From: Clostridiales bacterium
Lineage (GTDB): Bacteria > Bacillota > Clostridia > Christensenellales > Aristaeellaceae
Assembly: GCA_015056315.1 (NCBI GenBank)
Contig: SVGN01000009.1
Location: forward strand, 1 to 64,000
Direction: 5' to 3'
DNA length: 64,000 bases
The translations under genes were made by a program, and so were the position numbers. The notes below the pieces were generated by a model that saw only the letters and a list, made by a program, of their open reading frames with translations, searched no databases and was not told where the DNA came from. Shown here one piece after another: positions 1 through 64,000 of this stretch (its first letter is position 1; each line of letters begins with the position of its first letter).

Positions 1-11
1 ATAAAATCAAA

Positions 12-345
12 AACTTAGGCGGTAATTACGTTCCCTCTGCCACCTAAGTTCATATATCATATAGGCTTGTTTGCTATACACTTTTTGAGGATGGTTTTCA
101 CTGCAAACTCGCCTACGGCGACTTTTTTGACGACTTTTGCACCGTTTGCCTAGGAGCCTACGGCTCCCCGGGCGGCAAACGGTGATAGGAATCCCTTGCT
201 ACGCAAGGGTTCCGAAACCACCGTACACGCCGCTGGTTTCGGATTGGCAATCGGAGGGCTGCGGCCCTCCGATACCTCTGGGGCTTCTTTGACAGTCTGA
301 GGAGGGCAGGAGAAACCTGCCCTCCTGTCGTATTTTGTATACGAC
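12..345. repeat. Gene-free stretch made of a chain of short stem-loops
   Basis: No credible coding region is seen before position 371. The stretch is packed with inverted repeats: 12-22/40-50 (AACTTAGG arms), 110-113/117-120 (CGCC-TAC-GGCG), a nested cruciform with outer arms 140-150/174-184 and inner arms 153-158/162-167 (GGAGCC-TAC-GGCTCC), 188-199/203-213 (TAC loop, one bulge), 212-220/234-242, 251-259/264-272 (loop TGCG), 301-310/316-325 (10 bp perfect) and 327-333/339-345. Three of them share the three-base loop TAC. The pairing is read directly; what the element is (REP/MITE-like intergenic repeat, structured RNA, or the end of a transcript from the left) is not known. Confidence 0.7.
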
Positions 346-370
346 CACATTGCAGGGAGATGAACAGCCG

Positions 371-892
371 ATGATCACTCTTCGCCCCATGGAAGATACC
401 ATGGCGGATTACACCGCTCTGCGCAGCTGGTTTCTGGAGCCGGAGCTGCAGCAGTGGGTATGGTGCGACGAGAAGGGGGAGAAGGATGTGCCCCTTGAGC
501 GCGTCATTGAAAAATACGGCGAACGGATCAAGCATCCCAAGGATGTGTTTCCGTATTTCATCCTCCGGGAGGGCAGCCCGATCGGTTTCATCCAGTACTA
601 TTTTCAAAGCGATGAGGTCGTAGGGCTGGATATGTGGATCGGCACCCCGGAAGAGCGGGGGCAGGGCCACGGCAGCGAAGCCCTCCGGCAGATGGCAGAG
701 CTGATCCACCGGAAGCACCCTGCCGTGCAGGAGCTTTTCATCGATCCGGAGGCAGAGAACACGCGGGCCGTGCGCTGCTACCAAAATGCCGGTTTCCGGG
801 TTGTGGGCCGGTATGTGGACGAGGAAGGCGCTCTGTGCCTGCTTCTGAAAATGTATTTTCCCCAGCCCGAGACCAATGCAAAGGAGCTGTAA
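371..892 (+). CDS. GNAT acetyltransferase, AAC(6')-like
   Basis: A 173-residue Gcn5-type N-acetyltransferase that should transfer the acetyl group of acetyl-CoA to an amine in the cytoplasm. The order of motifs follows the aminoglycoside 6'-N-acetyltransferase group: PIGFIQYY about a third of the way in, a GLDMWIG strand, the acetyl-CoA loop ERGQGHGSEALR, then IDPEAENTRAVRCYQNAGF near the C-terminus. The ATG at 371 is chosen over the in-frame ATG at 335 because GGGAGA lies at 354-359. Sequence alone does not prove aminoglycoside as substrate; many chromosomal relatives have unknown acceptors. A 26-residue ORF follows after 5 bases. Confidence 0.8.
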   Translation: MITLRPMEDTMADYTALRSWFLEPELQQWVWCDEKGEKDVPLERVIEKYGERIKHPKDVFPYFILREGSPIGFIQYYFQSDEVVGLDMWIGTPEERGQGHGSEALRQMAELIHRKHPAVQELFIDPEAENTRAVRCYQNAGFRVVGRYVDEEGALCLLLKMYFPQPETNAKEL

Positions 893-897
893 GCAAG

Positions 898-978
898 ATG
901 ATCCTTCTTCTGTTCATTCTCATCCCTCCGGTCGTGATCATCATTCTGGACAGGATCTTCAGCCGGATGGACCGGTAA
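898..978 (+). CDS. 26-residue hydrophobic micro-protein
   Basis: A very short ORF starting 5 bases after the acetyltransferase stop, with AGGAG at 882-886 placed 11 bases before its ATG. The product begins MILLLFILIPPVVIIILD, enough for a single membrane-spanning segment, and ends with the charged tail RIFSRMDR. It lies before a strong terminator and so would be cotranscribed with the acetyltransferase. No family is recognised. It could be a real single-pass micro-protein or chance; the SD-like spacing and composition favour the former only modestly. Confidence 0.4.
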   Translation: MILLLFILIPPVVIIILDRIFSRMDR

Positions 979-1014
979 CAGCAGCACACCGAAGGGCGCG
1001 CTTCGCCCTGTATC

Positions 1015-1073
1015 GATGAAAAACGCAGCGTCTCCCGTGCCTGAAGCACGAAGGAGCCGCTGCGTTTTTCATC
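1015..1073. terminator. Bidirectional terminator between acetyltransferase and mtnN
   Basis: Perfect 16-base arms: 1015-1030 pairs with 1058-1073 (GATGAAAAACGCAGCG and its complement), giving A- and T-runs on both strands between convergent genes. A smaller hairpin (AGGGCG/CGCCCT) sits just upstream at 993-1009. The last bases overlap the mtnN stop codon. Confidence 0.85.
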
Positions 1074-1761
1074 TGTTTTTCAGCTCTGCCAGCAAAGCCA
1101 GCGTAACATCCCGTGCCGCTTCGGCGGCTGCACGGCAATTCTCTTCGAAATGTTCTGTTCCGCTGTGGTCGGCATCATCGGTCACCGATCGTATGGCAAG
1201 AAAAGGAATGCTGTTGGCGTGGCATACATGGGCGATGGCGGCGGTCTCCATATCCACGGTGCAGGGGGCAAAGCGTGCGTTGATCTCTGCCCGCCCTTCG
1301 TCGGTGATGAACCTTTCACCGGTGACCATCCGTCCCCAACAGACCCTCCGGTGCGCCGGCAGCTTTTCCGCCGCTTTTTTGGAAAGCAACAGCAGCTGCT
1401 CATCTGCCTTGAAATAAGGCGAACCCAGCCAGGGGTGGAAATCGGTCAACAGCTCCGGTGCCACGTCGTGGTAGGCTGCCTCTGCTGAGATAACGGTATC
1501 AAGAATGCTCAGCCCCTGCTGCATACCGCCCGCTGTACCTGCGTTGATGACGGCATCCACCCGGTAGGTATCGATCAGGCACTGGGCGGCAATGGCAGCG
1601 TTCACCTTGCATACGCCGGAATATAACGCTACCACCTGCACGCCGTTGAGCGTTCCTTCGTGAAATGTCAGCATGGCCTTTTGAGTTTCCCTGCGGTTTT
1701 CGATCAGCGGCAGAAAGGGAGCCACTTCTTTGTCGCCTGCGCACAGGATGCCGATACGCAT
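1069..1761 (-). CDS. mtnN: 5'-methylthioadenosine/S-adenosylhomocysteine nucleosidase
   Basis: Cleaves the N-glycosidic bond of MTA and SAH (and 5'-deoxyadenosine), releasing adenine; cytosolic methyl-cycle salvage. The 230-residue length is typical. The N-terminus MRIGILCAGDKEVAPFL matches the MTAN start, NAGTAGGMQ is the phosphorylase-like core, DMETAAIAHVC carries the substrate-binding Met-Glu, and AIRSVTDDAD contains the catalytic Asp region. The start at 1761 has GGAGGTG before it; a longer ORF to 1824 has no such site. A separate S-adenosylhomocysteinase gene is present at 43959, so the cell appears to have both SAH-degrading routes. Confidence 0.93.
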   Translation of the reverse strand: MRIGILCAGDKEVAPFLPLIENRRETQKAMLTFHEGTLNGVQVVALYSGVCKVNAAIAAQCLIDTYRVDAVINAGTAGGMQQGLSILDTVISAEAAYHDVAPELLTDFHPWLGSPYFKADEQLLLLSKKAAEKLPAHRRVCWGRMVTGERFITDEGRAEINARFAPCTVDMETAAIAHVCHANSIPFLAIRSVTDDADHSGTEHFEENCRAAAEAARDVTLALLAELKNR

Positions 1762-1842
1762 AGAGCACACCTCCGTTGGTTCAGATCTGTACCTAAGATC
1801 ATACCATATGGCGGCAGAGCGCACAACACAGAAGTAACGTCT

Positions 1843-2283
1843 TCAACGCCGCCGGTACGCCAGCAGCTCGCCCTCCTGCCCCTCAGCGCCGCACAGGCTC
1901 ACCAGCAGGAAGTCGGCTGCGGCAACAATGCAGAAGGTTCTGCTTTCATCCCATTCGCAGGGCAGGTGGCAGCACAGGTATACCGCATCATCCTGCAAAA
2001 AAGTGGTGTGCTGCCCACCCGGCAGCCGGTAAGACAGGTTGACGAACCGTCCGTTGACCGGCTCCGGCGCGGTCACCTGCGGCAGCCCGGGTATGCGCAG
2101 GTCGTTCACCTCCTCTGCCAGCCGCTGCTTGAAGGCCTCCAGCGCCTCCGCGCCGCCGGTCCGGATGTACCTTGCTACCCAACAGGTTTTGCCAAAGGGC
2201 TTGCCGCAGGTGGCAGCGCAGCCTTTGCACAGGGCATGGAGCCCGCACTGTTCGCAGGCAGCTCCGCAGATCGCACTTTTCAT
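1843..2283 (-). CDS. Cys-rich DUF3795-like protein
   Basis: A 146-residue protein of unknown function. Its N-terminal 35 residues hold eight cysteines in a pattern CGAACEQCGLHALCKGC...C...C, as in DUF3795-type putative zinc-binding proteins, and two more lie around residue 105 (LCCHLPC). The rest is a mixed alpha/beta region ending in an Arg-rich tail. AAGGAGAG precedes the ATG. It is transcribed leftward toward mtnN, 81 bases away, and could share its transcript. The cysteines suggest a structural metal site; no enzymatic motif is visible. Confidence 0.65.
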   Translation of the reverse strand: MKSAICGAACEQCGLHALCKGCAATCGKPFGKTCWVARYIRTGGAEALEAFKQRLAEEVNDLRIPGLPQVTAPEPVNGRFVNLSYRLPGGQHTTFLQDDAVYLCCHLPCEWDESRTFCIVAAADFLLVSLCGAEGQEGELLAYRRR

Positions 2284-2373
2284 GATTCCTCTCTCCTTTG
2301 TGTTCTTGATCGTGGCCCTGCATCAAATTGGCCACTCATAGGAGATACACCCACCCGCAAAGCATTACAAGAC

Positions 2374-2402
2374 TTGAAAAATTGGCGAAAATGTGGTAAT
2401 AT
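2374..2402 (+). promoter_or_regulatory. Upstream promoter before uxuA
   Basis: TTGAAA (2374-2379), 17-base spacer, TAATAT (2397-2402): a near-consensus sigma-A promoter read directly. Its expected start point (about 2409) is the first base of a terminator hairpin, so productive transcription from it would need readthrough. Confidence 0.5.
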
Positions 2403-2408
2403 GAGTGC

Positions 2409-2436
2409 ATCGGAGAAGCGTTTTTCTCCGATTTTT
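2409..2436 (+). terminator. Rho-independent terminator inside the uxuA upstream region
   Basis: ATCGGAGAA (2409-2417) pairs with TTCTCCGAT (2424-2432), followed by TTTTT. It points toward uxuA but no plus-strand gene precedes it within this window; it may insulate uxuA from upstream transcription or end a very short RNA. Confidence 0.7.
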
Positions 2437-2464
2437 TCTTTGTGAAAAGATAAACACATATCAA

Positions 2465-2478
2465 ACTTGTATACAAGT
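2465..2478. promoter_or_regulatory. Perfect 14-bp palindrome, probable GntR/UxuR-type operator
   Basis: ACTTGTATACAAGT is a perfect palindrome that abuts the -35 hexamer of the proximal uxuA promoter. FadR/UxuR-subfamily GntR regulators of hexuronate genes bind palindromes with a central TATA/GTATAC core, and a GntR-FCD gene is third in this operon. Binding here would occlude RNA polymerase, so autorepression relieved by a hexuronate intermediate is the natural reading (inference). Confidence 0.65.
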
Positions 2479-2506
2479 AGACAAGCAGATGTGCGTATGG
2501 TATACT
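2478..2506 (+). promoter_or_regulatory. Proximal promoter of the uxu operon
   Basis: TAGACA (2478-2483), 17-base spacer, TATACT (2501-2506); start of transcription expected near 2513, about 43 bases before the uxuA ATG. The -35 shares one base with the palindromic operator. Confidence 0.65.
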
Positions 2507-2555
2507 CACGGTATCACCTGTAACCCCTTTCATATTTCACAGGAGGACGATCACC

Positions 2556-3629
2556 ATGAAAATGACCTTCCGCTGGTACGGTTCCCAGAGCGACCCCATT
2601 AGCCTCAAGTACATCAAGCAGATCCCCGGCATGACGGGCCTGATGGGCCTTCTGGACAAGCCCGCCGGTGTTGTCTGGGAGGAGGACGAGATCAAGGCGC
2701 TGCTGGAGGAGGTACATGCCGCCGGTCTGGAGCTCGAGGTCATCGAGAGCGTGAATGTTCACGAGGATATCAAGATGGGCCTGCCCAGCCGCGATGAGTA
2801 CATCGCCAACTACATCACCACCATCCGCAACCTTGCCAAGTACGGCGTAAAGGTGATCGTTTACAACTTTATGCCCGTGTTCGACTGGCTGCGCACCGAT
2901 CTGGCCCGGGAGATCCCCGAGGATGGCTCCAACTCCCTCTACTTTAACGAAGAGGATCTGGGCGAGATGGGCCCCATGGAGATCGTTCGCCGCACCGCCG
3001 AGGATTCCAAGGGCTTCACCCTGCCCGGCTGGGAGCCCGAGCGGCTGGCCCTGCTGGAGACCACCCTCAAGCAGTATGAGGGCATCACCCCCGATATGCT
3101 GCGCGAGAACTACAAGTACTTCCTGGATGCGGTCATCCCTGTCTGCGAAGAAGTAGGCGTTCGCATGGCCTGCCACCCGGACGACCCCGCCTGGCCCATC
3201 TTCGGCCTGCCCCGCATCGCCCACAGCCAGGAGGATTTCGACAAGATCGTCAAGCTCCACGACAGCCCCGCCAACACCCTGTGCCTGTGCACCGGCTCTC
3301 TCGGCTCCAACCCGGAGAACGACATTCCCTCCATCATCCGTCACTTTGGCGAGATGGACCGCATCGGCGCAATGCACGTGCGTAACGTCAAGTTCCTGGG
3401 CTACCGCCACTTCCGCGAGGCTGCCCACCTTTCCTCCACCGGCGATTTGGATATGTTCGCCATCATGAAGGCCATCTACGACACCTGCCCTGATACCTAC
3501 ATCCGCCCTGACCACGGCCGCATGATCTGGGATGAGCAGGGCCGTCCCGGCTATGGCCTCTACGACCGCGCACTGGGCGCCACCTACCTCAACGGTCTGT
3601 GGGAAGCCATCCAGCGCATGGCCAAGTGA
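2556..3629 (+). CDS. uxuA: Mannonate dehydratase
   Basis: Dehydrates D-mannonate to 2-keto-3-deoxygluconate in the cytoplasmic glucuronate branch; a metal-dependent TIM-barrel enzyme. The 357-residue length is normal for the UxuA family. Recognisable stretches are MKMTFRWYG at the start, [15 protein letters not shown], and the metal-site region [21 protein letters not shown] around residue 205, followed by RNVKFLG and [12 protein letters not shown] near the C-terminus. AGGAGG at 2541 fixes the ATG. It is first in an operon with the fructuronate reductase (13 bases downstream), a GntR regulator and a PHP protein. Confidence 0.96.
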
Positions 3630-3642
3630 AAGGAGAAACACC

Positions 3643-5250
3643 ATGAAGCTGAATCATGAAAGCCTGAAAAACGTACAGGCCTGGCAGCAGCTGGGCGTCA
3701 AGGTGCCCGCCTTCGACCGGGATGCCATGCTGGCAAGCACCAAGGAAGCCCCCGTGTGGGTGCATTTCGGTGCAGGCAACATCTTCCGCGGTTTTATTGC
3801 GGTGCTGCAGCAGCGTCTGCTGGAGATGGGTCTTGAAAAGAGCGGCATCATCGCTGCCGAGACCTTCGATTACGACATCATCGATAAGATCTACGCCCCC
3901 TACGACAGCCTGACCATGAACGTTACCCTCCGTGCCGACGGCTCCACCGATAAGGAGATCGTAGCCTCCCTGGCCACCGGCCTCAAGGCAGGCACCGCCT
4001 TCGAGGAGGATTGGGCTGCCCTGCGGGCTGCCTTCCGGAACAAGAGCCTGCAGATGGCCAGCTTCACCATCACCGAGAAGGGCTATGCCCTCCGGGATAT
4101 GAAGGGCAACCTGATGCAGATCGTCAAGGATGATATGGCTGCGGGCCCCGATGCGCCCCACCACGCCATGGCCTGCGTGGCCTCCCTGATGTACGACCGC
4201 TATCAGGCTGGTGCTGCCCCCATCGCCCTCGTCAGCATGGATAACTGCAGCCACAACGGCGAAAAGCTGCGCCAGGCTGTGCTGGATGTGGCTACCGCCT
4301 GGCAGAACGCCAACCTGGTGCCCGCCGGTTTCGTGGCGTACCTGGCCGACGAAAAGCAGGTCTCCTTCCCCTGGAGCATGATCGACAAGATCACCCCCCG
4401 GCCTGCCGAGGTGATCACCGAGCAGCTGGAGAAGCTGGGCATCGAGGAGATGGGCGCTGTGGTCACCAGCCGCAACACCTACATCGCTCCCTTTGTTAAT
4501 GCCGAAGCTCCCCAGTACCTGGTGGTGGAGGATCGCTTCCCCAATGGCCGCCCCGCGCTGGAAAAGGCCGGTGTGTACATGACCGACCGGGATACCGTCA
4601 ACGCCACCGAGCGCATGAAGGTGACCACCTGCCTCAACCCCCTGCACACCGCCCTGGCTGTGTTCGGCTGCCTGCTGGGCTATGAGACCATCGCTGCCGA
4701 GATGAAGGATCCCGACCTGAAGAAGCTGGTGGAGACCATCGGCTACGTGGAAGGCATGCCCGTTGTTACCGACCCCGGCATCCTGAACCCGGAAGACTTC
4801 CTGCGGGAGGTGCTGGAGCAGCGCCTGCCCAACCCCTTCATTCCCGATACCCCCCAGCGTATCGCCACCGATACCAGCCAAAAGATCCCGATCCGCTTTG
4901 GCGAGACCATCAAGAGCTACATGATGAGCCCCACTTTGGATGCCACCAGCCTCCGGGCCATCCCGCTGGCGCTGGCCGGTTGGCTGCGCTACCTGCTGGC
5001 GGTGGATGACGAAGGCAAGCCCATGCCCGTCAGCCCCGACCCGATGATGGATTCCCTCAAGGCTGCGTTGGCTGCCGTGGAGCCCGGTGTGCCCACCAGC
5101 GCCAAGGCTGCGCTGGAGCCCATTCTGAGCAACCCCGTCATTTTCGGTGTCAACCTGGTCAATGCAGGTCTGGCCGAGAAGGTGGAGAGCCTGCTGGCGG
5201 ATATGCTCACCGGCCCCGGTGCTGTGCGCAAGGCGCTCCAGGCACTGTAA
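3643..5250 (+). CDS. uxuB: Fructuronate reductase, mannitol dehydrogenase family
   Basis: Interconverts D-fructuronate and D-mannonate with NAD(H), supplying UxuA. The 535-residue protein has an N-terminal NAD-binding domain (HFGAGNIFRGF near residue 40) and a C-terminal polyol-dehydrogenase domain with the family signature KVTTCLNPLHTAL, which contains the K-x5-N-x2-H catalytic pattern. The ATG at 3643 follows AAGGAG at 3630; an upstream ATG at 3532 lies inside uxuA and is rejected. Being in the same operon as uxuA makes fructuronate more likely as substrate than mannitol or tagaturonate. Confidence 0.93.
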   Translation: MKLNHESLKNVQAWQQLGVKVPAFDRDAMLASTKEAPVWVHFGAGNIFRGFIAVLQQRLLEMGLEKSGIIAAETFDYDIIDKIYAPYDSLTMNVTLRADGSTDKEIVASLATGLKAGTAFEEDWAALRAAFRNKSLQMASFTITEKGYALRDMKGNLMQIVKDDMAAGPDAPHHAMACVASLMYDRYQAGAAPIALVSMDNCSHNGEKLRQAVLDVATAWQNANLVPAGFVAYLADEKQVSFPWSMIDKITPRPAEVITEQLEKLGIEEMGAVVTSRNTYIAPFVNAEAPQYLVVEDRFPNGRPALEKAGVYMTDRDTVNATERMKVTTCLNPLHTALAVFGCLLGYETIAAEMKDPDLKKLVETIGYVEGMPVVTDPGILNPEDFLREVLEQRLPNPFIPDTPQRIATDTSQKIPIRFGETIKSYMMSPTLDATSLRAIPLALAGWLRYLLAVDDEGKPMPVSPDPMMDSLKAALAAVEPGVPTSAKAALEPILSNPVIFGVNLVNAGLAEKVESLLADMLTGPGAVRKALQAL

Positions 5251-5263
5251 GGGGATGATCGTG

Positions 5264-5950
5264 ATGCGCATACTGCCCCGAAAAGCAAGAGAGAACAACC
5301 GGGATTATGCGCTGCGCACCCTTCGGGAGAACATCATCCATCTGGATCTGCCGCCGGGGAGCCGCATCAGCGAAAACGACCTGTCCGCTCAATTGGGGCT
5401 TTCCCGCACGCCTGTGCGGGAGGCCCTGATGGAGCTGGCAAGGGTGCGTCTGGTGGAGGTATACCCGCAGCGGGGCAGCGCCATTGCCCTCATCGACGAT
5501 GAACTGGTGGAGGAAGCCCGCTTTCTGCGCAGCGTGATGGAATGCGCTGTGGTAGAATTGGCAGCATCCATGGCCACCGAGGAGGAGCTTCTGCTGCTGA
5601 TGGAGAATGTTACCCGGCAGGAGTATTATCTGGCTCAGGGGCAGAGCGAGCAGCTCTGGCGGCTGGACGGTGCTTTTCACAGCATCCTGTTCCGCATCGC
5701 CCGCAAGGAGCAGACTCATGCCCTCATGGCCGATATGACGCTCCACTTCGACCGGGTGCGGAACATGACGCTGAACACCGTTGAAAGCAGCGCCATCGTG
5801 GGCGACCACCGTGCCATTGCCAACGCCGTAGCCCAACGGGATGCCGCCAAAGCCCGTCAGCTGATGAGCGTGCACCTGAGCCGCTATCAGGTGGATAAGA
5901 CCCACCTTCTGGAGCATTACCCGGCAGAATACTTCAAGCAGGGCAGCTGA
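5264..5950 (+). CDS. GntR-family regulator, FCD (FadR/UxuR-like) subfamily
   Basis: A 228-residue transcription factor. Residues about 10-75 form the winged helix (PPGSRISENDLSAQLGLSRT with PVREAL), and the rest is the all-helical FCD effector domain with the metal-ligand pattern DGAFHSILF ... GDHRAIANAV. FCD members commonly sense hexuronates and related acids through a bound metal. The start is the second of two ATGs (5264; 5255 also possible) because GGGG at 5251-5254 gives normal spacing. It lies directly after uxuB and is the likely ligand for the palindrome at 2465. Whether it represses is inference. Confidence 0.9.
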   Translation: MRILPRKARENNRDYALRTLRENIIHLDLPPGSRISENDLSAQLGLSRTPVREALMELARVRLVEVYPQRGSAIALIDDELVEEARFLRSVMECAVVELAASMATEEELLLLMENVTRQEYYLAQGQSEQLWRLDGAFHSILFRIARKEQTHALMADMTLHFDRVRNMTLNTVESSAIVGDHRAIANAVAQRDAAKARQLMSVHLSRYQVDKTHLLEHYPAEYFKQGS

Positions 5951-5978
5951 CAGGGCTGCCGCAAGGAGGAACCATACC

Positions 5979-6767
5979 ATGCCATACCGCTACGAGACCC
6001 ATCTGCATACCTGCCAGGGCAGTGCCTGCGGCACCTCCACCGGCAGGGAGCACGCCCGCTACTACAAGGAGATCGGTTATCAGGGCATCATTGTGACGGA
6101 TCACTTTTTCCGCGGCAATACCGCCGTGCCCCGCAACCTGCCCTGGAAGGAGCGGATCGAGCTGTTCTGCTCCGGCTACGAGGATGCGCTGGCAGAGGGG
6201 CAGAAGATCGGCCTGGATGTGTTCTTCGGCTGGGAGCAGAATTTCAACGGCGATGAGTACCTCGTCTACGGTCTGGATAAGGCCTGGCTCCTTGCCCACC
6301 CGGAGATGGAGCACTGGAACCGCCGCCAGCAGCTGGAGGGCGTACATGCCGCAGGCGGCTGCGTGGTGCAGGCGCACCCCTTCCGTATGCGCAGCTATAT
6401 GACCCACATCGGGTTGGGGCTTCGCTACTGCGACGGTATCGAGACCGCCAACGGCGGCAACGATGCGCTGCAGGATGCGGCTGCCTGGCGCTACGGCAAC
6501 GAGTTCGGCCTGCCCATGATCGCAGGCTCCGACAACCACCTGAGCGCACCCGGCAAGTGGGAGGCAGGGCAGATCTTCGGCATTTCGCTGGAGGAGAAGC
6601 TCACCTCCATCCACGATCTGGTGCAGCTCATCCGGCAAAAGAAGCCCATCGGGCTGGTGGTGCCGGAAGACCGCTTTGCCGTACAGCCCGGCGACCCCGA
6701 ACCCGAGGCCTTCTGGCTGGATGAGGAAGAGAAACTGGTGGCAGCCCGGCGTAGCTGGCTTGCATGA
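5979..6767 (+). CDS. PHP-domain metal-dependent hydrolase
   Basis: A 262-residue stand-alone PHP domain protein, expected to be a trinuclear-metal phosphoesterase. Visible ligands are THLHT near residue 8, VTDHFF near residue 40, a Glu in GWEQNFNGDEYL, QAHPFR near residue 130 and AGSDNHL near residue 187. The substrate cannot be told from the sequence; in this operon a sugar-phosphate role is possible but unproven. AAGGAGGAA precedes the ATG, and the gene is 28 bases after the GntR gene and followed by a terminator, so it closes the uxu operon. Confidence 0.85.
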   Translation: MPYRYETHLHTCQGSACGTSTGREHARYYKEIGYQGIIVTDHFFRGNTAVPRNLPWKERIELFCSGYEDALAEGQKIGLDVFFGWEQNFNGDEYLVYGLDKAWLLAHPEMEHWNRRQQLEGVHAAGGCVVQAHPFRMRSYMTHIGLGLRYCDGIETANGGNDALQDAAAWRYGNEFGLPMIAGSDNHLSAPGKWEAGQIFGISLEEKLTSIHDLVQLIRQKKPIGLVVPEDRFAVQPGDPEPEAFWLDEEEKLVAARRSWLA

Positions 6768-6776
6768 CCCAAAAAG

Positions 6777-6818
6777 AAGCATCCTGCGCAGCGGAGAAAC
6801 CATGCGCAGGATGCTTTT
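6777..6818 (+). terminator. Terminator of the uxu operon
   Basis: Arms 6777-6790 (AAGCATCCTGCGCA) and 6803-6816, 14 bp perfect, followed by TT. It overlaps nothing and separates the operon from the next start. Confidence 0.8.
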
Positions 6819-6852
6819 GCGTTCTTGAAAACACCCGGGGAGGAAACGAAAC

Positions 6853-7386
6853 ATGGCACAGAGGATCATACTGACCGGCGGCAACGGCGCAGGCAAGAGC
6901 ACCCTTGGCAAAGCGCTTGCCGATGCGCTGGGGCTTCCGTTTCTGGATATCGAGGATTACTACTTTCCCAAAACCGATGCCCACTACCTCTACGCAGCGC
7001 CCAGAACCGAAGGGGAGGCAGTAGCTCTGCTGCTGGGGGATATGCGCGGGGCAGAGGGCTTCGTGTTCACCTCTGTGCGGGGCGATTATACCAAAGAACT
7101 GAGCAGCCTCTTCACCCATGCGGTATGCGTGGATGTGCCCAAGGAGATACGCCGGATGCGGGTGGAGGAACGCTCCTATCGCAAATTCGGGGAGCGGATG
7201 CGGCCCGGCGGCGATCTTTACGAACAGGAGCAGCGTTTCTTTACCATGATCCAAAACCGTTCGGATGACCGCTTCCTTGGCTGGCTCGGTACGCTGTCCA
7301 TACCCGTGCTCCATGTGGATGGGCTTCTGCCGGTGGCAGAAAACGTGCAAACGCTGCTGAACTGGCTGGCAGCCGCCGGGTCATAA
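6853..7386 (+). CDS. P-loop kinase-like protein (shikimate/AAA-type fold)
   Basis: A 177-residue P-loop NTPase. The N-terminus IILTGGNGAGKSTLGKALAD carries Walker A, and LGLPFLDIEDYYFP resembles the nucleoside/shikimate kinase layout with an acidic pair after the P-loop. A conserved-looking R-R-M-R-V-E-E-R stretch near residue 100 may be the lid. No family-specific substrate motif is evident, so small-molecule kinase is the best guess. Its last 6 bases overlap the convergent methyltransferase gene. Confidence 0.6.
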   Translation: MAQRIILTGGNGAGKSTLGKALADALGLPFLDIEDYYFPKTDAHYLYAAPRTEGEAVALLLGDMRGAEGFVFTSVRGDYTKELSSLFTHAVCVDVPKEIRRMRVEERSYRKFGERMRPGGDLYEQEQRFFTMIQNRSDDRFLGWLGTLSIPVLHVDGLLPVAENVQTLLNWLAAAGS

Positions 7387-8136
7387 GGGCTTTTGCACCA
7401 GATACAGCGGGATCGTATCCCGGATCTCGATCACGCCGCCCGCTGCCAGCACCGCCTGCCGGATGCCATCGAAAAACCGGCTCCGGTAAGGCTCCTCCAG
7501 CGTGATGTGGGCGCAATGAGTGCCGATGTAGCACAGGTATTCCTCTGCGGTGAGCCTGCGCACCTGCTTCCATTCGGTGTAGCGCAGATCCCGGAAGCCG
7601 TAGTTCAGCACATTTTCGTAGGTGAGCCTGCAGCTGTAGGCCTGCTTTACCTTGAAGTGGGCATCGTAGACCTTATCGATCTCCGCCCTCAGCGCCGGGT
7701 CGGCGCTTACCTCGTCCGAGCGGGTCATGAACATGGCAAGGTACCCGCCGGGCTTCAGCATGCGGTAGGTCTTCGAAAAAGCGATCTCCTCCGGGATCCA
7801 CTGTATGGTGGCGGCGGAATAGACCAGATCGTATTCGTTTGCGGGAAAAGAGAAGGTCTCAAAATCGCCGTTGAAGATGCGGAAGTTGGTATAGTGTCCA
7901 AATTTCTGCTGCATCAGGGCGGTAAAGTTCTCGCCCAGCTCTATGGCGGTATAGTCGCACCCGGTACGGAGCACCGGCTCTGTGGCCTGGCCTGTGCCCG
8001 GGCCGATCTCCAGCACCTTCTTGCCCGGTGCAAGGGCACATACCGTCTTCAGCTCATCGAACAGCTCGCTGCAATAGCGGGGCCTGTACTGATCAAATGC
8101 CTCAGGGATCAGGTCGAAGGTCTTGCGGAAGTCCAT
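7381..8136 (-). CDS. Class I SAM-dependent methyltransferase
   Basis: A 251-residue cytosolic methyltransferase. VLEIGPGTGQATEP near residue 40 is the SAM-binding motif I, AIELGENF the acidic end of strand 2, NGDFETFSF motif II/III, and LKPGGYLAMFMT the post-III strand. The N-terminus FDLIPEAFDQYRPRY is typical of small-molecule C/N/O-methyltransferases related to UbiE/trans-aconitate types. The acceptor is unknown. GAGGTG precedes the ATG at 8136. The gene converges with the kinase gene. Confidence 0.8.
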   Translation of the reverse strand: MDFRKTFDLIPEAFDQYRPRYCSELFDELKTVCALAPGKKVLEIGPGTGQATEPVLRTGCDYTAIELGENFTALMQQKFGHYTNFRIFNGDFETFSFPANEYDLVYSAATIQWIPEEIAFSKTYRMLKPGGYLAMFMTRSDEVSADPALRAEIDKVYDAHFKVKQAYSCRLTYENVLNYGFRDLRYTEWKQVRRLTAEEYLCYIGTHCAHITLEEPYRSRFFDGIRQAVLAAGGVIEIRDTIPLYLVQKPL

Positions 8137-8193
8137 GATATATTCACCTCGTCTTCGATCGCATTTTTAGAATAGAAAATCTGTACCACAAAG

Positions 8194-8226
8194 AAGCAGG
8201 CCATAGCGTGTGCCGTGGCCTGCTTT
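8194..8226. terminator. Terminator downstream of the GH1 gene
   Basis: AAGCAGGCCA (8194-8203) pairs with TGGCCTGCTT (8216-8225). Read on the minus strand it follows the GH1 stop at 8246 and ends in CTTCTTTG. Confidence 0.7.
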
Positions 8227-8245
8227 GCCCGTTTGTAAAGCGGTG

Positions 8246-9601
8246 TTACAGGCTTTCGCCGTTGCTCTCGATCACGCTTCTGTACCAGTGGGCAGAATCC
8301 TTCAGGATGCGCTCCTGCGTTGCATAATCCACGTGGATCAATCCGAAACGTTCGCTGTAGCCGTGGGCCCATTCGTAATTATCCATCAGCGACCAGTGGA
8401 AGTAGCCCTGCAGATCCACGCCGTCGTCTGCGGCTTTCCGGTAAGCCAGCAGATAGCGGTTGAGGAAATCCTGCCGGTTGGGGTCGTGCACCTTACCATC
8501 CAGCGATACGGCATCGTGGGCAGAAAGACCGTTTTCGGTAATGATGATGGGGGTCTTGTACCGCTCGTAGAGGAGGCGGGGCCCCCAGTACAGGCATTCG
8601 GGGGTGATAGGCCACTGGATGGCGGTCTTGGGCACGCCCACAGGCAGAGGCAGCTGCTCGTAGCCCTGGGCATTATCGGCGGCTCTGTAATAACGCCCCT
8701 GATAGATGTTCTGTCCATAGAAATCCAGCGGCTGGTGGATCAATGGCAGATCCTCCTGCCAGCCACGGGGCAGATGCTTCTCTAGGCAGGCAAGACCGCT
8801 TTCCGGGTAGGTGCCCAGCAGAGCGGGATCGCTCCACCATGCTGCGCTGAAGGCCCAGCCTTCTTCCGAAACATCGAAGTAAGCCCGGCGGGCTGCTTCC
8901 AGATCTTCGGGCGAGAGGGTAGCGGGCATGCAGGGGTTGGCGCAGGGGGCATAGCCGATGCGCACATTGGGCACAAGGCTGCGCATGGCACGCACGGCGG
9001 CACCGTGGGCCTTGAGCACATGGTGCGCCATGGGCACAAGGCTGCTGTTGGGCAGCTTCAGCCCTGGTGCGTGGAAGCCGGTGCCGTAGCCGTGCCCGAT
9101 AAAGACCTGCGGCTCGTTGAAGGTGATATAGTCCTTTACCCTGTCGCCGAAGGAACGGGCGCACAGGGCGGCATATTCTTCAAACCAGCGTACGCTGTCG
9201 GGGTTTTCCCATGCGCCCTGTGCCTGCAGAGCGGCAGGATAATCCCAGTGGAACAGGGTGATAAACGGACGGATACCTGCTTTGAGCAGTTCATCGATCA
9301 GGCGGTCGTAAAAGGCGATGCCTTTTTGGTTTACGCTGCCCTTGCCGACGGGCAGCAAACGGGGCCAGCAGATGGAGAAACGATAGGCCTTCAGCCCGAT
9401 CTCCTTCATCAGCTGCACATCCTGTGGGTAGAGATGGTAATGGTCGCAGGCTACATCGCCGGTATGGCCTTCGTAGATCCTGCCCGGCTCGTGTGAAAAA
9501 CGATCCCATACAGAAAGGCCTTTGCCATCTTCAAAGGCCGCACCCTCGATCTGGTAGGATGCAGTAGCCGCGCCCCAGATAAAATCTTTGCGAAAACCCA
9601 T
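8246..9601 (-). CDS. GH1 beta-glucosidase / 6-phospho-beta-glucosidase-type enzyme
   Basis: A 451-residue glycoside hydrolase family 1 enzyme hydrolysing beta-linked disaccharides or aryl glycosides with retention. The acid/base is Glu163 in TFNEP and the nucleophile Glu356 in ITENG; the start FRKDFIWGAATASYQIEGA and YRFSICWPRLLP are also typical. There is no signal peptide, so it acts in the cytoplasm. The length and the W-W-S-D region near residue 256 fit unphosphorylated substrates, and no PTS gene is nearby, but the exact sugar is uncertain. AAGGAG precedes the ATG. It is monocistronic, with its own promoter and terminator. Confidence 0.92.
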   Translation of the reverse strand: MGFRKDFIWGAATASYQIEGAAFEDGKGLSVWDRFSHEPGRIYEGHTGDVACDHYHLYPQDVQLMKEIGLKAYRFSICWPRLLPVGKGSVNQKGIAFYDRLIDELLKAGIRPFITLFHWDYPAALQAQGAWENPDSVRWFEEYAALCARSFGDRVKDYITFNEPQVFIGHGYGTGFHAPGLKLPNSSLVPMAHHVLKAHGAAVRAMRSLVPNVRIGYAPCANPCMPATLSPEDLEAARRAYFDVSEEGWAFSAAWWSDPALLGTYPESGLACLEKHLPRGWQEDLPLIHQPLDFYGQNIYQGRYYRAADNAQGYEQLPLPVGVPKTAIQWPITPECLYWGPRLLYERYKTPIIITENGLSAHDAVSLDGKVHDPNRQDFLNRYLLAYRKAADDGVDLQGYFHWSLMDNYEWAHGYSERFGLIHVDYATQERILKDSAHWYRSVIESNGESL

Positions 9602-9655
9602 ACGTATATGCTCCTTTTTGTTGTGTCGCAGCCGTTTTCCGGCTTTCTTTGTGCC

Positions 9656-9684
9656 ACTATAATATAGAACCGGGTGGCTGTCAA
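9656..9684 (-). promoter_or_regulatory. Promoter of the GH1 gene
   Basis: On the minus strand TTGACA (9684-9679), 17-base spacer, TATAGT (9661-9656). Start point expected near 9649, about 48 bases before the ATG. A plus-strand TATAAT at 9658-9663 overlaps it and could serve the divergent gene, but it has no good -35. Confidence 0.75.
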
Positions 9685-9762
9685 TACGTTTTTTGCAATG
9701 CGATCCCGGCAGGAAAAAAGAAAAAGAGGGCGAAATCTAAAACCATCAAATACAATCACACA

Positions 9763-9775
9763 GGAGGAAACCTCC
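9763..9775 (+). promoter_or_regulatory. Ribosome-binding site inside a short hairpin
   Basis: GGAGG (9763-9767) pairs with CCTCC (9771-9775) across an AAA loop, immediately before the ATG at 9777. The Shine-Dalgarno sequence itself is therefore in the stem. Confidence 0.5.
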
Positions 9776-9776
9776 C

Positions 9777-10679
9777 ATGAGCAACACCCGGAAAACCGGC
9801 TCGTCCGATGTGATCACCCGCGCTTATCTGGACAGCCTGCTGGTGGAGATGCGCCATATCGACAGCGTGCTGCCCTCCACCGAAATGACCCTCTACGGCA
9901 AGACCTTCAAGACCCCTGTTATGACCGCCGCCCTTTCCCATATGGGCAATGTGTACCCCGATGGCATGGCCCAGATGGCCAAGGGCGCATACGAGGCAGG
10001 CGCTGTCTGCTTCTCCGGCATGGGCGCTATGGAAGAGCTGGACGGCATGCTCGCCACCGGTGCTTCCGTGGTCAAGATCATCAAGACCTATGCCGACCGC
10101 GACAGCGTCTTTGCCAAGATCGCCCACGCCGAAAAAGCCGGTGCGCTGGCTGTGGGCATGGATATCGACCACGCCTTCCACCATCAGAACGATTACGACT
10201 GCATCGAGGGCATGGAGATGCGCCCCATCACCCGTACCCAGCTGGAGGAGTATGTCAAGGCCACCAAGCTGCCCTTCGTGGTCAAGGGTGTGCTCAGCCG
10301 TCAGGATGCCCGCAAGTGCGCCGAGGCGGGCGTGCAGGGCATGATCGTCTCCCACCACAACGGTCGGTTGGATTACGCCGTGCCCCCGCTGATGATCCTG
10401 CCGGAGATCCTGAAGGAGACGGAGGGCAAGATCCCCCTGTTTGTGGATTGCAGCCTCCAGACCGGCATGGATGTGTTCAAGGCGCTGGCGCTGGGCGCTA
10501 CCGCCTGCTGCATCGGCCGCCCGCTGCAAAAGCGCCTTGGCGAAAGCGGCAGCGATGGGGTAAAGAGCGGCATCGAGGACATCACCCGTCAGCTGCGCTA
10601 CACCATGGCCATGACCTGCTCGCCGGATCTGCGCTCCATCGATCCTTCGGTGGTGCGCCCCGGCTCCTTTACTTGGTAA
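9777..10679 (+). CDS. FMN-dependent alpha-hydroxyacid dehydrogenase/oxidase-like protein
   Basis: A 300-residue FMN TIM-barrel protein of the glycolate/lactate oxidase family. It has the FMN-binding strand TPVMTAALSHMGN near residue 47, the P-F-V-V-K-G strand with the phosphate-side Lys near residue 165, MIVSHHNGRLDYAVPP (the family's S-N-H-G-G-R-Q-L-D equivalent with catalytic His and Arg) and the phosphate loop LALGATACCIGRP. It is shorter than lactate oxidase (about 350-370), so the N-terminal part is abbreviated, and the hydroxyacid is unknown. The downstream TIM-barrel gene is 22 bases away. Confidence 0.8.
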   Translation: MSNTRKTGSSDVITRAYLDSLLVEMRHIDSVLPSTEMTLYGKTFKTPVMTAALSHMGNVYPDGMAQMAKGAYEAGAVCFSGMGAMEELDGMLATGASVVKIIKTYADRDSVFAKIAHAEKAGALAVGMDIDHAFHHQNDYDCIEGMEMRPITRTQLEEYVKATKLPFVVKGVLSRQDARKCAEAGVQGMIVSHHNGRLDYAVPPLMILPEILKETEGKIPLFVDCSLQTGMDVFKALALGATACCIGRPLQKRLGESGSDGVKSGIEDITRQLRYTMAMTCSPDLRSIDPSVVRPGSFTW

Positions 10680-10701
10680 GCAACAGGAGGGGAAATAGTA
10701 T

Positions 10702-11541
10702 ATGAGACTTGGCGGTTCCGTCATGAAGCCCTACAACAGCCCGGAGGAGTGGCTCGCCCTTGTGCGGGAACTGGGCTACAGCGCTGTTATCTTCCCTGTC
10801 AATTCCGATGCTGCGCCCGAGGTGCGCAAGGCTTATCTGGAGTGCGCCCGTGCCAACGATCTGCTCATCGGCGAGGTGGGCGTATGGAAGAACCTCTTTT
10901 CGCCCGACAAGGCGGAGGCTGAAGCCGCCTTTGCCTACTCCGTAAAGCAGCTGGAGCTGGCGGAGGAGGTAGGAGCCCGCTGCTGTGTCAACATCAGCGG
11001 TTCCTTTGGCGAGCACTGGGATGGCTACCACCCGGAAAACTACTCCAAGGCCACCTACGAGCGCATCGTGGAGATCTCCCGCCGCATCATCGATGCGGTA
11101 CAGCCCACCCACACCACCTACTCGCTGGAGCCCATGCCCTGGATGGTGCCGGACTCCCCCGAATGCTACCTGCAGCTTTTGAAGGATGTAGACCGCAAGG
11201 CCTTCTCCGTGCATCTGGATTTTACCAACATGATCAACAGCGTGCAGCGCTACCATGAGCGGGATGCCTTTGTGCAGCACTGCTTTCAGCTGCTGGGGCC
11301 CCATATCGTAAGCATCCATGCCAAGGATGTGCTGATGGGCGCAGGAGACCTGCCCTGCAGCATCCTGGAGGTGCAGCCCGGCGAAGGTGTTATCGACCTG
11401 TCTGCGGTCACCCGCATGGCTCATGCGCTGGGCGAGGATACCCCCGTTTTCGTGGAGCACCTGCCGGATCACGATAGCTACATGCGTGCGGCGGCGCATA
11501 TGCGCAAGGCGGCGCAGGCAGCGGGCGTACCGGTCAAGTAA
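10702..11541 (+). CDS. Sugar phosphate isomerase/epimerase (AP-endonuclease-2-like TIM barrel)
   Basis: A 279-residue TIM barrel of the xylose-isomerase-like/AP endonuclease 2 superfamily. The metal-site residues are expected in YSLEPMPWM (Glu), SVHLDFTNM (Asp), VSIHAKDVL (His, Asp) and VFVEHLPDHD (Glu). Such enzymes epimerise or isomerise ketoses or inositol derivatives; the substrate here is unknown. AGGAGGGG precedes the ATG at 10702. It is second in a two-gene operon with the FMN enzyme and is followed by a strong terminator. Confidence 0.8.
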   Translation: MRLGGSVMKPYNSPEEWLALVRELGYSAVIFPVNSDAAPEVRKAYLECARANDLLIGEVGVWKNLFSPDKAEAEAAFAYSVKQLELAEEVGARCCVNISGSFGEHWDGYHPENYSKATYERIVEISRRIIDAVQPTHTTYSLEPMPWMVPDSPECYLQLLKDVDRKAFSVHLDFTNMINSVQRYHERDAFVQHCFQLLGPHIVSIHAKDVLMGAGDLPCSILEVQPGEGVIDLSAVTRMAHALGEDTPVFVEHLPDHDSYMRAAAHMRKAAQAAGVPVK

Positions 11542-11557
11542 AGCGTAAAACAAACAT

Positions 11558-11595
11558 AAAAAACGGCGTGCAGTCATCAACCGCACGCCGTTTTC
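11558..11595. terminator. Bidirectional terminator between isomerase and SSB genes
   Basis: AAAACGGCGTGC (11559-11570 with flanking A) pairs with GCACGCCGTTTT (11583-11594); A- and T-runs on either side serve both converging genes. Confidence 0.85.
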
Positions 11596-11608
11596 TGTTT
11601 GCTGCTGT

Positions 11609-12322
11609 TTATTCCCTCATGGTGCTCAGCTGGCTCTGCACCGGGTACCTGGGCGGTACGCTGTGGAACTCCCGGGTAAGCTCCTGCTGCAGATCGTAGC
11701 TGTCCGGCACATCCTCCCGTACAGCGTTCAGCCTGCTCACGCTTACCTCGTAGGCCACCTTGGTGACCACAGTGCCATCCGGCAGCTGCTTCTGATAATT
11801 GCGGCTCTGGAAACGCCCCACCAGCTGGATCTTATCGCCGGTTTTCAGCCCGGCGGCATAGCGGGCGGTGCGGCCCCAGGTGATGCAGGGTATGTAGTCG
11901 CTCTTGCCGTAGGAGCGGTTCACCGCCAGCATCAGGTCGGCGATCTCCCGGCCAAAGGGCGTGGTGCGGTAGCTGGGCGGCTTGCACAGGGCACCGGTCA
12001 ATTGTACCCGGTTGGGGTTCTCGTCGTTATCCTCCGGCAGGAGCCGCTGGGCAAAGGCAGTGATCAGCAGCCTGCCGGAGCCCTCCACCACTTTGTTGTA
12101 GCTGCGCAGCTGCCCCTCCAGACACAGCAGGCTGCCTGCGGTGATGGGCGCATCCAGCAGGAGCCTTTCGCTGAGGGTGATGGGCAGAAAATCTTCTGCA
12201 CCGCTGAGGCGCGGCACCCGGAGGGTGGTGGTGTAGAACTGCTCCCCGAACAGCTCATGGCCGAATTGCAGGTTCTGGCATACGTGTCCCCTAAGATGAA
12301 TGATGTTTCCCGTTTCTTCCAT
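11609..12322 (-). CDS. Single-stranded DNA-binding protein with two OB folds
   Basis: A 237-residue protein with two tandem OB domains. The second (from about residue 98, NPNRVQLTGALCKPPSYRTT onward) is a clear SSB domain, with FGREIADLMLAVNR and YIPCITWGR. The first (residues 5-95) is more diverged. This double-OB layout is seen in a Clostridia SSB-like family and differs from the single-domain housekeeping SSB; it probably binds ssDNA in repair or recombination. The start at 12322 has GAGGTGAG; the ORF extends to 12406 without a ribosome-binding site. It is 25 bases after the deacetylase and likely cotranscribed. Confidence 0.8.
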   Translation of the reverse strand: MEETGNIIHLRGHVCQNLQFGHELFGEQFYTTTLRVPRLSGAEDFLPITLSERLLLDAPITAGSLLCLEGQLRSYNKVVEGSGRLLITAFAQRLLPEDNDENPNRVQLTGALCKPPSYRTTPFGREIADLMLAVNRSYGKSDYIPCITWGRTARYAAGLKTGDKIQLVGRFQSRNYQKQLPDGTVVTKVAYEVSVSRLNAVREDVPDSYDLQQELTREFHSVPPRYPVQSQLSTMRE

Positions 12323-12347
12323 GTTTCTCACCTCATGATGGCTTTGG

Positions 12348-13187
12348 TTAGTCGGTCGCCTTCGGGTGCTGCCTGCCCTGTACATCGATGGTGTACTCGC
12401 CCTCAAGCAGGATCTCGCTCACCGGGATGATGGTATACCCCAGCTGCTGATAATGCTCAATGACGGTCGGCAGTGCATTGACGATATCGTTGGAATCGTT
12501 GTGGAAGAGCACGATGTCGCCGTTTTCCACCCGATAGGTGCATTGTTTGATGATGTCCGCCGTGCCTCTGTCTTTCCAATCCAGGCTGTCGATGCTCCAT
12601 TGTACGCATTCGTAGCCCTCCTGCCGGGATATGGTCACCACCCGGTCGTTGTAATCGCCGTAGGGTGGCCGGAACAGCGTGGGGCGGACTCCGGTTAGGT
12701 TTTCCACCTTGGCAGACATGTTATGCAGCTCGGTTCGGATATCCGCTTCGGAGAGCTTGCTCATATGGGGGTGGGTATCCGAATGGTTGCCGATCTCATG
12801 CCCACGGGCTACGATCTCCCGGAGCATATCCGGGTACTTATCCACCCAGCCGCCTACCAGAAAGAAGGTGGTCTTTACGTTGTACTTATCCAGAATATCC
12901 AGGATGGGGATCGTTTTATCCGCACCCCAGGAGGCATCGAAGCTGATGGCCAGTACGGGATCCTCCCGGGCTACGGAGTAGATGGGCAGCTCCCGCTTTT
13001 GCGCCACCACCGCTGCGGCAGGGTGGTTCAGGCTGAGGGTATACAGCGCCGACAGCAGCACCATGCATACCGAAAGCACTACCTGCCGCAGCAGGCGCCT
13101 CCCACCGGGGTCTTTGAGGGGCGGTTCTCTTGTAGGCGGGCCGATCTCTCTGCCTTTTTCTCTCAGTTTCATGGAGCGGCTGCTCAT
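12348..13187 (-). CDS. Membrane-anchored polysaccharide deacetylase (PdaB-like)
   Basis: A 279-residue NodB-homology deacetylase. After a cytoplasmic Arg/Pro-rich head, residues about 33-55 (LLRQVVLSVCMVLLSALYTL) form a signal anchor, so the catalytic domain is outside. ISFDASWGADKT holds the catalytic Asp of motif 1, HEIGNHSDTHPHM the two metal His, RPPYGDYND motif 3 and LFHND motif 5. The variant SFDASWG is typical of PdaB-type sporulation deacetylases rather than TFDDG peptidoglycan deacetylases, which hints at a spore-cortex role (inference). Start at 13187 is preceded by AAGGAGGA. Confidence 0.88.
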   Translation of the reverse strand: MSSRSMKLREKGREIGPPTREPPLKDPGGRRLLRQVVLSVCMVLLSALYTLSLNHPAAAVVAQKRELPIYSVAREDPVLAISFDASWGADKTIPILDILDKYNVKTTFFLVGGWVDKYPDMLREIVARGHEIGNHSDTHPHMSKLSEADIRTELHNMSAKVENLTGVRPTLFRPPYGDYNDRVVTISRQEGYECVQWSIDSLDWKDRGTADIIKQCTYRVENGDIVLFHNDSNDIVNALPTVIEHYQQLGYTIIPVSEILLEGEYTIDVQGRQHPKATD

Positions 13188-13325
13188 GGCTGGCGTTCCT
13201 CCTTCAGATAATGGCCTATGATCCGTATCAAACCATAAGTACCTTATGAGGGGGCAGCCATGCCTTATGCCTGCCGCCGACATGCTTCGCCAAAGGTTCT
13301 CTGCACTATACAAACATAGACAAAA

Positions 13326-13358
13326 AAGCCGCTCCCCAAGTTGGATGGGGAACGGCTT
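13326..13358 (-). terminator. Terminator of the 2-hydroxyacid dehydrogenase gene
   Basis: AAGCCGCTCCCC (13326-13337) pairs with GGGGAACGGCTT (13347-13358) with one internal mismatch; on the minus strand it runs into TTTTTTG. Confidence 0.75.
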
Positions 13359-13381
13359 ATGCTATGCAGCTGTACTGGCTT

Positions 13382-14347
13382 TTACGCCTTCAGGGCTTCC
13401 GGGTTCAGCAGGTTTTCGGGCAACTGCCCTGCCAGCACGGCATTGATGCGTACTGCGGCCTGGCGAGCCATTTCGTAGCGGGCCTGATGGGTGTTGCTGC
13501 CGCAGTGCGGAGTCAGGATCACATTGGGCAGGGTAAGATAGGCAGGGTTCACGTTGGGCTCATCCGGGTATACATCCAGCGCAGCTCCTGCGATGCGCTC
13601 CTGCCGGAGGGCCTCCAGCAGGGCTTCTTCCTCTACCACGGCACCCCGGGCGGTATTCACCAGGCAGGCGGTGGGCTTCATCAGGGCGATCATATCCCGG
13701 TCGATCAGGTTCCTGGTCTCGGGGGTGGCAGGGCAATGCAGGCTGATGTAGTCACTTTCTGCCATCAGCTGCGCAAGGGGCACACGGATGTCGCCCAACC
13801 GATCCCGCTCGGGCTTGGGGGTGCGGGCATGGTAGAGCACTTTCATGCCCATAAAGCGTCCGAAGTCTGCCACCACAGAACCGATGCGGCCCATGCCCAC
13901 GATGCCCAGCGTCTGCCCGGCCAGGGAGGAGCCCATATGCTTGCCCATGCCGAACACCTGCTGTGGGGGCGTGGTGCGCAGCAGCTCATCCAGATGCACG
14001 ATGCGGCGGGCAATGCCGGTAAGCAGTGCAATGGCCAGCTCGGCGGTGGGAGCGGTAACGGCAGCGGGGGTGTTGCAGACCATAATGCCCGCCCGGGTGG
14101 CCGCCGCCACATCGATGGCATCGTAGCCCGCGCCGTAGCACACGATGAGCCGGAGCTTTTTGGCAGCGGCGATCATGTCTGCATCGATGGCGGTACAGGC
14201 CACTACTGCATCCGCATCCGAAAGCACGGTGAGCATTTCGGGTTTGGTGTAGCCGGTGAGCGCAGCAGGAATGGAGATCTCATGCCCGGGCAGGTGGTCA
14301 TAAAAGCCCTGGGCAGGCACGCCGTAGGAGACAACGATCTTTGCCAT
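13382..14347 (-). CDS. D-2-hydroxyacid dehydrogenase (PGDH/glyoxylate reductase-like)
   Basis: A 321-residue NAD(P)-dependent dehydrogenase reducing 2-ketoacids to D-2-hydroxyacids. The Rossmann motif LGIVGMGRIGSVVA is near residue 147; the catalytic triad is Arg in NTARGAVV, Glu in YPDEPNV and His in LTPHCGSNT. It lacks an ACT domain, so it is not a full-length serine-type PGDH and could be a glyoxylate/hydroxypyruvate reductase or similar. The start at 14347 follows GGAGGGG; the ORF upstream to 14458 is not used. It is divergent from the FAD-Rieske gene. Confidence 0.88.
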   Translation of the reverse strand: MAKIVVSYGVPAQGFYDHLPGHEISIPAALTGYTKPEMLTVLSDADAVVACTAIDADMIAAAKKLRLIVCYGAGYDAIDVAAATRAGIMVCNTPAAVTAPTAELAIALLTGIARRIVHLDELLRTTPPQQVFGMGKHMGSSLAGQTLGIVGMGRIGSVVADFGRFMGMKVLYHARTPKPERDRLGDIRVPLAQLMAESDYISLHCPATPETRNLIDRDMIALMKPTACLVNTARGAVVEEEALLEALRQERIAGAALDVYPDEPNVNPAYLTLPNVILTPHCGSNTHQARYEMARQAAVRINAVLAGQLPENLLNPEALKA

Positions 14348-14385
14348 GGGGTCTTCCCCTCCGTTTCGTATTGCAATGATACAAA

Positions 14386-14414
14386 AGCATAGCAAATGAA
14401 AGCCGTCTTGGCAA
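14386..14414 (-). promoter_or_regulatory. Promoter of the 2-hydroxyacid dehydrogenase gene
   Basis: Minus strand TTGCCA (14414-14409), 17-base spacer, TATGCT (14391-14386), in the 125-base divergent region. Confidence 0.6.
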
Positions 14415-14472
14415 GTATGGAGCTGTGGTTTTGTGCAAAGGCTATCCCGGAGAAGCAAAAGGAGGGGCTTGT

Positions 14473-15822
14473 GTGCATCAGACAGGGTTTCTGCCGGAGG
14501 AAAAGCAGGAAGGCTATCCTGCTTTGCGCGGGTTCCACGAAGCGGATGCGGTCATCGTGGGCGGCGGGCTTACAGGCATCACCACGGCGCTGTGGCTGTG
14601 CAGGGCGGGTCTCCGGGTTAGGCTGCTGGAGGCAGAAACGCTTGGTTGTGGCGCTACTGCCCGCTGTGCGGGCATGCTCAGCTTGACCGATCGGGTGCTG
14701 CTGGCTGCGCTCGAGCGGGAGCGGGGCACAGAGGTGGCAGGGGCTTATGTACGCTCCCGGATGGCAGCCTTTGGCGCGATCCGTGCCATTGCGGCGGAGG
14801 CTCCCGGCAGGCTGGATTGGCTGGAGGCGAATGCCCATATTCTTGCTTGGGGTCGAAAACAGGATCTGCCAGGCGAGGCGGAGGCGCTCCGGCGAATGGG
14901 CGTACACGCACAGGCTCACGCCAGCGGCAGCGCTCCCTTGCCTGCTGAGAGCATCCTTACCCTGCGGGATATGGCCTGCCTGGATGCGGCAGCGTATTTC
15001 TCCCGCCTGACGGAGCTGGCGGTCTCGCAAGGGCTGGTCATCCACGAGCACTCCCGGGTCACAGCACTGGAGACCAATATGGCCCAGACCGATCACGGTG
15101 CGGTACGGGCACCCTATGTGGTCATTGCCACGGGCTACCCGCTGGTCAATGTGCCGGGGTGGTATTTCCTCCGGCTCAGGCAACGGCGGAGAGGGCTGTT
15201 CATAACGGAGAGCAGCGCCGCCGCCGATGGCATGTTTTACGATGCCCAGGGGCGCTACGCTCTGCGCCGCTGGCAGGAGGGATTGCTTTTGCAATTGGAT
15301 CTGGGTGGCGTGGGGCAGAGGGGAGAGGAGACCCCGGAGCAGCGGTATCGGCGCATGCTGGGCACCTGCCTGGGCGATGCGCTTTCGCTCTGCGAAGGGG
15401 TAGAGACATTTTCTGCCGATGGGCTGCCCTACATCGGTGTGTACAGCCGTAAAACGCCCAACCTGTTCGTGGCTGCGGGGTACGGCGGCAACGGTCTGCT
15501 GGGCAGCATGACGGCCGCACAGCTGATCAGCGCCCGGGTGCTGGGGCTTTCGGCAGATAGTGCCTTTGTTTTCTCCGGGCAGAGGAGCGGCAACAGCGTT
15601 GTGCGCAGAGAGCTGGGCTCTGCCCTTGCCATGGCCGGGCGCTATGCGGGCGGTATGCTGCGCCTGGGGGCACCCCGCTGCCCGCACATGGGGTGCAGGT
15701 TGGTCTATTCCCGGTCAAGGCGCATATGGGAGTGCCCCTGCCACGGCTCCCGGTTCGATGATATCGGGCACCTGCTCAATGCCCCCGCTACCGAGGATGC
15801 CATCATCCGGCACAAACATTGA
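14473..15822 (+). CDS. FAD-dependent oxidoreductase with C-terminal Rieske domain
   Basis: A 449-residue DAO-type flavoprotein fused to a Rieske [2Fe-2S] domain, like Bacillus YhfW. ADAVIVGGGLTGITTALWL near residue 25 binds FAD; ETFSADGLPYIG and FVAAGYGGNGLL are the C-terminal FAD contacts. The last 60 residues carry the Rieske pairs CPHMGC and CPCHGS (two Cys and two His ligands). Substrate and electron acceptor are unknown. A GTG at 14473 with GGAGGGG six bases before it is preferred to the in-frame ATG at 14425, which has no ribosome-binding site. The long downstream gap is AT-rich. Confidence 0.82.
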   Translation: MHQTGFLPEEKQEGYPALRGFHEADAVIVGGGLTGITTALWLCRAGLRVRLLEAETLGCGATARCAGMLSLTDRVLLAALERERGTEVAGAYVRSRMAAFGAIRAIAAEAPGRLDWLEANAHILAWGRKQDLPGEAEALRRMGVHAQAHASGSAPLPAESILTLRDMACLDAAAYFSRLTELAVSQGLVIHEHSRVTALETNMAQTDHGAVRAPYVVIATGYPLVNVPGWYFLRLRQRRRGLFITESSAAADGMFYDAQGRYALRRWQEGLLLQLDLGGVGQRGEETPEQRYRRMLGTCLGDALSLCEGVETFSADGLPYIGVYSRKTPNLFVAAGYGGNGLLGSMTAAQLISARVLGLSADSAFVFSGQRSGNSVVRRELGSALAMAGRYAGGMLRLGAPRCPHMGCRLVYSRSRRIWECPCHGSRFDDIGHLLNAPATEDAIIRHKH

Positions 15823-15851
15823 ATATGGCGTTTTCGGAAGAAAACAGACCG

Positions 15852-15865
15852 TTTTGAATACAAGA
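15852..15865. promoter_or_regulatory. Near-match to the uxu palindrome upstream of the ABC/GH operon
   Basis: TTTTGAATACAAGA shares TTG-ATACAAG with the perfect palindrome before uxuA (one mismatch in the ten-base core TTGTATACAA). It lies in the 178-base AT-rich intergenic region 15823-16000, where no convincing -35/-10 pair was found. Function is speculative. Confidence 0.3.
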
Positions 15866-16000
15866 TAAAATAACACGAAAAATAATATAAATAATTTTCA
15901 ATATAGGTAAAAATCCAGCAGGAGAACGTAAACAAAAGAAGAACAACAAGAGAACCGACTAAAAAAGAGCGTCGGCAAAATACGCGGAGGCACAACCGAT

Positions 16001-17740
16001 ATGCAACAGATCAAATGGTTATGGTCCATCATGGACAAGAAGTTTCACCGAAAACACATAGCCGCCCTTTGCATCAGCGTCATCACATCCATCATGCTGC
16101 TGATCAACCCCACCCTGACCGCCGCCATCGTGGATCAGGTCATTGTTGCGCAGAACCCGGATCCTCTTCTGCCGCTTCTGTTTACCATGCTTGTTTTCAA
16201 GCTGCTCAGAGAAGGGCTTCGCTACCTGATGGTCATCACGCTGGAAAAATGCTCCCAGAATACGGTGTACAACCTGCGTGTACGCCTGTTTACCCGTTTG
16301 CAGCACCAGGATATGCGGTTCTTCGACCGCAACCGCACCGGCGACCTGATGACCCGCCTCTCCGCCGATACGGATTGGTGCCGCCACTTCCTCAGCTATA
16401 TCGATTACGTGGTGGTGGACAGCATCACCATGTTCCTTTCCACTTCCGTTTATCTGTTCTTCGTCAACTGGAAGCTGGCATTGGCGCTGGTGGCGGTAAC
16501 CCCCCTGCTCACCATTATTACCAAGTTCTATTCCGGCCATGTGCGCCCCCTGTTCGTGGAGATGCGCGACAAGCTGAGCGAGATGAACGCAGCTGCCCAG
16601 GAGAACATCGCCGGTAACCATGTGGTAAAGGCCTTTGCCCGTGAAGAGCGCGAAAAGGAAGCCTTCGACGAGCGCAGCCGGAACTTCCGCGATGCCCATC
16701 TGCGCATCAATAAGCTCTGGCTCACCTTTTACCCCTTTATCGAGATCCTGGCCCATGCCATGACGCTCATCACCATCTTCTTCGGCGCTTACCTCATCAT
16801 CAACGACGAGATGACCGCCGGTGCCCTGTCCATCTTCGTTAACCTGAGCTGGGCGCTGAGCGTGCCTATGCGCAACATGGGCAACATGCTCAACGATGTG
16901 CAGCGCTTCATCACCTCTGCCAACAAGGTAATGCAGGTGGATATGAGCCGCCCCGCCATCCGCGATAAGGAGAACGCCCCGGAGCGCGAAAAGCCCAAGG
17001 GCAAGATCGAGTTCCGCAACGTCTCCTTTGCTTACGATAAGCAGGAGGTGCTCTCCGATATCAGCTTCGTGGCCCAGCCCGGCCAGACCATCGCCGTAAT
17101 GGGCTCCACCGGCTCCGGTAAGACCACCCTCATCCAGCTGCTGGCCCGCTTCTACGATGTAAACCAGGGCCAGATCCTGGTGGATGACTGCGATGTAAAG
17201 GATTGGCGGCTCAAAGACCTGCGTGGCGGTATCGGTACCGCCATCCAGGATGTGTTCCTCTTCTCCGATACCGTAGAGGGCAACGTGGCCTTCGGTGCAC
17301 AGGATCTCACCTTCGATGAGGTGCGCGACTTTGCCCGCCGTGCTGCCGCCGACGATTTTGTTATGAAGATGCCCGAGGGCTACGACACCATCATCGGTGA
17401 GCGCGGCGTGGGCCTCTCCGGCGGCCAGCGGCAGCGCATCGCACTGGCCCGCGCACTGGCTGTACGCCCTGGCATCCTTATCATGGATGATACCACCTCC
17501 GCTGTGGATATGGAGACCGAGCAGTACATTCAGCAGCAGCTGCGCGAGCTGCCCTACGAGTGCACCAAGCTGATCATTGCCCAGCGCATCTCCTCTGTGA
17601 AGGATGCGGATCAGATCCTCATCCTGCAGAATGGCCGCATCACCGAACGGGGCACCCACGAGGAGCTGCTCAAGCAAAAGGGCTACTACTACGAGACCTA
17701 CTGCCTGCAGAACGGCATTGAAATGGAGGTGGAAGGCTGA
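16001..17740 (+). CDS. ABC exporter-type half-transporter with a degenerate ATP site
   Basis: A 579-residue type IV ABC protein: six membrane segments in residues about 15-310, then an ATPase domain. Walker A is GSTGSGKTTL, the signature LSGGQRQR, but Walker B reads ILIMDDTTSA with Asp where the catalytic Glu should be, and the H-loop reads IIAQR with Gln for His. These losses mark the non-catalytic subunit of a heterodimeric exporter (as in BmrCD and TM287/288). The stop overlaps the start of the partner by one base (TGATG), so the two are translationally coupled. Substrate unknown; it leads an operon of xylo-oligosaccharide hydrolases. Confidence 0.93.
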   Translation: MQQIKWLWSIMDKKFHRKHIAALCISVITSIMLLINPTLTAAIVDQVIVAQNPDPLLPLLFTMLVFKLLREGLRYLMVITLEKCSQNTVYNLRVRLFTRLQHQDMRFFDRNRTGDLMTRLSADTDWCRHFLSYIDYVVVDSITMFLSTSVYLFFVNWKLALALVAVTPLLTIITKFYSGHVRPLFVEMRDKLSEMNAAAQENIAGNHVVKAFAREEREKEAFDERSRNFRDAHLRINKLWLTFYPFIEILAHAMTLITIFFGAYLIINDEMTAGALSIFVNLSWALSVPMRNMGNMLNDVQRFITSANKVMQVDMSRPAIRDKENAPEREKPKGKIEFRNVSFAYDKQEVLSDISFVAQPGQTIAVMGSTGSGKTTLIQLLARFYDVNQGQILVDDCDVKDWRLKDLRGGIGTAIQDVFLFSDTVEGNVAFGAQDLTFDEVRDFARRAAADDFVMKMPEGYDTIIGERGVGLSGGQRQRIALARALAVRPGILIMDDTTSAVDMETEQYIQQQLRELPYECTKLIIAQRISSVKDADQILILQNGRITERGTHEELLKQKGYYYETYCLQNGIEMEVEG

Positions 17741-19545
17741 TGGCACGCAACAAGTTCGACGTTGACGAGACTTTGGAATCGCCGTTTCAAGTAAAACATC
17801 TGAAGCGTACCTTCGACTACATCAAGCGCCACGGCTACAAGATGCTTCTGGCGCTCATCCTCAGTGCATTGGCCAGCGTAAGCTCCATGTACATCCCCAA
17901 GGTCACCCAGAAGGTGCTGGACGAGGTAGTGCCCAATAAGGATCTGCACATGCTGCTGCAGCTGGCGGTGCTGTTCCTTGCCATCGTTATCATCAGCATC
18001 ATCTTTACTGTTATCCGCTCCCGCATCATGGCGCACGTAAGCCAGGAGATCATCTACGACATCCGTAAGGATCTCTTCGCCCACCTGCAGCGGCTGCCCT
18101 TCAGCTACTACGACAGCCGCCCCGCCGGTAAGATCCTCGTGCGCGTGATCAACTACGTCAACTCTGTGTCTGATATCCTCTCCAATGGTATCATCAATAT
18201 CATTCTGGAGATCATCAACCTGGTGTTCATCGTTATCTTCATGTACACCACCAATGCCACGCTGGCTACCATCGTTGTGGCCGGTCTGCCGCTGTTCGTG
18301 GGCTTTATCATGTATATCAAGCCCCGCCAGCGCAAGGCCTGGCAGGCACAGAGCAACAAGAACTCCAACTATAACGCCTACCTGGCCGAATCGATCGATG
18401 GCGTTAAGGTAAGCCAGTACTTTACCCGCCAGGAGGTAAACAAGAGCATCATGCAGCGGCTGGCCACCGCCTGCCGCACGGTGTGGCTGCGCGCCGTTAC
18501 CATCAGCAATACGGTTTGGCTCACCTCCGAGACCATTACCCAGATCGTTTTCACCATGCTGTATATTGCCGGTGTATACTGGCTTACCGGTGGCGAGATG
18601 GTCTCCTTCGGCGTTATTCTTGCCATGAGCCAGTATGTGGGCCGCTTCTGGCAGCCCATTACCAACCTGGCCAATATCTACAACAACTTCGTCAACAACC
18701 TGGCTTATCTGGAGCGTATCTTCGAGACCATGGATGAGCCTGTTACCGTTGACGATGCCCCCGATGCGGTGGAACTGCCCGAGATCGATGGCCGGGTGGA
18801 TTTCGACCAGGTCACCTTCGCTTACGAAGAGGGCATCAACATTCTCGAAAAGATGGATCTGCACGTGAAGGCCGGCGAGAGCATCGCTCTGGTAGGCCCT
18901 ACGGGCGCAGGCAAATCCACCATCGTCAATCTGCTGTGCCGCTTCTATAACATCAACGACGGCTCCATCTGTGTTTACGATGGTGATGGCAACAGCTACG
19001 ACATCTCCAAGGTCACCCTCCACAGCCTGCGCACCCAGATGGGCATCATGCTGCAGGAGAGCTTCATCTTCAGCGGCACCCTGCTGGATAACATCCGCTA
19101 TGGCCGTCTGGATGCCTCCGAGGAGGATGTGATCAAGGCTGCCAAGGTGGTGCGCGCGGACGACTTCATCCGCGAGATGCCCGATGGCTACCAGACCGCT
19201 GTCAACGAGCGCGGCAACCGCCTCTCTCAGGGCCAGAAGCAGCTGGTATCCTTCGCCCGTACCCTGCTGAGCGATCCCCGCATCCTGATCCTGGACGAAG
19301 CCACCTCCTCCATTGATACCAAGACTGAGCGTCTCTTGCAGGAGGGCCTCAATGCGCTGCTGAAGGGCCGCACCTCCTTCATCATCGCGCACCGTCTTTC
19401 CACCATCAAGACCTGCGACCGCATCCTCTACATCTCCAACAAGGGCATCGCCGAAATGGGCAGCCACGATGAGCTGATGCAGAAGAAGGGTCTCTACTAC
19501 GACATGTACACCGCCCAGGCCAGAGAACAGGGCCTGGAGGTGTAA
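17740..19545 (+). CDS. ABC exporter-type half-transporter, catalytic partner
   Basis: A 601-residue half-transporter with six predicted membrane segments (residues about 35-320) and an ATPase domain. Walker A GPTGAGKSTI, Walker B ILILDEATSS with catalytic Glu, and H-loop IIAHR are intact, while the signature is LSQGQKQL rather than LSGGQ. In a heterodimer that non-canonical signature would face the degenerate Walker site of the preceding subunit, leaving one hydrolytic site, as in asymmetric ABC exporters. No substrate-binding protein gene accompanies the pair. The GH8 gene starts 17 bases downstream. Confidence 0.93.
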   Translation: MARNKFDVDETLESPFQVKHLKRTFDYIKRHGYKMLLALILSALASVSSMYIPKVTQKVLDEVVPNKDLHMLLQLAVLFLAIVIISIIFTVIRSRIMAHVSQEIIYDIRKDLFAHLQRLPFSYYDSRPAGKILVRVINYVNSVSDILSNGIINIILEIINLVFIVIFMYTTNATLATIVVAGLPLFVGFIMYIKPRQRKAWQAQSNKNSNYNAYLAESIDGVKVSQYFTRQEVNKSIMQRLATACRTVWLRAVTISNTVWLTSETITQIVFTMLYIAGVYWLTGGEMVSFGVILAMSQYVGRFWQPITNLANIYNNFVNNLAYLERIFETMDEPVTVDDAPDAVELPEIDGRVDFDQVTFAYEEGINILEKMDLHVKAGESIALVGPTGAGKSTIVNLLCRFYNINDGSICVYDGDGNSYDISKVTLHSLRTQMGIMLQESFIFSGTLLDNIRYGRLDASEEDVIKAAKVVRADDFIREMPDGYQTAVNERGNRLSQGQKQLVSFARTLLSDPRILILDEATSSIDTKTERLLQEGLNALLKGRTSFIIAHRLSTIKTCDRILYISNKGIAEMGSHDELMQKKGLYYDMYTAQAREQGLEV

Positions 19546-19562
19546 GCAAAAGGAGAAAGCAT

Positions 19563-20696
19563 ATGGCACAGGGCGCATGGGAGACCAAGCAGTACCCCAA
19601 TTTCTTCAGCCGCATCGGCATTGATGACGAGACCGCAAAGAAGCGCGTGGAGGAATGCTTCCAAACCATCTTCTTCGACCCGGAGAACGGCTTCTACCAC
19701 GATGTGGATCCTGACAGCGGCTGCATGGAGGATACCGGCAACATCGATGCCCGTACCGAGGGCATGAGCTACGGCATGATGATGACCGTGCAGATGGATC
19801 GGAAGGATCTTTTCGATAAGCTGTGGTGTTTCTCCCGCCGGTATATGTACCAGCAGAGTGGCAAGTACCGGGGCTACTTTGCCTGGTCTGTGGGGCTGGA
19901 TGGCAAGCACAACGCCGAAGGCCCCGCCCCCGATGGCGAGGAATACTTCGCCATGGCGCTGCTCATGGCTGCTGCCCGCTGGGGCGATGGGGAAGGCATC
20001 TACCATTATTCCGCCGAAGCCCGTGCCATTCTGCGCCATTGCGTGCACCAGCACGAGCTGGTGGAGGGCGGCCAGCCCATGTGGGAGGCCTCCAACCACT
20101 ACATCAAATTCGTGCCGGAAACGCCCTTTACCGATCCCAGCTATCATCTGCCGCATTTCTACGAGCTGTTTGCCCTCCGGGCAGACGAGCAGGATCGCCC
20201 CTTCTGGGCAGAGGCTGCCCGTGCCAGCCGGGAGTACGTTCGTCTGAGCGCCCACCCCGTTACCGGTATGAGCCCTGAGTACGCCGAGTACGACGGTACG
20301 CCCCGCCTCATGTTCAAAAAGCCCTACGCCTATTATTCCGATGCGTACCGGGTAGCTATGAACATCGCGCTGGATCACCTCTGGTTCGGCAGGCACGACG
20401 AGCTGAGCGCCGTGGTGACCCGCCTGCAGGATTTCTTCTGCGAAAACGAGCCTGAAGGCGATTACAAAGCCTACGATCTGGATGGCAGGGCTCACGATGA
20501 GCCTGCCATGCACCCGGTGGCCATTACCGCTGTGCTGGGCGCTGCAAGCATTGCCAGCGACAGCGCCTATGCGGACGAATGCCTGCGCCGCTTCTGGGAG
20601 ACCCCGCTGCGCACCGGTAAGCGCCGCTACTACGACAACTGCCTGTACTTCTTCTGCATGATGATGCTCAGCGGCAGTTACAGGATCTACATCTGA
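19563..20696 (+). CDS. GH8 reducing-end xylose-releasing exo-oligoxylanase
   Basis: Hydrolyses xylo-oligosaccharides from the reducing end, releasing xylose with inversion (EC 3.2.1.156 type). The 377-residue length, the start WETKQYPNFF and DARTEGMSYGMMM, with the general acid at Glu66, match the Rex branch of GH8; the base is expected at Asp260 in AYYSDAYRVAMN. No signal peptide, so cytoplasmic. AAGGAG precedes the ATG at 19563. It sits between the ABC pair and the GH2 gene, all on one strand with gaps below 35 bases. Confidence 0.93.
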   Translation: MAQGAWETKQYPNFFSRIGIDDETAKKRVEECFQTIFFDPENGFYHDVDPDSGCMEDTGNIDARTEGMSYGMMMTVQMDRKDLFDKLWCFSRRYMYQQSGKYRGYFAWSVGLDGKHNAEGPAPDGEEYFAMALLMAAARWGDGEGIYHYSAEARAILRHCVHQHELVEGGQPMWEASNHYIKFVPETPFTDPSYHLPHFYELFALRADEQDRPFWAEAARASREYVRLSAHPVTGMSPEYAEYDGTPRLMFKKPYAYYSDAYRVAMNIALDHLWFGRHDELSAVVTRLQDFFCENEPEGDYKAYDLDGRAHDEPAMHPVAITAVLGAASIASDSAYADECLRRFWETPLRTGKRRYYDNCLYFFCMMMLSGSYRIYI

Positions 20697-20728
20697 TCTC
20701 CACGACAAAAGAACAGGAGGCAAGAACC

Positions 20729-23700
20729 ATGGAACGTCTCTTCAACGACAACTGGCGTTTTGTGAAACTGCCCTTCGGCAGTACTCTGGAGGATGCAAAA
20801 GCTGCCGAATGGACCCCTGTCGACATTCCTCACGACTGGCTGATCGCACAGGCCGATAACCTGTACGAGACCGGCGATGGCTGGTATCGGCGCAGTCTGA
20901 CCATTGAGAACGCAGCGGACGGTTTGACCCGTCTGCTGCGTTTTGATGGTGTTTACATGGATTGCGACGTACTGGTAAACGACAGCGTCATCCTTACCCA
21001 CCGGTATGGCTATACCGCTTTCGATGCCGACCTGACCGGGCATCTGTGCAGCGGCGAGAATACCATCATGGTGCACGTGCGCCACCAAAGCCCCAACAGC
21101 CGTTGGTATTCCGGCGCAGGCATCTACCGGGATGTGGTGCTCCACACCCTGCCTCCCCGCCATGTGGTGATGGATGGCGTGTACGCCTATACCCGCAAGG
21201 ATGGCGATACCTGGCGCATGACCGTTGAGACAGAGCTGACCGGCCCGGAGGGGGGCGAGACCCTGTGCCACCGCCTGCTGGATGCGGAAGGCAGCTGTGT
21301 GGCCGAGGTAACTGCACCTGCCGCCGGCACGAAGCAGACGACGGTGCTTACCGTAGAAAAGCCCCTGCTCTGGAGCTGCGACCGGCCCTCCTGCTATACG
21401 CTGGAGACCAGGCTGGGCAGCCAGACCATCCGGCAGAATGTGGGCTTCCGAACCGCCCGCCTGACCGCCGACAAGGGCCTGTTCCTCAATGATGAGCCTG
21501 TGAAGCTACACGGCGTGTGCCTGCACCACGATCTGGGTGCCCTGGGCGCAGCCTTCAACGAAAAAGCAGCCCGCCGCCAGCTTGCCACCATGCGCCGGAT
21601 GGGCGTCAATGCCCTGCGTACCTCTCACAATCCCCCTGCCCGAAAGCTGATGGATCTGTGCGACGAGATGGGCATTCTGGTGCTGGATGAAGCCTTCGAT
21701 ATGTGGGAACGCTGCAAGACCACTTACGACTATGGCCGCTTCTTCGGCGAGTGCTGGCAGCAGGATGTAGCCAGCTGGGTGCGCCGGGATCGGAACCACC
21801 CCAGCCTGCTGATGTGGTCCATCGGCAACGAGATCTCCGATGTGAACGACCCCCGGGGCGAGGAAGTGACCTGCATGCTCTGCGAGGCCGTACGCCTCCA
21901 CGACCCGGAAAAGAACGGCTTTACCACCTTTGGCTCCAACTATATGCCCTGGGAGGGCGCACAGAAATGCGCCCAGTGGATCGAGGCCGTAGGCTATAAC
22001 TATGCCGAGAAGTATTATAATGCCCACCACGCCGCTCACCCCGGCTGGGTCATTTACGGCAGCGAGACCTCCTCGCTGGTGTTCAGCCGCGGTATTTATC
22101 ATTTCCCCCAGAATACGGCCATCCTTTCGGACGAGGATCTGCAATGCTCCAGCCTTGGCAACAGCGCCACCAGCTGGGGTGCCAAGGATCTGCGCATCAT
22201 GTTCACCGAGGATCTGAACACAGAGTATTCCCTGGGCCAGTTCGTCTGGACGGGCACCGACTACATCGGTGAACCCACGCCCTACCATACCCGCAACAGT
22301 TATTTCGGCTATGTGGATACGGCGGGCTTCCCCAAGGATGCCTTCTACACCTGCAAAGCCTTCTGGAACGCCGAGCCCATGGTGCACATTGGCGTGTACT
22401 GGGATTGGAATCCCGGCCAGGTGGTGGATGTGCCCGTTTCCAGCAACGGTGCGGCGGTGGAACTGTTCCTCAACGGTGTTTCCCTGGGCCGGGAGACGGT
22501 GGATCTGCACGACAAGGATCACTGCATCCCGGTGTGGCAGGTGCCCTATCAGCCCGGCGAGCTGACCGCCGTTGCCTATGATGCAGCCGGGCAGGAGATC
22601 GCCCGTACCAGCCGCCGCAGCTTCGGCGACAGTGCTGCCATCGTGCTCCGGGCAGAGGACAGCTTCCTTCGTGCCGACGGGCAGGATATGGCCTTCGTGG
22701 AGATCTCCATGACCGATGCCGAGGGCAACCCGGTGGAGAATGCGGTGGATCGGGTGTTCGTCAACGTAAGCGGCCCCGGCCGCCTTGTGGGCATGGATAA
22801 CGGCGACAGCACCGATACAGACCCCTACCAGACCCAGAGCAGAAGGCTGTTCAGCGGCAAGCTGCTGGCCATGGTGGCCTCCACCGGCGAATGCGGCCGG
22901 ATCGTAGTGGAGGTATCCTCCGAGGGCAAGGAGACCGCCCGCCTTACCCTTGAGGCGGTGGCTGCCGATATGGAGGAGGGCACCTCCTGCACCCTTTGCA
23001 TGAAGGGCAGCGAAAAGCCTGCCGCAGATATCCCTGTGCGGCGCATCGGTCTCGTGCCCCGGGGCAGCCTGACCCTTACCCCCGAGAACCCCACCCTTAC
23101 CGTGGATACCTGCCTGTACCCGGCGAATGCGCCGGCACAGCTCATCCAATTCCGGGTGCTGAACGCCGCCGGGATCGAGAGCCCCTGCGCTGCCATCGTG
23201 CAGGAGGGCAGCTCTGTGGTGGTGACCGGCAAGTTCGATGGGGAAGTGTATCTCCGTGCCACCTGCAACAACGGCTACGGTCATGCCCGCATCCTCTCCC
23301 AGCTGATGCTGAAGGTGGAGGGCATGGGCGCTTCCGTGCTGGATCCCTACAGCTTTGTGGCGGGTGGTCTGTACGACCTGAGCTACGGCGAGCTGGGTGC
23401 GGGCAATGAGCATGGTGTCTCCTTTGCCCGGGATGGCGAAAGCATGGCTGGCTTCAGCAATGTGGATTTCGGCCTTGCCGGTTCCGACGAGATCACCCTG
23501 CCCATCTTCGCCCTCAGCGGCGATGAGTACATCATCGAAATGTGGCTGGGTCACCCCAAGAACGGCGGCGAAAAGCTGACCGACCTCAGCTACAAGAAGC
23601 CCAGCATCTGGAACGTGTACCAGCCGGAGACCTACAAGCTGCCCCGCCGCCTCTGCGGTATGCACGACCTGTGCTTCGTGCTGCACAACAAGGTGCATCT

Positions 23701-24100
23701 GGGCGGTTTCAGCTTCACCAAGCAGAGCCGTGCCTGGCAGCAGCTCTCTGCGCTGGCGGCAGATGCCCTCTACGGAGACAGCTTTGTGAAGACCGAGGAA
23801 GGTGTCACGGGCATTGGCAACAATGTGTCCTTCCTGTACAACGAGCTGGATCTCGAAGACCGGGAGCAGGTAACGCTGGTGATTGATGGCAGCACACCGC
23901 TCAGCGAGAACCCCATCACCCTGCGTATGCAGTACGCCGATGGCGAGGAACGCACCGAGATGGTCACTTTCCGGGGCGAACCGGGCCGTGGCGAGCAGCG
24001 CTTCCCCCTTAAGGTGAAGAGCGGCGTTTGCAGCCTTACCTTTGTGTTCCTGCCCGGCAGCCATTTCGATTTCTATTCCTTCCGTTTCGAAAAGAACTGA
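20729..24100 (+). CDS. GH2 glycoside hydrolase (beta-galactosidase/beta-glucuronidase-type), large
   Basis: A 1123-residue GH2 enzyme. Order: jelly-roll domain (residues 1-170, FNDNWRFVKLPFGS, PHDWLI, GWYRRS), immunoglobulin-like domain, then the TIM barrel with LRTSHNPP, acid/base Glu368 in WSIGNEISD and nucleophile Glu446 in YGSETSS. Beyond about residue 560 follow DUF4982/Ig-like modules and a C-terminal carbohydrate-binding-like region to residue 1123. No signal peptide is seen, so it acts inside the cell. In this cluster it may remove galactosyl, arabinosyl or other beta-linked side groups from xylan fragments, but the sugar is not determinable. AGGAGG precedes the ATG. Confidence 0.9.
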   Translation: MERLFNDNWRFVKLPFGSTLEDAKAAEWTPVDIPHDWLIAQADNLYETGDGWYRRSLTIENAADGLTRLLRFDGVYMDCDVLVNDSVILTHRYGYTAFDADLTGHLCSGENTIMVHVRHQSPNSRWYSGAGIYRDVVLHTLPPRHVVMDGVYAYTRKDGDTWRMTVETELTGPEGGETLCHRLLDAEGSCVAEVTAPAAGTKQTTVLTVEKPLLWSCDRPSCYTLETRLGSQTIRQNVGFRTARLTADKGLFLNDEPVKLHGVCLHHDLGALGAAFNEKAARRQLATMRRMGVNALRTSHNPPARKLMDLCDEMGILVLDEAFDMWERCKTTYDYGRFFGECWQQDVASWVRRDRNHPSLLMWSIGNEISDVNDPRGEEVTCMLCEAVRLHDPEKNGFTTFGSNYMPWEGAQKCAQWIEAVGYNYAEKYYNAHHAAHPGWVIYGSETSSLVFSRGIYHFPQNTAILSDEDLQCSSLGNSATSWGAKDLRIMFTEDLNTEYSLGQFVWTGTDYIGEPTPYHTRNSYFGYVDTAGFPKDAFYTCKAFWNAEPMVHIGVYWDWNPGQVVDVPVSSNGAAVELFLNGVSLGRETVDLHDKDHCIPVWQVPYQPGELTAVAYDAAGQEIARTSRRSFGDSAAIVLRAEDSFLRADGQDMAFVEISMTDAEGNPVENAVDRVFVNVSGPGRLVGMDNGDSTDTDPYQTQSRRLFSGKLLAMVASTGECGRIVVEVSSEGKETARLTLEAVAADMEEGTSCTLCMKGSEKPAADIPVRRIGLVPRGSLTLTPENPTLTVDTCLYPANAPAQLIQFRVLNAAGIESPCAAIVQEGSSVVVTGKFDGEVYLRATCNNGYGHARILSQLMLKVEGMGASVLDPYSFVAGGLYDLSYGELGAGNEHGVSFARDGESMAGFSNVDFGLAGSDEITLPIFALSGDEYIIEMWLGHPKNGGEKLTDLSYKKPSIWNVYQPETYKLPRRLCGMHDLCFVLHNKVHLGGFSFTKQSRAWQQLSALAADALYGDSFVKTEEGVTGIGNNVSFLYNELDLEDREQVTLVIDGSTPLSENPITLRMQYADGEERTEMVTFRGEPGRGEQRFPLKVKSGVCSLTFVFLPGSHFDFYSFRFEKN

Positions 24101-24111
24101 CCGATACACAA

Positions 24112-24142
24112 AACGCCCGGATCCTGTACGGATCCGGGCGTT
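24112..24142. terminator. Terminator between GH2 and GH67 genes
   Basis: AACGCCCGGATCC (24112-24124) pairs perfectly with GGATCCGGGCGTT (24130-24142); it lies between convergent genes, and the minus-strand copy ends in TTTTG. Confidence 0.85.
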
Positions 24143-24157
24143 CTATATGCTTGCTTA

Positions 24158-26005
24158 TCAGTGATAGATCTTCCGGCCCTTGGCATCCTCTACGCCGGAG
24201 AGACGGCAGAAATAGTTGTTGACGATATCGCACCAGTTGCGGGCGTTGATCAGCTGGCGCTCCATGCGCTCGTCCGCCACCTCGCGGTCGGGGGAGGGCA
24301 GGGGCAGCTCCTTGAGCACCTGCGCCATCTGCTTTACTTCCTCGTAGCCCTCGAAGTGGTCGTCGTAGATGCGCTGGATCAGCGTACGGCCATCGGAGAG
24401 CACATCCTCGTAGCGCAGGTAGTGGAAGAAGAGCTTCAGCTCATCGGGGCAGGTGGCAAGATCGCTGTAGAAGTTTTTCCATTCCTCCGGGTACTGGCAG
24501 GCATAGCCGGTGCCGTTCTCGGTGCGGTCGATGCCCACACCGTTGCGGTCTGCACGGATATAGCAGCCCCAGGCGGCGTACTCGTAGCCCTCCGGGTTGG
24601 GGCCGTAGTGATGGTTGGGGTTCACCATCCAGCAGATGCCCAGGGGAGCGGTGTACTTCTCATAAGTACGGCGGCTGCCCATGAGCAGCTTGGTAAGCTT
24701 ATCCTCGTTGGCGCTGTCGAAACGGTAGGTCAGCCTGGCCCAGAAGCGTACCGCCTCCTCCGGATCGGTGGAGGGATCCCAGGCAAAGAGACCGTAGCTG
24801 AACAGGTTTACAGCCGCAAAGGGGTGGCCGGTGTAGTTCTCATCCCGGCCCAGATTGGTCACCGCAGCGATGGACATCACCTTCTCTGGGGGCAGCTGCT
24901 CAAACAGCTCCTTCCACATGGGCGGCATGGTGTAGATATCGATCTGCTGACCGGTGTACTCCTGCGCCAGCTGCAATTCCAGCGCAAGGTTGGTTTTGGG
25001 CATGGCGTAGAACTGGGGAGAGACGGGCTCCCTCACCTGGAAGTCGAAGGGGCCGTGCTTTATCTGCAGGATCACATTGCTTTCGAAGGTGCCGTCCAGG
25101 TAGGCATAGTGCTGGTGAGCGGCCATGGGGCGGTCGGTGGTGTAGTCGCGCCAATCCTGCTGGCAGTTGTACACAAAGCAGCGCCAGACCAGCATGCCGC
25201 CGTGGGGCTTCAGCGCCCGGGCCAGCATGTTGGCACCGTCCGCGTGGTTACGGCCATAGGTGAAGGGGCCGGGGCGATGCTCGCTGTCGGCCTTGACCAG
25301 GAAGCCTGCCAGATCGGGGATGTACTTGTACACCAGCGCGGTCTGCTGCATCCACCAGGCCTGCACATCGGCATCCAGCGGGTCGGCCGTGCCGATGCCG
25401 TGGCGCATGGGGTGAGCATAGTCGATGGAGAACATCAGCCGGATGCCGAAGGGCCGCACCAGCGCTGCCAGCTCGGCCGCCTGGGGCAGCCACTCCTCCT
25501 CGATCAGCTTATGGGCGGGGTTGCGCACGTTCACATTGTTGATGCACAGCACGTTGAGGCCTACAGAAGCCAGCATGCGGGCCAACTGACGGATGCGGGC
25601 GGGCTCGTAAGCCAGCTTGCCGCCTTCAAAAAACAGGCTGCGCCCGGAATAGCCGCGCTCGATGTCGCCATCCGCATTATCCCAGCAGTTGAGCATACGC
25701 AGGCCGTAGAAAGGCTTCTGCAGCCCGGTGGGGCAGGGCATGGAGGCGTTCAGAGCCATCAGCAGGCGGTACACGCCGTAGAGCACACCGGTCTCGCCGC
25801 CGGTAACGGTATATACGTTACCTTCGTTTTTGATCTCCCAGCTCTCACCAAGGCCGGGGTCTACAGAAAGAGAGACCTGAGGTGCATCGGCCATAGCGGC
25901 CAGACCGGCAGCCAGCTCTGCCTGGGCAGTCTGGGCGGGCGTATCACAATCAACAGGGGTTTTCAGAAAGGGGAGCCATGTAAAATGCTTCACGGGATCG
26001 TTCAT
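24158..26005 (-). CDS. aguA: GH67 alpha-glucuronidase
   Basis: Removes (4-O-methyl-)glucuronic acid from the non-reducing end of aldouronic acids derived from glucuronoxylan. The 615-residue protein is somewhat short for the family (usually about 670-700). Candidate catalytic carboxylates Glu242 (VKADSEHRPGP), Asp321 (KHGPFDFQVREP) and Glu349 (LQLAQEYTGQQ) keep the 79- and 28-residue spacings of the Geobacillus enzyme. No signal peptide. The ATG at 26005 (after AAGGAA) is preferred to upstream in-frame starts as far as 26254, which give a non-homologous Cys-rich leader. Confidence 0.94.
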   Translation of the reverse strand: MNDPVKHFTWLPFLKTPVDCDTPAQTAQAELAAGLAAMADAPQVSLSVDPGLGESWEIKNEGNVYTVTGGETGVLYGVYRLLMALNASMPCPTGLQKPFYGLRMLNCWDNADGDIERGYSGRSLFFEGGKLAYEPARIRQLARMLASVGLNVLCINNVNVRNPAHKLIEEEWLPQAAELAALVRPFGIRLMFSIDYAHPMRHGIGTADPLDADVQAWWMQQTALVYKYIPDLAGFLVKADSEHRPGPFTYGRNHADGANMLARALKPHGGMLVWRCFVYNCQQDWRDYTTDRPMAAHQHYAYLDGTFESNVILQIKHGPFDFQVREPVSPQFYAMPKTNLALELQLAQEYTGQQIDIYTMPPMWKELFEQLPPEKVMSIAAVTNLGRDENYTGHPFAAVNLFSYGLFAWDPSTDPEEAVRFWARLTYRFDSANEDKLTKLLMGSRRTYEKYTAPLGICWMVNPNHHYGPNPEGYEYAAWGCYIRADRNGVGIDRTENGTGYACQYPEEWKNFYSDLATCPDELKLFFHYLRYEDVLSDGRTLIQRIYDDHFEGYEEVKQMAQVLKELPLPSPDREVADERMERQLINARNWCDIVNNYFCRLSGVEDAKGRKIYH

Positions 26006-26039
26006 GGGTATCGTTCCTTCCGGTGAAAAACTTCGGCAT

Positions 26040-26069
26040 ATTATACCATGATAAAAAGGCGGGGAGCAA
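26040..26069 (-). promoter_or_regulatory. Promoter of the GH67 gene
   Basis: Minus strand TTGCTC (26069-26064), 18-base spacer, TATAAT (26045-26040). The -10 is perfect; the -35 is weak, which fits a regulated promoter. Confidence 0.55.
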
Positions 26070-26081
26070 TAGAACACCGGG

Positions 26082-26089
26082 TGTATACA
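26082..26089. promoter_or_regulatory. TGTATACA core upstream of the GH67 promoter
   Basis: The eight central bases are identical to the core of the uxuA palindrome at 2465-2478, but flanks differ (GG on each side). It lies 13 bases upstream of the GH67 -35, between divergent genes. It may be a weak or chance GntR site. Confidence 0.3.
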
Positions 26090-26246
26090 GGGGTGTTTTT
26101 GCCCGCAGATGGTGCAGAATTCTATGCAAAATATGCAAATTAACAAAGTTACGAAATTTTGTTGCAAAACAAAAGGGAAACAGCCTCCGTTTGTCGAAAA
26201 AGGAAGGGCGAACCAACAGGCAAGTATGCAGATCGGAGGCGCTGTC

Positions 26247-27032
26247 ATGGCCATTACGGTACACCCGGTGCTGCCGGGCGTTTATCATCTTTCAGATCAA
26301 ATGGGTGTTTGCCAGACCCTGCTGGTAGGCGAGCGGGAAGCTCTGCTGGTGGATGCAGGCTACGGCTTGGAGGATCTCCGGCCCGTTATTGCCCGGATCA
26401 CTCAGCTGCCGTACCGGCTCATCCTCACCCACGGCCACCACGACCATGTGCTGGGGGCCCGCTGGTTCCCGGAGTGCTACATGTTCCCCGAAGACCGGGA
26501 GGATTTTGCCGAGTACACTGCCGCCCCCACCCGTAAGCGCATCTTGGCCTCTGCCAAAAACAACGGTCTTGCGGTGGACGAGGAAGCATATCTTTCTGCA
26601 GCCATTCCCGAGCCCAGGCCCCTTTCGGAGCAGACCATCGATCTGGGCGGCCTTACGGCGCAGATCATCCACGTGCCTGCCCACACCCCCGGCTCCTGCG
26701 TTGTCTATGTAAAGGAGCGGCAGCTGCTGCTCACCGCAGACGATTGGAACCCCTGCACCTGGGCATTCTTCCCCAAGGCACTGCCTGCGCAGGTATTCCG
26801 CAGCAATGTGACCAAGCTCTTTTCCCTGCCCTTCGAGAATGTGCTCTGCTCCCACCGCCCCTCCCTGTACCCCCGGGCGGCCATGCAGGCGTTCTTCGAC
26901 GGCATCACCGATGAGGCCCTCAAGACTGCCCCCCGGGTGATCATCGGCGGCTGGGAGCATACCAACACCCACGAAGCCACACCCGCAGAGGGGCAGGTCT
27001 TCGTGTTCGACTACGATAAACTTCAGCTGTAA
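26247..27032 (+). CDS. Metallo-beta-lactamase-fold hydrolase
   Basis: A 261-residue MBL-fold protein. THGHHDHVLGA near residue 65 is the H-x-H-x-D-H metal motif, HVPAHTPGS gives the third His, LTADDWNP the bridging Asp, and CSHRPSLYPR the C-terminal His. The family includes thioesterases, lactonases and glyoxalase II-like enzymes, and the substrate is unknown. Inside a xylo-oligosaccharide cluster a lactonase or ester-cleaving role is possible (inference). The ATG at 26247 follows CGGAGG at 26234-26239; the longer ORF from 26109 has no ribosome-binding site. Confidence 0.82.
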   Translation: MAITVHPVLPGVYHLSDQMGVCQTLLVGEREALLVDAGYGLEDLRPVIARITQLPYRLILTHGHHDHVLGARWFPECYMFPEDREDFAEYTAAPTRKRILASAKNNGLAVDEEAYLSAAIPEPRPLSEQTIDLGGLTAQIIHVPAHTPGSCVVYVKERQLLLTADDWNPCTWAFFPKALPAQVFRSNVTKLFSLPFENVLCSHRPSLYPRAAMQAFFDGITDEALKTAPRVIIGGWEHTNTHEATPAEGQVFVFDYDKLQL

Positions 27033-27051
27033 ACCAGGAGGAGAAGGAACC

Positions 27052-28557
27052 ATGCGTAAGCAAATCAACATCACCCCGGAAAGCAAAGCCATCTTCAACA
27101 ACAATGCCGATTACTGCGTAGGCACCGGCCGTATGGGCCTTGCCATGCAGGAGGAATACCAGAAGCAGCTCCAGCTGGCGCAGGAGCTGGCAGGCTTCCG
27201 CTACATCCGCGGTCATGGCCTGTTCTGCGAGGATATGAGCATCTACCAGACCGTGCCGGATGGCAAGGGCGGCTGGAAGTTCGGCGGCTATTGCTTCACC
27301 TATCTGGATCGTGTGGTGGACAGCTATCTGGAAAAAGGCATCCGCCCCTTTATCGAGCTGGGCTTCATGCCCGGCGCCATCGCCAGCGGCACCCAGACCA
27401 TTTTCTACTGGAAGGGCAACACCACGCCTCCCGCCAACGATCAGGATTGGATCGATCTGGTACAGGCCACCCTGCGCCACCTGATCGACCGCTACGGCTA
27501 CGACGAGGTGGTCACCTGGCCCTGCGAGGTCTGGAACGAGCCCAATCTGCCCGGCTTCTGGGAGAATGCGGATAAGGACAAGTATCTGCACCTTTACGAG
27601 ATCACCGCGCCTGCGGTCAAGGCTGTGCTGCCGGAGATGAAGGTGGGCGGCCCCACTGTTTGCGGCGGCGAGACCACACCCGGCTGGATCACCGATTTCC
27701 TCACCTTCTGCCGCGATAAGAAGCTGCCGCTGGATATGGTCACCCGCCACCTGTACATGGGCAACAGCCCCGAGCGCAAGGGCCGCTACATGTATCATAC
27801 CATGCGCACCGTGGACAGCATCATCGAGGAGGCCGAGGGCACCCGCGCCATTATCGACAGCTTCCCCGAGTACAAGGGCATGGAGCTGCACATTACCGAG
27901 TTCAACACCTCCTACAACCCCTTCTGTCCCATCCACGATACCAACCTGAACGCGGTGCTCACCGCAGGGCTGCTCTCCCGTCTGGGCGATACCTGCGCCT
28001 CCTACTCCTACTGGACCTTCGGCGATGTGTTCGAGGAGGGCGGCGTACCGCCCCGCCCCTTCCACGGCGGCTTCGGCATGATCGCCAACCAGCTCATCAT
28101 CAAGCCCACCATGTGGACGTTCGCTTTCTTCAACAGCCTGAAGGGCGAGCCCGTCTACCGGGATGAGAACATGGTGCTGGTGCGCCGCAAGGATGGCAGC
28201 TATCAGGGCGTGGCCTGGAACATCTGCCAGGAGAACCGGGATGCTGTTACCCTGGAGGTCTCTCTGCCCACCGGTGGCAAGCAAGTGGTGATGCAGCGCA
28301 TCGTGGATGAGGAATGCTGCAACCCCCTCAAGGTATGGCACGAGATGGGCGAGCCCGCCTCCCTTACCAAGGAGCAGCTCTCCTTCCTGAAGGATGCCGC
28401 CAACCCCCTGTGCAAGAGCGAGAGCATCTGCGGCGATGCAGGGGTCTCTTTCAAGCTGGAGCTGAAGCAGAATGCCCTGGTGCAGTTCACCGTTACCAAG
28501 GCAGAAGGCCAGCCCGACGAAGGCTACGACTACCAGTGGTATGTGGAGCATGCCTGA
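27052..28557 (+). CDS. xynB: GH39 beta-xylosidase
   Basis: Removes xylose from the non-reducing end of xylo-oligosaccharides with retention. The 501-residue length is standard. The acid/base is Glu163 in CEVWNEPNLPGFW and the nucleophile Glu283 in ELHITEFNTSY, matching the positions in characterised GH39 xylosidases (E160/E277); residues after about 380 form the accessory beta domain. No signal peptide, so cytoplasmic. AGGAGGAGAAGG precedes the ATG, 19 bases after the MBL gene stop; the two form an operon. Confidence 0.93.
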   Translation: MRKQINITPESKAIFNNNADYCVGTGRMGLAMQEEYQKQLQLAQELAGFRYIRGHGLFCEDMSIYQTVPDGKGGWKFGGYCFTYLDRVVDSYLEKGIRPFIELGFMPGAIASGTQTIFYWKGNTTPPANDQDWIDLVQATLRHLIDRYGYDEVVTWPCEVWNEPNLPGFWENADKDKYLHLYEITAPAVKAVLPEMKVGGPTVCGGETTPGWITDFLTFCRDKKLPLDMVTRHLYMGNSPERKGRYMYHTMRTVDSIIEEAEGTRAIIDSFPEYKGMELHITEFNTSYNPFCPIHDTNLNAVLTAGLLSRLGDTCASYSYWTFGDVFEEGGVPPRPFHGGFGMIANQLIIKPTMWTFAFFNSLKGEPVYRDENMVLVRRKDGSYQGVAWNICQENRDAVTLEVSLPTGGKQVVMQRIVDEECCNPLKVWHEMGEPASLTKEQLSFLKDAANPLCKSESICGDAGVSFKLELKQNALVQFTVTKAEGQPDEGYDYQWYVEHA

Positions 28558-28572
28558 GGCAACATGATAAAG

Positions 28573-28600
28573 AACCGCCCTCCGAAAACGGAGGGCGGTT
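28573..28600. terminator. Terminator between GH39 and SDR genes
   Basis: AACCGCCCTCCG (28573-28584) and CGGAGGGCGGTT (28589-28600), 12 bp perfect, loop AAAA; serves convergent genes. Confidence 0.85.
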
Positions 28601-28615
28601 CCATTATATCGTTGC

Positions 28616-29332
28616 TTACCAGGGATATGCTTCGCCGGAGTAGGTTACAAAGATGGGGCCTTCCTTGTCGTGGCGCTTCTCTTCGAACATCAGGCGCATG
28701 GTCTCCGCGTGCTCGTAGGGGTCGAAGGGGGCTTTGGCATTGCCCGGGTTGGTACGCATCCAGCCGGGATGTACGCAGATGATGTTCATCTTTGGGTCAT
28801 CCTTGAACTTGTTGTGCAGGGTCTTGGTGGCCATGTTCAGCGCCGCCTTGGCCATGCCGTAATCGATGTAGGTGGAGCGGTAGCAGGCGCCGATACTGCC
28901 CGCCTCGGAGGAGATGTTCACGATAAGGGCGGTGCCTTCGCTCTTTTTCAGCAGCGGCAAAAAGGCCTTGATCACACGCAGGGGGCCAACGGTGGCCACA
29001 TTCAGCGCAGGCATCACCGTATCCAGGTCGAACTCCTCCAGCTCCTTGTTGGTATCGGGGGAGGTGGTAACGGCGTTGTTGATGATCAGGTCAAGGCAGG
29101 GCACCAGCCGGGCCGCCTCTTCTGCCGCTGCATTCACCGATCCGGTGCTGCCGATATCCATCGTAAGGATGTGCAGGGTCTCCGGGTAGCCCTCCCGCAG
29201 CTGCTCCAGCGCTTCGGAGGGCTTGCGTACACAGGCGAACACCGTATCCCCCTGCTCCAGGTAGCGGCGCACAAAGTTGAAGCCCAGCGCCATTTCTCTG
29301 CCGGTACCGGTAATGAGTACATTCTGCTTCAT
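28616..29332 (-). CDS. Short-chain dehydrogenase/reductase
   Basis: A 238-residue classical SDR using NAD(P)(H). VLITGTGREMALGFNFVRR is the dinucleotide loop (T-G-x-x-x-x-x-G), DLIINNAV the NNAG-type motif, VNISSEAGSI the catalytic Ser strand and YIDYGMAKAALN the Y-x-x-x-K pair. The substrate is not evident. AAGGAG precedes the ATG. It starts 22 bases after the ABC exporter gene and is probably expressed from that gene's promoter. Confidence 0.88.
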   Translation of the reverse strand: MKQNVLITGTGREMALGFNFVRRYLEQGDTVFACVRKPSEALEQLREGYPETLHILTMDIGSTGSVNAAAEEAARLVPCLDLIINNAVTTSPDTNKELEEFDLDTVMPALNVATVGPLRVIKAFLPLLKKSEGTALIVNISSEAGSIGACYRSTYIDYGMAKAALNMATKTLHNKFKDDPKMNIICVHPGWMRTNPGNAKAPFDPYEHAETMRLMFEEKRHDKEGPIFVTYSGEAYPW

Positions 29333-29354
29333 AGGTATACGCTCCTTTCAAAGC

Positions 29355-31208
29355 TCAGCTTTCATCATTCTCCAGCATATCCAGCGCCTCCAGCATTTTG
29401 CCGAACTGGGTATCGAACAGCTTCTTGTATACGCCGTTCTTTTCCAGCAGCTCCTCATGCTTGCCGCTTTCGGCGATCACACCATCCGACAGGGCCAGGA
29501 TGCGGTCTGCCGCCATGATGGTGGAGAGCCGGTGGGCGATCACGATGCTGGTGCGGCCCTTCATAACGGTCTCCAACGCGTTCTGGATGGCGCTTTCGGA
29601 GATGGAGTCCAGCGCGGAGGTGGCCTCATCCAGAATGAGGATCTTGGGATCCTTCAAAATGACGCGGGCAATGGAGATGCGCTGCTTTTCGCCGCCGGAG
29701 AGCTTCAGGCCGCGGTTGCCCACGGGGGTATCGTAGCCCTCGGGCTGGGCAGCGATGAAGTCGTGGATGGAGGCGGCTTTGCAGGCTTCGATCAGCTCTT
29801 CTTCGGTGGCATCGCCCTTGGCGTAGAGCAGGTTCTCCCGGATGGTACCGTTAAACAGGTACGTATCCTGCGAGACCACGCCGATCTGGCTGCGCAGGTA
29901 GGTCAGGTCGTATTTGCGCACATCCACTCCGGCGATGGAGACTGAGCCGCCCCACACATCATACAACCGGGGGATGAAGTTGATAATGGTGCTCTTGCCG
30001 CTGCCGGAGGGGCCAACGATGGCCACCATCTGCCCCGGCTCCACCGTAAAGTGGATGTCGTGCAGCAGCTCCTGGTCGGGCAGATAGCCGAAGCGTACAT
30101 GGTCAAAAACAATGCTGCCGCCCTCTACATCCGGCTTTACCGCATCCTCGGGGGAGGCGATATCGATCTTGCGGTCGAAATAGTCGAAAATTCGGGTAAA
30201 CAGCGCAAGGCTGCGGGTAAAATCCACCTGGATGTTCAGCAGCGATTCCACAGGCCGGTACAGCCGGTTCACCAGTGCCACCATAGCGGTGATGGTACCC
30301 ACCGTAAGCGCGGTATCGATCTTGCGGATCAGCAGGAAGCCGCCTGCAAAGTAGATCAGCAGGGGGCCGATCTGGGTAAAGATGCCCATCAGTAGCCAGA
30401 ACCAGCGGCCGCTCAGCTGCTCCCGGAGGGCCAGCTTGGTCACTTCGCCGTTGGCCTTTTCGAACTTCTGGTACTCGGTATCCTCACGGGTAAAGAGCTT
30501 GGTGAGCATGGAGCCGCTCACGCTCAGTGTTTCGTTGATCAGCTGGTTCAGCTCATCGTGCTTCTCCTGGCTCTCGCTGAGCAGCTTCCAGCGGCTGCGG
30601 CCTGCGGAACGGGTGGGCAGGATCAGCAGCGGGATCACGCACACGCCCACGATGGCCATTTTCCAGTTCATGCCGAACAGTGCGCACAGGGTGGTGATCA
30701 CCGTTGCAATGTTGCTGAGTATGCTGCTCAGCGTGCCGGAAATAACGGAGGAAACACCGCTCACATCGGTGTTCATGCGGGTGATGATATCGCCCTGGCG
30801 TTCGCTGGTGAAGAAGGCGTGGCTCATCTGCTGCAGATGACGGTACATCTGGTTCTTCATATCAAAAATGATGTGCTGGGAGATCCACGCATTCAGATAG
30901 GTGGTCAGCAGCGATACGCCCTGAGAGGCGAAGGTGGTGATCAGCGCCGCCAGGAGCAGCTTGATGAGCAGCTTCATATCCTCGCCCACCAGCGCCTGAT
31001 CCACGATGCGCCCGGTAATGATGCTGGGCAGCAGCCCCAGCACCGCAGAGACCAGTATGGTGGCAAAAACCATCAGGAATTTGGCCCAGTAGGGGGTAAG
31101 GTAGGAAAGGATCCGCTTGAGCAGATCGCCGGTCACTTTTGGCATGTTTGCCTTCTCTTCGTCGGTCAGAAAGCCCCTCGGGCCCATGGGGCCGTTCATT
31201 CGTGCCAT
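29355..31208 (-). CDS. ABC exporter-type transporter, probably homodimeric
   Basis: A 617-residue half-transporter with an N-terminal cytoplasmic Gly/Met/Arg-rich head, six membrane segments (about 40-340) and an ATPase domain with intact Walker A (GPSGSGKSTI), signature (LSGGEKQR), Walker B (ILILDEATSA) and H-loop (VIAHRLST). All catalytic residues are present, so it can work as a homodimer, unlike the pair at 16001. MsbA/LmrA-like multidrug or lipid export is the default guess. The start at 31208 has AAGGAA; the ORF runs on to 31808 without further homology. Confidence 0.92.
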   Translation of the reverse strand: MARMNGPMGPRGFLTDEEKANMPKVTGDLLKRILSYLTPYWAKFLMVFATILVSAVLGLLPSIITGRIVDQALVGEDMKLLIKLLLAALITTFASQGVSLLTTYLNAWISQHIIFDMKNQMYRHLQQMSHAFFTSERQGDIITRMNTDVSGVSSVISGTLSSILSNIATVITTLCALFGMNWKMAIVGVCVIPLLILPTRSAGRSRWKLLSESQEKHDELNQLINETLSVSGSMLTKLFTREDTEYQKFEKANGEVTKLALREQLSGRWFWLLMGIFTQIGPLLIYFAGGFLLIRKIDTALTVGTITAMVALVNRLYRPVESLLNIQVDFTRSLALFTRIFDYFDRKIDIASPEDAVKPDVEGGSIVFDHVRFGYLPDQELLHDIHFTVEPGQMVAIVGPSGSGKSTIINFIPRLYDVWGGSVSIAGVDVRKYDLTYLRSQIGVVSQDTYLFNGTIRENLLYAKGDATEEELIEACKAASIHDFIAAQPEGYDTPVGNRGLKLSGGEKQRISIARVILKDPKILILDEATSALDSISESAIQNALETVMKGRTSIVIAHRLSTIMAADRILALSDGVIAESGKHEELLEKNGVYKKLFDTQFGKMLEALDMLENDES

Positions 31209-31274
31209 GGTCTTCGTTCCTTTCGTATGTAGCTTTTGGGTCGTATACGGCATTTGATGTATGGTTCGGTTGTA

Positions 31275-31303
31275 AGTATAGCACCCACGATTTGATTGCG
31301 CAA
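31275..31303 (-). promoter_or_regulatory. Promoter of the ABC-SDR operon
   Basis: Minus strand TTGCGC (31303-31298), 17-base spacer, TATACT (31280-31275). Confidence 0.55.
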
Positions 31304-31358
31304 TAAGCATCCGCAAATAACAGCTCACAAACCGCCCGCCCCCGCAGCCCTGCCGAGG

Positions 31359-31387
31359 TTGTGTACAGAGCCCTTGTATGCTACAAT
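31359..31387 (+). promoter_or_regulatory. Promoter of the methyltransferase gene
   Basis: TTGTGT (31359-31364), 17-base spacer, TACAAT (31382-31387), about 34 bases before the ATG. Confidence 0.6.
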
Positions 31388-31427
31388 AGCAAAAGCACGA
31401 TCCTCTCCTGCGAAAGGGGCAATGCCC

Positions 31428-32183
31428 ATGAACATTACCCAGACCTTTTACGACAGCATGGCGACCCACTACGATAAGCTGTTTCAGGATTGGCAGGCCA
31501 CCACCCGGGAGCAGGCGGTCGTTCTGGATCGTCTCATCCGGGAGCAGGGTATGGATACGAACGCTTCCCTGCTGGATTGCGCCTGCGGCATCGGTACCCA
31601 GGCCATCGGTCTGGCCGGCATCGGGTACAATGTGACCGCTTCGGATCTGAGCGCGGGCGAATTGGCCGAGGCACGGAAGCGGGCCGCCCAGAACAATGTA
31701 TCGATCCGCTTCAAGCGTGCCGATTTCTGCGCACTCTCCGAAACCTTTCCCAAGCGCTTTGAGGTGATCATCTGCATGGATAATGCACTGCCGCATATGC
31801 TTACCCACAGCGATCTGGAGGCAGCCCTCCGCAGCATCGTGGGGCAGCTGGCCCCTGGCGGCCTGTTTATTGCCAGCATCCGGGATTATGATGCCCTTTT
31901 GCAGACAAAGCCGCCCTATTCACCGCCCTACATCCATCAGACCGGCAAGGGGCAAAGGGTCTCCTTCCAGACCTGGGCCTGGCAGGAGGAAACCTACCGC
32001 CTTACCCAGTACATCATCGAGGATGAGGAAAGCCTCACGATAAGCAAATTCGATTGTGAATACAGGGCTATCCGGCGGCAGGAGCTCACAGAGCTGTTGT
32101 TTGCCCAGGGCTGCACCCGTGTGGAGTGGCGCCGCCCCGAAGAGACAGGCTTCTACCAGCCCATCGTGGTGGCGGTCAAGTAG
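31428..32183 (+). CDS. Class I SAM-dependent methyltransferase
   Basis: A 251-residue methyltransferase. LLDCACGIGTQAIGLA near residue 46 is motif I, VTASDLSAGEL the acidic motif II strand, ICMDNALPHM motif III/IV and LAPGGLFIASIRDYD the post-motif strand; the later EETYRLTQYIIED segment forms an inserted antiparallel sheet seen in glycine/sarcosine N-methyltransferase-like enzymes. Acceptor unknown. The ATG at 31428 is chosen because AAAGGGG lies 8 bases before it; an in-frame ATG at 31422 is too close. It has its own promoter. Confidence 0.82.
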   Translation: MNITQTFYDSMATHYDKLFQDWQATTREQAVVLDRLIREQGMDTNASLLDCACGIGTQAIGLAGIGYNVTASDLSAGELAEARKRAAQNNVSIRFKRADFCALSETFPKRFEVIICMDNALPHMLTHSDLEAALRSIVGQLAPGGLFIASIRDYDALLQTKPPYSPPYIHQTGKGQRVSFQTWAWQEETYRLTQYIIEDEESLTISKFDCEYRAIRRQELTELLFAQGCTRVEWRRPEETGFYQPIVVAVK

Positions 32184-32236
32184 GAATGAAGTGCTTGCAA
32201 TTTACAGTTTGGCAACATATTGGCTCTGCGCATGCC

Positions 32237-32265
32237 TTGCCAGAAGCCGCTGTGGGTTGTATAAT
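32237..32265 (+). promoter_or_regulatory. Promoter of the DUF951-signal peptidase operon
   Basis: TTGCCA (32237-32242), 17-base spacer, TATAAT (32260-32265); start expected near 32272, about 24 bases before the DUF951 ATG. Confidence 0.75.
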
Positions 32266-32295
32266 AACGCTATATGCAGCGGAGGTGAGACCGAT

Positions 32296-32526
32296 ATGGA
32301 AGAGATTCGCCTGGAGGATGTTGTGCAGATGCGCAAGACCCATCCCTGCGGCAGCGACCGCTGGACGGTCATCCGCATCGGCGCAGATATCAAGATCAAA
32401 TGCCTCGGTTGTGGCCGCATCGTGATGCTGGACAGGGAAACCTTCGTAAAGCGCCGCAAGAAGGTGCTGGAGCAGGGCCCGGTGCCCGAGCAGGAGACCC
32501 TCCGGCAGATGCTCCGGCAGGAATAA
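32296..32526 (+). CDS. DUF951 small protein
   Basis: A 76-residue protein of the DUF951 family, found across Bacillota and usually near translation or replication genes. Core features are the HPCGSDRWTVIRIGADIKIK stretch and CLGCGRIVML, with cysteines in a C-x-x-C pair that could bind zinc; a basic KRRKK follows. Function unknown. Here the C-terminal tail is about 10 residues longer than usual. GGAGGTG precedes the ATG. It is first in an operon with two signal peptidase genes. Confidence 0.9.
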   Translation: MEEIRLEDVVQMRKTHPCGSDRWTVIRIGADIKIKCLGCGRIVMLDRETFVKRRKKVLEQGPVPEQETLRQMLRQE

Positions 32527-32538
32527 GGAGGCGCACAG

Positions 32539-33120
32539 ATGCAGCAATACACCAACCCAACAGAGAAAAAGCCGCTCGGGAAGCGCATCGTGGCAGAACT
32601 GCTCAGCTGGCTCAAGGAGCTTGCCATTGCCGCTGTTATCGTGCTGCTGGTAGCCGCTTTTCTGATCCAGCCCGTTCGCGTCAAGGGCGAGAGCATGCTG
32701 GATACCCTGCAGGATGGCGAAGTGATGCTGGTCACCAAGCCCGAATACCTTTTTGGCGACCCTGCCTTCGGCGATGTGGTCATCTGCCATTATCCCGGGC
32801 GTGGGCTTGAGTATTTCGTCAAGCGTGTAATGGGCTTGCCCGGCGATGTGATCGAGATCCGCGATAACACCGTCTACCGCAACGGCGAGGCGCTTGAGGA
32901 GCCTTATCTTACCCCCGAGCGCAACGATAACGGCTTCGATATGGCCCCCTTCTTCCTGGGCGAGGACGAATACTTCGTTATGGGCGATAACCGGGATTGG
33001 AGCCACGACAGCCGCAATTACCACCCGGACGGAACCCCCTCTGCCATTACCCGGAATATGATCCGGGGCCATGTGCGCTGGGTGATGTTTCCCTTTGGCA
33101 GCATCCGTACCATAGAGTAA
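32539..33120 (+). CDS. lepB: Signal peptidase I (first of a tandem pair)
   Basis: Membrane-bound serine protease that removes signal peptides at the outer face of the membrane. 193 residues: cytoplasmic head, one membrane segment (about residues 23-43), then the S26 catalytic domain with nucleophile Ser52 in KGESML, general base Lys95 in YFVKRVMG and box E GDNRDWSHDSR. The single membrane segment is the Gram-positive type. AAGGAGG precedes the ATG. The next gene, 24 bases on, is a close paralogue. Confidence 0.95.
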   Translation: MQQYTNPTEKKPLGKRIVAELLSWLKELAIAAVIVLLVAAFLIQPVRVKGESMLDTLQDGEVMLVTKPEYLFGDPAFGDVVICHYPGRGLEYFVKRVMGLPGDVIEIRDNTVYRNGEALEEPYLTPERNDNGFDMAPFFLGEDEYFVMGDNRDWSHDSRNYHPDGTPSAITRNMIRGHVRWVMFPFGSIRTIE

Positions 33121-33144
33121 CAGATACAAGGAGGAATCTGCTCC

Positions 33145-33771
33145 ATGCAGACGCAAGACGAACAGCTCAAGCCCGAAGAGCAGCCGGATAAGCCCCAAGA
33201 GACACAGGAGACCCAGGAAACACCCGAAAAGAAGCCCCTCTGGCGGGAACTCCTCAGCTGGGTGGTAACGCTGGGCATGGCAGTGGTCATCGCTTTTGCG
33301 ATCCGTACCCTGCTGTTTGAGCCTGTCAGGGTGGATGGCGAAAGCATGTGCGATACCCTGCAGGATGGCGAGATCATGATCGTTACCAAGCCGGAGTATC
33401 TTATCGGCGACCCTCAGTTCGGCGATGTGGTCATCTGCCACTACCCGGGCCGCGGCAATACCAATTTCGTCAAGCGGGTGATCGGCACCCCCGGCGATGT
33501 GATCGAGATCCGCGATGATGTGCTCTACCGCAACGGCGAGCCCGTTGATGAGCCGTACCTTACCCCCGGGCGCAACGATAAGGGCTTCGATATGGCTCCC
33601 TACACCGTTGGCGAGGGCAAATACTTCGTTGCCGGAGATAACCGGGATAACAGCCACGACAGCCGCAATTACTATTATAACGGCATGCCCGAGGCCATCG
33701 ACCGGGATATGATCAAGGGTCATGTGCGCTGGGTCGCCTTCCCCTTCGATCATATGCGCGGTATCGAGTAA
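33145..33771 (+). CDS. lepB: Signal peptidase I (second of a tandem pair)
   Basis: A 208-residue paralogue of the preceding gene. Its head is different: about 30 hydrophilic residues rich in Gln, Glu, Thr and Pro with an ETQ repeat, then a membrane segment (residues about 38-58). The catalytic Ser67 (DGESMC), Lys110 (NFVKRVIG) and GDNRDNSHDSR box are intact. Tandem copies suggest duplication with possible division of substrates. The operon ends in a strong terminator. Confidence 0.95.
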   Translation: MQTQDEQLKPEEQPDKPQETQETQETPEKKPLWRELLSWVVTLGMAVVIAFAIRTLLFEPVRVDGESMCDTLQDGEIMIVTKPEYLIGDPQFGDVVICHYPGRGNTNFVKRVIGTPGDVIEIRDDVLYRNGEPVDEPYLTPGRNDKGFDMAPYTVGEGKYFVAGDNRDNSHDSRNYYYNGMPEAIDRDMIKGHVRWVAFPFDHMRGIE

Positions 33772-33777
33772 GCAAAG

Positions 33778-33820
33778 AAAGCCCCGTTCTGCAGGAAAAA
33801 CAGCAGAACGGGGCTTTTTG
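33778..33820. terminator. Terminator between signal peptidase and YccF genes
   Basis: AAAGCCCCGTTCTGC (33778-33792) pairs perfectly with 33803-33817, then TTTTTG; bidirectional between convergent genes. Confidence 0.9.
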
Positions 33821-33843
33821 TTCCTGTGCGCAGGGCTTCTCCA

Positions 33844-34203
33844 TTACCGAACCTTGGCACCGAAGGGGCACAGCGCCAGCTGTGCCAGTTTGAAGCACTG
33901 CTTGCCAAAGGGAATGCCGATGATGGTGCAGCACAGCACCAGACCGTTTACGGCAGCGCCCAGCGCCAGCGGGATGCCGCTTACCAGCAGCCAGAGTATG
34001 TTCATGAGCAAAGAGGGCAGGCCGCCGCCGGGGATCACCTCCAGCCCGAAGGGCCGGAAGGAGAGCTTGGCAAATTTGAAGCATTGCCGTCCGATGGGGA
34101 TGCCCACCACCGTCAGGCTCCACAGAAGACCCGCAACCGTCCAGCCCAGCCCCTGCCAAAAACCTGCACAGATAAACCAGATCACATTACCCAGAAAACC
34201 CAT
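33844..34203 (-). CDS. YccF-domain membrane protein
   Basis: A 119-residue inner-membrane protein made of two repeated YccF domains. Each repeat has a hydrophobic segment followed by a G-I-P-x-G-x-Q-C-F-K motif (VVGIPIGRQCFKFAKLSF and IIGIPFGKQCFKLAQLAL) and a PFG turn. Function of the family is unknown. A ribosome-binding site of the GAGGTG type (from CACCTC at 34212-34217) precedes the ATG. Confidence 0.9.
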   Translation of the reverse strand: MGFLGNVIWFICAGFWQGLGWTVAGLLWSLTVVGIPIGRQCFKFAKLSFRPFGLEVIPGGGLPSLLMNILWLLVSGIPLALGAAVNGLVLCCTIIGIPFGKQCFKLAQLALCPFGAKVR

Positions 34204-34308
34204 ATGTTTCTCACCTCGCTGTGGAGTATAGCAGAAAACCCTTGTGAAAGATAGCTTTCTTGCAAATCATCATGGACTTCTCATCTTCTGTTCATTATTC
34301 TGATTTTT

Positions 34309-34370
34309 ATGTAAAGCACGCTTGACATACGATGACTCCTGTGATATGATGCATCATGTAAAGCATGCTT
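34309..34370 (+). promoter_or_regulatory. XRE-operon promoter flanked by two operator-like repeats
   Basis: Promoter TTGACA (34322-34327), 17-base spacer, TATGAT (34345-34350). A 15-base repeat occurs twice with one difference: ATGTAAAGCACGCTT (34309-34323) and ATGTAAAGCATGCTT (34356-34370). The inner ten bases AAGCATGCTT are a perfect palindrome in the second copy. One copy overlaps the -35 and the other the start point, the layout expected for autorepression by the XRE protein encoded next. Confidence 0.7.
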
Positions 34371-34404
34371 TCCATCTCTCCGGGGGAGAAAAGAAAGGAG
34401 ACCC

Positions 34405-34608
34405 ATGAAGAACCGATTGGAAGAACTGCGCCAGCAAAAGGGCCTCAAGCAAGAGGAACTGGCAACGCTGATGAAGGTTTCCCGCCAGACCATCAGTTCG
34501 CTGGAGAACGGGCGCTATAACCCCTCCATTCTGCTGGCCATGAAGCTGGCACGCTATTTCGGTGTTACCGTAGAGGAAATGTTTATTTACGAAGAAGAGG
34601 AGACTTGA
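34405..34608 (+). CDS. XRE-family (Cro/CI-type) regulator
   Basis: A 67-residue DNA-binding protein consisting of little more than an HTH_3 domain: MKNRLEELRQQKGLKQEELA leads into the HTH (LMKVSRQTISSLENGRYNPS), followed by LARYFGVTVEEMFIYEEEE. This short YozG/XRE type commonly sits next to small membrane-protein genes. AAAGGAG precedes the ATG. It probably binds the two repeats around its own promoter. The downstream 53-residue ORF starts 4 bases after its stop. Confidence 0.92.
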   Translation: MKNRLEELRQQKGLKQEELATLMKVSRQTISSLENGRYNPSILLAMKLARYFGVTVEEMFIYEEEET

Positions 34609-34612
34609 GAAA

Positions 34613-34774
34613 ATGGATTTCGTTGTAATGGGCATTTTGGGCATTGCGCTTGTGTTGCTGCTGGTCAGAAGGATCAGGAAGGCGAAAGAAGAAAAGAAGC
34701 CCATGGAGCTGGTTGGTATCGTTGCATTGGCGTTTGCTTTTGTATGTATCATTCTACGCCGGTTTGGCATGTGA
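34613..34774 (+). CDS. 53-residue two-helix membrane protein
   Basis: A small ORF four bases after the XRE stop. The start MDFVVMGILGIALVLLLVRR gives a first membrane helix, followed by a short basic loop (KAKEEKK), then a second helix (VGIVALAFAFVCIILRR). GAGGAG inside the end of the XRE gene is placed about 10 bases before the ATG. Its tight spacing between the regulator and the next membrane gene supports a real, translationally coupled product. No family recognised. Confidence 0.6.
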   Translation: MDFVVMGILGIALVLLLVRRIRKAKEEKKPMELVGIVALAFAFVCIILRRFGM

Positions 34775-34794
34775 TTGTAAGGAGGGTATGAACA

Positions 34795-35235
34795 ATGATC
34801 TGCAAAAACTCCAAGTGGAATCAATGGATGGGCTGGGCAATGCTTGCGCTGGGTGTTGTCAGCTTCCTCTATGGCCTTGTCAGCTTTATCGTCATAAAGC
34901 CGCAGGATAAGGCTACCAATACCCTGCTGGGTATGTTTACCGGTTTTGGCTTCGGCATCATATGCGTAGCCATTGGCTACACCATCCGCCAGAAGCTTGT
35001 GAGCAAAGAAAAGCTTGAGCAGGAAGAGATTGACCGCTATGACGAGAGGAACATCGCCATCGTCCGGTCTGCCTGCGCTGTGGGCATGGTAACGGCGATC
35101 ATCATGTTTGCTGTGCTTGCCTTCGGTTTTATGGTGATGGGTCTGATGCAGCCCTCCTACATGTGCATTGGCAGCATGTATGTGGTGCTGCTTGTTACCA
35201 AGATTGCTCAGAAAAAGTTTGAAAAGAAAATGTAA
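34795..35235 (+). CDS. Four-helix membrane protein (DUF2178/DUF6442-like)
   Basis: A 146-residue integral membrane protein with about four hydrophobic segments (residues 12-34, 43-64, 95-115, 118-138) and a charged cytoplasmic loop KLVSKEKLEQEEIDRYDERN. The D-E-R-N loop between helices two and three recalls DUF2178-type small membrane proteins that travel with XRE regulators in Bacillota. AAGGAGGG precedes the ATG. Function unknown; the operon suggests a regulator-controlled membrane module. Confidence 0.7.
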   Translation: MICKNSKWNQWMGWAMLALGVVSFLYGLVSFIVIKPQDKATNTLLGMFTGFGFGIICVAIGYTIRQKLVSKEKLEQEEIDRYDERNIAIVRSACAVGMVTAIIMFAVLAFGFMVMGLMQPSYMCIGSMYVVLLVTKIAQKKFEKKM

Positions 35236-35246
35236 GGTGGAAAGGT

Positions 35247-35345
35247 ATGTATACATTTTGGAAGGCTGCTTTTCCGTGGATCGTCATCAGCCTGTTTGTG
35301 GCTGTGGCCTGTGCATGGATGGGTACCAAAAAGAAAGAAGAGTAA
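35247..35345 (+). CDS. 32-residue single-pass membrane micro-protein
   Basis: A short ORF 11 bases after the four-helix protein. The product MYTFWKAAFPWIVISLFVAV continues with a hydrophobic helix and ends in TKKKEE, the layout of a tail-charged single-pass protein. AAGGTGG precedes the ATG at normal spacing and a terminator follows directly. It is too short for most gene callers; the position as last gene of the XRE operon supports it. Confidence 0.55.
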   Translation: MYTFWKAAFPWIVISLFVAVACAWMGTKKKEE

Positions 35346-35350
35346 CACAG

Positions 35351-35387
35351 AAAGCCCTCCGCAGGTGAGAAGCCTGCGGAGGGCTTT
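35351..35387. terminator. Terminator of the XRE operon
   Basis: AAAGCCCTCCGCAGG (35351-35365) pairs perfectly with 35373-35387, T-run at the end; also suited to the convergent icd gene. Confidence 0.88.
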
Positions 35388-35413
35388 GATTCATTGTAAG
35401 GCAATGACCCCGA

Positions 35414-36610
35414 TCACTGCATCCGGGCAGCGATGGCATCCAGGAACTGCTCGCTGTTGAGCACCTTGGCTTCGCCCTCGTAGAGCAGCGCCAGGTCCTT
35501 GGTCATCTCGCCGCCTTCGATGGTGTCGATGGTGGCCTTCTCCAGCTTGTCGGCAAAGGCGCACAGCTCGGGCAGCTCATCCAGCTCGCCGCGCTTGCGC
35601 AGAGCGCCGGTCCAGGCAAAGATGGTGGCAACGGAGTTGGTGCTGGTCTCTTCGCCCTTCAGGTGGCGGTAGTAGTGGCGGGTAACGGTGCCGTGGGCAG
35701 CTTCGTACTCGAATTGGCCGTTGGGGGAGACCAGCACGCTGGTCATCATGGCCAGGCTGCCGAAGGCGGTGGCTACCATGTCGCTCATCACGTCGCCGTC
35801 GTAGTTCTTCAGCGCCCAGATAAAGCCGCCTTCGCTGCGGATGACGCGGGCCACCGCATCGTCGATCAGGGTGTAGAAGTAGGTGATGCCGGCCTTCTCG
35901 AAGGCTTCCTTGTACCGGTTCTCGTACAGGTCGGCAAAGATGTCCTTGAAGCGGTGGTCGTACACCTTGGAGATGGTATCCTTGGTGGAGAACCACAGAT
36001 CCTGCTTTACGCTCAGCGCATACTGGAAGCAGCTGTGAGCAAAGGAGGTGATGCTGGCATCGGTGTTGTGCTGGCCCTGAATGATGCCCGCATCCTTGAA
36101 CTCCAGAATGGTCTGGCGGGTCTCGTTGCCGTTTTCGTCGGTAAAGCAGATCTCAGCCTTGCCTGCACCGGGTACGGCGAACTCGGTGTTCTTGTACACA
36201 TCGCCGTAAGCGTGACGGGCGATGGTGATGGGCTTCTTCCAGTTGCGCACGCAGGGAGAGATGCCCTTTACCAGCACCGGCGCACGGAACACGGTACCAT
36301 CCAGAATGGCGCGGATGGTGCCGTTGGGGCTCTTCCACATCTGCTTCAGATTATACTCCTCCACGCGCTGGGCGTTGGGAGTAATGGTGGCGCACTTGAC
36401 GGCCACACCGTACTTCAGCGTGGCATTGGCACTCTCTACGGTAATGGCATCGTTGGTCTCGTCGCGCTTTTTGAGGCCCAGGTCGTAGTATTCGGTCTTC
36501 AGATCCACGTAGGGCAGGATCAGCTTATCCTTGATCATCTGCCAAAGAACACGGGTCATTTCGTCGCCGTCCATTTCCACCAGCGGCGTCGTCATTTTGA
36601 TCAAAGCCAT
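35414..36610 (-). CDS. icd: NADP-dependent isocitrate dehydrogenase (eukaryotic-like type)
   Basis: Oxidatively decarboxylates isocitrate to 2-oxoglutarate, supplying NADPH and glutamate precursors. The 398-residue sequence belongs to the short homodimeric type II group shared with eukaryotes: start [37 protein letters not shown], the metal/substrate region [19 protein letters not shown], and [20 protein letters not shown] near residue 310 for NADP. It is monocistronic with its own promoter. In a fermentative anaerobe it probably serves glutamate biosynthesis. Confidence 0.96.
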
Positions 36611-36648
36611 GTTGGGTACACGCCCTTTCGATTGATGTTACGTTGATT

Positions 36649-36677
36649 ATTGTATCTGTGCCGCCCGCCCTTTTCAA
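36649..36677 (-). promoter_or_regulatory. Promoter of icd
   Basis: Minus strand TTGAAA (36677-36672), 17-base spacer, TACAAT (36654-36649). Confidence 0.7.
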
Positions 36678-36821
36678 GCGATGTACAGGATAAGAACAGG
36701 TATGGACAGCCGAAAAACAAAACCCGGGCAGAAGGTTTCCTTTCGCCTCGGTTCGTGGTATGATAATAGCAGCGTACTGCCTGTACACCTTTTCAGGCAG
36801 CAAGATACGGAGGGATCCTTC

Positions 36822-38276
36822 TTGAAGAAAAAGATCATCATCATCGGCGGCGGCGTGGTGGGCTGTGCCATTGCCCGTCAGCTGTCCCGCTACGAGGCGG
36901 ATATCACCCTGCTGGAGGGCGGCGTGGATGTGGCCGAGGGGGCAAGCAAGGCCAACAGCGCCATCGTTCATGCGGGCTTCGATGCCAAACCCGGCACCAT
37001 GAAAGCCAAATTGAATGTGGAAGGCGCAAAAATGTACCCGGAGCTGTGCCGGGAGGTGGGCGCACCTTATGGCAGGCCCGGTGCCATGGTACTGGCCTTC
37101 CTGCCGGAGGAGCGCGCCACCGTCGAGACCCTGTACCGTCAGGGCGTGGAAAATGGGGTAGAGGAGCTGCGCATCATCGAGCGGGAGGAGATCCTCCGGC
37201 TGGAGCCCAACACCAACCCGCAGGTGGAGTGTGCTTTGCTGGTGCCCACCAGCGGGCTTACCAGCCCCTACGAGCTCACCTATGCGCTTGCAGACCATGC
37301 CGCCGTCAATGGCGTAGCTTTCGTGATGAATGCCCGTGTCAGCAGCATCCGCAAGGAAGAAGGCGTCTTTGTGCTGGAGACCGCCAAGGGCAAGATGCAG
37401 GCCGATCTGGTCATCAACTGCGCAGGCATCGGCTCCGGCGAGCTGCATAACCAGCTCTCGCCCCGCAAGGTAAGGCTGATCCCCCGCAAGGGCGAGTATT
37501 ACCTGCTGGATCATACCCTTCCGCTGCTCTTTACCCGCACCATGTTCCAGTGCCCCTCCAAGATGGGCAAGGGCGTGCTGGTCTCACCCACGCTGCACGG
37601 CAATACCATCCTTGGCCCCTCAGCCAAGGATGTGGAGGATGCCGCCGATGTATCCACCACCCAGGCGGCGCTGGATCTGGTCAATGAGCGCTCCCGCATG
37701 ACGTGGCCCTCCCTCACCCTCCGCAATGTGATCACCACCTTTGCAGGCATCCGCGCTCACGAGGAGAACGGCGATTTCATCATCGGGGCCGTGGAGGGCT
37801 GCCCGGGCGCTTACGAGACCGTTGGCGTGGAGAGCCCCGGCCTTTCCGCCGCGCCTGCTATTGCCAAAATGCTGGTCTCGCAGATCGCAAACGAAAACAA
37901 TCTTTCCGAAAAACAGGAATGGAAGCCTGCTCCTGTGCGTAAAAAGCCCTTCTATGCCATGTCTCTGGAGGAGCGGGTGGAGGCGGTTCGTGAGAATGCC
38001 GATTACGGTGCTATCGTCTGCCGCTGCGAGCAGGTCACCGAGGCGGAGATCCGTGCTGCCATCCGCCGCCCGGTGGGTGCTACCACCATCGATGGAGTCA
38101 AGCGCCGTACCCGTGCCGGTATGGGCCGCTGTCAGGGCGGCTTCTGCAGCCCCCGTGTGCTGGAGATCCTCGCCGAAGAGCTTGGGATCGACCCCACGCA
38201 GGTCACCAAGGGCGGCGGCAACAGCAGGCTGCTGGTTGGTACCATCGCCCAGACCATGGGAAAGGAGGATGCCTGA
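36822..38276 (+). CDS. GlpA-like FAD oxidoreductase with C-terminal BFD-type [2Fe-2S] domain
   Basis: A 484-residue flavoprotein of the glycerol-3-phosphate dehydrogenase / L-2-hydroxyglutarate oxidase group. IIIIGGGVVGCAIARQLSRY at the start binds FAD, HAGFDAKPGTMKAKLNVEG is typical of the group, and FAGIRAHEENGDFIIG lies near the FAD ring. The last 100 residues hold a BFD-like ferredoxin domain with VCRCEQVT and GRCQGGFC cysteines. The start is a TTG at 36822 behind GGAGGG; no ATG fits. It heads the three-gene set oxidoreductase-oxidoreductase-DUF1667 found beside glpK elsewhere, so glycerol-3-phosphate is a plausible substrate. Confidence 0.87.
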   Translation: MKKKIIIIGGGVVGCAIARQLSRYEADITLLEGGVDVAEGASKANSAIVHAGFDAKPGTMKAKLNVEGAKMYPELCREVGAPYGRPGAMVLAFLPEERATVETLYRQGVENGVEELRIIEREEILRLEPNTNPQVECALLVPTSGLTSPYELTYALADHAAVNGVAFVMNARVSSIRKEEGVFVLETAKGKMQADLVINCAGIGSGELHNQLSPRKVRLIPRKGEYYLLDHTLPLLFTRTMFQCPSKMGKGVLVSPTLHGNTILGPSAKDVEDAADVSTTQAALDLVNERSRMTWPSLTLRNVITTFAGIRAHEENGDFIIGAVEGCPGAYETVGVESPGLSAAPAIAKMLVSQIANENNLSEKQEWKPAPVRKKPFYAMSLEERVEAVRENADYGAIVCRCEQVTEAEIRAAIRRPVGATTIDGVKRRTRAGMGRCQGGFCSPRVLEILAEELGIDPTQVTKGGGNSRLLVGTIAQTMGKEDA

Positions 38277-38277
38277 T

Positions 38278-39561
38278 ATGCTGACCAACGAACTGAAGAA
38301 ACAGGTACAGTATGTGGATGTGCTGGTGGTGGGCGCAGGCCCTGCGGGCATGGCAGCCGCCATTGCCGCCCGGGAGGCGGGCATCGAAAACCTGCTGGTG
38401 CTGGAGCGGGAGGAGCACATGGGCGGCATTCTGCGCCAGTGCATCCATAACGGCTTTGGTCTGCACCGCTTCAAGGAAGAACTGACCGGCCCTGAGTATG
38501 CCCAGCGGGATATCGACGAAGTAAACCGGCTGGGCATCGAGGTGCGCTGCGGCACCACGGTGCTCAGCATCGACGAAGACCGCTTTGTTACCGCCATCAG
38601 CAAGCAAAAGGGCGTACAGCTGTTTGAAGCCGGTGCTATCGTGCTGGCCATGGGCTGCCGTGAGCGGCCCCGCGGTGCGTTGGCCACCCCCGGCAGCCGC
38701 TGCGCGGGCGTGTATTCTGCCGGTACGGCGCAGAAATTCGTCAATCTGGAGGGCTATATGCCCGGTAAACGGGTGGTCATCCTCGGCAGCGGCGATATCG
38801 GCCTCATCATGGCCCGGCGCATGACGCTGCAGGGGGCAAAGGTGCTGGCCTGCGTGGAGATCATGCCCTATTCCGGGGGCCTGAACCGCAATATCGTGCA
38901 GTGCCTGGAGGATTACGACATCCCGCTTCTGCTGAGCCATACCGTGGTGGATATCCAGGGCAAGGATCGCCTCAGCGGCGTTACCATCGCCAAGGTGGAT
39001 GAGAAGCGTAACCCCATCCCGGGCACGGAACAGCATTTCGATTGCGATACCCTGCTCCTTTCGGTGGGCCTGATCCCTGAAAACGAGCTCACGCAGCAGG
39101 CGGGCGTGGAGATGTCTCCCACCACCCAGGGCGCTGTGGTGGATGATAGCTTGCAGACCAGCCGGGAGGGCATCTTTGCCTGCGGTAACGTACTGCATGT
39201 GCATGATCTGGTAGACTTCGTAAGCGCAGAGAGCTTCCGTGCGGGCAAGGCGGCTGCCGAGTTTGTACAGGGCAAGCAGCGCAAGGGCCGCTATGTTGCC
39301 CTGAAGGATGGCAATGGTGTGCGCGGCGTGGTGCCCCAGCGGCTGCTGATCCCGGAGGCGGAAGCGGAGGGCGTGCAGGTCATGTTCCGCCCCGCTGCTG
39401 TATACGAGAACGCCACGGTTGTGGTCTCCTGCGGCGGCAGGGAACTGCTGCGCCAGCGCAAGCGCATATTCACTCCCGGCGAGATGGCCGAGCTTACCCT
39501 GAAGCCGGATGCGGTCGCCGCGATCGATGGCGATACCGTAACTGTAGAGATCAATCCCTGA
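38278..39561 (+). CDS. FAD-dependent pyridine nucleotide-disulfide oxidoreductase, GlpB-like partner
   Basis: A 427-residue two-dinucleotide-fold flavoprotein. DVLVVGAGPAGMAAAIAARE near residue 15 binds FAD; RVVILGSGDIGLIMARRM near residue 163 is the second GxGxxG fold; GIFACGNVLHVHDLVDFV near residue 300 is the C-terminal FAD motif. The early stretch GGILRQCIHNGFGLHRF is characteristic of the partner subunit in the GlpA-like/DUF1667 operon. It would pass electrons between the first subunit and NAD(P) or another carrier. The ATG is 2 bases after the first gene's stop, with AAAGGAGG inside it. Confidence 0.87.
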   Translation: MLTNELKKQVQYVDVLVVGAGPAGMAAAIAAREAGIENLLVLEREEHMGGILRQCIHNGFGLHRFKEELTGPEYAQRDIDEVNRLGIEVRCGTTVLSIDEDRFVTAISKQKGVQLFEAGAIVLAMGCRERPRGALATPGSRCAGVYSAGTAQKFVNLEGYMPGKRVVILGSGDIGLIMARRMTLQGAKVLACVEIMPYSGGLNRNIVQCLEDYDIPLLLSHTVVDIQGKDRLSGVTIAKVDEKRNPIPGTEQHFDCDTLLLSVGLIPENELTQQAGVEMSPTTQGAVVDDSLQTSREGIFACGNVLHVHDLVDFVSAESFRAGKAAAEFVQGKQRKGRYVALKDGNGVRGVVPQRLLIPEAEAEGVQVMFRPAAVYENATVVVSCGGRELLRQRKRIFTPGEMAELTLKPDAVAAIDGDTVTVEINP

Positions 39562-39574
39562 GGAGGCTTGCCAT

Positions 39575-39928
39575 ATGGAAAGACAGATCACTTGTATCAA
39601 TTGTCCTGTGGGCTGCCGCCTGCAGGTGACCGTAGAGGACGGCCAGGTTACCAAAGTAGAGGGCCAGAGCTGTAAGCGCGGCGAGATTTATGCCCGGCAG
39701 GAGTGCATCGCTCCTGCCCGCATGGTAACGGCGGCTGTACCGGTGGCTGACCGGAAGACCCCGGTCAGTGTAAAGACGCGTACGCCCATCCCCAAGGAGC
39801 AGATCTTCCCCTGCATGCAGCAGCTGGCGCAGCTTACGCTGCATGCCCCCGTGCACATGGGCGATGTGGTGCTCAGCGATGTATGCGGCACCGGCGTGGA
39901 TGTGATCGCCACCAAAACGGTTGAATAG
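39575..39928 (+). CDS. DUF1667 protein
   Basis: A 117-residue small protein with N-terminal CINCPVGCRLQV, then a third and fourth cysteine at SCKRGEIYARQEC, a pattern fit for an iron-sulfur or zinc site. DUF1667 proteins accompany GlpA-like oxidoreductases and are thought to be their third, electron-transfer-type component; direct proof is lacking. It is 13 bases after the preceding gene behind GAGGAGG. Confidence 0.9.
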   Translation: MERQITCINCPVGCRLQVTVEDGQVTKVEGQSCKRGEIYARQECIAPARMVTAAVPVADRKTPVSVKTRTPIPKEQIFPCMQQLAQLTLHAPVHMGDVVLSDVCGTGVDVIATKTVE

Positions 39929-39952
39929 TTCCTGTGTATAGTCATACCGCAA

Positions 39953-39995
39953 TTCGGCCACCCTACTCCCAAAGGAGGGAGACAGGGTGGCCGAA
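39953..39995 (+). promoter_or_regulatory. Strong stem-loop enclosing a ribosome-binding site
   Basis: TTCGGCCACCCT (39953-39964) pairs perfectly with AGGGTGGCCGAA (39984-39995), and an inner CTCCC/GGGAG stem (39966-39970/39977-39981) holds AAAGGA in its loop. The structure follows DUF1667 but has no T-run, and contains both the AAAGGAGGGAG site and the GTG (39987) of the next ORF. It could be an imperfect terminator or a translational lock. Confidence 0.6.
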
Positions 39996-41093
39996 AGCAT
40001 TTGTACCGAGCGGGAATGGCGCAAAAACGGCGGGCTGCGTGCGGGCTCACCGGTCTGCTGGGGTGCGGCTTGCCTGAGCCTGCCGCGGAAACAAACGATA
40101 CATACCAATAAGCAGCTCCATGCGTGTATGCTGATCTGTACAATGGCGGTAGCTTTGCTGCTGCCGCTCTGCTATCTCCCGGGCGGGGAAAAGCCGGTAT
40201 TCCCGCTGGCAGTGGTGCCCGCTTCGGCATCGGCAATGGAGGTGCGCCGCGTAACGGGCCTGTCGTTTTCCGCTCCGGCAGATGTGCCGATGCATACCCA
40301 AACCTTTACTCGGGAGCAGCTGTACCGTGGCAGGCTTTTGCTGCTGGATGCCGCACATCCCCTGCCGGGGGAGGCACCTGACCCGGCCACCGTGCCCATC
40401 GCTACCTACGGAAAGGGCGTTGTGCCGGTTCGTGCCCTTACGCTCCGCAGCGGCCAGGAGACTGTGAAGGCGTTGTCAGATCTCTTTTCACAGCTGCGGT
40501 CACACGGCGTTACCGGCTTTGTGGTCTGGCGGGCCACCGAACCCGTCTCCTCGCCAAAGGAGCAGCATGATGCCATGAAAGCCATGGCACGGGTAAGGTC
40601 GCTGGAGGCGGCTGCTGAGGCTGTACATACGCGCTATGCACATACGGGCAGGGAATCTCTGCAGCAGGCTTTTTCGGTGGAGCTGCGGATGCCTTTACCG
40701 GGCACTGCTCTGCCGGACGAACGCCCTTTGGAGGAGACCCCGGAGGGCCGCACCCTTCTGATGCTGGCATGGCGGCACGGCTTTGTTCGGGCGGGCGCAG
40801 AGGGGAATGCTGCCTTCTGTTTTCGCTATGTGGGCAAGGCGCATGCCACTGCCATCACCTATCTGGATGTGAGCTTGGAAGAATACCTTGCCTTGTTGCA
40901 CGAAAAGCGGGTGCTGACCATCCGGGAGCATGGGGCGCTCTATTACATTCAGTGCAGCCCGGCCTCCGGTGAGTACATGGCCTTTTCGGTGCCGGAGGGT
41001 GCTGCCTGCGAAGCCAGTATGGATAATACCGGCTATGCGCTGGTGGCCTGTACGCTGCCAAACGAGCAAACAAAAAGCCCTGCAGGCTCCTGA
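39987..41093 (+). CDS. Membrane-anchored VanY/M15B-like protein lacking zinc ligands
   Basis: A 368-residue protein (from GTG 39987). Residues about 48-66 (MLICTMAVALLLPLCYL) form a signal anchor. The C-terminal half follows D-Ala-D-Ala carboxypeptidases of family M15B: TPEGRTLLMLAWRHGFVR and CFRYVGKAHATAIT are close to the VanY ending, with LEEYLALL. But the S-x-H-x-x-G-x-A-x-D zinc motif is replaced by SLQQAFSVEL, and the E-P-W-H before FRYVG by AAFC. So the fold seems kept and catalysis lost. The start is uncertain: ATG 40128 is an alternative without a good ribosome-binding site. Confidence 0.62.
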   Translation: MAESICTEREWRKNGGLRAGSPVCWGAACLSLPRKQTIHTNKQLHACMLICTMAVALLLPLCYLPGGEKPVFPLAVVPASASAMEVRRVTGLSFSAPADVPMHTQTFTREQLYRGRLLLLDAAHPLPGEAPDPATVPIATYGKGVVPVRALTLRSGQETVKALSDLFSQLRSHGVTGFVVWRATEPVSSPKEQHDAMKAMARVRSLEAAAEAVHTRYAHTGRESLQQAFSVELRMPLPGTALPDERPLEETPEGRTLLMLAWRHGFVRAGAEGNAAFCFRYVGKAHATAITYLDVSLEEYLALLHEKRVLTIREHGALYYIQCSPASGEYMAFSVPEGAACEASMDNTGYALVACTLPNEQTKSPAGS

Positions 41094-41108
41094 GAGCTTG
41101 CAGGGCTT
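41075..41108. terminator. Terminator shared by the VanY-like gene and metQ
   Basis: Arms 41075-41089 and 41094-41108 (AAGCCCTGCA... and complement, one mismatch), loop CTGA. The plus-strand stop codon lies in the loop; the minus-strand copy ends in TTTTTG after metQ. Confidence 0.8.
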
Positions 41109-41121
41109 AATTGTGTTACGC

Positions 41122-41976
41122 TTATTCGGCGGCGGGCTCGGTGGCTTCCACAGTCTCGGCGGCGGCGTCAGCGGGCACGAAGGTGGGAGCGAAACCGGCG
41201 TTCACGATCAGGTCGTACACTTCCTGGGTGTAGATGACCTGCTCCAGAGCCTTAACCCAAGCAGCCTCGGCGTTTTCGGGCTTGACAACAACGATGTTTA
41301 CATAAGCCTTGGCGGCTTCGCTGTCGGCAGCCTCAACATACAGGCCGTCCACATTGGGGATCAGCTCCACCAGGGTGGCGTTGTTGCCGTTGATAACGGC
41401 GTAAGCAACGTCAGCGCGGGCGCCGGGGATCAGCTCGGCGTTCAGCTCCATGATCTCCAGGTTGTAGGGGTTCTCAACGATATCCATGGGAGTGCAGGTG
41501 CTCTCCAGAGTGGTGCCTTCGGGCAGCTTGATCAGGCCGGCGTTCTGCAGCAGCAGCAGGGCGCGGTTCTCGTTGACGGGATCGTTGGGCACAGCAATGG
41601 CATCACCCTCGGCGATGTCATCCAGAGAGGTCTTGGTGCCGGCGTAGATAGCCATGGGCTCGAAGTGGGTGTAGATCACAGCCACCAGCTGCTCTTCCTC
41701 GGGAACCTCGGCATTGTAGCCGGCCAGGTAGGGCACATGCTGGAAGAAGTTAGCCATCACGTCACCGGCAGAGGTGGCGGGGTTCTCTACCACGTAGTCG
41801 GAAACCACGGTCAGCTCCAGCTCGTAGCCCAGAGCGGCCAGATCGTCCTTGACGAGCTCCATCACTTCGGCATGGGGGTTCTCGGTGGCGATCACGGAGA
41901 TCTTCTCAGCCGCGAAAGCAGAGGTCAGGGACAGGGAAAGAACCAGAGCGATAACCAGAGCAAGGATCTTCTTCAT
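41122..41976 (-). CDS. metQ: Methionine ABC transporter substrate-binding protein, without lipobox
   Basis: Extracytoplasmic receptor of the MetNIQ methionine importer (NlpA family). Of 284 residues, 1-22 form a signal peptide with a signal-peptidase-I site (LTSAFA before AEKISV); there is no Cys for lipid attachment, and the only Cys in the protein is in TLESTCTPM. ENPHAEVMELVKDDLAALGY and DPVNENRALLLLQNAGLI are typical NlpA segments. The C-terminus is an Ala/Glu/Thr-rich tail. It is last in the metN-metI-metQ operon. Confidence 0.9.
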   Translation of the reverse strand: MKKILALVIALVLSLSLTSAFAAEKISVIATENPHAEVMELVKDDLAALGYELELTVVSDYVVENPATSAGDVMANFFQHVPYLAGYNAEVPEEEQLVAVIYTHFEPMAIYAGTKTSLDDIAEGDAIAVPNDPVNENRALLLLQNAGLIKLPEGTTLESTCTPMDIVENPYNLEIMELNAELIPGARADVAYAVINGNNATLVELIPNVDGLYVEAADSEAAKAYVNIVVVKPENAEAAWVKALEQVIYTQEVYDLIVNAGFAPTFVPADAAAETVEATEPAAE

Positions 41977-41998
41977 AGTTGGTGTCTCCTTTCAATTG

Positions 41999-42661
41999 TT
42001 AACGATGTTTATGGTCCAGGCGGCGTGTAATACGACCGCCGAAGACGGTGATGATCTGCACCAGCGCCACCAGCAGCAGGCTGGCGGAGTACATGATATC
42101 GAACTTGCGAACGTTCAGGCCCTTCACGATGGCAAGGGAGCCCAGACCGCCGCCGCCCGCAGCACTGGCCATGGCCGTGTAGCCAAGGATGGTGGTAACG
42201 CAGATGGCTGCGCCGTTTACCAGAGAGGGCACGGCTTCGGGCAGGAGCACCTTGTAGATAATCTGCCAGTTGGTGGAGCCCATGGATTGGGCTGCCTCGA
42301 TGATGCCGTGATCCACCTCGTCCAGCGAGCTTTCCACCATACGTGCAATGTACGGAAATGCGCTGATGATGAGCGGGAATACGATAGATTTGGTACCGAT
42401 GGCCGTACCGATCACCGCACGGGTAACGGGGAACAGTACCGCCAGCATAATGATGAAGGGGATGGAGCGCAGGAAGTTGATCACAACGCCCAGAACCGTG
42501 TTGAAGGTGGGGGAGGGCATAATGCCGTCCTTGCGGGTGACCACCAGCAGCACACCGAGGGGCAGGCCGATCACATAGGCGATCAGGCTGGACCAGAAGG
42601 TCATGTACAGGGTATCGAGGGTGCCCTCCCAAAGCATGGGCAGCAGCTTTTCCCAGGTCAT
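41999..42661 (-). CDS. metI: Methionine ABC transporter permease
   Basis: A 220-residue membrane permease with five hydrophobic segments. The EAA loop EAAQSMGSTNWQIIYKVLLP contacts the ATPase; FLRSIPFIIMLAVLFPVTR and LGYTAMASAAGGGGLGSLAI are MetI hallmarks. Its ATG overlaps the metN stop by one base (TGATG), implying coupled translation. With MetN and MetQ it forms the high-affinity L/D-methionine importer. Confidence 0.95.
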   Translation of the reverse strand: MTWEKLLPMLWEGTLDTLYMTFWSSLIAYVIGLPLGVLLVVTRKDGIMPSPTFNTVLGVVINFLRSIPFIIMLAVLFPVTRAVIGTAIGTKSIVFPLIISAFPYIARMVESSLDEVDHGIIEAAQSMGSTNWQIIYKVLLPEAVPSLVNGAAICVTTILGYTAMASAAGGGGLGSLAIVKGLNVRKFDIMYSASLLLVALVQIITVFGGRITRRLDHKHR

Positions 42662-43680
42662 CAGGCGTGCACCTCCTCAACGGTCATACTGGCTTCGCGC
42701 AGGTATTCGATCACGCGCTTCACATCGGTGGGGTCCTCCGGGCGGGCGATCATCATTTGCCCGAAGGATTTTCCGTTCAGCTGGCGCACATCTGCGGAGA
42801 GGATGTTCACATCCAGCCCCAGATCCTTCACCAGCTTGCTGATGATGGGTTGCCCGGCGGTGCTGCCATCAAACACGATACGGATGGCGGGCTGGGGCGG
42901 CAGCTCCTCCTGCTCGGGCAGGATGCCGAACAGGCGGCGGCCTGCGGCAGACTTGGTGTGCATGAACACATCATCCACGCTGCCTTCCTCGGCCAGCTTG
43001 CCGCCGTCCAGAATGGCCACCTTGTTGCAGATCTGGCGGATGACCGCCATTTCGTGGGTGATCAGCACCACGGTGATGCCCATCTCCTGGTTGATCTTCT
43101 GCAGCAGCGCCAGAATGCTCTGGGTGGTCATGGGGTCGAGGGCGCTGGTGGCTTCGTCGCAGAGCAGCATCTCCGGGTCGCCTGCCAGGGCACGGGCAAT
43201 GGCCACACGCTGCTTCTGGCCGCCGCTGAGCTGGGCGGGGTAGGCCTTGGCTTTTTCCTCCAGACCTACGATGCGCAGAAGCTCCATCACGCGGGCATCG
43301 GCTTCCTTCTTGGGCACACCGGCGATCTCCAACGGGTAGCGCACGTTGCGGGCAACGGTCTTCTGCATCTGCAGATTGAACTGCTGAAAGATCATTGCCA
43401 TACGGCGGCGGGTCTGAAGCAGATCCTTCTTGGTCATGGCCAGCACGTTCTGCCCGTCGATGAGCACCTGCCCATCGGTGGGGGTATCCAGCCGGTTCAG
43501 GCAGCGGATCAGCGTGCTCTTGCCTGCACCGCTCATACCGATGATGCCGTAAATATCGCCCTTTTCGATGGTGAGGTTGATGTTCTGCAGCGCATGTACC
43601 TCGCCGCCGGGGATCTGGTAGACCTTGCACAGATTCTTGATCTGGATCTGCGGACAGGTGTTTTCCGGAGTCACCATCAT
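42661..43680 (-). CDS. metN: Methionine ABC transporter ATP-binding protein
   Basis: A 339-residue ATPase. Walker A GMSGAGKSTL, signature LSGGQKQR, Walker B LLCDEATSALDP and the H-loop LITHEM are intact. After about residue 250 comes the NIL domain (IRIVFDGSTAGQPIISKLVK), which binds methionine and gives trans-inhibition in other MetN proteins. The start is ATG 43680 or 43677 after GAAAGG; an in-frame GTG at 43686 is too close. Expression appears controlled by the leader peptide and attenuator upstream. Confidence 0.95.
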   Translation of the reverse strand: MMVTPENTCPQIQIKNLCKVYQIPGGEVHALQNINLTIEKGDIYGIIGMSGAGKSTLIRCLNRLDTPTDGQVLIDGQNVLAMTKKDLLQTRRRMAMIFQQFNLQMQKTVARNVRYPLEIAGVPKKEADARVMELLRIVGLEEKAKAYPAQLSGGQKQRVAIARALAGDPEMLLCDEATSALDPMTTQSILALLQKINQEMGITVVLITHEMAVIRQICNKVAILDGGKLAEEGSVDDVFMHTKSAAGRRLFGILPEQEELPPQPAIRIVFDGSTAGQPIISKLVKDLGLDVNILSADVRQLNGKSFGQMMIARPEDPTDVKRVIEYLREASMTVEEVHA

Positions 43681-43705
43681 ACACACCTTTCTTTTGTCGA
43701 ATAAG

Positions 43706-43736
43706 AAAAACCCGCTTCGCGTATTTGCAAAGCGGG
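43706..43736 (-). terminator. Attenuator terminator before metN
   Basis: On the minus strand CCCGCTTTGC (43736-43727), loop AAATAC, GCGAAGCGGG (43720-43711), then TTTTT (43710-43706). It lies after the leader ORF and 26 bases before the metN start, so transcription must pass it to reach metNIQ. The loop and part of the 3' arm are complementary to codons 18-21 of the leader ORF. Confidence 0.85.
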
Positions 43737-43753
43737 CTCAAATGGTTAGCTCA

Positions 43754-43831
43754 TCAAGCGGCGCAACACAAATAACGCGAGTCTTCACACGCGCACATCA
43801 TGTACATCCGCATGGCACATAGGTTCGTCAC
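43754..43831 (-). CDS. Met/Cys-rich leader peptide of the metNIQ operon
   Basis: A 25-residue ORF starting with GTG at 43831, preceded six bases upstream by GGGAGGAG. Met occupies positions 7, 9, 11 and 12 and Cys positions 5, 13, 15, 22 and 23, so 7 of codons 5-15 are Met or Cys. Codons 18-21 contain CGCGTTATTTG (43779-43769), which can pair with CAAATACGCG (43727-43718) in the terminator with one bulged U, forming an antiterminator. An upstream GCGCG near codons 13-14 can instead pair with CGCGT. This is the 1:2/2:3/3:4 arrangement of ribosome-mediated attenuation. Confidence 0.75.
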   Translation of the reverse strand: MTNLCAMRMYMMCACEDSRYLCCAA

Positions 43832-43875
43832 GGAAGACTCCTCCCTTCATGGTGCTTGCACCTTGATTTGTGCAG

Positions 43876-43904
43876 ATGATACCATGGTTTGGAAGGGTTG
43901 TCAA
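43876..43904 (-). promoter_or_regulatory. Promoter of the metNIQ operon
   Basis: Minus strand TTGACA (43904-43899), 17-base spacer, TATCAT (43881-43876). Start point near 43869, giving a leader of about 190 bases before metN. Confidence 0.8.
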
Positions 43905-43958
43905 CAGGCAAATGCGCCCCGGGTGAAAACTGCACAGCGGAAATACAGTTGTGGCCTG

Positions 43959-45197
43959 TCAGCCGTGCAGGTAACGCTCCTGCTCCTCGGTAAGGGTATC
44001 GATCTCCACGCCAAGAGCGGTCAGCTTGCGCAGCGCCACATCCTGGTCGATGTCCCGGGGCACGGAATACAGGTCGGGCTTCAGCTCCTTGCCGGTCTGG
44101 GCCATACGGCAGGCGCAGAGAGCCTGCAGCGCAAAGCTCATATCCATGATCTCCACCGGGTGGCCGTCGCCTGCCGCCAGATTGACCAGACGGCCTTCGG
44201 CCAGCAGGTATACGGTCTTGCCGTTGGGCAGCTTGAAGCCCTCGATGTTGTGGCGGATCTCGCCGCTCTCCACCGCCAGCTTGCGCAGGCCTGCCACATC
44301 CACTTCCACATCGAAGTGACCGGCGTTGCACATGATGGCACCTTCCTTCATGGTGAGCATATGCTCGGGGGTAACGATGTCCTTGCAGCCGGTAACGGTA
44401 ATGAACAGGTCGCCCAGAGGAGCGGCCTTGGCCATGGGCATCACGCTGAAGCCATCCATTACGGCCTCGATGGCGCATACGGAGTCTACCTCGGTAACGA
44501 TCACCTTGGCACCCAGGCCCTTGGCGCGCATGGCAACGCCCTTGCCGCACCAGCCGTAGCCGCCTACCACAACGGTGCAGCCCGCAATGTTCAGGTTAGT
44601 GGTGCGCATGATGCCGTCGAACACGCTCTGACCGGTGCCGTAGCGGTTGTCGAAGAGATGCTTGCAATCCGCATCGTTGATATTGAACATGGGAAAGTTG
44701 AGGGTGCCCGCATTGGCGCGCTGGCGCAGACGGATCACGCCGGTGGTGGTCTCCTCGCAGCCGCCCAGCAGGTTCTCGGCCCACTCGGGGTGCTCCTCGT
44801 GGAGGATGTGCACCATATCGCCGCCATCATCCACGATCACATCGGGCTTCTCGGAGAGGGCACGGCACAGGTAGTCGTGGTATTCCTCCTCGTTGCAGCC
44901 GTGGGTGGCGTATACGGTAACGCCGCTGGCAGCCAGGGCTGCGGCTACGTCATCCTGGGTGGAAAGGGGGTTGGAGCCGGTGGCGAACACCTGGGCACCG
45001 CCACGCATCAGCACCTGCGCCAGGTAGGCAGTCTTTGCCTCCAGATGCACAGAAACGGCGGCCTTCATGCCCTTGAAGGGCTGGGTCTTTTCGAACTCGT
45101 CTGCAATGCTGTTGAGCACAGCCATGTGGCGGCGGGCCCACTCGATCTTCTGAGCGCCCTTTGCGGCCAGTGCCGCATCACGGATGATGGATGCCAT
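43959..45197 (-). CDS. ahcY: S-adenosylhomocysteinase
   Basis: Reversibly hydrolyses SAH to adenosine and homocysteine using bound NAD. The 412-residue protein carries EEHPEWAENLLGGCEETTTG, NINDADCKHLFDNRYGTGQS (catalytic Asp/Lys/His region) and the NAD motif VVVGGYGWCGKGVA near residue 210, ending in the short basic tail common to the bacterial type without the 40-residue insertion. GGAGG precedes the ATG, 4 bases after the DUF554 stop, so the two are cotranscribed. Confidence 0.96.
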   Translation of the reverse strand: MASIIRDAALAAKGAQKIEWARRHMAVLNSIADEFEKTQPFKGMKAAVSVHLEAKTAYLAQVLMRGGAQVFATGSNPLSTQDDVAAALAASGVTVYATHGCNEEEYHDYLCRALSEKPDVIVDDGGDMVHILHEEHPEWAENLLGGCEETTTGVIRLRQRANAGTLNFPMFNINDADCKHLFDNRYGTGQSVFDGIMRTTNLNIAGCTVVVGGYGWCGKGVAMRAKGLGAKVIVTEVDSVCAIEAVMDGFSVMPMAKAAPLGDLFITVTGCKDIVTPEHMLTMKEGAIMCNAGHFDVEVDVAGLRKLAVESGEIRHNIEGFKLPNGKTVYLLAEGRLVNLAAGDGHPVEIMDMSFALQALCACRMAQTGKELKPDLYSVPRDIDQDVALRKLTALGVEIDTLTEEQERYLHG

Positions 45198-45201
45198 GGT
45201 G

Positions 45202-45900
45202 TTAACCTCCGATCAGATGGTAGATGGGGTAGTAGAGAAAGGGAACGAGGATCGCAGGCAGCAGATTGGCTACCTTCAGGTCTTTTTCCAGCGTCATGTT
45301 GATGCCGATACCGGTGATCAGCAGCCCGCCGACAGCACTCATTTCTGTAATGACCTCCGTGCTCAGGAAGGGCGCGATCACCGTACCCAGCAGAGCGATG
45401 CCGCCCTGATACAGCAGGATCGGTACTGCGGAGAGCATTACGCCGATGCCAAGCGTGCTTGCCAGAATCATGGAAGTGATGCCGTCCAGCATGGATTTGG
45501 CGATCAACGTGGAATGGTCGCCCTGAATGCCGCTTTCCAGAGAACCGACAACAGCCATAGCACCTACACAGAAAATGAGGCTGGCGGTAACAAAGCCCTT
45601 GGCGAAGGTGTTGTTCTCATCGCCGTCGCGGGTCAGCTTGCGCTGGGCAAAGGCGCCCAGACGGTTCATTTTGTCGTCGATATCGATCCAGGCACCCACC
45701 ACTCCGCCGACCACCATGGAGATGATCACCAGCAGGGTGTTCTGGGTCTCCAGCGCGCCGGAAAGGCCGATCAGCAACACGCAAAGGCCAACGCCCTGCA
45801 TAACGGTGTCTGCGATCTTTTTCTTCATGCCCTTGCGCAGCAGTAGCCCGACCGCGCTGCCCAGAATGATGGCGGCGCAATTGATCAATGTTCCGATCAT
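45202..45900 (-). CDS. DUF554 membrane protein
   Basis: A 232-residue polytopic membrane protein of the DUF554 (YqgA-like) family with about six hydrophobic segments; [20 protein letters not shown] at the start and [14 protein letters not shown] are typical. Function unknown, possibly a transporter. It is cotranscribed with ahcY. In this sequence the rpmA reading frame runs into it without a stop because of a one-base loss at the end of rpmA, but the ATG at 45900 with homology starting exactly there is the natural start. Confidence 0.85.
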
Positions 45901-45934
45901 GGGGGTAAGCTCATCCCTTTGTAAAAAGAATGGG

Positions 45935-45979
45935 GGAGAATAAAGAAACGAGCGTAAGCCTTGAAGACCTACGCTCGTT
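45935..45979 (-). terminator. Terminator after rpmA
   Basis: Minus strand AACGAGCGTA (45979-45970) pairs with TACGCTCGTT (45956-45947), followed by TCTTTATTC. It lies between the expected rpmA stop and the DUF554 start, marking the end of the rplU-prp-rpmA operon. Confidence 0.8.
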
Positions 45980-45991
45980 GTTGGGTGGCAA

Positions 45992-46281
45992 TTACTGAGC
46001 AGCCTCACAGGGTAGACGCTGACCTGCTTCTTGTCGCGGCCCTTGCGCTCGAAGCGAACAATGCCGTCCACCAGGGCGAACAGGGTGTCATCGCTGCCGA
46101 TGCCCACGTTCAGACCGGGATGGATATGGGTGCCGCGCTGACGGACCAGGATGTTGCCGGCCAGAGAGAACTGACCATCGGCACGCTTCGGACCAAGGCG
46201 CTTGCTTTCGCTGTCGCGACCGTTACGGGTGGAGCCCACACCTTTTTTATGGGCGAAAAATTGAAGATTCAGCTTCAACAT
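45992..46281 (-). CDS. rpmA: 50S ribosomal protein L27, frameshifted at its 3' end
   Basis: Ribosomal L27, near the peptidyl-transferase centre. It begins [20 protein letters not shown]; the Firmicutes extension before HKKG is removed by Prp, whose gene is adjacent. The frame is intact to residue 92 (VSVYPV). One base then appears missing near 46005-46009: restoring it would give E-A-A-Q and a stop at 45992-45994, for 96 residues. As given, the frame continues through the terminator into DUF554. Either an assembly error or a real mutation. GGGAGGAA precedes the ATG. Confidence 0.9.
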
Positions 46282-46297
46282 GATGATGTTCCTCCCA

Positions 46298-46621
46298 TCA
46301 AATGATTTGCAGATTCTTGGGGTATTGCTGCGCAATGTCTCGGAAACCCTGGAGTGTGGTGCGCAGAATGATCTGTGCATCGTGGGCCTGCTCTTTGGCG
46401 AGCCCCTTCGGCAGGGAGATCGAGATCTCGGCTGTGCGCTCGTCTGCGTGGGTGATGGGGGTGACCCCTGCCACGGTTTCGAGTGCGTTTGCGCAAGTGG
46501 TAATCAGCACGCTGGCGGCGGCGCATACGATGTCGTGACCATATTCGGCATAGCCTGCATGATCCTTTACCGAGATGCTGCCAACAGCATCGCCATCATA
46601 CCTGACAGAGACGGTTGTCAT
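46298..46621 (-). CDS. prp: Ribosomal-processing cysteine protease Prp
   Basis: Cysteine protease that cleaves the N-terminal extension of L27 (after the LQFFA-type motif) before ribosome assembly in Bacillota. 107 residues with the dyad His21 in [12 protein letters not shown] and Cys33 in [10 protein letters not shown]. The start ATG shares its first base with the last of the rplU stop codon, and rpmA follows 16 bases later, the standard rplU-prp-rpmA order. The adjacent L27 keeps the cleavable extension, so the pair is functionally coherent. Confidence 0.95.
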
Positions 46622-46926
46622 CAGCCGATAGCGGTGATCTCCACCTTGGTGTAGGTCTGGCGATGACCGGCACGACGGTGATAGTTCTTCTTGCTCTTGT
46701 ACTTGTAGATCATGATCTTTTCGCCCTTGACGTTGCCAAGAACCTTGCCTTCGACCTTAGCGCCTGCGAGGGTGGGAGTACCCACTTCAACGCTGTCGCC
46801 GTTGCCCAGCATCAGCACATCGAAGCTGACCTTGCTGTCGGCTTCCTGGTCGAGTTTCTCAACGTAGATGATGTCCCCTTCGGACACGCGATACTGCTTG
46901 CCACCAGTCACGATAACTGCGTACAT
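46621..46926 (-). CDS. rplU: 50S ribosomal protein L21
   Basis: A 101-residue large-subunit protein that contacts 23S rRNA and L20. Start MYAVIVTGGKQYRVSEGDII and the C-terminal KYKSKKNYHRRAGHRQTYTK are the family signature. GGAGGTG fixes the start at 46926; the ORF extension to 47070 covers the leader. It is first in the operon rplU-prp-rpmA. Confidence 0.97.
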   Translation of the reverse strand: MYAVIVTGGKQYRVSEGDIIYVEKLDQEADSKVSFDVLMLGNGDSVEVGTPTLAGAKVEGKVLGNVKGEKIMIYKYKSKKNYHRRAGHRQTYTKVEITAIG

Positions 46927-47012
46927 GGCTAAGCACCTCCATAATTTTACTCGCCAAGCATTCTGGGTGGCGCGAACTGCGCACTTCAAAACCCGGCTTG
47001 TGCGGCACACTA
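46927..47012 (-). promoter_or_regulatory. Probable L21 leader RNA
   Basis: The 5' untranslated region of rplU folds into small stems, including GCGC/GCGC and CGCCA/TGGCG around ACCCAGAATGCT. The position and the GCTTGGCG element resemble the autoregulatory L21 leader of Bacillota, recalled rather than searched. Confidence 0.45.
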
Positions 47013-47016
47013 AGAA

Positions 47017-47045
47017 ATAATAACACACCCCATACAAGGTGTCAA
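47017..47045 (-). promoter_or_regulatory. Promoter of the rplU-prp-rpmA operon
   Basis: Minus strand TTGACA (47045-47040), 17-base spacer, TATTAT (47022-47017). Confidence 0.85.
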
Positions 47046-47081
47046 GGCATAATTCGGCTGTTTTTCGCATATTTTATTCGT

Positions 47082-47110
47082 TTGTTTCGCATTCGGAAAG
47101 GTGCTATACT
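47082..47110 (+). promoter_or_regulatory. Promoter of the acetyltransferase-EndoQ/UvrD operon
   Basis: TTGTTT (47082-47087), 17-base spacer, TATACT (47105-47110), divergent from the rplU promoter. Confidence 0.6.
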
Positions 47111-47185
47111 TGAGCGTGAACATTCGAGCTGTTTTTTGGCAAAAGATAGCACGTCTTCCATATACCGCACCAAGGAGGCTGCCCA

Positions 47186-47620
47186 ATGATCCGCGAGATA
47201 TTGCCCAATGAGCTGGGTGGGCTGCTCAGGCTCTACACACACCTGCACGGAAACACCATCCCGGAGGATACAGAAGCCCTTCGTACTCTTTGGCAGCGCA
47301 TCACGGAGGATCCTTCTCACCATATCATCGTAGCGGTGGAGGAGGGATGCATCGTTTCTTCCTGCGTATGCGTCATCATCCCCAACCTGACGCACGACCG
47401 GCGGCCTTATGCGCTCATCGAGAACGTTGTCACGCATCCGGACTACCGGCACCGGGGGCTGGCGGGCGGCTGCCTGAGCTATGCCCGCACACTGGCCCGT
47501 CGTCAGGGGTGCTATAAGATGATGCTCCTTACCGGCAGCAAAGATGAAAGCACCCATCGCTTCTACCAAAATGCAGGCTACAACGCCAATGACAAAACCG
47601 GATACATCCAATGGCTGTAA
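47186..47620 (+). CDS. GNAT family acetyltransferase
   Basis: A 144-residue single-domain acetyltransferase. ALIENVVTHPDYRHRGLAGG carries the acetyl-CoA pyrophosphate loop, and TGSKDESTHRFYQNAGYNAN the C-terminal motif with the conserved Tyr. The acceptor is unknown; relatives include YpeA/PhnO-like amine acetyltransferases. AAGGAGG precedes the ATG. It is followed 14 bases later by the EndoQ-UvrD gene and shares its promoter. Confidence 0.85.
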   Translation: MIREILPNELGGLLRLYTHLHGNTIPEDTEALRTLWQRITEDPSHHIIVAVEEGCIVSSCVCVIIPNLTHDRRPYALIENVVTHPDYRHRGLAGGCLSYARTLARRQGCYKMMLLTGSKDESTHRFYQNAGYNANDKTGYIQWL

Positions 47621-47634
47621 GGGAGGCTTTTACC

Positions 47635-50600
47635 ATGTATCTTGCAGACCTTCATATCCACTCCCGCTATTCCCGTGCTACCAGCAGGGAGCTGGACCCG
47701 CAGCAATTGGAGCTGTGGGGCAGGCGCAAGGGGCTGGGGCTCATCGGCACCGGAGACCTGACCCACGCTGCCTGGCGCCAGGAGCTGCGCACCATGCTGG
47801 AGCCGGTGGGCAACGGTTTGTATACCTTAAAGGAAGAACTGCGCCTGCCCTGCCGGGTACCGGGCAGCGTGCAGCCCAGATTCGTGGTCACGGGCGAAAT
47901 CAGCACCATTTACAAAAAGAACGGCAAGACACGCAAGGTGCACCATGTCATCATTCTGCCCGGGCTGGAGGAGGCGGACGAGCTTTCCCATAAGCTGGAG
48001 GCCATCGGCAACATCCATTCCGACGGGCGGCCCATCCTGGGGCTGGACAGCCGCGACCTTCTGGAGATCGTTCTGGAAAGCTGCCCGGAGGCCATCTACA
48101 TTCCCGCCCATATCTGGACGCCTCATTTTTCGCTCTTCGGGGCATTCTCCGGCTTCGATACGGTGGAGGAATGCTACGGAGACCTGTCCGGGCACATCCA
48201 TGCCATGGAGACCGGCCTCAGCTCCGATCCGGCCATGAACCGCTGCCTGAGCATGCTGGACGGTTACCAGCTGGTATCCTCCTCCGATGCCCATTCGCCC
48301 GCCAAACTGGGCCGTGAGGCCACCATCATCGAAGGGGAGCCGGATTATGGGTTACTGAAGCAAGCCATTGAGACAGGAGAGGGGCTTGGCGGTACCGTTG
48401 AGTTTTTCCCGGAGGAGGGCAAGTATCATCTGGATGGCCACAGAGCCTGCCATTGCCGCCTGGAGCCGCAGGAGACCGCTGCCTTGGGCGGGCGTTGCCC
48501 GGTCTGCGGCAAGCGCATCACGGTAGGCGTGCTGAGCCGTGTGATGCAGCTGGCAGACCGCCGGGAGCCTGTGCCCCAAAAGCCCTACGAAAGCCTGATC
48601 CCGCTGGCAGAGCTGCTGGCGGAATGCATGGGCGCGACCACCGCCAGCAAGAAGGTGGAGAGTGCATATCATGAGCTGCTTAGCCGCCTTGGGCCGGAGA
48701 TGCACATTCTGCGTACCGTACCTGCCGATGAGATCGCAGCTGCTGCCGGGCCTGTGGTGGCCGAGGCGGTTCGCCGCCTACGCAAAGGACAGGTGCATTG
48801 CGAGGGCGGCTACGATGGCGAGTACGGCGTGATCAGGGTATATGATGAGGGCGAGGCACAGGCCGTTGGCGGCCAGACCTCCCTGCTGGATGCTCTGGGC
48901 CTGAAGCCGGAGCGCAAGCAGGCAAAGCAGGTCGCGCTCTCTTCGCTGGCAGAAGCGCCCCGAAATACCGCCGAAGCGAAGAACGCTGCAAAGGCAGATA
49001 AGCAGACCGCCGATGGGGCCGGGAATGCCCCTTCCCTGAACCCGCAGCAGGAGGCCGCCGTCCGCAGCGAGGCCCGAACCACCGCTGTGATCGCGGGCCC
49101 GGGCACCGGCAAGACCAAAACGCTTGTGGCACGCATCGAATATCTCATCCGGGATAAAGGTATCACCCCCGGCGAGATCACAGCGGTCACGTTCACCCGT
49201 CAGGCGGCGCAGGAGATGCAGGGCCGCCTGGAAGCTGCGCTTGGCAAAAAAGCGGTCAAGGGGCTTCGGGTGGGCACCTTCCACTCCATCGCCATGACCG
49301 TGGCACCGGGCAGACCCATCGCAGACCGTGCCCAGCAGCTTTCGCTGATGGCGGAGTCGCTGGCTGTATACGGCGATGCCCTCCCCCCGGCAGCTGCGCT
49401 GGAGCAGCTGAGCCTCTATAAAAACGGCAAAGCGGTACAGCTTTCTCCGGCGGTTATGGCGGAATACAGCCGCCGTATGGCACAGGCAGGCCTTCGGGAT
49501 CTGGATGATGTGCTGCTGGATGCGCTGGAGACGGATGCAACGAGAGACAAGGGCTTCCGCTGCCTGCTGGTGGATGAGTTCCAGGATATCAATGCAGTAC
49601 AGCACAGGCTGGTGCGCCATTGGAGCGGCGAAGACGGAGAGCTGTTCGTGATCGGCGACCCGGATCAATCCATCTACGGCTTCCGTGGCGCGGATGCCTC
49701 CTGCTTCGAGCGTCTGCTGGCAGAACGCCCGGAGGCTTCGGTGATCACGCTGGAAGAGAACTACCGCTCCACCGGGCAGGTGCTGGAGTGCGCCCTCTCG
49801 CTGATCGCCTCCAATCCGGGTGCGCCCCGCTGCCTGCGTCCCCATGCCTCCGGCGAGCCGGTGCGCCTGATGCTGGGCAGCGATGCCTATTCCGAAGCAG
49901 CGTGGATCGCCGGTGAGATCGCCGCCATGGTGGGCGGTATGGATATGCTGGCAGCCCACCGCCCCTCCGGCAATGTGGAGGATCCCCGCGCCTTTTCCGA
50001 ATTTGCGGTACTTGCCCGCACCCATCGCCAGCTGGAACAGATCGAAAGCAGCCTTCGGCAGGCGGGCATCCCCTGTGTGGTCTGCGGCCGGGAACGCTTC
50101 TGGGATAACCATACCGTACAGGCGCTCCTGGGCTTTTTCCGGTGGCTGCTGGATCCCGCAGATCAGCTTTCCCTGCAGGCTGCCCTTCATGCCCTGTGGA
50201 GACTGCCGGATGAATTGATAACACAAGTACAGGCAGCCCGCCAAAAGACTCAGGGCCGGGAAGGCTCCTTCGATACAGCCGCATTTGCCGAAAAGCTCGT
50301 CTGCTTTGAGGTACTTGCTCCCTTTACGGAGGCGGTGAGCGAGCTGGCCCCAACGCTCACCACCGCCAAGCCCCGCCAGCTGCTGGCCCGGCTGGCAGAG
50401 CTGACCGGCTGCAAGGGCAGCCCCGTGGAGCAACTGCTGAACGCATCTGTGTTCCATAAGAAAATGGAGCTGCTGCTGGAAAACCTGCTTACCGGCAGCG
50501 AAGGGGATCTGCGCCGCCGCAGCGGTCAGGAGAAGCGATCCGGTGCCGTCAGCCTGATGACGCTTCACGGTGCCAAAGGCCTGGAGTTTCCGGTGGTGTT

Positions 50601-50835
50601 CGTGGCGGGGCTCAACGAAGGAGACCTGCCGCATAGCCGGGATGGGGTAGAGGGGAATATGCAGGAGGAGCGCCGCCTGCTGTTTGTGGGTATTACCCGG
50701 GCCAAAGAGGAGCTGATCCTCACCTGCGGCGGAAACCCATCGCCCTTCCTTGCCGAGCTGCCGGAGACCCTCCGGCGGGGCAGCATGCCCAGGCGGCAGC
50801 CCAAAGTGCACATGGAGCAGCTCTCGATATTGTGA
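47635..50835 (+). CDS. Fusion of EndoQ-like PHP nuclease and UvrD-type helicase
   Basis: A 1066-residue protein. Residues 1-about 400 match endonuclease Q: ADLHIHSRYSRATSRELD, LIGTGDLTH, IPAHIWTPHF and SSSDAHSPAKLGRE supply PHP metal ligands, with a zinc finger C272-x-C274...C288-x2-C291. EndoQ cuts 5' of deaminated or abasic bases. After a low-complexity Ala/Lys linker (about 425-465) comes an SF1 helicase: NPQQEAAVRS, AGPGTGKTKTL, LVDEFQDIN, GDPDQSIYGFRGA, TLHGAKGLEFP and FVGITRAKEEL. Nuclease and helicase would act together in base-damage repair. GGGAGG fixes the start at 47635. Confidence 0.92.
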   Translation: MYLADLHIHSRYSRATSRELDPQQLELWGRRKGLGLIGTGDLTHAAWRQELRTMLEPVGNGLYTLKEELRLPCRVPGSVQPRFVVTGEISTIYKKNGKTRKVHHVIILPGLEEADELSHKLEAIGNIHSDGRPILGLDSRDLLEIVLESCPEAIYIPAHIWTPHFSLFGAFSGFDTVEECYGDLSGHIHAMETGLSSDPAMNRCLSMLDGYQLVSSSDAHSPAKLGREATIIEGEPDYGLLKQAIETGEGLGGTVEFFPEEGKYHLDGHRACHCRLEPQETAALGGRCPVCGKRITVGVLSRVMQLADRREPVPQKPYESLIPLAELLAECMGATTASKKVESAYHELLSRLGPEMHILRTVPADEIAAAAGPVVAEAVRRLRKGQVHCEGGYDGEYGVIRVYDEGEAQAVGGQTSLLDALGLKPERKQAKQVALSSLAEAPRNTAEAKNAAKADKQTADGAGNAPSLNPQQEAAVRSEARTTAVIAGPGTGKTKTLVARIEYLIRDKGITPGEITAVTFTRQAAQEMQGRLEAALGKKAVKGLRVGTFHSIAMTVAPGRPIADRAQQLSLMAESLAVYGDALPPAAALEQLSLYKNGKAVQLSPAVMAEYSRRMAQAGLRDLDDVLLDALETDATRDKGFRCLLVDEFQDINAVQHRLVRHWSGEDGELFVIGDPDQSIYGFRGADASCFERLLAERPEASVITLEENYRSTGQVLECALSLIASNPGAPRCLRPHASGEPVRLMLGSDAYSEAAWIAGEIAAMVGGMDMLAAHRPSGNVEDPRAFSEFAVLARTHRQLEQIESSLRQAGIPCVVCGRERFWDNHTVQALLGFFRWLLDPADQLSLQAALHALWRLPDELITQVQAARQKTQGREGSFDTAAFAEKLVCFEVLAPFTEAVSELAPTLTTAKPRQLLARLAELTGCKGSPVEQLLNASVFHKKMELLLENLLTGSEGDLRRRSGQEKRSGAVSLMTLHGAKGLEFPVVFVAGLNEGDLPHSRDGVEGNMQEERRLLFVGITRAKEELILTCGGNPSPFLAELPETLRRGSMPRRQPKVHMEQLSIL

Positions 50836-50905
50836 AAATGCTTACAATCTTTCAAAGGCTATATAAAAAGCCACTTTCAGCACTTTGGCAATTTTCGCTT
50901 TGCTA

Positions 50906-50934
50906 TTGCAAATGAAATGGAAATCCTCTATAAT
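50906..50934 (+). promoter_or_regulatory. Promoter of upp (and probably the atp operon)
   Basis: TTGCAA (50906-50911), 17-base spacer, TATAAT (50929-50934). Only 35 bases without a terminator separate upp from atpI, so transcripts may continue into the ATP synthase genes. Confidence 0.75.
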
Positions 50935-51005
50935 AGATTGGTATGGATTAATGTGGCCCCATGTGGCCAACCGTTACATATCCTCCGCCTGCAAGGTGCA
51001 GGTGA

Positions 51006-51653
<648 letters not shown>

Positions 51654-51688
51654 GCGCATAAACACCCCCAAAAGGAGGCATCTCACAG

Positions 51689-52102
51689 ATGCGTATCGAC
51701 CCGGCTGTTAAAAAGGAGACCCTCTACATCCTCGGCACCTCCCTCCTGCTCAGCGTAGTGATGGAGCTGGTCTTTTGGCTCACCGGCCATATGGACTACA
51801 CCGTGCCGCTGGGCAACCTGCTGGGCGTTGGCATCTCGGTGCTCAATTTCTTCCTGATGGGGCTTACGATCCAGCATTCTATCGGTCTGGATGAAAAGGC
51901 TGCTTCCGATAAGCTCAAGCTCTCCCAGATGCTGCGCATGCTGATGGTGGTGGCGCTTGCATCGGTGGGTGTCTGCCTGCCCTGCTTCCATACGCTGGCG
52001 GTGGTCATCCCGCTGTTCTTCCCGCGCCTTGCCATTGCGGTGCGCCCCCTTCTGGATAAGAGCCTCCGCCAGCAGCCCCAGGACGATACCACGCTGGATT
52101 GA
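51689..52102 (+). CDS. atpI: ATP synthase subunit I
   Basis: A 137-residue membrane protein with four hydrophobic segments, the accessory AtpI/subunit I that helps assemble the c-ring. The segment IPLFFPRLAIAVRPLL near residue 110 is typical. Family sequences diverge widely; the placement right before atpB settles the call. AAAAGGAGG precedes the ATG. Confidence 0.82.
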   Translation: MRIDPAVKKETLYILGTSLLLSVVMELVFWLTGHMDYTVPLGNLLGVGISVLNFFLMGLTIQHSIGLDEKAASDKLKLSQMLRMLMVVALASVGVCLPCFHTLAVVIPLFFPRLAIAVRPLLDKSLRQQPQDDTTLD

Positions 52103-52121
52103 TGTTAAAGAGGTGGAACCT

Positions 52122-53352
<1,231 letters not shown>

Positions 53353-53389
53353 TTTCTGCCTGTTTGGCTAAGGAAGGAAAGACAGCAGA

Positions 53390-53896
53390 ATGGTACAGAC
53401 ACTCGACATCATTTCCGTCAATATATGGAATATCCTCATGTCGCTGGTCAATCTGCTCATTATGTACCTGATCCTGAAAAAGTTCCTCTTCGGGCCTGTG
53501 CAGAAGCTGCTGGCCACCCGCAAGCAGCAGGTGGAAGACCTCTACACCGAGGCGCAGCAGAAGCTGGATGGCGCAGAGACCATGCGCAGCCAGTACGAAG
53601 AGAAGCTCGCAACTGCCAGGGATGAGGCAGACAGCATCGTGCGCACCGCCCAGCAGACGGCACAGCGCAGAAGCGATGCCATGGTCGCCGATGCTGCCCA
53701 GCAGGCCAGCCATCTCAAGCAGAAGGCCGAGGCAGAGATCACTCAGGAGAAGAAGCAGATGCTCAGCGATGTGCGCAGCGAGATCTCCGATATTGCGGTG
53801 GAGATCGCCTCCCGCATCGTGGGGCGCGAGATCCGTAAAGAAGACCATGATTCCTTTGTAGATGAATTCATCAGGAACGTTGGTGAGCAGCAGTGA
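53390..53896 (+). CDS. atpF: ATP synthase F0 subunit b
   Basis: A 168-residue peripheral stalk subunit: one N-terminal membrane helix (about residues 10-27, LMSLVNLLIMYLILKKFLF) and a long charged coiled coil. Its stop overlaps the atpH start by four bases (GTGA). Confidence 0.92.
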   Translation: MVQTLDIISVNIWNILMSLVNLLIMYLILKKFLFGPVQKLLATRKQQVEDLYTEAQQKLDGAETMRSQYEEKLATARDEADSIVRTAQQTAQRRSDAMVADAAQQASHLKQKAEAEITQEKKQMLSDVRSEISDIAVEIASRIVGREIRKEDHDSFVDEFIRNVGEQQ

Positions 53897-54429
53897 CAGA
53901 GCTTAGCAGAGAATACGGCGAAGGCCTGTACCTCCTTTGCAAGGAGGAGGAGCTTGCCACCGATGCCTTTGAGCAGCTTACCACCCTTCGGGAGCTTTTC
54001 AGCCAGAACCCGGATTTCTCCCGCCTTGTAAGCAACCATTCCCTCAGCAAGCAGGAGCGCGTTGGCATTCTGGATAATGCCCTGCGCAGCCAGGTGCATC
54101 TGTATGTGCTCAACTTTCTCAAGATCCTCTGCGAAAGAGGCATCTTTGGCGAGTTTGGCAGTTGCGTGGATGCCTACACCGCCTGCTATAACCGCGACCA
54201 CCGTGTGGTGGAGGCGGTGGCCACCACCTCTGCGCCTCTCAGCCCCGAGCAGCGCCAAAAGCTCCTGGAAAAGCTCTGCGGCATGACCGGCAAGCAGGTG
54301 CAGCTTACCGAGAAGGTAGACCCCGCCGTGATCGGCGGCGTGCTGCTGGAAATGGAAGGCAAGCGTTACGACAATACCCTGAAGCATCGGCTCAGCCAGA
54401 TGCGGCAGGTGCTTACCAGCGAAGTCTGA
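53893..54429 (+). CDS. atpH: ATP synthase F1 subunit delta
   Basis: A 178-residue OSCP/delta subunit joining the b stalk to F1. The start is a GTG at 53893 overlapping the atpF stop. LLCKEEELATDAFEQL and the C-terminal VIGGVLLEMEGKRYDNTLKH match the family. Confidence 0.93.
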   Translation: MTELSREYGEGLYLLCKEEELATDAFEQLTTLRELFSQNPDFSRLVSNHSLSKQERVGILDNALRSQVHLYVLNFLKILCERGIFGEFGSCVDAYTACYNRDHRVVEAVATTSAPLSPEQRQKLLEKLCGMTGKQVQLTEKVDPAVIGGVLLEMEGKRYDNTLKHRLSQMRQVLTSEV

Positions 54430-54470
54430 GCCGGGCATGACCGGCATCATCTACGGAAAGCGGTGATACT

Positions 54471-55985
54471 ATGCAATTGAAGCCCGAAGAGATCTCCAAG
54501 CTCATTAAAGAGCAGATCAAAACATACGAAAACCGTGTCTCCCAGTCCGATACCGGCACCATCATCATGGTGGGCGACGGCATTGCCCATGTATCCGGTC
54601 TGGATAACTGCATGGCCAACGAGCTGGTTCGCTTTTCCAACGGCGAATACGGCATGGCCCTGAATCTGGAGGAAAACTCCGTTGCCGTTGTTATGCTGGG
54701 CAGCGATGAGGGTGTGAAGGAAGGCGACGTGGTGGAGCGCACCGGTAAGGTCGTATCCGTGCCCGTCGGCGATGGCCTCATTGGCCGCGTTGTCAATGCG
54801 CTGGGCCAGCCCGTGGATGGCAAGGGCCCCATCGAAGCGGTGGAGACCCGCCCCATTGAGCGCAATGCCCCCGGCATCATTCAGCGCAAGAGCGTTTCCG
54901 TGCCGCTGCAGACGGGCATCAAGGCCATCGACAGTATGATCCCCATTGGCCGCGGCCAGCGTGAGCTCATCATCGGCGACCGCCAGACCGGTAAGACCGT
55001 TATCGCCCTGGATACCATCATCAACCAGAAGGGCCAGGATGTGATCTGCGTTTACGTGGCCATTGGTCAGAAGCGCTCCACCGTTGCCCAGATGGTGGAT
55101 ACCCTTACCGCCGCAGGCGCGATGGATTACACCATCGTGGTCAGTGCCACCGCCAGCGAGCTGGCCCCCCTGCAGTACATCTCTCCCTATTCCGGCTGCG
55201 CCATGGCGGAGTACTTTATGGATCAGGGCAAGGATGTGCTCATCGTCTACGACGACCTGAGCAAGCACGCGGTCGCATACCGTGCCCTGTCGCTGCTCAT
55301 TCGCCGTCCTCCGGGCCGTGAAGCCTACCCCGGCGACGTTTTCTACCTGCACAGCCGCCTTCTGGAGCGTGCAGCCCGCGTTGCGCCCGAGTACGGCGGC
55401 GGCTCCATCACCGCCCTGCCCATCATCGAGACCCAGGCCGGCGACGTATCCGCCTACATTCCCACCAACGTGATCTCCATCACCGATGGCCAGATCTTCC
55501 TGGAGACCGAGCTGTTCCACTCCGGCATCATGCCCGCTGTGAACCCCGGTATCTCCGTAAGCCGCGTCGGCGGTAATGCCCAGATCAAGGCCATGAAGAA
55601 GGTAGCCGGCAGCCTGAAGCTGCTCTACAGCCAGTACCGCGAGCTGCAGGGCTTTGCCCAGTTCGGCTCCGACCTGGATGCGGATACCAAGGCCCGTCTG
55701 GCACAGGGCGAGCGCATCGTGGAGGTGCTCAAGCAGAACCGTAACCACCCCGTAACGGTGGAGAACCAGGTCTGCATCTTCTACGCCGTTACCCACGGCT
55801 TCCTCAAGGAAGTGGAGGTAAGCAAGGTAGCCGACTACGAAGAGAACCTCTACGCCCGTCTGGAGGCGCAGCACAGCGATGTGCTGGAGCAGATCCGTGC
55901 CACCGGTCAACTCAGCCAGGAGACCGAGGATAGCCTGAAGGCTGCTCTGGAGGCATTTACCGCAGACTTCCTCAAGGCACAGTAA
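54471..55985 (+). CDS. atpA: ATP synthase F1 subunit alpha
   Basis: The 504-residue non-catalytic nucleotide-binding subunit. Walker [11 protein letters not shown] lies at about residues 169-178, [12 protein letters not shown] is the Walker B region, and [20 protein letters not shown] is family-specific. The ATG at 54471 follows a weak site (AAAGCGGTG). It lies between atpH (41 bases) and atpG. Confidence 0.97.
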
Positions 55986-56003
55986 TCGAAGGGAGGAGAA
56001 ACC

Positions 56004-56852
56004 ATGGCCGGAGCGTCCATGAAGGATATCAAGCTCCGCATCCGCAGTGTGGAAAGCACCATGCAGATCACCAAGGCGATGCAGCTTGTAGCCACCTCCA
56101 AACTTCGCCGTGCCAAAGAGCGCATGGAGAGCAGCAAGCCCTTTGGCGTGCTCGCCCGCAAGGCGATCGCCGCCGCCGTGGCCCGCTGCCAGGATCACAA
56201 TGTGCCCTTCCTTACCCCGCGGGAGGTAAAGCGCCGCTGCTATGTGATCATTGCCGGTGAGCGCGGCCTGGCGGGTGGGTACAACTCCAACATTTTCAAA
56301 GCGGTCGCCGCCCACTGCCAGAGCATGGAGTACTGCGTGCTGCCCATTGGGCGCAAAGCGATCGATAAATACCAGCACATGGGTGTGGAACTGCTGGACG
56401 ACAGTCAATACCGTGTGGAGAGTGCCAATGTAGGCGCATGCTTCCGCATGGCAAACAGGCTGGTGGAAGGCTACAACAGCCAACAGTTCGATGAAGTCTG
56501 GCTGGTGTACACCGATTTCCACACCATGATGGATCAGCAGGTGGCAGTGGAGCGGATGCTGCCCATTGAGCGCGCCACCCTGCCCGAGGATGCCACCCCT
56601 GTAGCCACTGTATACGAAGAAGAGCCTGCGGAGACCCTCCGTCAGGTCGTCCCGGATTATCTGGCAGGCAAGCTGTACAGCGCCGTGTGCGACAGCTTCG
56701 CCAGCGAGGTGGCCATGCGCCGCAACGCCATGGATTCTGCCACCAAGAATGCCGATGCCATGATCAGCGATCTGCGCCTGCGTTACAATCGGGCCCGTCA
56801 GGGCGCCATTACGCAGGAGATCACCGAGATCGTGGCGGGCGCAGAAGAATAA
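56004..56852 (+). CDS. atpG: ATP synthase F1 subunit gamma
   Basis: The 282-residue central rotor shaft. N-terminal MKDIKLRIRSVESTMQITKA and C-terminal NADAMISDLRLRYNRARQGA form the coiled coil. GGGAGGAG precedes the ATG. Confidence 0.97.
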   Translation: MAGASMKDIKLRIRSVESTMQITKAMQLVATSKLRRAKERMESSKPFGVLARKAIAAAVARCQDHNVPFLTPREVKRRCYVIIAGERGLAGGYNSNIFKAVAAHCQSMEYCVLPIGRKAIDKYQHMGVELLDDSQYRVESANVGACFRMANRLVEGYNSQQFDEVWLVYTDFHTMMDQQVAVERMLPIERATLPEDATPVATVYEEEPAETLRQVVPDYLAGKLYSAVCDSFASEVAMRRNAMDSATKNADAMISDLRLRYNRARQGAITQEITEIVAGAEE

Positions 56853-58274
<1,422 letters not shown>

Positions 58275-58276
58275 GC

Positions 58277-58678
58277 ATGGCAACCTTTCATTTGCAGATC
58301 GTAACGCCGGATCGTCTGGTGTTTGATGGCCAGGTGGAGCGCGTGGTCGCCCGTACGGTAGGCGGCGATGTGTGCATCCTTGCCCGGCACATCGACTACG
58401 CCGCCCCTCTGGGGATCGGCGAGGCGCACATTGTGGATGAAAACGGCAAAGAGCATACAGCAGCCTGCAGCGGCGGTATGCTCAGTGTTGATAACGGCGA
58501 AGCCATCCTGATGGCCACAACCTTTGAGTGGGCCGAAGAGATCGATCTGGCCCGTGCCCAGCGCGCCCAGCAGGAGGCGGAGGAAAAGCTCCGCAGCCTC
58601 CAGCGGGACGAACGTGAATACACCATGGCTGCAGCCAAGCTGAAGCGTGCCCTTGCACGCATCGGCGCAGCAGAATAA
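58277..58678 (+). CDS. atpC: ATP synthase F1 subunit epsilon
   Basis: A 133-residue subunit with the N-terminal beta sandwich (FHLQIVTPDRLVFDGQVERV) and a C-terminal helical hairpin that can inhibit ATP hydrolysis. It starts 2 bases after the atpD stop. The operon ends here with a terminator. Confidence 0.95.
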   Translation: MATFHLQIVTPDRLVFDGQVERVVARTVGGDVCILARHIDYAAPLGIGEAHIVDENGKEHTAACSGGMLSVDNGEAILMATTFEWAEEIDLARAQRAQQEAEEKLRSLQRDEREYTMAAAKLKRALARIGAAE

Positions 58679-58684
58679 CGTAAC

Positions 58685-58725
58685 GACCCTGCCGGGCATA
58701 CGCCTGTGCAGGGTCTTCTTTCTTT
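58685..58725 (+). terminator. Terminator of the ATP synthase operon
   Basis: GACCCTGC (58685-58692) pairs with GCAGGGTC (58708-58715), followed by TTCTTTCTTT. Confidence 0.85.
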
Positions 58726-58778
58726 GGTCGTTTTCAAACGGAAAAATACAGTTTTGGAACCGGAAAACGGGGAGAAGA

Positions 58779-58788
58779 GACAATTGTC
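58779..58788. promoter_or_regulatory. Ten-base palindrome before the ABC-2 genes
   Basis: GACAATTGTC is a perfect palindrome 83 bases before the ABC ATPase start. It could be an operator, for example for a YtrA-type GntR regulator that often controls such ABC genes, but no such gene is in the window. Confidence 0.25.
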
Positions 58789-58870
58789 GCTTTCCCTTGC
58801 TGCCATCTTGTGGTAGGATGATCATGCCGCTTTTCTCGTATGCGGCGAAATGAAAAACGGGAGGCTCACC

Positions 58871-59590
58871 ATGATCACCTTTGAGAATGTAACCAAGACC
58901 TACGGCGATAAGCGGGCAGTGGATAACCTGTCCATGACCATAGAGGACGGCCAGATCTTCAGCTTCCTGGGCCCCAACGGCGCAGGCAAGACCACCTCCA
59001 TCAAGCTGATGACCGGCATCGTTGCCCCCGACAGCGGCACCATCAAGCTGGATGGTATCGACATCGCCAAGGATCCGATGGAGGCCAAGCGCCGCTTCGG
59101 CTTTGTGCCCGATACCTTCGATATGTACGAGCGCCTCACCGGCCGGGATTACCTGCGCTTTATGGGCGATATCTACGGCGTGGGCAAGGAGCAGCGCAAG
59201 GCGCATATCGAGAAGTACCTGAGCCTGTTCTCCCTGGAGGATGCTTACGATCAGCAGATCCGCAGCTATTCTCACGGTATGAAGCAGAAGCTGGCCATCA
59301 TCGGCGCACTGATGCACGACCCCAGCATCTGGATCCTGGATGAGCCCATGGTGGGCCTGGATCCCCAGAGCGTATTCATGCTGAAGGAAGAGATGCGCGC
59401 CCATGCCGATAAGGGCCGCACCGTGTTCTTCTCCACCCATGTACTGGATGTGGCGGAGCGCCTGTGCGACCAGATCGGCATCATCAAGCAGGGCCAGCTG
59501 ATCGCCAAGGGCACGCTGGAGCAGCTGCGCGGCGAAGGCGACGGCACGCTGGAGGAACTGTTCCTCGAGCTGGTAGAGAAAGGGGAGTAA
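58871..59590 (+). CDS. ABC transporter ATP-binding protein (ABC-2 type)
   Basis: A 239-residue ATPase: Walker A GPNGAGKTTS near residue 40, signature SYSHGMKQK, Walker B WILDEPMVGLDP, H-loop FFSTHV. It resembles the CcmA/YhaQ group driving ABC-2 exporters. The ATG at 58871 follows GGGAGG. The permease gene starts 3 bases after its stop. Confidence 0.92.
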   Translation: MITFENVTKTYGDKRAVDNLSMTIEDGQIFSFLGPNGAGKTTSIKLMTGIVAPDSGTIKLDGIDIAKDPMEAKRRFGFVPDTFDMYERLTGRDYLRFMGDIYGVGKEQRKAHIEKYLSLFSLEDAYDQQIRSYSHGMKQKLAIIGALMHDPSIWILDEPMVGLDPQSVFMLKEEMRAHADKGRTVFFSTHVLDVAERLCDQIGIIKQGQLIAKGTLEQLRGEGDGTLEELFLELVEKGE

Positions 59591-59593
59591 CGG

Positions 59594-61252
59594 ATGGGCG
59601 CCTATCTTCGTTTGCTGATCCGGGATCGGCTGGCCGCATTCCGCATCGGCGGCAATCAAAAAGCAGGCAAGAACAAGTTACTTGGCGTGCTCAAGGTAGT
59701 GGGCATCACGCTGGCGGTGCTGGTGCTGTATGCCTCTGTGGCCATGATGGAATACTTGCTCTTCGATCTGCTCCACAGCATGGGGCAGGGCGAGCTGGCA
59801 CTGAGCGTGGCCATGCTGGGCTGCACGCTGGTCACCCTGATCTATGGCTTCTTCCATGTAAACGGCAAGCTGTTTTTCAGCCGGGATACTTCCTTCCTGG
59901 CATCGCTGCCGCTTACCTCCCGCACCATTCTTACCGGTAAGATGTTCATGACCGCTGTGGGTGAGGCGGGCGTATCGCTCCTGTTCGCCGCACCGCTGGT
60001 GGTCTGCTACGGCATCGCCAACCGGATGGGCATCCTTTATTACCTGAAGAGCCTTATCGTATATGCCACCGTGCCGCTGGTGCCCCTTACCATTGGCATG
60101 CTGCTCAGCTTTGTGCTGATCCGTGTCAGCGCCCTGTGGAAGCGCCGCGAGGGTATTACAACCCTTATCAGCTTTGCGCTGTTCATCGTTATCATGATCG
60201 GCGAAATGGGCCTGCAGAACATGGAGGATGAGGAGATCAGCAAATGGCTGCTGTCTATGCTGGTGGGCCAGCGCTCCGTTACCCAGTTCCTTCTGCGCAA
60301 CCTGCCCTGGCTGGGCTGGGCGCATGATGGCATCATCACCGAAGGCATCGCCGGGTTTGGCCAGCTGGCACTGTATCTGGCGGTATCCCTTGGCGTGATC
60401 GCTGTGGCCATCCTGCTGCTGGGCGGCGGCTATATGAAGCTGGCCATCCGGCAGGAGGAATCCATCCGCAGAGCCAACAGCCAGAAAAAGCGCCTCTTCA
60501 AGGGCGGCGATCAGGAGCGCAAGCCCATGGTCGCTCTGTTCTGGCAGGAGGTGAAGGATGTGATCACTGTTCCTGTCTATGCAACCAACTGCCTCATTGG
60601 TATGGTGGCTCTGCCCATCATGGTGGCGATGATCGTTGCCATGATGGCGAAGGAAGGCAACCTGGGTGAACTGTCTGCTCTGGCGGATGTGATCCCCGTG
60701 GGCGCTTTCCTGGCCGGTGCCACAGGCCTGTTCGGGCTGGTGGGCGGGATGTGCGAGGCTGCCAGTACCGCTGTATCCCGTGAAGGGGCCCGGCACGAAA
60801 TGCGCAAGACCTACCCCATCAGCGGTGGGCAGCATCTGCGGGCCAAGGTGGGTATGGGTGTGTTCTATCACCTGATCGGCGTTGTGGTGGTCGCAGTGGT
60901 GCTGATCGCGATCCTGCCCTCCTTCTGGATGTATACCCTTCTTGCGGCTGTTTGCTCTGTGGCTCCCGCGCTGCTGCTGAGCCTGCTCAGCGTGATCATG
61001 GATGCTTACCATCCCCGTCTGAACTGGAAGACCGAGACCGAGGCGGTAAAGCAGAACACCAATGCGATGATCAGCATGCTGCTCTCCTTCGTTGCGGTGG
61101 CCCTGCTGGTGGCTGCGTACCTGCTGTGCCTGCACCTGCAGCTTGGCTGGATCGGTGGCTTCGCGGTGGTCATGGCGCTGTGCATCGGTCTGGATGCGCT
61201 GCTGCTTCTGTGGCTGGATCGGGGTGCCGCCAAGGCCTATTTCGCACATTAA
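59594..61252 (+). CDS. Large ABC-2-type permease
   Basis: A 552-residue polytopic membrane protein with about 12 hydrophobic segments in two similar halves, separated by a charged stretch near residues 285-310 (RQEESIRRANSQKKRL). LPLTSRTILTGKMFM and YPISGGQHLRAKVGMGV are the coupling-region-like motifs seen in this family of Clostridia permeases. Substrate unknown. It forms a two-gene system with the preceding ATPase. Confidence 0.83.
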   Translation: MGAYLRLLIRDRLAAFRIGGNQKAGKNKLLGVLKVVGITLAVLVLYASVAMMEYLLFDLLHSMGQGELALSVAMLGCTLVTLIYGFFHVNGKLFFSRDTSFLASLPLTSRTILTGKMFMTAVGEAGVSLLFAAPLVVCYGIANRMGILYYLKSLIVYATVPLVPLTIGMLLSFVLIRVSALWKRREGITTLISFALFIVIMIGEMGLQNMEDEEISKWLLSMLVGQRSVTQFLLRNLPWLGWAHDGIITEGIAGFGQLALYLAVSLGVIAVAILLLGGGYMKLAIRQEESIRRANSQKKRLFKGGDQERKPMVALFWQEVKDVITVPVYATNCLIGMVALPIMVAMIVAMMAKEGNLGELSALADVIPVGAFLAGATGLFGLVGGMCEAASTAVSREGARHEMRKTYPISGGQHLRAKVGMGVFYHLIGVVVVAVVLIAILPSFWMYTLLAAVCSVAPALLLSLLSVIMDAYHPRLNWKTETEAVKQNTNAMISMLLSFVAVALLVAAYLLCLHLQLGWIGGFAVVMALCIGLDALLLLWLDRGAAKAYFAH

Positions 61253-61316
61253 AGAAGCAAATGTGAAGAATTGTTACAAAAATGCGTGCATTTATTTCGA
61301 AATTGTGATATAATCT

Positions 61317-61345
61317 CTCTGCATGGAGGAGTTCTTCATGCAGAG
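61317..61345 (+). promoter_or_regulatory. Hairpin at the 5' end of the methyltransferase mRNA
   Basis: CTCTGCATG (61317-61325) pairs with CATGCAGAG (61337-61345), loop containing GAGGAG. A perfect TATAAT at 61309-61314 is directly upstream, with no good -35. The 3' arm overlaps the start of the real site GAGGAGG (61342-61348). Confidence 0.45.
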
Positions 61346-61355
61346 GAGGTTTCCG

Positions 61356-61946
61356 ATGACCACCAGAGTTCAGGAAAAAGGCTTGCTGCATACCCTCCGG
61401 GCAACCGGAGAGCCCCGTATGGGCAGGCTGGAAAGATGCATGCTGCGCAGTGCGGTCTTCGACCCTGCCGACAAGGTGCTGGATGCCAATGTATGCAGCG
61501 GCCAGGTAGCAGAGTATCTGCTGCACCATATGGAGTGCCAGGTCTGCGGTGTATCCGACCGGATGGAGGAGGTACGCAGGACCCGCGCCCGTATGTATAG
61601 CGGAGATTTTGTTTACGCCGCTATGGGCGATATCCCCTGGCAGGATGACACCTTCGATACCGTTTTGCTGCACCCTGCCGAGTGCAGCCCGGAGGCGCTC
61701 AGGCTGCAGCTTGCGGAATGCAACCGGGTGCTGAAGCCCGGCGGCCAGCTGGTGCTGGGCCTTCGGAATCTTTCGGTGCCGGTGCGCAAGCTGCGCTCCC
61801 TGCTTTGGGAGACCGCACCCGAGGAAGAGTACCTGACCTTGAAAAAGGCGAATACCATTCTTAAAAGCTGCGGCTTCGACCACCTTTCCACCCTTCGGGC
61901 AGGCATCGGCAGTGCCGTGTTCATCGGCTGGAAGAAAAGCGAATAA
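61356..61946 (+). CDS. Class I methyltransferase-like protein with divergent SAM motif
   Basis: A 196-residue protein with a Rossmann methyltransferase fold: VLDANVCSGQVAEYLL in the motif I position, AAMGDIPWQDDTFDTVLLHP (motifs II-IV) and LKPGGQLVLGLRNLS. Motif I has NVCSG instead of the usual GCGTG, so SAM binding may be altered. Target unknown. The start at 61356 is six bases after GAGGAGG; ATGs at 61323 and 61338 lie in the leader hairpin and are rejected. Confidence 0.7.
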   Translation: MTTRVQEKGLLHTLRATGEPRMGRLERCMLRSAVFDPADKVLDANVCSGQVAEYLLHHMECQVCGVSDRMEEVRRTRARMYSGDFVYAAMGDIPWQDDTFDTVLLHPAECSPEALRLQLAECNRVLKPGGQLVLGLRNLSVPVRKLRSLLWETAPEEEYLTLKKANTILKSCGFDHLSTLRAGIGSAVFIGWKKSE

Positions 61947-61951
61947 CCAAC

Positions 61952-61984
61952 CGGATGCGGAAGAAATGCCCGCATCCGTTTTTT
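61952..61984. terminator. Terminator between the methyltransferase and DUF5131 genes
   Basis: CGGATGCGG (61952-61960) and CCGCATCCG (61970-61978), then TTTTTT; the genes converge here. Confidence 0.85.
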
Positions 61985-61989
61985 GATCG

Positions 61990-62715
61990 CTATTCGTTGG
62001 TGGAAAGGCCGGATCGCCGTGCCTGTGCGCCTTGCTCCCGGCGGGGGATGCGGTACAGCCTGCCGTCTTTTTCGAACCTTGCACCGGTTTGGTGAAAATA
62101 GAAGGGTACGCCGTGGCGGTCGCATTGGTCGCGTACCTCCTGGGCCCAGCTGTAGCGCATCAGCCGTGCGCTCATGCCGCTTTCGCCGCCCACGCATACC
62201 TGCTCCACGCCGTGCAGGTATTTTTCTACATTGATGCTCTCCAGCATGGGCTCCAGTATGATGTGCCGGTGCCGGAAGGGCAGCGAAAGAAAGACAGGCA
62301 GCCGTTCATCAGCGATGGCCTGGGTCTCGCAGGTAACGCCCACGCACACATTATTGTACCCTTCGCCCCAATCGGCGGGCAGCAGCTCGCCCGCCCGAAT
62401 TATTCGCTTGGTGATGAAGAAAAAGCGCAGATCCTGCCGCTGCCGCATCATGGCCCATGCATCGCTGCGCCAGGCATCTGCCGCATCCAAAAAGAAATCG
62501 GAGGTAAAGCAGGTGCTGACCGTTTCTCCTGAGGGAATGACGTAGCTGCCGTCTCTGCGCTTGCGGACGGGCAGATCGAAATCTCCATTCTTGTGTACGT
62601 TTTCCGGGTCGAGACCGATGCCTTCATCCCGGCGGTACATATAGCAGTGCAGGCAGCCGGTGGAGTAGCGTTTGCACCCGTGCCAGGGATTCCAGCCCTG
62701 TATCCATGCCGCCAT
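61990..62715 (-). CDS. DUF5131 (phage Gp37/Gp68-like) protein with a three-Cys motif
   Basis: A 241-residue protein of the DUF5131 family. WIQGWNPWHGCKRYSTGCLH continues with C-Y; the cysteines are C14, C21 and C24, a C-x6-C-x2-C cluster like a radical-SAM-type [4Fe-4S] site. FFFITKR, VGVTCETQ and CVGGESG are other family landmarks. The biochemical role is unknown; relatives are common in phages. The start at 62715 follows AAGGAGCG. A LexA box overlaps its -35, so it should belong to the SOS response. Confidence 0.85.
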   Translation of the reverse strand: MAAWIQGWNPWHGCKRYSTGCLHCYMYRRDEGIGLDPENVHKNGDFDLPVRKRRDGSYVIPSGETVSTCFTSDFFLDAADAWRSDAWAMMRQRQDLRFFFITKRIIRAGELLPADWGEGYNNVCVGVTCETQAIADERLPVFLSLPFRHRHIILEPMLESINVEKYLHGVEQVCVGGESGMSARLMRYSWAQEVRDQCDRHGVPFYFHQTGARFEKDGRLYRIPRREQGAQARRSGLSTNE

Positions 62716-62748
62716 GATGCGCCCGCTCCTTTCGTTTGTATTTTGCTC

Positions 62749-62788
62749 ATTGTACCATAAGAGAACACGAACGAACAAGTGTTCGTTC
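62749..62788 (-). promoter_or_regulatory. DUF5131 promoter with an overlapping LexA box
   Basis: Minus strand TTGTTC (62778-62773), 18-base spacer, TACAAT (62754-62749). Over the -35 lies CGAACAAGTGTTCG (62772-62785), a perfect match to the Bacillota LexA/DinR box CGAAC-N4-GTTCG, inside a longer inverted repeat (62769-62777/62780-62788). Confidence 0.8.
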
Positions 62789-62843
62789 ACCTGCAAAAAA
62801 GTGAATAAACTTTGTCAAAAGTGTTTAGAATGTATCGTTAACC

Positions 62844-62872
62844 TTGAAAAGATGAAACAATTTTGATACAAT
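62844..62872 (+). promoter_or_regulatory. Promoter of the thioredoxin-reductase-like gene
   Basis: TTGAAA (62844-62849), 17-base spacer, TACAAT (62867-62872), start about 30 bases before the ATG at 62910. Confidence 0.75.
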
Positions 62873-62909
62873 GTATCCAGTAACACAAGCAGACCGGAGG
62901 GGTATCATC

Positions 62910-63764
62910 ATGGTAGATATTGCGATCATCGGCAAAGGCCCGGCGGGCTGGTCCTGCGCTATGACGGCCCGTATGCGCGGCCTCAGCGCAGTGGTCATCG
63001 CTCCGGCGAAGGATACGGGCTGGCTGCAAAGCGCCGAGCGCATCGATAATTATCCGGGTCTGCCCCAGATCAGCGGCAGAGCCATGCTGGATTGCTTCCA
63101 GGATCAGGCGCTGGCCATGGGCGCAGAGGAGCGCCACGGTTTGGTGCGCCAGATCATGCCGCTGAAGGATCGCTTCATGCTGCTGGTGGAAAACGACATC
63201 CTGGAGGCGGCCACCGTTGTGCTGGCCATGGGCGCAGCCAGGCCCACCCTGCTGCCCGGAGAGGCGGAGCAGCTGGGGCAGGGGGTCAGCTATTGCGCCA
63301 CCTGCGATGGCATGTTCTACCGGGGCAAGCGGATCGCCGTGCTTTCCGGCACGCCCCAGGGCACAGAAGAAAGTCGCTTTTTGGCTGGTCTTGCAGCCGG
63401 ATTGGATCATTATTCCCTCAAACCCCACACCATCGGGGAATTGCCCGAAAACGCAGTGCTGCAACAGGCAAAGCCCGTTGCCATCGCCCGAAACGAGAAC
63501 GGTTTGGTGCTGGTCACCGATCAGGGAGAGAGGAGCTACGACGGCATCTTCATCTTCCGTGCGGCAGTGCCGCTGGGTATGCTGCTGGCAGACCTGAAGA
63601 CCGAGGGCAGCTTCATACCCGTGGATCGGGAAATGAAGACCAACGTGCCCGGCATATTTGCCGCCGGAGATTGCACCGGTCAGCCGTTGCAGATCGCCAA
63701 AGCGGTGGGAGAGGGCAATATCGCCGCCATTTCCGCTGCCGCATATCTTTCGAAAAAGGATTGA
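62910..63764 (+). CDS. Thioredoxin-reductase-like flavoprotein without NADPH motifs
   Basis: A 284-residue FAD protein of the thioredoxin reductase fold. It has the FAD loop IIGKGPAGWS, the redox disulfide C129-A-T-C132 in SYCATCDGMFYRGK, and the C-terminal GIFAAGDCTGQPLQIAKAVG. In place of the NADPH motifs GGGxSA and HRRxxxR it has VLSGTPQGTEESRFLAGLAA and YSLKPHT, so NADPH binding looks lost. This is the pattern of ferredoxin-dependent flavin thioredoxin reductases described in clostridia (inference). GGAGGGG precedes the ATG at 62910. Confidence 0.82.
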   Translation: MVDIAIIGKGPAGWSCAMTARMRGLSAVVIAPAKDTGWLQSAERIDNYPGLPQISGRAMLDCFQDQALAMGAEERHGLVRQIMPLKDRFMLLVENDILEAATVVLAMGAARPTLLPGEAEQLGQGVSYCATCDGMFYRGKRIAVLSGTPQGTEESRFLAGLAAGLDHYSLKPHTIGELPENAVLQQAKPVAIARNENGLVLVTDQGERSYDGIFIFRAAVPLGMLLADLKTEGSFIPVDREMKTNVPGIFAAGDCTGQPLQIAKAVGEGNIAAISAAAYLSKKD

Positions 63765-63836
63765 ACCTGCCGCTGCCGCCTGCGGGCGGGCAAGCGGGAT
63801 GACCGGATAGACATACAAGCATAGGAGGAAACGTAT

Positions 63837-64000
63837 ATGAAGAAAACCATGTTCCGTCGCTTCGCCGCCCTGATGGCCGTAGTATGCCTTTTCTGCTGCG
63901 GTGCTTTTGCCCGTGCAGAGGAACCCGCCGCCGATCTGGAAGCCCTTTACCCCTTGATGGATCTGGTCTGCGCTGCCGGGTACGACCCTGCACTGGGCAC
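63837..64000 (+). CDS. Secreted protein, truncated by the window end
   Basis: The first 54 codons of a gene. Residues 1-26 look like a signal peptide (KKTMFRRFAALMAVVCLFCC, then GAFARA before EEPAAD). Cysteines at the end of the hydrophobic core could also suit lipidation, but the AFARA-like site favours signal peptidase I. AGGAGG precedes the ATG at 63837. Function cannot be told. Confidence 0.65.
   Translation, partial: MKKTMFRRFAALMAVVCLFCCGAFARAEEPAADLEALYPLMDLVCAAGYDPALG

Follow-up and report, generated by a model that had tools for sequence, protein, structure and literature searches.

The window examined here is a 64,000-nucleotide stretch of a Clostridiales bacterium genome (contig SVGN01000009.1, positions 1 to 64,000). 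On its minus strand, ahcY (43959-45197) and metNIQ (43680-41122) flank a promoter, a Shine-Dalgarno (SD) sequence, a 25-codon ORF and an intrinsic terminator (Table 1). The proteins encoded at the locus are adenosylhomocysteinase, MetN with a NIL domain, MetI and MetQ. The leader ORF has its own ribosome-binding site, sits between the promoter and the first gene, and keeps its frame in relatives. It contains Cys codons at positions 5, 13, 15, 22 and 23 in addition to its cluster of Met codons. The core stem of the terminator is formed by arms at 43736-43727 and 43720-43711, followed by T's at 43710-43706. Some codons of the leader are rare in ahcY-metNIQ: CGG makes up 2 of the 48 Arg codons there, and TGT 1 of the 18 Cys codons.

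Table 1. Features of the metNIQ leader region in the window, listed in the direction of transcription.
Feature	Position	Strand	Evidence
Sigma-70-type promoter, TTGACA-17-TATCAT	43876..43904	-	11/12 consensus matches
Helix P0, 5' strand ATCAAGGTGCAAGCAC, near the presumed transcript start; partner 43769-43753	43852..43867	-	swap test
Shine-Dalgarno GGGAGGAG of the leader ORF	43838..43845	-	sequence and alignments
Candidate helix A, 5' strand GAGTCTTC, overlapping the SD; partner GAAGACTC at 43786-43779	43833..43840	-	sequence
Leader ORF, GTG start, 25 codons, peptide MTNLCAMRMYMMCACEDSRYLCCAA	43754..43831	-	sequence, kept in relatives
Met codons 7, 9, 11 and 12, putative sensor cluster	43796..43813	-	conservation, stall simulation
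Antiterminator, 5' strand CGCGTTATTTG, codons 18-21	43769..43779	-	pairing comparisons
Helix P0, 3' strand GTGTTGCGCCGCTTGAT, from the third base of codon 21 through codons 22-25 and the stop to one base beyond	43753..43769	-	
Antiterminator, 3' strand CAAATACGCG, in the loop and 3' arm of the terminator	43718..43727	-	pairing comparisons
Intrinsic terminator, 10-bp core stem and T run	43706..43736	-	sequence, folding
metN, ATPase with NIL domain	42661..43680	-	
metI, permease	41999..42661	-	
metQ (NlpA), lipoprotein	41122..41976	-	

An original prediction, made from the window alone, had proposed a Met/Cys leader peptide and attenuator controlling metNIQ. Re-reading the sequence confirmed the coordinates and letters that it gave for the promoter, leader ORF, terminator and metN, as well as the positions of Met 7, 9, 11 and 12 and Cys 5, 13 and 15. 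Codons 18-21 pair with the terminator loop and 3' arm as it described, with 10 pairs and a single bulged U (CGCGTTATTTG with CAAATACGCG), and the RNA from 43681 to 43869, which it had suggested folding, is more stable than all 200 shuffles (z -3.1). The statistics of the window are modest: the pairing of leader and terminator loop (-14.5 kcal/mol) is matched by 194 of 3000 shuffles, and at least four Met among 24 internal codons has P ~0.012. By composition the Cys content is more improbable than the Met content (at least five Cys in the leader, P ~2e-5). Taken singly, the window provides only moderate evidence, and the case rests on its relatives.

Within the genus, a MetN search (E<=1e-100) found metN in 16 of 17 genomes, at 17 loci. 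A leader is present at all 16 loci where the DNA ahead of metN could be read; L012 was left out of this count because its contig stops 20 bases before metN. Fifteen of these leaders are of the main type, typically with the peptide MTNLCAMRMNMMCACDFSPCYLCCVA, and Met7, 11 and 12 are invariant among them, while Met9 is replaced by Cys in two and the residue separating Met7 and Met9 varies (R, Q, S). Starts are GTG or ATG, stops are TGA or TAA, and the length varies by one codon. The remaining, diverged leader (L018, on G001:C3) precedes the second metN of its genome; it is short, MKQFAMRMSKRAGCLRV, with the same peptide as L073 of genus g6, and this metN and its leader were possibly acquired.

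We then consider the family as a whole. A search of 250 family genomes with model R1 (E<=0.01) gave matches, some of them weak, in 81 genomes and 22 of 50 genera, and no match in the other 169 genomes. Fifty-three fetched stretches and 13 loci from the R1 search made 66, from which 10 were dropped as lacking a Met-rich leader ORF (L087, L089, L093-L099 and L101, all without metN downstream). The 56 that were kept, together with 14 leaders of the genus, make up a final set of 70 leaders from 16 genera. L004 and L009, which are cut at contig ends, are in alignment A2 and outside the 70; L012, L036, L038 and a few partial or duplicate R1 matches were unused.

All 70 leaders have an in-frame ORF with Met: at least one internal Met occurs in 70/70 and at least two in 67/70. 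With the start chosen by script, 62 of 68 leaders had their Met core in frame; in the six misframed leaders and the two without a scripted start, inspection found an in-frame start with an SD, at a long spacing in L068. Frame, SD, start and stop are retained while the length shifts by whole codons. A test for coding by third codon position was negative, in that variable ORF columns show no third-position excess. A loose promoter pattern, a TTGA-box and TAnnnT at a spacing of 17-19, is found in 70/70. Of the 56 leaders retained from other genera, 50 stand directly before metN (50/66 of all fetched), and the remaining six lead to metA and then metN (L100), to a DUF218 gene (three, g25) or to a contig end (two). 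In the three g25 leaders (L071, L077, L082), where the next gene is DUF218, metN adjoins on the opposite strand in G040. Relatives thus retain the leader ORF, the Met codons in it and the terminator, in a comparison that the original prediction had called for. The 70/70 and 50/56 are partly circular, as Met-rich members went into building the search model and none of the 10 dropped loci had metN downstream. The contrast between Met and Cys is less so, because the members of the model are Cys-rich too: Cys ahead of the antiterminator (counting as far as a few residues beyond the Met core) occurs in 42/70 leaders, and five of the 70 have no Cys anywhere. The Met core of most relatives includes CGA, a codon that ahcY-metNIQ use for none of 48 Arg codons.

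The antiterminator is supported by comparisons at two levels. In the 15-sequence genus alignment, 93.3% of its cells are paired, against 23.5-71.4% in slid controls, and its covariation score is 0.195 compared to 0.142 in shuffles, none of 500 of which scored as high. Pairs changed on both sides number two in this alignment, no excess over shuffles (230/500). Between genera, with one member drawn per genus, cognate strands pair more strongly than swapped ones (-13.3 vs -11.3 kcal/mol, p 0.0015), which is the covariation that the original prediction had proposed looking for; 10 of the 70 leaders go against this, their own antiterminator falling short of the swapped mean, and one more ties. The terminator helix has 98% of its cells paired in the genus. 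Sequence comparison brings out an ORF, Met codons, a terminator, a covarying antiterminator and downstream met genes.

We also found a pairing that was absent from the original prediction, helix P0, between the 5' end of the transcript and the end of the ORF with its stop. Cognate P0 strands outpair swapped ones both within the genus (-14.8 vs -13.5, p 0.009) and across 16 genera (-13.3 vs -11.6, p 0.007); in the window alone, 160 of 3000 shuffles pair as well. P0 is weak or absent where the scripted 5' UTR is short (most g19 and part of g35). It may account for the conservation of the LCCAA codons and stop, and hence of Cys22-23. The Cys22-23 pair need not be the counter-signal that had been proposed, as these codons fall within the 3' strand of P0. 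Helix A, between the SD and codons 14-17, has a related helix elsewhere, in a register shifted between clades, with 85% of cells paired; this is suggestive only of a plausible element. A post-stop core pairing of GACATTCGC with GCGAATGTC is clear in some clades (L041, L043, L074, L086); because the window's genus and most of g19 show it weakly or not at all, it was left out of the general model.

We simulated stalls by folding the window RNA with the ribosome footprint excluded and the RNA cut before the terminator 3' arm is complete. With an empty A site, the antiterminator probability is 0.73 at Met7, 0.85 at Met9, 0.93 at Met11 and 0.95 at Met12; it is 0.95 at Cys13, 0.35 at Cys15, 0 at Cys22 and 0.04 at the stop. 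This calculation agrees with the original proposal that the antiterminator segment is exposed by a ribosome stalled at the Met cluster and covered by one at the stop. Since a stall at Cys13 is placed like one at Met12, a shortage of Cys could likewise cause induction in the window's clade. With the full-length RNA, the terminator probability is 1 in every ribosome state; since the terminator wins throughout, the switch would have to be kinetic. Unlike in a classical attenuator, the antiterminator probability with no ribosome is 0.86 before the 3' arm is complete. An untranslated leader would, in this model, not be a clearly terminating state, and P0 might act against the antiterminator when the leader is untranslated.

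Altogether, comparison of the sequences makes it very probable that metNIQ is preceded by a methionine-specific, ribosome-mediated transcription attenuator that senses charged tRNA-Met. A ribosome would translate the 25-codon leader close behind RNA polymerase. When Met-tRNA is scarce, it would stall at Met 7-12 and leave codons 18-25 exposed, and these would pair with the terminator loop and flanking arms ahead of 3' arm synthesis; the antiterminator so formed would allow metNIQ to be transcribed. With plentiful Met-tRNA, a ribosome at the stop would mask codons 18-25, and the terminator would form. Helix P0 at the 5' end would compete with the antiterminator. We infer that the ORF is translated, that charged tRNA-Met is the signal, that commitment is kinetic and that P0 acts as a competitor.

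The regulatory signal could instead be cysteine, or the sulphur amino acids together. The window clade has Cys at 5, 13, 15 and 22-23, Cys content is rarer by composition than Met content, and Cys13 is as well placed as Met12 in the stall simulation. However, Cys is missing ahead of the antiterminator from 28 of the 70 leaders and missing altogether from five, whereas Met is present in every one; a stall at Cys15 or Cys22 drops the antiterminator to 0.35 or 0, and the downstream gene is metN in 50/56 kept leaders from other genera. Met codons in 70/70 compared to proximal Cys in 42/70 indicate methionine as the signal, which upholds the preference expressed in the original prediction. We dismissed cysteine on conservation and consider it quite unlikely. 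Of the "Met/Cys" leader first proposed, the Met part stands, and the Cys part is lineage-specific.

A metabolite-binding riboswitch, with the ORF incidental, would be consistent with the multiple long-range helices (P0, helix A, antiterminator) and the strong nucleotide conservation, but no Rfam family matches at its gathering score (best 23.3 bits vs gathering 59, E 0.44), and the reading was dismissed on that lack of a match. Frame, SD, start and stop are kept, with length changes in whole codons, and the leaders of other families, compared by eye, share little beyond Met codons, terminator and antiterminator, all of which makes a riboswitch highly improbable. Nascent-peptide arrest would have an MRM core halt the ribosome, perhaps via methionine or SAM in the exit tunnel, in the manner of TnaC, an arrest peptide responding to tryptophan. 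The core ATGCGAATG occurs in 50/70 family leaders and also in other families (L262, L271-L274), CGAATG occurs in 57/70 and 13/16 genera, and CGA is unused elsewhere (0/48 Arg codons in the four genes counted, ahcY-metNIQ). Still, between families it is mainly Met richness that is common rather than peptide sequence, and the residue flanked by Met7 and Met9 varies even in the genus (R, Q, S). Pure arrest therefore appears unlikely. We find it doubtful, if somewhat less remote, that the ATGCGAATG core (Met, CGA, Met) is a slow or arrest site sharpening Met sensing, which would make the leader a hybrid of codon starvation and programmed stalling in a genome with three RNA devices.

To see how far the methionine attenuator extends, we surveyed the order, which we take to be Christensenellales. 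Model R2 (396 genomes, E<=0.001) gave matches in 27 genomes. The family accounts for 17 of these; the other 10 belong to different families, and most of their matches are weak or partial. The weaker loci read were L218, L220, L223, L226 and L230, and L226 was rejected as a leader on reading. G554 (family f10) has Met-rich leaders before metF (L218) and before a Cys/Met PLP enzyme taken as metY (L230), G045 of the window's family has one before a metQ-like gene (L220), and G571 (f14) has one before metN. We also took the best 30 metN loci from a MetN search that matched 102 of 248 genomes. A first rule of at least four Met was passed by 6/30 metN loci, 0/30 metY-like loci and 0 on reverse strands. 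After reading the sequences, we loosened the rule, asking for clustered Met in an ORF of 12-45 codons with an SD ahead of it. Under the loosened rule, 16 of the best 30 metN loci have a Met-rich leader, with 0.23 expected from shuffles; one of the 16 (L288) looks spurious, and L290 has a leader by eye, though failing the rule. Among the best 30 metY-like loci, none passed under either rule (0.42 expected for the loosened one), giving no sign of metY-like genes as an order-wide target.

None of the five window-family loci in this metN survey (L264, L268, L276, L278, L283) passes before metN. At six loci metQ lies ahead of metN (L263, L264, L269, L276, L278, L283), and a Met-rich ORF precedes metQ in three of them (L263, L269, L276). 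For the 20 of the 30 metN loci that were submitted to Rfam, no riboswitch and no T-box was found. Twenty-one leaders from 10 families, hand-picked as convincing, were used to examine terminator and antiterminator: a scripted search located a hairpin and T run behind 21/21, and cognate antiterminators were stronger than swapped ones between families (-17.4 vs -13.7, p 0.002), with two (L263, L284) weaker than the mean swapped. These sequences suggest that similar leaders occur in several families of the order. Among named records, the script's rule detected a leader at 19/19 loci with MetN at least 72% identical and at least 200 nt upstream; with less similar MetN (largely Lachnospiraceae and Legionella), 3/57 loci pass, one of them convincing (L150). 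In L150, whose record bears the title uncultured Clostridia bacterium and whose MetN shares only 53% identity, metN is preceded by the leader MSRSMMMMEMGMMGMCMCAAS, which is very rich in Met.

The genome of the window appears to carry other methionine RNA devices. Rfam gave no match for the SAM-I riboswitch (RF00162) or the T-box (RF00230) at the metNIQ locus. The sole SAM-I match in this genome (L187, G000:C2:21346-21449) is located upstream of metK, which suggests separate RNA sensors for SAM synthesis and for the uptake of methionine. RF00162 is found in 85/100 family genomes, mostly as a single copy. We fetched 16 RF00162 loci, eight of them main matches and the other eight picked from the second or weaker matches. 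At eight of the 16, own genome included, metK comes first, and the others have a non-metK gene or a stretch that is too short. Second, weaker SAM-I matches at L194, L195, L196 and L198 (g35, g38, g26) lie ahead of genes with no obvious link to methionine; two or more of these genes resemble each other. The window's genome also has 12 T-box matches, five above the Rfam cut-off. A match before metG (L297, G000:C99:6627-6828) is just under it (91.4 vs 93 bits), and GAACATGG in it could be an ATG specifier. For R2, the genome has one strong leader, and the next match is at E 0.007. One genome thus seems to read methionine via a SAM riboswitch (metK), a T-box (metG) and the ribosome (metNIQ).

S-box and T-box elements are the usual RNA controls of met genes in Bacillota, and leader-peptide attenuators of trp, his, leu and ilv are known from enterobacteria. 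Like the enterobacterial attenuators, the leader described here combines a short ORF rich in the regulated amino acid, genes for that amino acid downstream, and mutually exclusive antiterminator and terminator; here, in contrast, the amino acid is methionine, the target is an importer, and the ORF ends in a segment that base-pairs with the transcript's 5' end. It also differs from SAM-I and T-box elements, neither of which is at the metNIQ locus while both occur elsewhere in the same genome (metK, metG). The nearest precedent found is metL of Streptomyces lividans TK24, a predicted Met-containing leader, MSTTSDRTPATEATTTPGARCMCRRMCAF, likewise ahead of metNIQ (PMC8079986). It differs in belonging to Actinobacteria and having a leaderless transcript, and a typical Rho-independent terminator is missing according to the authors (PMC8079986). 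PMC1262725 states that methionine operons of Actinobacteria show no conserved structures, and describes Cys leaders at cys operons.

Ribosome-mediated attenuation in Bacillota is likewise described for Listeria Rli60 (ilv-leu; PMC5864092) and the Leu-rich ilv-leu attenuator of Staphylococcus aureus (PMC5794164), both of which differ in concerning branched-chain amino acids and Bacilli. His leaders of hisS*/hisZ in Firmicutes (PMC2965389) are also leader peptides replacing T-boxes, but for histidine and hisS-family genes. Among the matches listed in open-licence literature, which covers few subscription papers, none describes such a Met leader in Clostridia. The original remark that a described translated Met/Cys leader was not known in this group is consistent with this for Clostridia, but outside them metL has been predicted before metNIQ of S. 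lividans (PMC8079986).

The leader thus appears to be genuine and conserved, an attenuator whose mechanism is of a known kind and whose Met specificity we did not find described for Clostridia. Mostly uncultured Clostridia seem to use the translating ribosome, rather than an S-box or T-box, for metNIQ, and single genomes seem to extend the use of leaders to metA, metF, a metY-like gene and metQ. Annotation resources gain covariance models, peptide patterns and a base-pairing map, and why three RNA devices read one amino acid becomes directly testable.
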